Shown piece by piece: positions 1 to 8,961 of a DNA stretch of 8,961 nucleotides. Source of the stretch: Eubacteriales bacterium. GTDB lineage: Bacteria; Bacillota_A; Clostridia; Christensenellales; Aristaeellaceae. The first letter of the stretch is position 1; every line of letters starts with the position of its first letter. The stretch spans positions 1 to 8,961 of the forward strand of contig JAQUXV010000086.1 of NCBI GenBank assembly GCA_028692205.1, given 5' to 3'. The notes beneath the pieces were generated by a model. That model was not told the DNA's origin and made no database searches. It saw only the letters and a list, made by a program, of their open reading frames with translations. The translations under genes were made by a program, and so were the position numbers.

Positions 1-2
1 TG

Positions 3-1673
3 CACGTGCTTACGGGTGAAACCGGCGCGGGCAAGTCCATCGTTGTGGACTCGATCAACCTGATGCTGGGGGAACGAGCCGACCGCGGGTTGATCCGCAC
101 AGGCTGCGAAAAAGCGACGGTTGAAGCAATTTTTGATATCGGAGACTGCCCGCAGGTACGGGAACTGCTGGATGCCGAAGCATTGGAGCCGGAAGGAAAC
201 CTGCTGCCCGTAATGCGGGAAATCAGCACCGGCGAACGTAATGTTTGCCGCGTATGCGGGGTAATTGTGCCGGTTGCGCTGCTGAAACAGATATCCGGCT
301 ATTTAGTGGATATTCATGGCCAGCATGAGCACCAGAGTTTGCTGGACGCGAAAAACCATTTGGGCTTTCTGGATTCATTCGGCGACGAAACACACCGAAG
401 GCTGATCGCGGACGTGGGAGAAAAGTATCGTCTCTGGCGGGAAGCCAGTGCAAGCTTCAGCGCGCTTCGCAAGGAGAACGCGAAGCGTGAAAGCCGGATT
501 GCGGAGATTACCACCCTGTGCAAGGAGCTGGATGCGGCGCAGCTGGCCGTTGGGGAAGAGGAAAAACTGATTCGACGGCGTGAAAAGTTGGCCGACGCGG
601 AGAAAATATCCAACGCAATCGAGCTTGCGTATGAGAATATCACCGCCACGGAAGGCGCGCGGCTGGGCGTAACGCCCTTGCTGAAAGAGGCAGCGGAGGC
701 AATGGGGCGCATTGCGGAATACGATCCGCGCTACGCGGCCCTGCACGAGCGGCTTTCTTCGGCGTTTTATGAAGCGGAAGAAATGGGTATTGAGCTTCTC
801 GATTTGAACGAAAGTGAAACTTTCGATCCCGAAGAGAATGATCGGATTCTGGCGCGGCTGGACACCTATCGCCGTTTGGAGAAGCGCTACGGTATGGAAG
901 CGGACGAGCTGGTGGATTATGCCGAGCGCGTAAAGGACGAAATGCGTTCCCTTCATGCCATGGACGACCGTTTGCGTACGGCGGAGACGGCGTTTAAGGC
1001 AAAGCTGGCGGATTATCGCACGGCGGCGGAAGCGCTGACAGAATCACGCATGGAACTGGCCCGTAAATTTGAACATATTATGGAAAGCCAGCTAAGCGAG
1101 CTTGGGATGGGCAGCACGCGTTTTGCCTGCGAGTTTGCTGCGCCTGCGCCCGACCAGAAACGAATGCCCGCGTCGAATGGAGAGGACCATGTGGAATTCT
1201 TTATCGCGCCGAACGTTGGCGAGCCGCTGAAACCGTTGGCGAAAACAGCGTCCGGCGGCGAACTGTCGCGTATTATGCTGGCGATGAAAGCAGCGGGTGC
1301 CGACCGCGCCATGGTGCCTACTATGATTTTCGATGAGATCGACACCGGTATCAGCGGTCGTGTGGCGGGCGTTGTAGCCGAGAAGATGGACGACATCGCG
1401 CGGTACCATCAGGTGATTTGCGTTACGCATCTGGCGCAGATTGCCACGATGGCGGATACGCAATACCGGGTAGAGAAAAACGTGGCGGGCGAACGTACCC
1501 TGACCACGGTAACGGAACTTACGCCCGAACAGCGCGTGGGCGAGATTGCGAGGCTTGTGGGCGCCGATCTGCACCGTGACGACAGCGGTGTTGCCCATGC
1601 GCGAAGCTTGCTTTCGGCATCTGCGGAGCGGAAGAGCCAGAACCGCGAACACGTGGGGCAGGAGCGGCATTAA
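3..1673 (+). CDS. recN: DNA repair ATPase RecN, 5'-truncated by window edge
   Basis: RecN is an SMC-like ATPase that binds DNA ends and acts early in double-strand-break repair by recombination. The reading frame is already open at the left edge and enters directly in the Walker A motif (GETGAGKS), so roughly 30 N-terminal residues lie outside the window. Numbering from the GTG at 6 (not the real start), the visible parts are: Walker A at 4-11; the RecN-typical Q-loop HGQHEHQ at 104-110; a charged central coiled coil from about 130 to 370; the ABC signature SGGE at 416-419; Walker B with D443-E444; and the switch histidine H475 in VTHLAQIA. All ATPase residues are intact. A small oddity is RVCG just before the Q-loop, where the family usually has R-[IV]-N-G. 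The stop is TAA at 1671-1673. The C-terminal tail is short and polar. Identity is certain; the true start cannot be seen. Confidence 0.97.
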   Translation, partial: HVLTGETGAGKSIVVDSINLMLGERADRGLIRTGCEKATVEAIFDIGDCPQVRELLDAEALEPEGNLLPVMREISTGERNVCRVCGVIVPVALLKQISGYLVDIHGQHEHQSLLDAKNHLGFLDSFGDETHRRLIADVGEKYRLWREASASFSALRKENAKRESRIAEITTLCKELDAAQLAVGEEEKLIRRREKLADAEKISNAIELAYENITATEGARLGVTPLLKEAAEAMGRIAEYDPRYAALHERLSSAFYEAEEMGIELLDLNESETFDPEENDRILARLDTYRRLEKRYGMEADELVDYAERVKDEMRSLHAMDDRLRTAETAFKAKLADYRTAAEALTESRMELARKFEHIMESQLSELGMGSTRFACEFAAPAPDQKRMPASNGEDHVEFFIAPNVGEPLKPLAKTASGGELSRIMLAMKAAGADRAMVPTMIFDEIDTGISGRVAGVVAEKMDDIARYHQVICVTHLAQIATMADTQYRVEKNVAGERTLTTVTELTPEQRVGEIARLVGADLHRDDSGVAHARSLLSASAERKSQNREHVGQERH

Positions 1674-1684
1674 CCAGCTTTTTA

Positions 1685-1734
1685 TAGGCTGTCCGGCAGC
1701 AAGCCGATGCAAGCCTAAAGTAAATATTGCCGGA
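1685..1734. repeat. Overlapping inverted repeats just after recN
   Basis: Two mutually exclusive pairings are seen 12 nt past the recN stop. TAGGCT (1685-1690) pairs with AGCCTA (1712-1717), enclosing CGGC (1694-1697) with GCCG (1703-1706). Alternatively TCCGGCA (1692-1698) pairs with TGCCGGA (1728-1734), a perfect 7-bp stem. No T-run follows either arm, so this is not a standard intrinsic terminator. It may help end recN transcription or protect the mRNA 3' end; that is inference. Confidence 0.4.
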
Positions 1735-1763
1735 ACTAACGCGTTATCTCCGTATAGTTAAGA

Positions 1764-1819
1764 ACCAAAGCGACTCTATCTTTCCGATCAAAATTGCGGT
1801 ATTGTCGGCAGGCTTTGGT
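1764..1819. repeat. 8-bp inverted repeat in the recN-rnfC gap
   Basis: ACCAAAGC (1764-1771) is perfectly complementary to GCTTTGGT (1812-1819), with an inner CCGA (1784-1787) / TCGG (1805-1808) pair, so the segment can fold as a nested stem-loop. No T-tract follows. No known RNA family was recognised. From 1820 to 1900 the gap is AT-rich and I see nothing else in it. Confidence 0.35.
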
Positions 1820-1918
1820 GCATTAAGGATTTAAATAGCATAATCTCAATATATTGTACCAGATCATGCAAAAAACACACGAAATGCAGGAGAATCCCGC
1901 TTGCTTTTTCCCGTTTTG

Positions 1919-1927
1919 TGCTATACT
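1919..1927 (+). promoter_or_regulatory. Extended -10 promoter for the rnf operon
   Basis: TGC-TATACT is a good extended -10 element for the vegetative sigma factor, five of six matching TATAAT. The best -35-like hexamer, TTGCTT at 1901-1906, sits 15 bp upstream, which is short, so the TG extension probably carries recognition. Predicted transcription start is near 1934, giving an untranslated leader of about 135-140 nt before rnfC. No other comparably good promoter is visible in the gap. Confidence 0.6.
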
Positions 1928-1936
1928 ATTCAGGAT

Positions 1937-2029
1937 GGCACCGGAAAGTGCCTGTTTCATATGCGAAATTAAGGCTGGGCCACCCCAAACGGAGCGCGGA
2001 TACGGCAATATGGTGCCGTAGTCACGCCT
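1937..2029 (+). promoter_or_regulatory. Structured 5' leader of the rnf operon
   Basis: Three helices can form downstream of the predicted start site: GGCAC (1937-1941) / GTGCC (1948-1952) with a 6-nt loop; TGGG (1976-1979) / CCCA (1984-1987); and a perfect 7-bp TACGGCA (2001-2007) / TGCCGTA (2014-2020) with loop ATATGG. AGGC (1972-1975) can pair with GCCT (2026-2029) to close the last two into a three-way junction. The palindrome AACCGGTT follows at 2038-2045, then a purine-rich ribosome-binding region at 2054-2069. The layout resembles a cis-regulatory RNA, but I do not recognise a known riboswitch consensus, and short helices can arise by chance. Confidence 0.4.
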
Positions 2030-2072
2030 GAAAATGGAACCGGTTACGTCTTAAGAGGAAGGATAGAGGTCA

Positions 2073-3464
2073 ATGAGTCTGTTTCACGTTTTCCCCGGCG
2101 GGATCCACCCTATTGAAGGGATGAACGGGAAAGCGGTCACGTCCGTATTGCCGATTACGGAGCTTCCGCAACCGTCACGCGTGGCCATCCCGTTGCAGCA
2201 GCACATCGGCGCGCCCTGTAAAAGCCTTGTTTCCAAAGGCGACAGGGTAAAAGTCGGAATGATGATCGGCGAGCCTGTCGGCTTTGTGAGCGCGGCGGTA
2301 CACGCCAGCGTATCCGGCAAGGTGGTGGGCGTGCAGCCCTGTATCCTCGCGAACGGCACGCAGCAACCCTGCGTGATCATCGACAACGATTTTCAGGATG
2401 AGTGGGTGGAACTCACCCCCGTGGCCGAACCGGACAAGCTGGACGGCAAGATGCTGGCAGATGTGGCGCGAAAAGCCGGGCTGGTTGGCCTGGGCGGCGC
2501 TACCTTCCCGCATGCGGTCAAGTTTTCCCTGCCGCCGGACAAGCCTGTGGATATTCTGGTCCTGAACGGCGCGGAGTGCGAGCCGTATCTTTCCGCCGAT
2601 CATCAGCTGATGCTTGCCAATGCAAAGGAAATCATCGGCGGCGCGCTGGTGGCTAAAAACGCGCTGAAGATCAAAAAGGTAATCGTCGGCATCGAAAACA
2701 ACAAACCCGATGCCATCAAGGCGATGACGGAAGCCAGCGCGGGAGATGAAAGCGTAACCGTAGTCGGCCTGCCTGTGCATTACCCGCAGGGCGGTGAAAA
2801 ACAGCTTGTTTATGCGTTGACGGGGAGAACCGTTAAAGAGGGCGGCCTGCCGCTGGACAGCGGCGTAATCGTCGCCAACGTCGGAAGCACTTACGCGCTT
2901 TACCGCGCGGTATACGAAGGCCGCCCGATTGTGGACCGTGTGGTTACGGTCAGCGGCTGTGTAAAAACGCCCGCCAACTATCTGGCGCGCATCGGCACAC
3001 CGGTGGAATGGCTTTTGGATACATCCGGCGGGCTGTTGCCCAAAGCAAGGGTGCTCCTGTACGGAGGCCCCATGATGGGTATGGCGATCAGCCGTCTGGA
3101 CATTCCCGTTACCAAGGGATGCTCCGGCATTACGGCGCTTGAGAAAGCTTCGGCACTGGAAACGGAAAGCAACTGCATCCGCTGCGGCCGCTGCTCCGAA
3201 GTGTGCCCGATGAAGCTGGTGCCATCGATGCTGGATAAGCTGATGCGCAAGGATATGTTTGAGGAGGCCGAGCGTCAGGGCGTGATGAACTGCATCGAGT
3301 GCGGCGCCTGCACCTGGAGCTGCCCAGCCAAACGCCAGCTTACGCAAAGTTGCCGTACTAGCAAGCGGATTATTACCCAGCGCCGCAGAGCGGAAGCGGC
3401 TAAGAAAAAGGCGGAAGAAGAAAAGAAAAAGGCCCAAGCGGCCCTGAAAGAGGAGGCGAAGTAA
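2073..3464 (+). CDS. rnfC: Rnf complex subunit RnfC (NADH-binding, FMN/Fe-S)
   Basis: RnfC is the peripheral cytoplasmic subunit of the Rnf ferredoxin:NAD+ oxidoreductase, where NAD(H) reacts. At 463 aa it is near clostridial length and lacks the long repeat extension of E. coli RsxC. Residues about 1-110 match the RnfC barrel/sandwich start (GGIHP, QHIGAP, VHASVSGKV). The NuoF-like nucleotide/FMN part shows GLVGLGGATFP at 136-146 and NGAECEPY at 165-172. Two [4Fe-4S] motifs follow: C368-x2-C371-x2-C374-x3-C378 and C407-x2-C410-x2-C413-x3-C417. Residues 437-463 form a Lys/Glu/Ala-rich tail. ATG 2073 is chosen because it gives the family's N-terminus and has AGAGGAAGG (2054-2062) and AGAGG (2065-2069) upstream. 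It is the first gene of the operon; rnfD starts 1 nt after its stop. Confidence 0.96.
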   Translation: MSLFHVFPGGIHPIEGMNGKAVTSVLPITELPQPSRVAIPLQQHIGAPCKSLVSKGDRVKVGMMIGEPVGFVSAAVHASVSGKVVGVQPCILANGTQQPCVIIDNDFQDEWVELTPVAEPDKLDGKMLADVARKAGLVGLGGATFPHAVKFSLPPDKPVDILVLNGAECEPYLSADHQLMLANAKEIIGGALVAKNALKIKKVIVGIENNKPDAIKAMTEASAGDESVTVVGLPVHYPQGGEKQLVYALTGRTVKEGGLPLDSGVIVANVGSTYALYRAVYEGRPIVDRVVTVSGCVKTPANYLARIGTPVEWLLDTSGGLLPKARVLLYGGPMMGMAISRLDIPVTKGCSGITALEKASALETESNCIRCGRCSEVCPMKLVPSMLDKLMRKDMFEEAERQGVMNCIECGACTWSCPAKRQLTQSCRTSKRIITQRRRAEAAKKKAEEEKKKAQAALKEEAK

Positions 3465-3465
3465 C

Positions 3466-4455
3466 ATGCAGCGCAAACTGGTCGTATCCTCTTCCCCGCA
3501 CCTGCGCAACGAGGCGGTTTCCACGCAAAGGCTGATGCTGGACGTGATTATCGCCATGCTGCCCACTGCCGTCGCGAGCGTGATTCTTTTCGGCGGGGAC
3601 GCGTTGCGGCTTATTCTGGTCGCGGTGATTACCGCTGTGGCGGCGGAATACGTTTATCAAAAGGCAACCAAGCAAAAAGTAACGGTTTCCGACCTGAGCG
3701 CCGTGGTTACCGGTATGCTGCTGGCGTTTAATATGCCCGCAAGCGCGCCGTGGTGGATGGCGATGGTCGGTTCCTTGATCGCGATCATTCTGGTGAAACA
3801 GATGTTTGGCGGCATGGGACAGAATTTCATCAATCCGGCATTGGCGGCCCGCACGATCATGATGCTGTCGTGGACGTCGCTGATGGCCGCGAACGTGCTG
3901 CCGCACATCGGCCAGTGGATTACGCCGGTTTCGGCGGACGCGGTGGCATCCGCGACGCCGCTGGGTGAGAATCCCGCGTCGTATACCCTGTGGCAGCTGT
4001 TTTCCGGCAACATTCCCGGCATGCTGGGGGAAACCTGCAAACTCACGCTGCTGCTGGGCGGTATTTACCTGATCGTACGCCGTGTAATCGACTGGCGCAT
4101 TCCCGTTTCCTTCATTGTTACAGCAATCGTTCTGTTCTGGCTTCAGACGGGTGCGCTATATTCCACGGATTCGCAAAACGTTCTGTATCAACTGTTCAGC
4201 GGCGGGCTGATCCTGGGTGCGTTCTTTATGGCGACCGATTACGTTACCAGCCCCATTACGCCTCTGGGCCGCGTTATCATGGGCGTGGGCTGCGCGCTGT
4301 TCCTGTTTGTGATCCGCTTTTATAACGGCTCGTATCCCGAGGGCTGCTCGTTCGCTATCCTGTTTATGAACGTGCTTACCCCGCTGATCGACAAGCTGAC
4401 GACGCCTAAGCCGTTCGGCTATGTGAAGCCTGCCAAGGCCGGCAAGGAGGTGTGA
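3466..4455 (+). CDS. rnfD: Rnf complex membrane subunit RnfD (flavin-carrying)
   Basis: RnfD, a homologue of NqrB, is a polytopic membrane subunit that carries a covalently bound FMN and is linked to ion translocation. The 329-aa protein has the family N-terminus with SPH at 10-12, about nine to ten hydrophobic segments, and the conserved GQNFINPALAARTIM block. The flavin-attachment threonine is most likely T164, in D158-A-V-A-S-A-T164-P-L. The Asp at -6 and the Ala-Thr are kept, but the usual S/T-G before A-T is replaced by A-S, so covalent attachment is inferred rather than shown. The ATG at 3466 follows AGGAGG at 3451-3456 by 9 nt and the rnfC stop by 1 nt. In typical clostridial operons rnfG comes next; here rnfE follows immediately. 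The polar C-terminus ends in a short Lys-rich stretch. Confidence 0.95.
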   Translation: MQRKLVVSSSPHLRNEAVSTQRLMLDVIIAMLPTAVASVILFGGDALRLILVAVITAVAAEYVYQKATKQKVTVSDLSAVVTGMLLAFNMPASAPWWMAMVGSLIAIILVKQMFGGMGQNFINPALAARTIMMLSWTSLMAANVLPHIGQWITPVSADAVASATPLGENPASYTLWQLFSGNIPGMLGETCKLTLLLGGIYLIVRRVIDWRIPVSFIVTAIVLFWLQTGALYSTDSQNVLYQLFSGGLILGAFFMATDYVTSPITPLGRVIMGVGCALFLFVIRFYNGSYPEGCSFAILFMNVLTPLIDKLTTPKPFGYVKPAKAGKEV

Positions 4456-4457
4456 GC

Positions 4458-5099
4458 ATGAGCGAGAAAAAGAGCATTAAAGCCGTTTTCATGAACGGTA
4501 TTCTAAAGGAAAACCCGACGTTCCGCCTGCTGCTGGGCATGTGCCCGACGCTGGCTATTTCCACAGCGGTTACGCAGGGCATCGGCATGGGTCTGGCCAC
4601 GACATTCGTGCTTGTGTTCAGCAATCTGGTGATATCGCTTCTAAGAAACATCATCCCGGAAAAGGTGCGCATTCCCGCGTTCGTGGTGGTTATCGCGACG
4701 TTTGTGACCATTGTGGACCTGATTATGAAGGCGTTCCTTCCGTCGCTCAGCGCCTCGCTGGGCCTGTACATTCCCCTGATCGTGGTAAACTGCATTATCT
4801 TTGCGCGTGCCGAGTCTTTCGCGTCCAAAAACCCGCCGCTGTCCGCGCTAACCGATGGACTGGGCATGGGCCTTGGTTTCACGCTGTCGCTGACGCTGCT
4901 TTCCGCCGCGCGTGAAGTGTTCGGCAGCGGCACCTTCCTGGGTGTGCAGGTGATGCCCGCGAGTTACCACCCCATGGCGATCATCATTCGCCCTCCGGGG
5001 GGCTTTATCATGCTGGGTCTGCTGCTGCTGGCGGTGAACGCCGTGGTTAAGGCAATCCAGAAGCATAAGGCTGCCAAGGCGAAGGAGGAGATTGCATGA
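4458..5099 (+). CDS. rnfE: Rnf complex membrane subunit RnfE
   Basis: RnfE (NqrD family) is a six-helix membrane protein that pairs with RnfA in inverted topology. Together they hold a [2Fe-2S] centre within the membrane, which takes electrons from RnfB. The 213-aa product shows the family start (NGILKENPTFRLLLGMCPTLA) and both expected cysteines, C29 in LGMCPTLA and C112 in VVNCIIFARAE. The conserved AREVFGSGTFLG block lies late in the protein. I chose ATG 4458 because AAGGAGGTG (4444-4452) ends 5 nt before it; an in-frame GTG at 4452 overlaps that ribosome-binding site and is unlikely. The ribosome-binding site lies inside the end of rnfD, whose stop ends at 4455, so the two are tightly coupled. 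The stop overlaps the rnfA start (ATGA). The tail is Lys/Ala/Glu-rich. Confidence 0.95.
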   Translation: MSEKKSIKAVFMNGILKENPTFRLLLGMCPTLAISTAVTQGIGMGLATTFVLVFSNLVISLLRNIIPEKVRIPAFVVVIATFVTIVDLIMKAFLPSLSASLGLYIPLIVVNCIIFARAESFASKNPPLSALTDGLGMGLGFTLSLTLLSAAREVFGSGTFLGVQVMPASYHPMAIIIRPPGGFIMLGLLLLAVNAVVKAIQKHKAAKAKEEIA

Positions 5100-5683
5100 G
5101 CACATTGCTGTTGATCATCGTAGGCGGCGTGCTGGTAAACAACTTCGTCATGTCGCAGTTCCTGGGCATCTGCCCGTTCCTGGGCGTATCTAAAAAAACG
5201 GAAACAGCGCTGGGCATGGGCATGGCCGTTACGTTTGTTATGGCGATCGCGTCCCTGTTCACGTATGTTGTGCAGCACTATCTGCTGATTCCGTTGAACC
5301 TGGAATACATGCAAACTATCGCGTTCATCCTGATTATCGCGGTGCTGGTGCAGACGGTGGAAATCGTACTGAAGAAGATCAGCCGGTCGCTGTATCAGGC
5401 GCTGGGCGTGTATCTGCCGCTGATTACCACCAACTGCGCGGTGCTCGGCGTTGCAATTAACAACACCACCGCCGTGGAGGGCGGCTACAACCTTATTCAG
5501 TCTGTGGTCAACGGCACAGCCGGCGCGCTGGGCTTCACACTTGCGATTGTGGCGTTTGCGGCGATCCGTGAACGTATGGCCGTCAGCAACCTGCCGAAAT
5601 GGATGGATGGGTTCCCCGGCGCGCTGATCGCCGCGGGGCTGATGTCCATCGCTTTTCAGGGCTTTTCCGGAATGATCCACTGA
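5096..5683 (+). CDS. rnfA: Rnf complex membrane subunit RnfA
   Basis: RnfA (NqrE family) is the partner of RnfE: a six-helix membrane subunit contributing two cysteines to the shared intramembrane [2Fe-2S] centre. The 195-aa product has normal family length. It carries VNNFVMSQFLGICPFLG with C26 near the N-terminus, and YLPLITTNCAVLG with C114 in the fourth segment region. The later AAIRERM and GFPGALIAAGLMSIAFQGF blocks also fit the family. The start overlaps the rnfE stop as ATGA, with GGAGGAG at 5084-5090 upstream. It is the best-conserved subunit in this window and shows no irregularity. rnfB follows after 16 nt. Confidence 0.96.
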   Translation: MSTLLLIIVGGVLVNNFVMSQFLGICPFLGVSKKTETALGMGMAVTFVMAIASLFTYVVQHYLLIPLNLEYMQTIAFILIIAVLVQTVEIVLKKISRSLYQALGVYLPLITTNCAVLGVAINNTTAVEGGYNLIQSVVNGTAGALGFTLAIVAFAAIRERMAVSNLPKWMDGFPGALIAAGLMSIAFQGFSGMIH

Positions 5684-5699
5684 AGGAGGGCGTAACGAA

Positions 5700-6935
5700 A
5701 TGACCGGTATTTTAATCGGGACGGGCGTTCTGGCGGCTGTCGCACTGATTTTCGGCTTGCTGCTGACGCTTGTGAATAAGGCTTTTTCCGTGCCTTCCGA
5801 CCCTAAACGGGATCAGATTCGTGAAGCGCTTCCGGGCGCGAACTGCGGCGGATGCGGGTTTGCGGGCTGCGACGCGCTGGCGGATGCCATCGCTGCGGGA
5901 AAGGCGCCCGCCAATGCCTGCCCCGTAGGCGGGATCGACGTTGCCAAACGGGTGGCGGCGATTATCGGCGCGGATGCGGGAGCAGAGGAAACCCGCAAGG
6001 TGGCGACCGTCGTCTGCCAGGGTACCATTGACCGCTGCAAAACAAAGTTCATCTACCACGGCATTCAGGACTGTGTGGCCGCGACGCTGGTAAACGAAGG
6101 CAACCGCGCCTGCCAGTATGCTTGTTTGGGGCTGGGCACCTGTGTGCGCGCCTGTAAGTTCGACGCCATTCATATTGACGAATACTCCAAGATCGCCAAA
6201 GTGGACACGGATAAGTGTACCGGCTGCGGCGCGTGTGTGGCTGCCTGCCCGAAAAAGGTGTTGGATTTGCAGCCGGTCACCCTTCCGGTACGCGTGCTGT
6301 GCCGCGCGGCAGAAGAGGGCGTGCTGGTAAGCGACAACTGTAAAATCGGCTGCGTGGGCTGCGAGCTTTGTATGGATGCCTGCAAGTTTGACGCGATTAC
6401 CATGAAGAACCATCTGCCCATAATTGATCGCGACAAGTGTACCGGTTGCATGATGTGCGCCGAGGTTTGCCCGACGGAGGCCATGTGGGGCGATTTCGAC
6501 AATCGCCGCATCGCGCTGATCGACCGCGACCTCTGCATTGGCTGCGGCATTTGCAAAAAAATCTGTCAATTTGAGGCGATTTCCGGCGAGCGCAAGAGCG
6601 TGCATGAAATCAATGAAGCCTGCACAGGCTGCGGCCAGTGCGTGCCCAAGTGCCCCAAGAAGGCGATCACTTTGCCGGTTCGCGAACATGTGCGTGATGC
6701 AAACGCCAAGGTTGGCACCTCCGAAGAGGTAGCGGCCATCCCGAAGCCCGTCGTTGTGCAGAGCGCCGAGGCGAAAAAGGAAGCGCCGAAAGTGCAGCCG
6801 AAACCTGAAGCCGAAGCGAAGGCAGCCGAGCCCGCAAAGGCAGCGGAACCTGCTGTTAAGCCGGAGGAAAAAGCGGAACCGGCAGAAAAGCCCGAAATCA
6901 AACCCGAAACGAAGAAAGAAAAGGGCGAAGCCTAA
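5700..6935 (+). CDS. rnfB: Rnf complex subunit RnfB, long multi-cluster ferredoxin form
   Basis: RnfB is the membrane-anchored, cytoplasm-facing iron-sulfur protein that accepts electrons from reduced ferredoxin. An N-terminal membrane segment (about residues 4-26) precedes a 4Fe-4S domain with C49, C52, C57 and C74. A cysteine-rich region follows (C106, C113, C125, C138, C142, C147, C151), then ferredoxin-like sets at C173/176/179/183, C214/218/221/224/228, C247/250/253/257, C279/282/285/289 and C308/311/314/318. That is enough for about seven [4Fe-4S] clusters. Residues about 345-411 form a low-complexity Ala/Pro/Lys/Glu tail. At 411 aa it is about twice E. coli RsxB and longer than RnfB proteins I know from clostridia. 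ATG 5700 follows AAGGAGGG (5683-5690), which overlaps the rnfA stop. No frameshift is visible. It is the last rnf gene; proC starts 51 nt later. Confidence 0.95.
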   Translation: MTGILIGTGVLAAVALIFGLLLTLVNKAFSVPSDPKRDQIREALPGANCGGCGFAGCDALADAIAAGKAPANACPVGGIDVAKRVAAIIGADAGAEETRKVATVVCQGTIDRCKTKFIYHGIQDCVAATLVNEGNRACQYACLGLGTCVRACKFDAIHIDEYSKIAKVDTDKCTGCGACVAACPKKVLDLQPVTLPVRVLCRAAEEGVLVSDNCKIGCVGCELCMDACKFDAITMKNHLPIIDRDKCTGCMMCAEVCPTEAMWGDFDNRRIALIDRDLCIGCGICKKICQFEAISGERKSVHEINEACTGCGQCVPKCPKKAITLPVREHVRDANAKVGTSEEVAAIPKPVVVQSAEAKKEAPKVQPKPEAEAKAAEPAKAAEPAVKPEEKAEPAEKPEIKPETKKEKGEA

Positions 6936-6939
6936 TCAG

Positions 6940-6958
6940 CCGCGGTAACAACCTGCGG
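6940..6958 (+). other. Small hairpin between rnfB and proC
   Basis: CCGCGGT (6940-6946) pairs with ACC (6951-6953) plus GCGG (6955-6958) around a 4-nt loop, with one bulged T. There is no downstream T-run, so it should not stop transcription by itself. It could be a processing or stability element that separates rnf from proC expression; this is inference from one short stem. Confidence 0.3.
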
Positions 6959-6986
6959 GCAAAGTAACAACGAGGAGGCGCGCACG

Positions 6987-7808
6987 ATGAAACTGGGCTT
7001 TATCGGAGCAGGCAATATGGGTACGGCGATCCTGAAAGGCGTACTGGAAAGCCGCTTTCTGCCACCGGAGGAAATCGCCGTATACGATGTGAACCGGGAA
7101 CAAAGTGAGCGGTTCGCCGCAGGGCAGCCCGTTTATATTGCAAAATCGGAAGAAGAACTGATCTCCTCGGTTGATTGCGTTCTGTTGGCTGTGAAACCCG
7201 TATATCTGAAAGACGTGCTCATAAAAGCGCGCCCATTTGCGAAAGGCAAGAATTTCATTTCGATTGCGGCAGGCTGGACGTTTGCGATGCTTACCGAAAT
7301 TCTGAACGCGGAAAGCGGCGCACACGTACTGCGCGTAATGCCAAACACACCCGCGATGGTCGGGGAGGGCTTCACCGCGCTGTGTGAGCAAACCACGCTT
7401 TCAGAAGAGACGTTCACGTGGGCGAAGAATTTGTTCCAAACGCTGGGCGAAGTGGCGGTGCTGCCGGAGCGGCTGTTCGATGCCATCGTGGCCCTTACAG
7501 GCAGCAGCCCCGCCTATGTGTTCATCTTTATTGAAGCGATGGCGGATGCGGCGGTACAGCTTGGCATTCCCCGGAACCTGGCGTACCGCGCGGCGGCGCA
7601 GGCGGTGCTTGGCTCCGCTAAAATGGTGCTGGAGACGAACGAACACCCGGCGAAGCTGAAGGACATGGTGTGTTCGCCCGGCGGAACAACCATAGACGCG
7701 GTTGCTTCGCTGGAGCGGGATGGTTTCCGCAGCGCGGTCATTGATGCGATGGTCGTTTGCGCCGAAAAGAGCCGCGCCATGGCGTCGGATTCCGGCAGGA
7801 AAGCCTGA
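6987..7808 (+). CDS. proC: Pyrroline-5-carboxylate reductase ProC
   Basis: ProC catalyses the last step of proline synthesis, reducing 1-pyrroline-5-carboxylate to L-proline with NAD(P)H in the cytoplasm. The 273-aa product has normal family length. It starts with a Rossmann fold (G7-x-G9-x-x-G12 in FIGAGNMG) and has VMPNTPA with P119-N120-T121-P122. The all-helical dimer domain carries the substrate region TGSSPAY (171-177) and CSPGGTT (229-235). ATG 6987 is preceded by GAGGAGG at 6972-6978, 8 nt upstream. It lies 51 nt after rnfB with no terminator and 10 nt before rnhA, so it probably shares the rnf transcript at least in part. Linkage to Rnf could be metabolic (NADH supply or proline-based redox) or accidental. 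Confidence 0.96.
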   Translation: MKLGFIGAGNMGTAILKGVLESRFLPPEEIAVYDVNREQSERFAAGQPVYIAKSEEELISSVDCVLLAVKPVYLKDVLIKARPFAKGKNFISIAAGWTFAMLTEILNAESGAHVLRVMPNTPAMVGEGFTALCEQTTLSEETFTWAKNLFQTLGEVAVLPERLFDAIVALTGSSPAYVFIFIEAMADAAVQLGIPRNLAYRAAAQAVLGSAKMVLETNEHPAKLKDMVCSPGGTTIDAVASLERDGFRSAVIDAMVVCAEKSRAMASDSGRKA

Positions 7809-7818
7809 GGAAGATGAG

Positions 7819-8355
7819 ATGACGCAAACGAGCGATAGCACTCGCAAAAGTGTGCAAATATACACGGACGGGGCCTGTTCCGGCAACCCGGGGCCGGGCG
7901 GCTGGGCAGCGATACTGGATTATAACGGAAAAACCAAGGAACTGTCCGGCCATATGTCCGGCACCACCAATAACCGCATGGAAATATTCGCGGTTATCAG
8001 CGGGCTGGGCGCGCTGAAAGAACCCTGCAATGTGGATGTGTATTCCGATTCCGCCTATACCATCAACGCTTTCAACCAGCACTGGATTGATAACTGGCAG
8101 AAAAACGGCTGGTTGACCAGTGAAAAGAAGCCGGTTGAAAACAGCGATTTGTGGAAACTGCTGCTGCAGATTATACGGGCGAAAAAGCATAACGTCACCT
8201 TCCATAAGGTGAAAGGGCACGCCGACCATCCGCAAAACAACCGCTGCGACGAACTGGCACGAGCCGCCATTAAGGAATACCGGCGGATGAACGGCGAAGA
8301 GGACGATGAAGCCGTGAAAGAAACGAAGTCGGAAACGTCCCCAAAGAAGGCATAA
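7819..8355 (+). CDS. rnhA: Ribonuclease HI
   Basis: RNase HI cuts the RNA strand of RNA-DNA hybrids, removing R-loops and primers. The 178-aa product keeps all catalytic residues: D17 in YTDGACSGNPGPGGW, E55 in NNRMEI, D77 in YSDSAY, and D144 in NNRCDELA. H134 in KVKGHADHP corresponds to the E. coli catalytic-loop histidine. The Trp-rich basic handle (HWIDNWQKNGW) of E. coli-type enzymes is present. Residues about 155-178 are an acidic/Lys-rich tail beyond the fold. The frame is open upstream, but ATG 7819 is chosen because GAGGAAG (7807-7813) lies 5 nt before it and it places the conserved core correctly; earlier starts would overlap proC deeply. It is the last gene before the terminator-like hairpin. 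Confidence 0.95.
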   Translation: MTQTSDSTRKSVQIYTDGACSGNPGPGGWAAILDYNGKTKELSGHMSGTTNNRMEIFAVISGLGALKEPCNVDVYSDSAYTINAFNQHWIDNWQKNGWLTSEKKPVENSDLWKLLLQIIRAKKHNVTFHKVKGHADHPQNNRCDELARAAIKEYRRMNGEEDDEAVKETKSETSPKKA

Positions 8356-8366
8356 ATTACCTGTGT

Positions 8367-8400
8367 ACCGGCGCGCCGCAGCATGATGCGGCGCGCCGGT
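8367..8400 (+). terminator. GC-rich terminator-like hairpin after rnhA
   Basis: ACCGGCGCGCCGCA (8367-8380) and TGCGGCGCGCCGGT (8387-8400) form a perfect 14-bp stem with a 6-nt loop, 11 nt after the rnhA stop. Only two T residues follow, so the U-tract is poor. The position and strength still suggest the 3' end of the rnf-proC-rnhA unit. Because the stem is symmetric it could work on either strand. Confidence 0.65.
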
Positions 8401-8444
8401 TTGCTGAAAAGCGTCAATTTGTTTACGGCTCTGTCTGATTGTGC

Positions 8445-8453
8445 TGCTATATT
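8445..8453 (+). promoter_or_regulatory. Weak candidate extended -10 promoter
   Basis: TGC-TATATT matches an extended -10 element. No -35 hexamer with normal spacing was found. It would launch a transcript through the hairpin-rich segment at 8461-8562. Support is limited to this one element in an AT-richer gap. Confidence 0.25.
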
Positions 8454-8460
8454 ATGGCTC

Positions 8461-8562
8461 GCGAAGCGTATCCGTGAACGCTGTCATTTTTTCGCAAATC
8501 CCTAAAAAACGGATTTAACACAACGGCGGAAGCGTGTAACTCTGTCGGAGATGAAACGCTTC
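8461..8562 (+). other. Hairpin-rich intergenic segment, possible structured RNA
   Basis: No gene is recognised from 8401 to 8690. Several stems are visible: AGCGT (8465-8469) / ACGCT (8478-8482), closed by GCGAA (8461-8465) / TTCGC (8491-8495); AAATCC (8496-8501) / GGATTT (8511-8516); and GAAGCGT (8529-8535) / ACGCTTC (8556-8562) with an inner CTC / GAG pair. GAAGCGT occurs twice (8463-8469 and 8529-8535), so the first copy could also pair with ACGCTTC at 8556-8562, giving alternative folds. No known RNA family is recognised. Confidence 0.3.
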
Positions 8563-8691
8563 GAAGAAAGTAGAATAAAGTCAATCAAAGCACGAAGAGT
8601 GGAGAATCCATTCTGAATACTGAATTTGACCTCAAAACTTGCTTATAATTTTCATCCCGCCGGACACCGAATAAACAGGAAGATGATAAGA

Positions 8692-8817
8692 ATGAACGCT
8701 ATTGGGTTCCTCAGGACTTACCCGCAAATTTGTACCCAAACAGGGAATACGGAAGAAATACAGGAAATGCGCGTTACACCTGTAAACAAAGTAAATATCC
8801 CGGTTACATCGATATAG
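8692..8817 (+). CDS. Doubtful short ORF, 41 codons
   Basis: ATG 8692 is preceded at 9 nt by AGGAAG (8677-8682) and opens a 41-residue polar peptide starting MNAIGFLRTYPQ, with no recognisable motif, signal peptide or membrane segment. The same frame stays open upstream to a TTG at 8626. A TATAAT hexamer at 8644-8649 lies upstream, but its nearest TTGACC (8626-8631) is only 12 bp away, too close for a normal promoter. It could be a small protein, a gene remnant or chance. The chance explanation is favoured. Confidence 0.18.
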   Translation: MNAIGFLRTYPQICTQTGNTEEIQEMRVTPVNKVNIPVTSI

Positions 8818-8843
8818 ACATTCGTTTTGCGGTATGATACAAT
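8815..8843 (+). promoter_or_regulatory. Vegetative promoter for the gene starting at 8941
   Basis: TAGACA (8815-8820) and TACAAT (8838-8843) match the -35 and -10 consensus in five of six positions each, with ideal 17-bp spacing and AT-rich sequence downstream. The predicted start is near 8850, giving a leader of about 90 nt. An overlapping TATGAT at 8833-8838 is not correctly spaced. Confidence 0.65.
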
Positions 8844-8940
8844 ATAAATAATTACAAAAGTGTTAAGGAAACTCGAAATCCATTCCATGGCAACACCGGT
8901 CGGTTCACGATCCATTCGTATCATCGGCAGGAGGCAGCGA

Positions 8941-8961
8941 ATGCAAAGGCAAGCGACAACA
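8941..8961 (+). CDS. Start of an unidentified gene, truncated by window edge
   Basis: ATG 8941 is preceded by AGGAGG (8929-8934) with 6-nt spacing and lies downstream of a good promoter, so a gene very probably begins here. Only seven codons (MQRQATT) are visible, too few to identify it. An in-frame ATG at 8887 exists, but its nearest purine run (8865-8870) is 16 nt away, so 8941 is preferred. Confidence 0.6.

Follow-up and report, generated by a model that had tools for sequence, protein, structure and literature searches.

Rnf is one of the chief pumps by which many anaerobes conserve energy, and RnfG serves as its moving flavin switch. The window analysed here, a stretch of 8,961 nucleotides from an Eubacteriales bacterium, contains an rnf operon in which rnfD runs straight into rnfE, and it raises the question of whether the encoded complex works without RnfG or obtains this subunit from a gene elsewhere in the genome.

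Gene organisation of the rnf locus

All genes of the window lie on the plus strand, in the order recN-rnfC-D-E-A-B-proC-rnhA. The 3' part of recN (3..1673) precedes rnfC, as recN does in many relatives too, and proC (6987..7808) and rnhA, the gene for RNase HI (7816..8355), are also the downstream neighbours in nearer relatives. The operon comprises rnfC (2073..3464; TIGR01945, 514.7 bits against an NCBIfam cut-off of 245.95), rnfD (3466..4455; TIGR01946 and PF03116, 304.9 bits against an NCBIfam cut-off of 207.05), rnfE (4458..5099; TIGR01948, 241.2 against 213.4 bits), rnfA (5096..5683; TIGR01943, 258.9 against 229.3 bits) and rnfB (5700..6935; TIGR01944, 153 against 68.7 bits); all five genes are thus present, each above its curated NCBIfam cut-off. 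RnfB carries several 4Fe-4S motifs and has a low-complexity C-terminal tail of about 70 residues, rich in Ala, Lys, Glu and Pro (window 6700-6935). Opposite rnfC, on the minus strand, an antisense open reading frame of 463 amino acids (2175-3566) probably results from the high GC content at third positions of codons.

The rnfD/rnfE junction, which has no rnfG, spans 4445..4460 on the plus strand. A strong AGGAGG (4445-4450) stands before rnfE and lies inside the rnfD coding sequence, the rnfD stop codon TGA occupies 4453-4455, and the rnfE start codon ATG is found at 4458-4460; rnfE could alternatively start at a GTG at 4452, which overlaps the stop codon of rnfD. The sequence confirms what the preliminary description had reported of this junction, namely an rnfD stop ending at 4455, an rnfE start at 4458 and a ribosome-binding site within rnfD. 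Its further claim, that no frame of the window encodes an RnfG-like protein, was upheld by profile, motif and Pfam scans. An unfiltered RnfG profile search of all the window's stop-to-stop frames of 30 amino acids or more, 164 in number, gave a best E-value of 0.31; the custom RnfG profile used in this study was built from six single-domain RnfGs. The motif [ST]GA[ST] occurs in none of the window's six frames, and the looser [STA]GA[ST] occurs once, antisense within 2178-3653, where no RnfG match is found. Pfam detected no FMN_bind domain in the eight window proteins scanned, and no rnfG was found within the operon in the window.

Comparison of gene order with close relatives, as had been proposed earlier, showed that rnfD passes directly into rnfE in the fetched rnf regions of 11 genomes as well (G073, G157, G030, G120, G156, G072, G138, G119, G079, G029 and G099). 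These loci (L153-L160 and L164-L166) come from separate assemblies, and recN, proC or rnhA likewise adjoin rnf in most of them. Because the junction is common to 11 relatives, it is neither a matter of chance nor a likely assembly slip. An assembly error in which a segment with rnfG was lost between 4430 and 4480 would have to contend with the identical D-E junction in these separate assemblies, most with the same neighbours, and is almost inconceivable.

Flavin and iron-sulphur sites of the core subunits

According to the available text of PMC12174285, Rnf has one covalent FMN on RnfD and one [2Fe-2S] centre between RnfA and RnfE. The RnfD of the window contains the motif DAVASATPLG with Thr164 (codon at 3955..3957, plus strand), the equivalent segments being DGVTTATPL in Clostridium tetanomorphum (7zc6) and DTVTTATPL in Acetobacterium woodii (9eri); Thr164 was paired by motif because phmmer gaps or shifts the flavin-acceptor loop of RnfD. 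The lack of SGAT in the window had raised the suspicion that RnfD has lost its flavin site; this was ruled out, since both C. tetanomorphum and A. woodii have TTAT at this position. The threonine of this motif is presumably the one that carries the covalent FMN in Rnf. Cys29 and Cys112 of RnfE align with cysteines of the solved RnfE, as do Cys26 and Cys114 of RnfA with those of the solved RnfA, and we take these paired cysteines to hold the membrane [2Fe-2S] centre. RnfD matches PF03116 only and has no fused NAD-binding domain (PF00175). With its flavin Thr and cluster Cys kept, the Rnf core looks functional.

In some relatives RnfD reaches 480-628 amino acids, with a flavin-acceptor loop of 174-303 amino acids against 34 in the window. 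The expanded loop consists of tandem repeats rich in Thr, Ala and Glu (for example EATTEATGAATGET), echoing the acceptor site EATSVATPL, and the pattern [DE]AxxxAT occurs in such loops 9-22 times (overlaps counted), against a mean of 0.4-1.1 in shuffled sequences. The expansion is present in five of the 120 RnfD matches listed (P0081, P0094, P0108, P0109 and P0110) and also in G029 and G099 (L165:7186-8628 and L166:7726-9612), where the repeats look as if RnfD too had become a flavin chain. It may represent either a flavin array or mere low-complexity expansion.

Distribution of rnf gene orders among relatives

Among the 120 RnfD matches listed, those nearest to the window come from uncultured Clostridia, with Candidatus Limiplasma as the source name of three. 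A contig scan for rnf loci yielded a sample of at least 80 loci, in most of which rnfG is located between rnfD and rnfE. In eight of them (L001, L002, L005, L010, L022, L051, L062 and L067) rnfE follows rnfD with no room for rnfG; L062 begins 353 bases before rnfD, rnfG is upstream of rnfC in L010 and L051 and between rnfC and rnfD in L067, and a further locus, L043, ends too early for its junction to be called. In the sediment Bacillota genome of L022 (G013), the sole RnfG match is distant, single-domain and unlinked (L092); this genome is not counted in the set of relatives considered below.

The locus L002, with 70% RnfD identity, led to genome G002, and 150 genomes were drawn from the G002 group. 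An RnfD-type match was present in 133 of the 150, 18 of these matches being only distant (37-43% identity, in frames of 519-664 amino acids; G085, the only one inspected, has no clear RnfD). The gene-order comparison leaves out G020 and G100, the latter having 42 RnfD residues matched. The closest genomes by RnfD, among the 150 drawn, are G157 (84% identity) and then G073 (81%). In the RnfD tree of 115 rows, which left out L106 and L107 as duplicates and L272 for want of a clear RnfD, the window groups with G157, G073 and G030 (99/93), and this group is nested in a 12-row clade (100/96), none of whose members has rnfG between rnfD and rnfE.

The order C-D-G-E-A-B was found in 27 of the 115 rows, G-C-D-E-A-B in 50 and the G-less C-D-E-A-B in 23, including the window, with 15 rows unassigned. 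Ten of the unassigned rows have rnfD running into rnfE and a short sequence upstream of rnfC. A longer fetch for those ten revealed rnfC without upstream rnfG in eight (recN precedes it in seven, and 6 kb of other sequence in G131), the contigs of G048 and G001 ending just before or in rnfC. The relatives in which rnfD runs into rnfE without rnfG between them, including the ten re-fetched, thus number 32, the window not counted. In 29 of these 32 the sequence upstream of rnfC was seen and has no rnfG; the contigs of G073, G001 and G048 end inside or just before rnfC, where an upstream rnfG is possible. A sister group, accounting for 50 of the 115 rows of the RnfD tree, carries an rnfG with an FMN domain, or often with several, immediately before rnfC or close to it, with L167:10242-12779, L217, L220, L224, L228 and others as examples of the order G-C-D-E-A-B.

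RnfG encoded at another locus

The search for rnfG and apbE that the preliminary description had suggested for the whole genome was run on the relatives. A full-profile match to TIGR01947, covering the model from position 4 or lower to position 177 or higher, was found at another locus in 31 of the 32 genomes without rnfG between rnfD and rnfE, and apbE (PF02424) was matched in seven of the nine relatives searched for it, the exceptions being G157 and G002. Counting PF04205 matches was discarded as a test: they occur in 12 of 12 genomes, some with more than 15 FMN domains. The TIGR01947 cut-off is 102 bits, and multi-domain proteins have their scores summed; this value asks too much of a single domain here, because the in-operon RnfG of G023 scores 93.8. 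Six of eight unlinked RnfGs, taken as whole proteins, pass it (G073 with 184.1, G138, G030, G156, G029, and G120 with 102.5), and the RnfG of G072 (94.0) and the second copy of G073 (90.9) fall below. The two genes share contig C112 in G138, with rnfD at 52980-53960 and rnfG at 108361, about 54 kb apart; in 29 other genomes the contig numbers of rnfD and rnfG differ, and for G005 the contig number of rnfD is not given.

Neither an rnfG match nor an apbE match was obtained in G157, the genome closest to the window. This genome measures 1.7 Mb, compared with 3.9 Mb for G073, and is divided into many contigs (rnfD is on C123); from its small size, the assembly is probably incomplete. In the genus-level group of G073, five of the six genomes have a full-profile RnfG, the sixth being G157. 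Two of these five carriers, G139 without any RnfD match and G100 with its partial one only, indicate that the drafts of this group have holes.

Seventeen genomes that came from the same draw but gave no RnfD match served as a control, and a full-profile RnfG was detected in seven of them, against 31 of the 32 with a G-less operon (Fisher p = 2e-5). G145 and G091, among those seven, have rnfC above the cut-off, and their rnf operon is probably split or incomplete. The presence of RnfG alone is no proof of partnership, because five of the 15 genomes that lack both an rnfD match and an rnfC above the cut-off also carry a full-profile RnfG; one of these five, G139, may simply be incomplete. RnfG goes with the rnf operon but is not confined to it.

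Two full-profile RnfGs occur in five of the 31 genomes, at L173/L174 in G073, L178/L179 in G156, L181/L182 in G119, L188/L150 in G029 and L189/L149 in G099. Each of these genomes has a single rnfD, the paired RnfD rows of G029 and G099 being halves of one gene.

Domain structure of the unlinked RnfG and its neighbours

By the custom profile, the unlinked RnfGs carry 1 to 9 FMN domains, for example four in G073, seven in G138 and G030, nine in G039 and one in G120 and G072. At least one copy with two or more FMN domains is present in 29 of the 31 genomes, some proteins being cut by contig or fetch ends, and a single-domain RnfG only is found in G120 and G072; on this mostly multi-FMN character the preliminary description was silent. 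In the RnfG of G073 Pfam recognises four FMN_bind stretches. Its residues 6-171 align with the RnfG of C. tetanomorphum, including the membrane helix and the FMN site DAISGATISS, and its three further domains have AGAT where the first has SGAT. A single-domain RnfG is also encoded by G073. The two RnfG-bearing relatives nearest to the window, G073 and G030, have multi-flavin RnfGs, and the window species' own RnfG might be single- or multi-flavin.

In six of the nine genomes checked (G073, G030, G120, G072, G138 and G119), apbE either adjoins an rnfG or is no more than 3 kb away from one. In G156 it is on another contig, and G002 has RnfG without an apbE match. Of the 20 trans loci fetched, 12 have a gene of one and the same 12-member family near rnfG; Pfam identifies one member as ApbE, and five more (from G030, G120, G072, G138 and G119) coincide with PF02424 matches. 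In G120 (L177:1872-2830), the unlinked rnfG comes immediately after genes for a NusG domain II protein and heptaprenyl diphosphate synthase component I, and apbE is divergent.

Origin of the unlinked RnfG

In an RnfG tree of 63 domains, 26 of the 27 trans-labelled RnfGs and one upstream-of-rnfC RnfG form a clade (98/92), which sits beside the in-operon RnfG of Christensenella UBA7703 (98/89). A tree of 84 rows, which left out L092, 13 distant in-operon rows and, for want of a full domain, L222 and L236, again grouped the trans and upstream-of-rnfC types with the same Christensenella UBA7703 row (94/84), apart from the other 30 in-operon RnfGs. In both trees L087 (G014) is labelled trans; G014 also has a truncated FMN gene upstream of rnfC, and L087 was left out of the AU test of RnfG.

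RnfG could have reached its present locus by replacement: the in-operon rnfG would have disappeared, and its role would have passed to another RnfG lineage, related to those found upstream of rnfC in a sister group; this is a variant of the explanation by RnfG in trans and not its opposite. The RnfG trees join the trans RnfGs with the upstream-of-rnfC ones, whereas the RnfD tree joins the G-less genomes with the in-operon ones, apart from the upstream-of-rnfC group (100/97), and this conflict hints that the in-operon copy gave way to a second RnfG lineage. However, a tree in which 36 trans and 20 in-operon RnfGs were constrained to form one group was not rejected (p-AU 0.178), and one with the G-less and upstream-type RnfD rows so constrained was rejected only weakly (p-AU 0.029). 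The tree groups were moreover named after the trees had been seen, and RnfG domains are short and fast-evolving. Replacement is a tentative and somewhat doubtful account.

Proposed working of the complex

The locus is best explained, with good confidence, as encoding an ordinary ferredoxin:NAD+ oxidoreductase (Rnf) core with RnfG supplied in trans. The relatives combine a recN-rnfC-D-E-A-B-proC-rnhA operon with a membrane-anchored RnfG encoded at another locus, and the genome of the window would do as they do; to judge by these relatives, its own rnfG is probably elsewhere. ApbE would flavinylate both RnfD and the unlinked RnfG, whose N-terminal RnfG domain would carry electrons between the RnfA/E [2Fe-2S] centre and the FMN of RnfD, just as it does in Rnf complexes elsewhere. 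Extra FMN domains, where present, could form a branch from the complex to outside acceptors, and unlinking would let the cell set the amount or kind of RnfG apart from the core.

The preliminary description had offered two readings, that rnfG moved elsewhere or that the complex works without it, with altered electron flow or lost ion pumping. The unlinked RnfG of 31 of the 32 relatives speaks for the former; the latter gained no support, the core residues being kept. A complex truly devoid of RnfG, in which RnfD takes its electrons straight from the RnfA/E cluster or ion pumping is lost, would agree with the lack of rnfG in the window and with the failure to find rnfG or apbE in the closest relative. 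However, this relative, G157, is a small draft in many contigs, the other 31 of the 32 relatives have RnfG at another locus, and RnfD keeps its flavin-acceptor Thr, which would be of little use without ApbE; such a complex is therefore quite improbable. The occurrence of two RnfGs in five genomes suggests another possibility, that of one Rnf core with exchangeable RnfG heads, rnfG being swappable and separately regulated. A single-flavin RnfG would then close the loop from ferredoxin to NAD+ and pump ions, and a multi-flavin RnfG would divert electrons outward, turning the core into an extracellular-reduction device. This elaboration is unlikely. An Rnf core with RnfG in trans carries a warning in itself, since an operon 'missing rnfG' should not be read as a G-less enzyme. 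The unlinked, sometimes duplicated and mostly multi-flavin RnfGs also provide natural variants for testing whether a single core is able both to reduce NAD+ and to pass electrons outward.

Comparison with known systems

In C. tetanomorphum and A. woodii rnfG presumably lies between rnfD and rnfE, and the window differs from them in having no rnfG there. RnfD, RnfE and RnfA nevertheless align over most of their length with those of the C. tetanomorphum (7zc6) and A. woodii (9eri) Rnf, and the cluster Cys and the flavin-Thr motif are kept. Multi-flavinylated RnfGs within RNF clusters, including those of Christensenellales, are described in the available text of PMC8238504, which suggests for them a second path to outside acceptors and also mentions a multi-heme subset. 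Among 236 RnfG-like frames of the present study, one has a single CXXCH motif and none has more. The RnfGs of the window's relatives resemble those of the available PMC8238504 text in having further FMN_bind domains behind an N-terminal RnfG domain, but differ in that the operon is G-less and RnfG is encoded at another locus. RNF clusters were assigned there, according to the same text, by RnfB near FMN-binding or ApbE genes, and surveys that recognise Rnf in this way, from flavinylation genes close by, are likely to miss complexes of the present kind.

Nqr/Rnf-like two-subunit complexes, as presented in the available parts of PMC8238504, PMC10979944 and PMC11334425, likewise combine an RnfD-type membrane subunit with an RnfG-type protein. 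Unlike them, the window has the full set of C, D, E, A and B, and its RnfD retains the flavin Thr and lacks a fused NAD-binding domain. For other Firmicutes, 'rnfCDEAB' is written in PMC10215811 and PMC11456536, whose accessible text does not comment on rnfG. The literature searched, which included few subscription papers and no supplements, yielded no description of an rnf operon that has its rnfG in trans. Multi-flavin RnfG in Christensenellales is already known, and what appears to be new here is an rnf operon with RnfG in trans.
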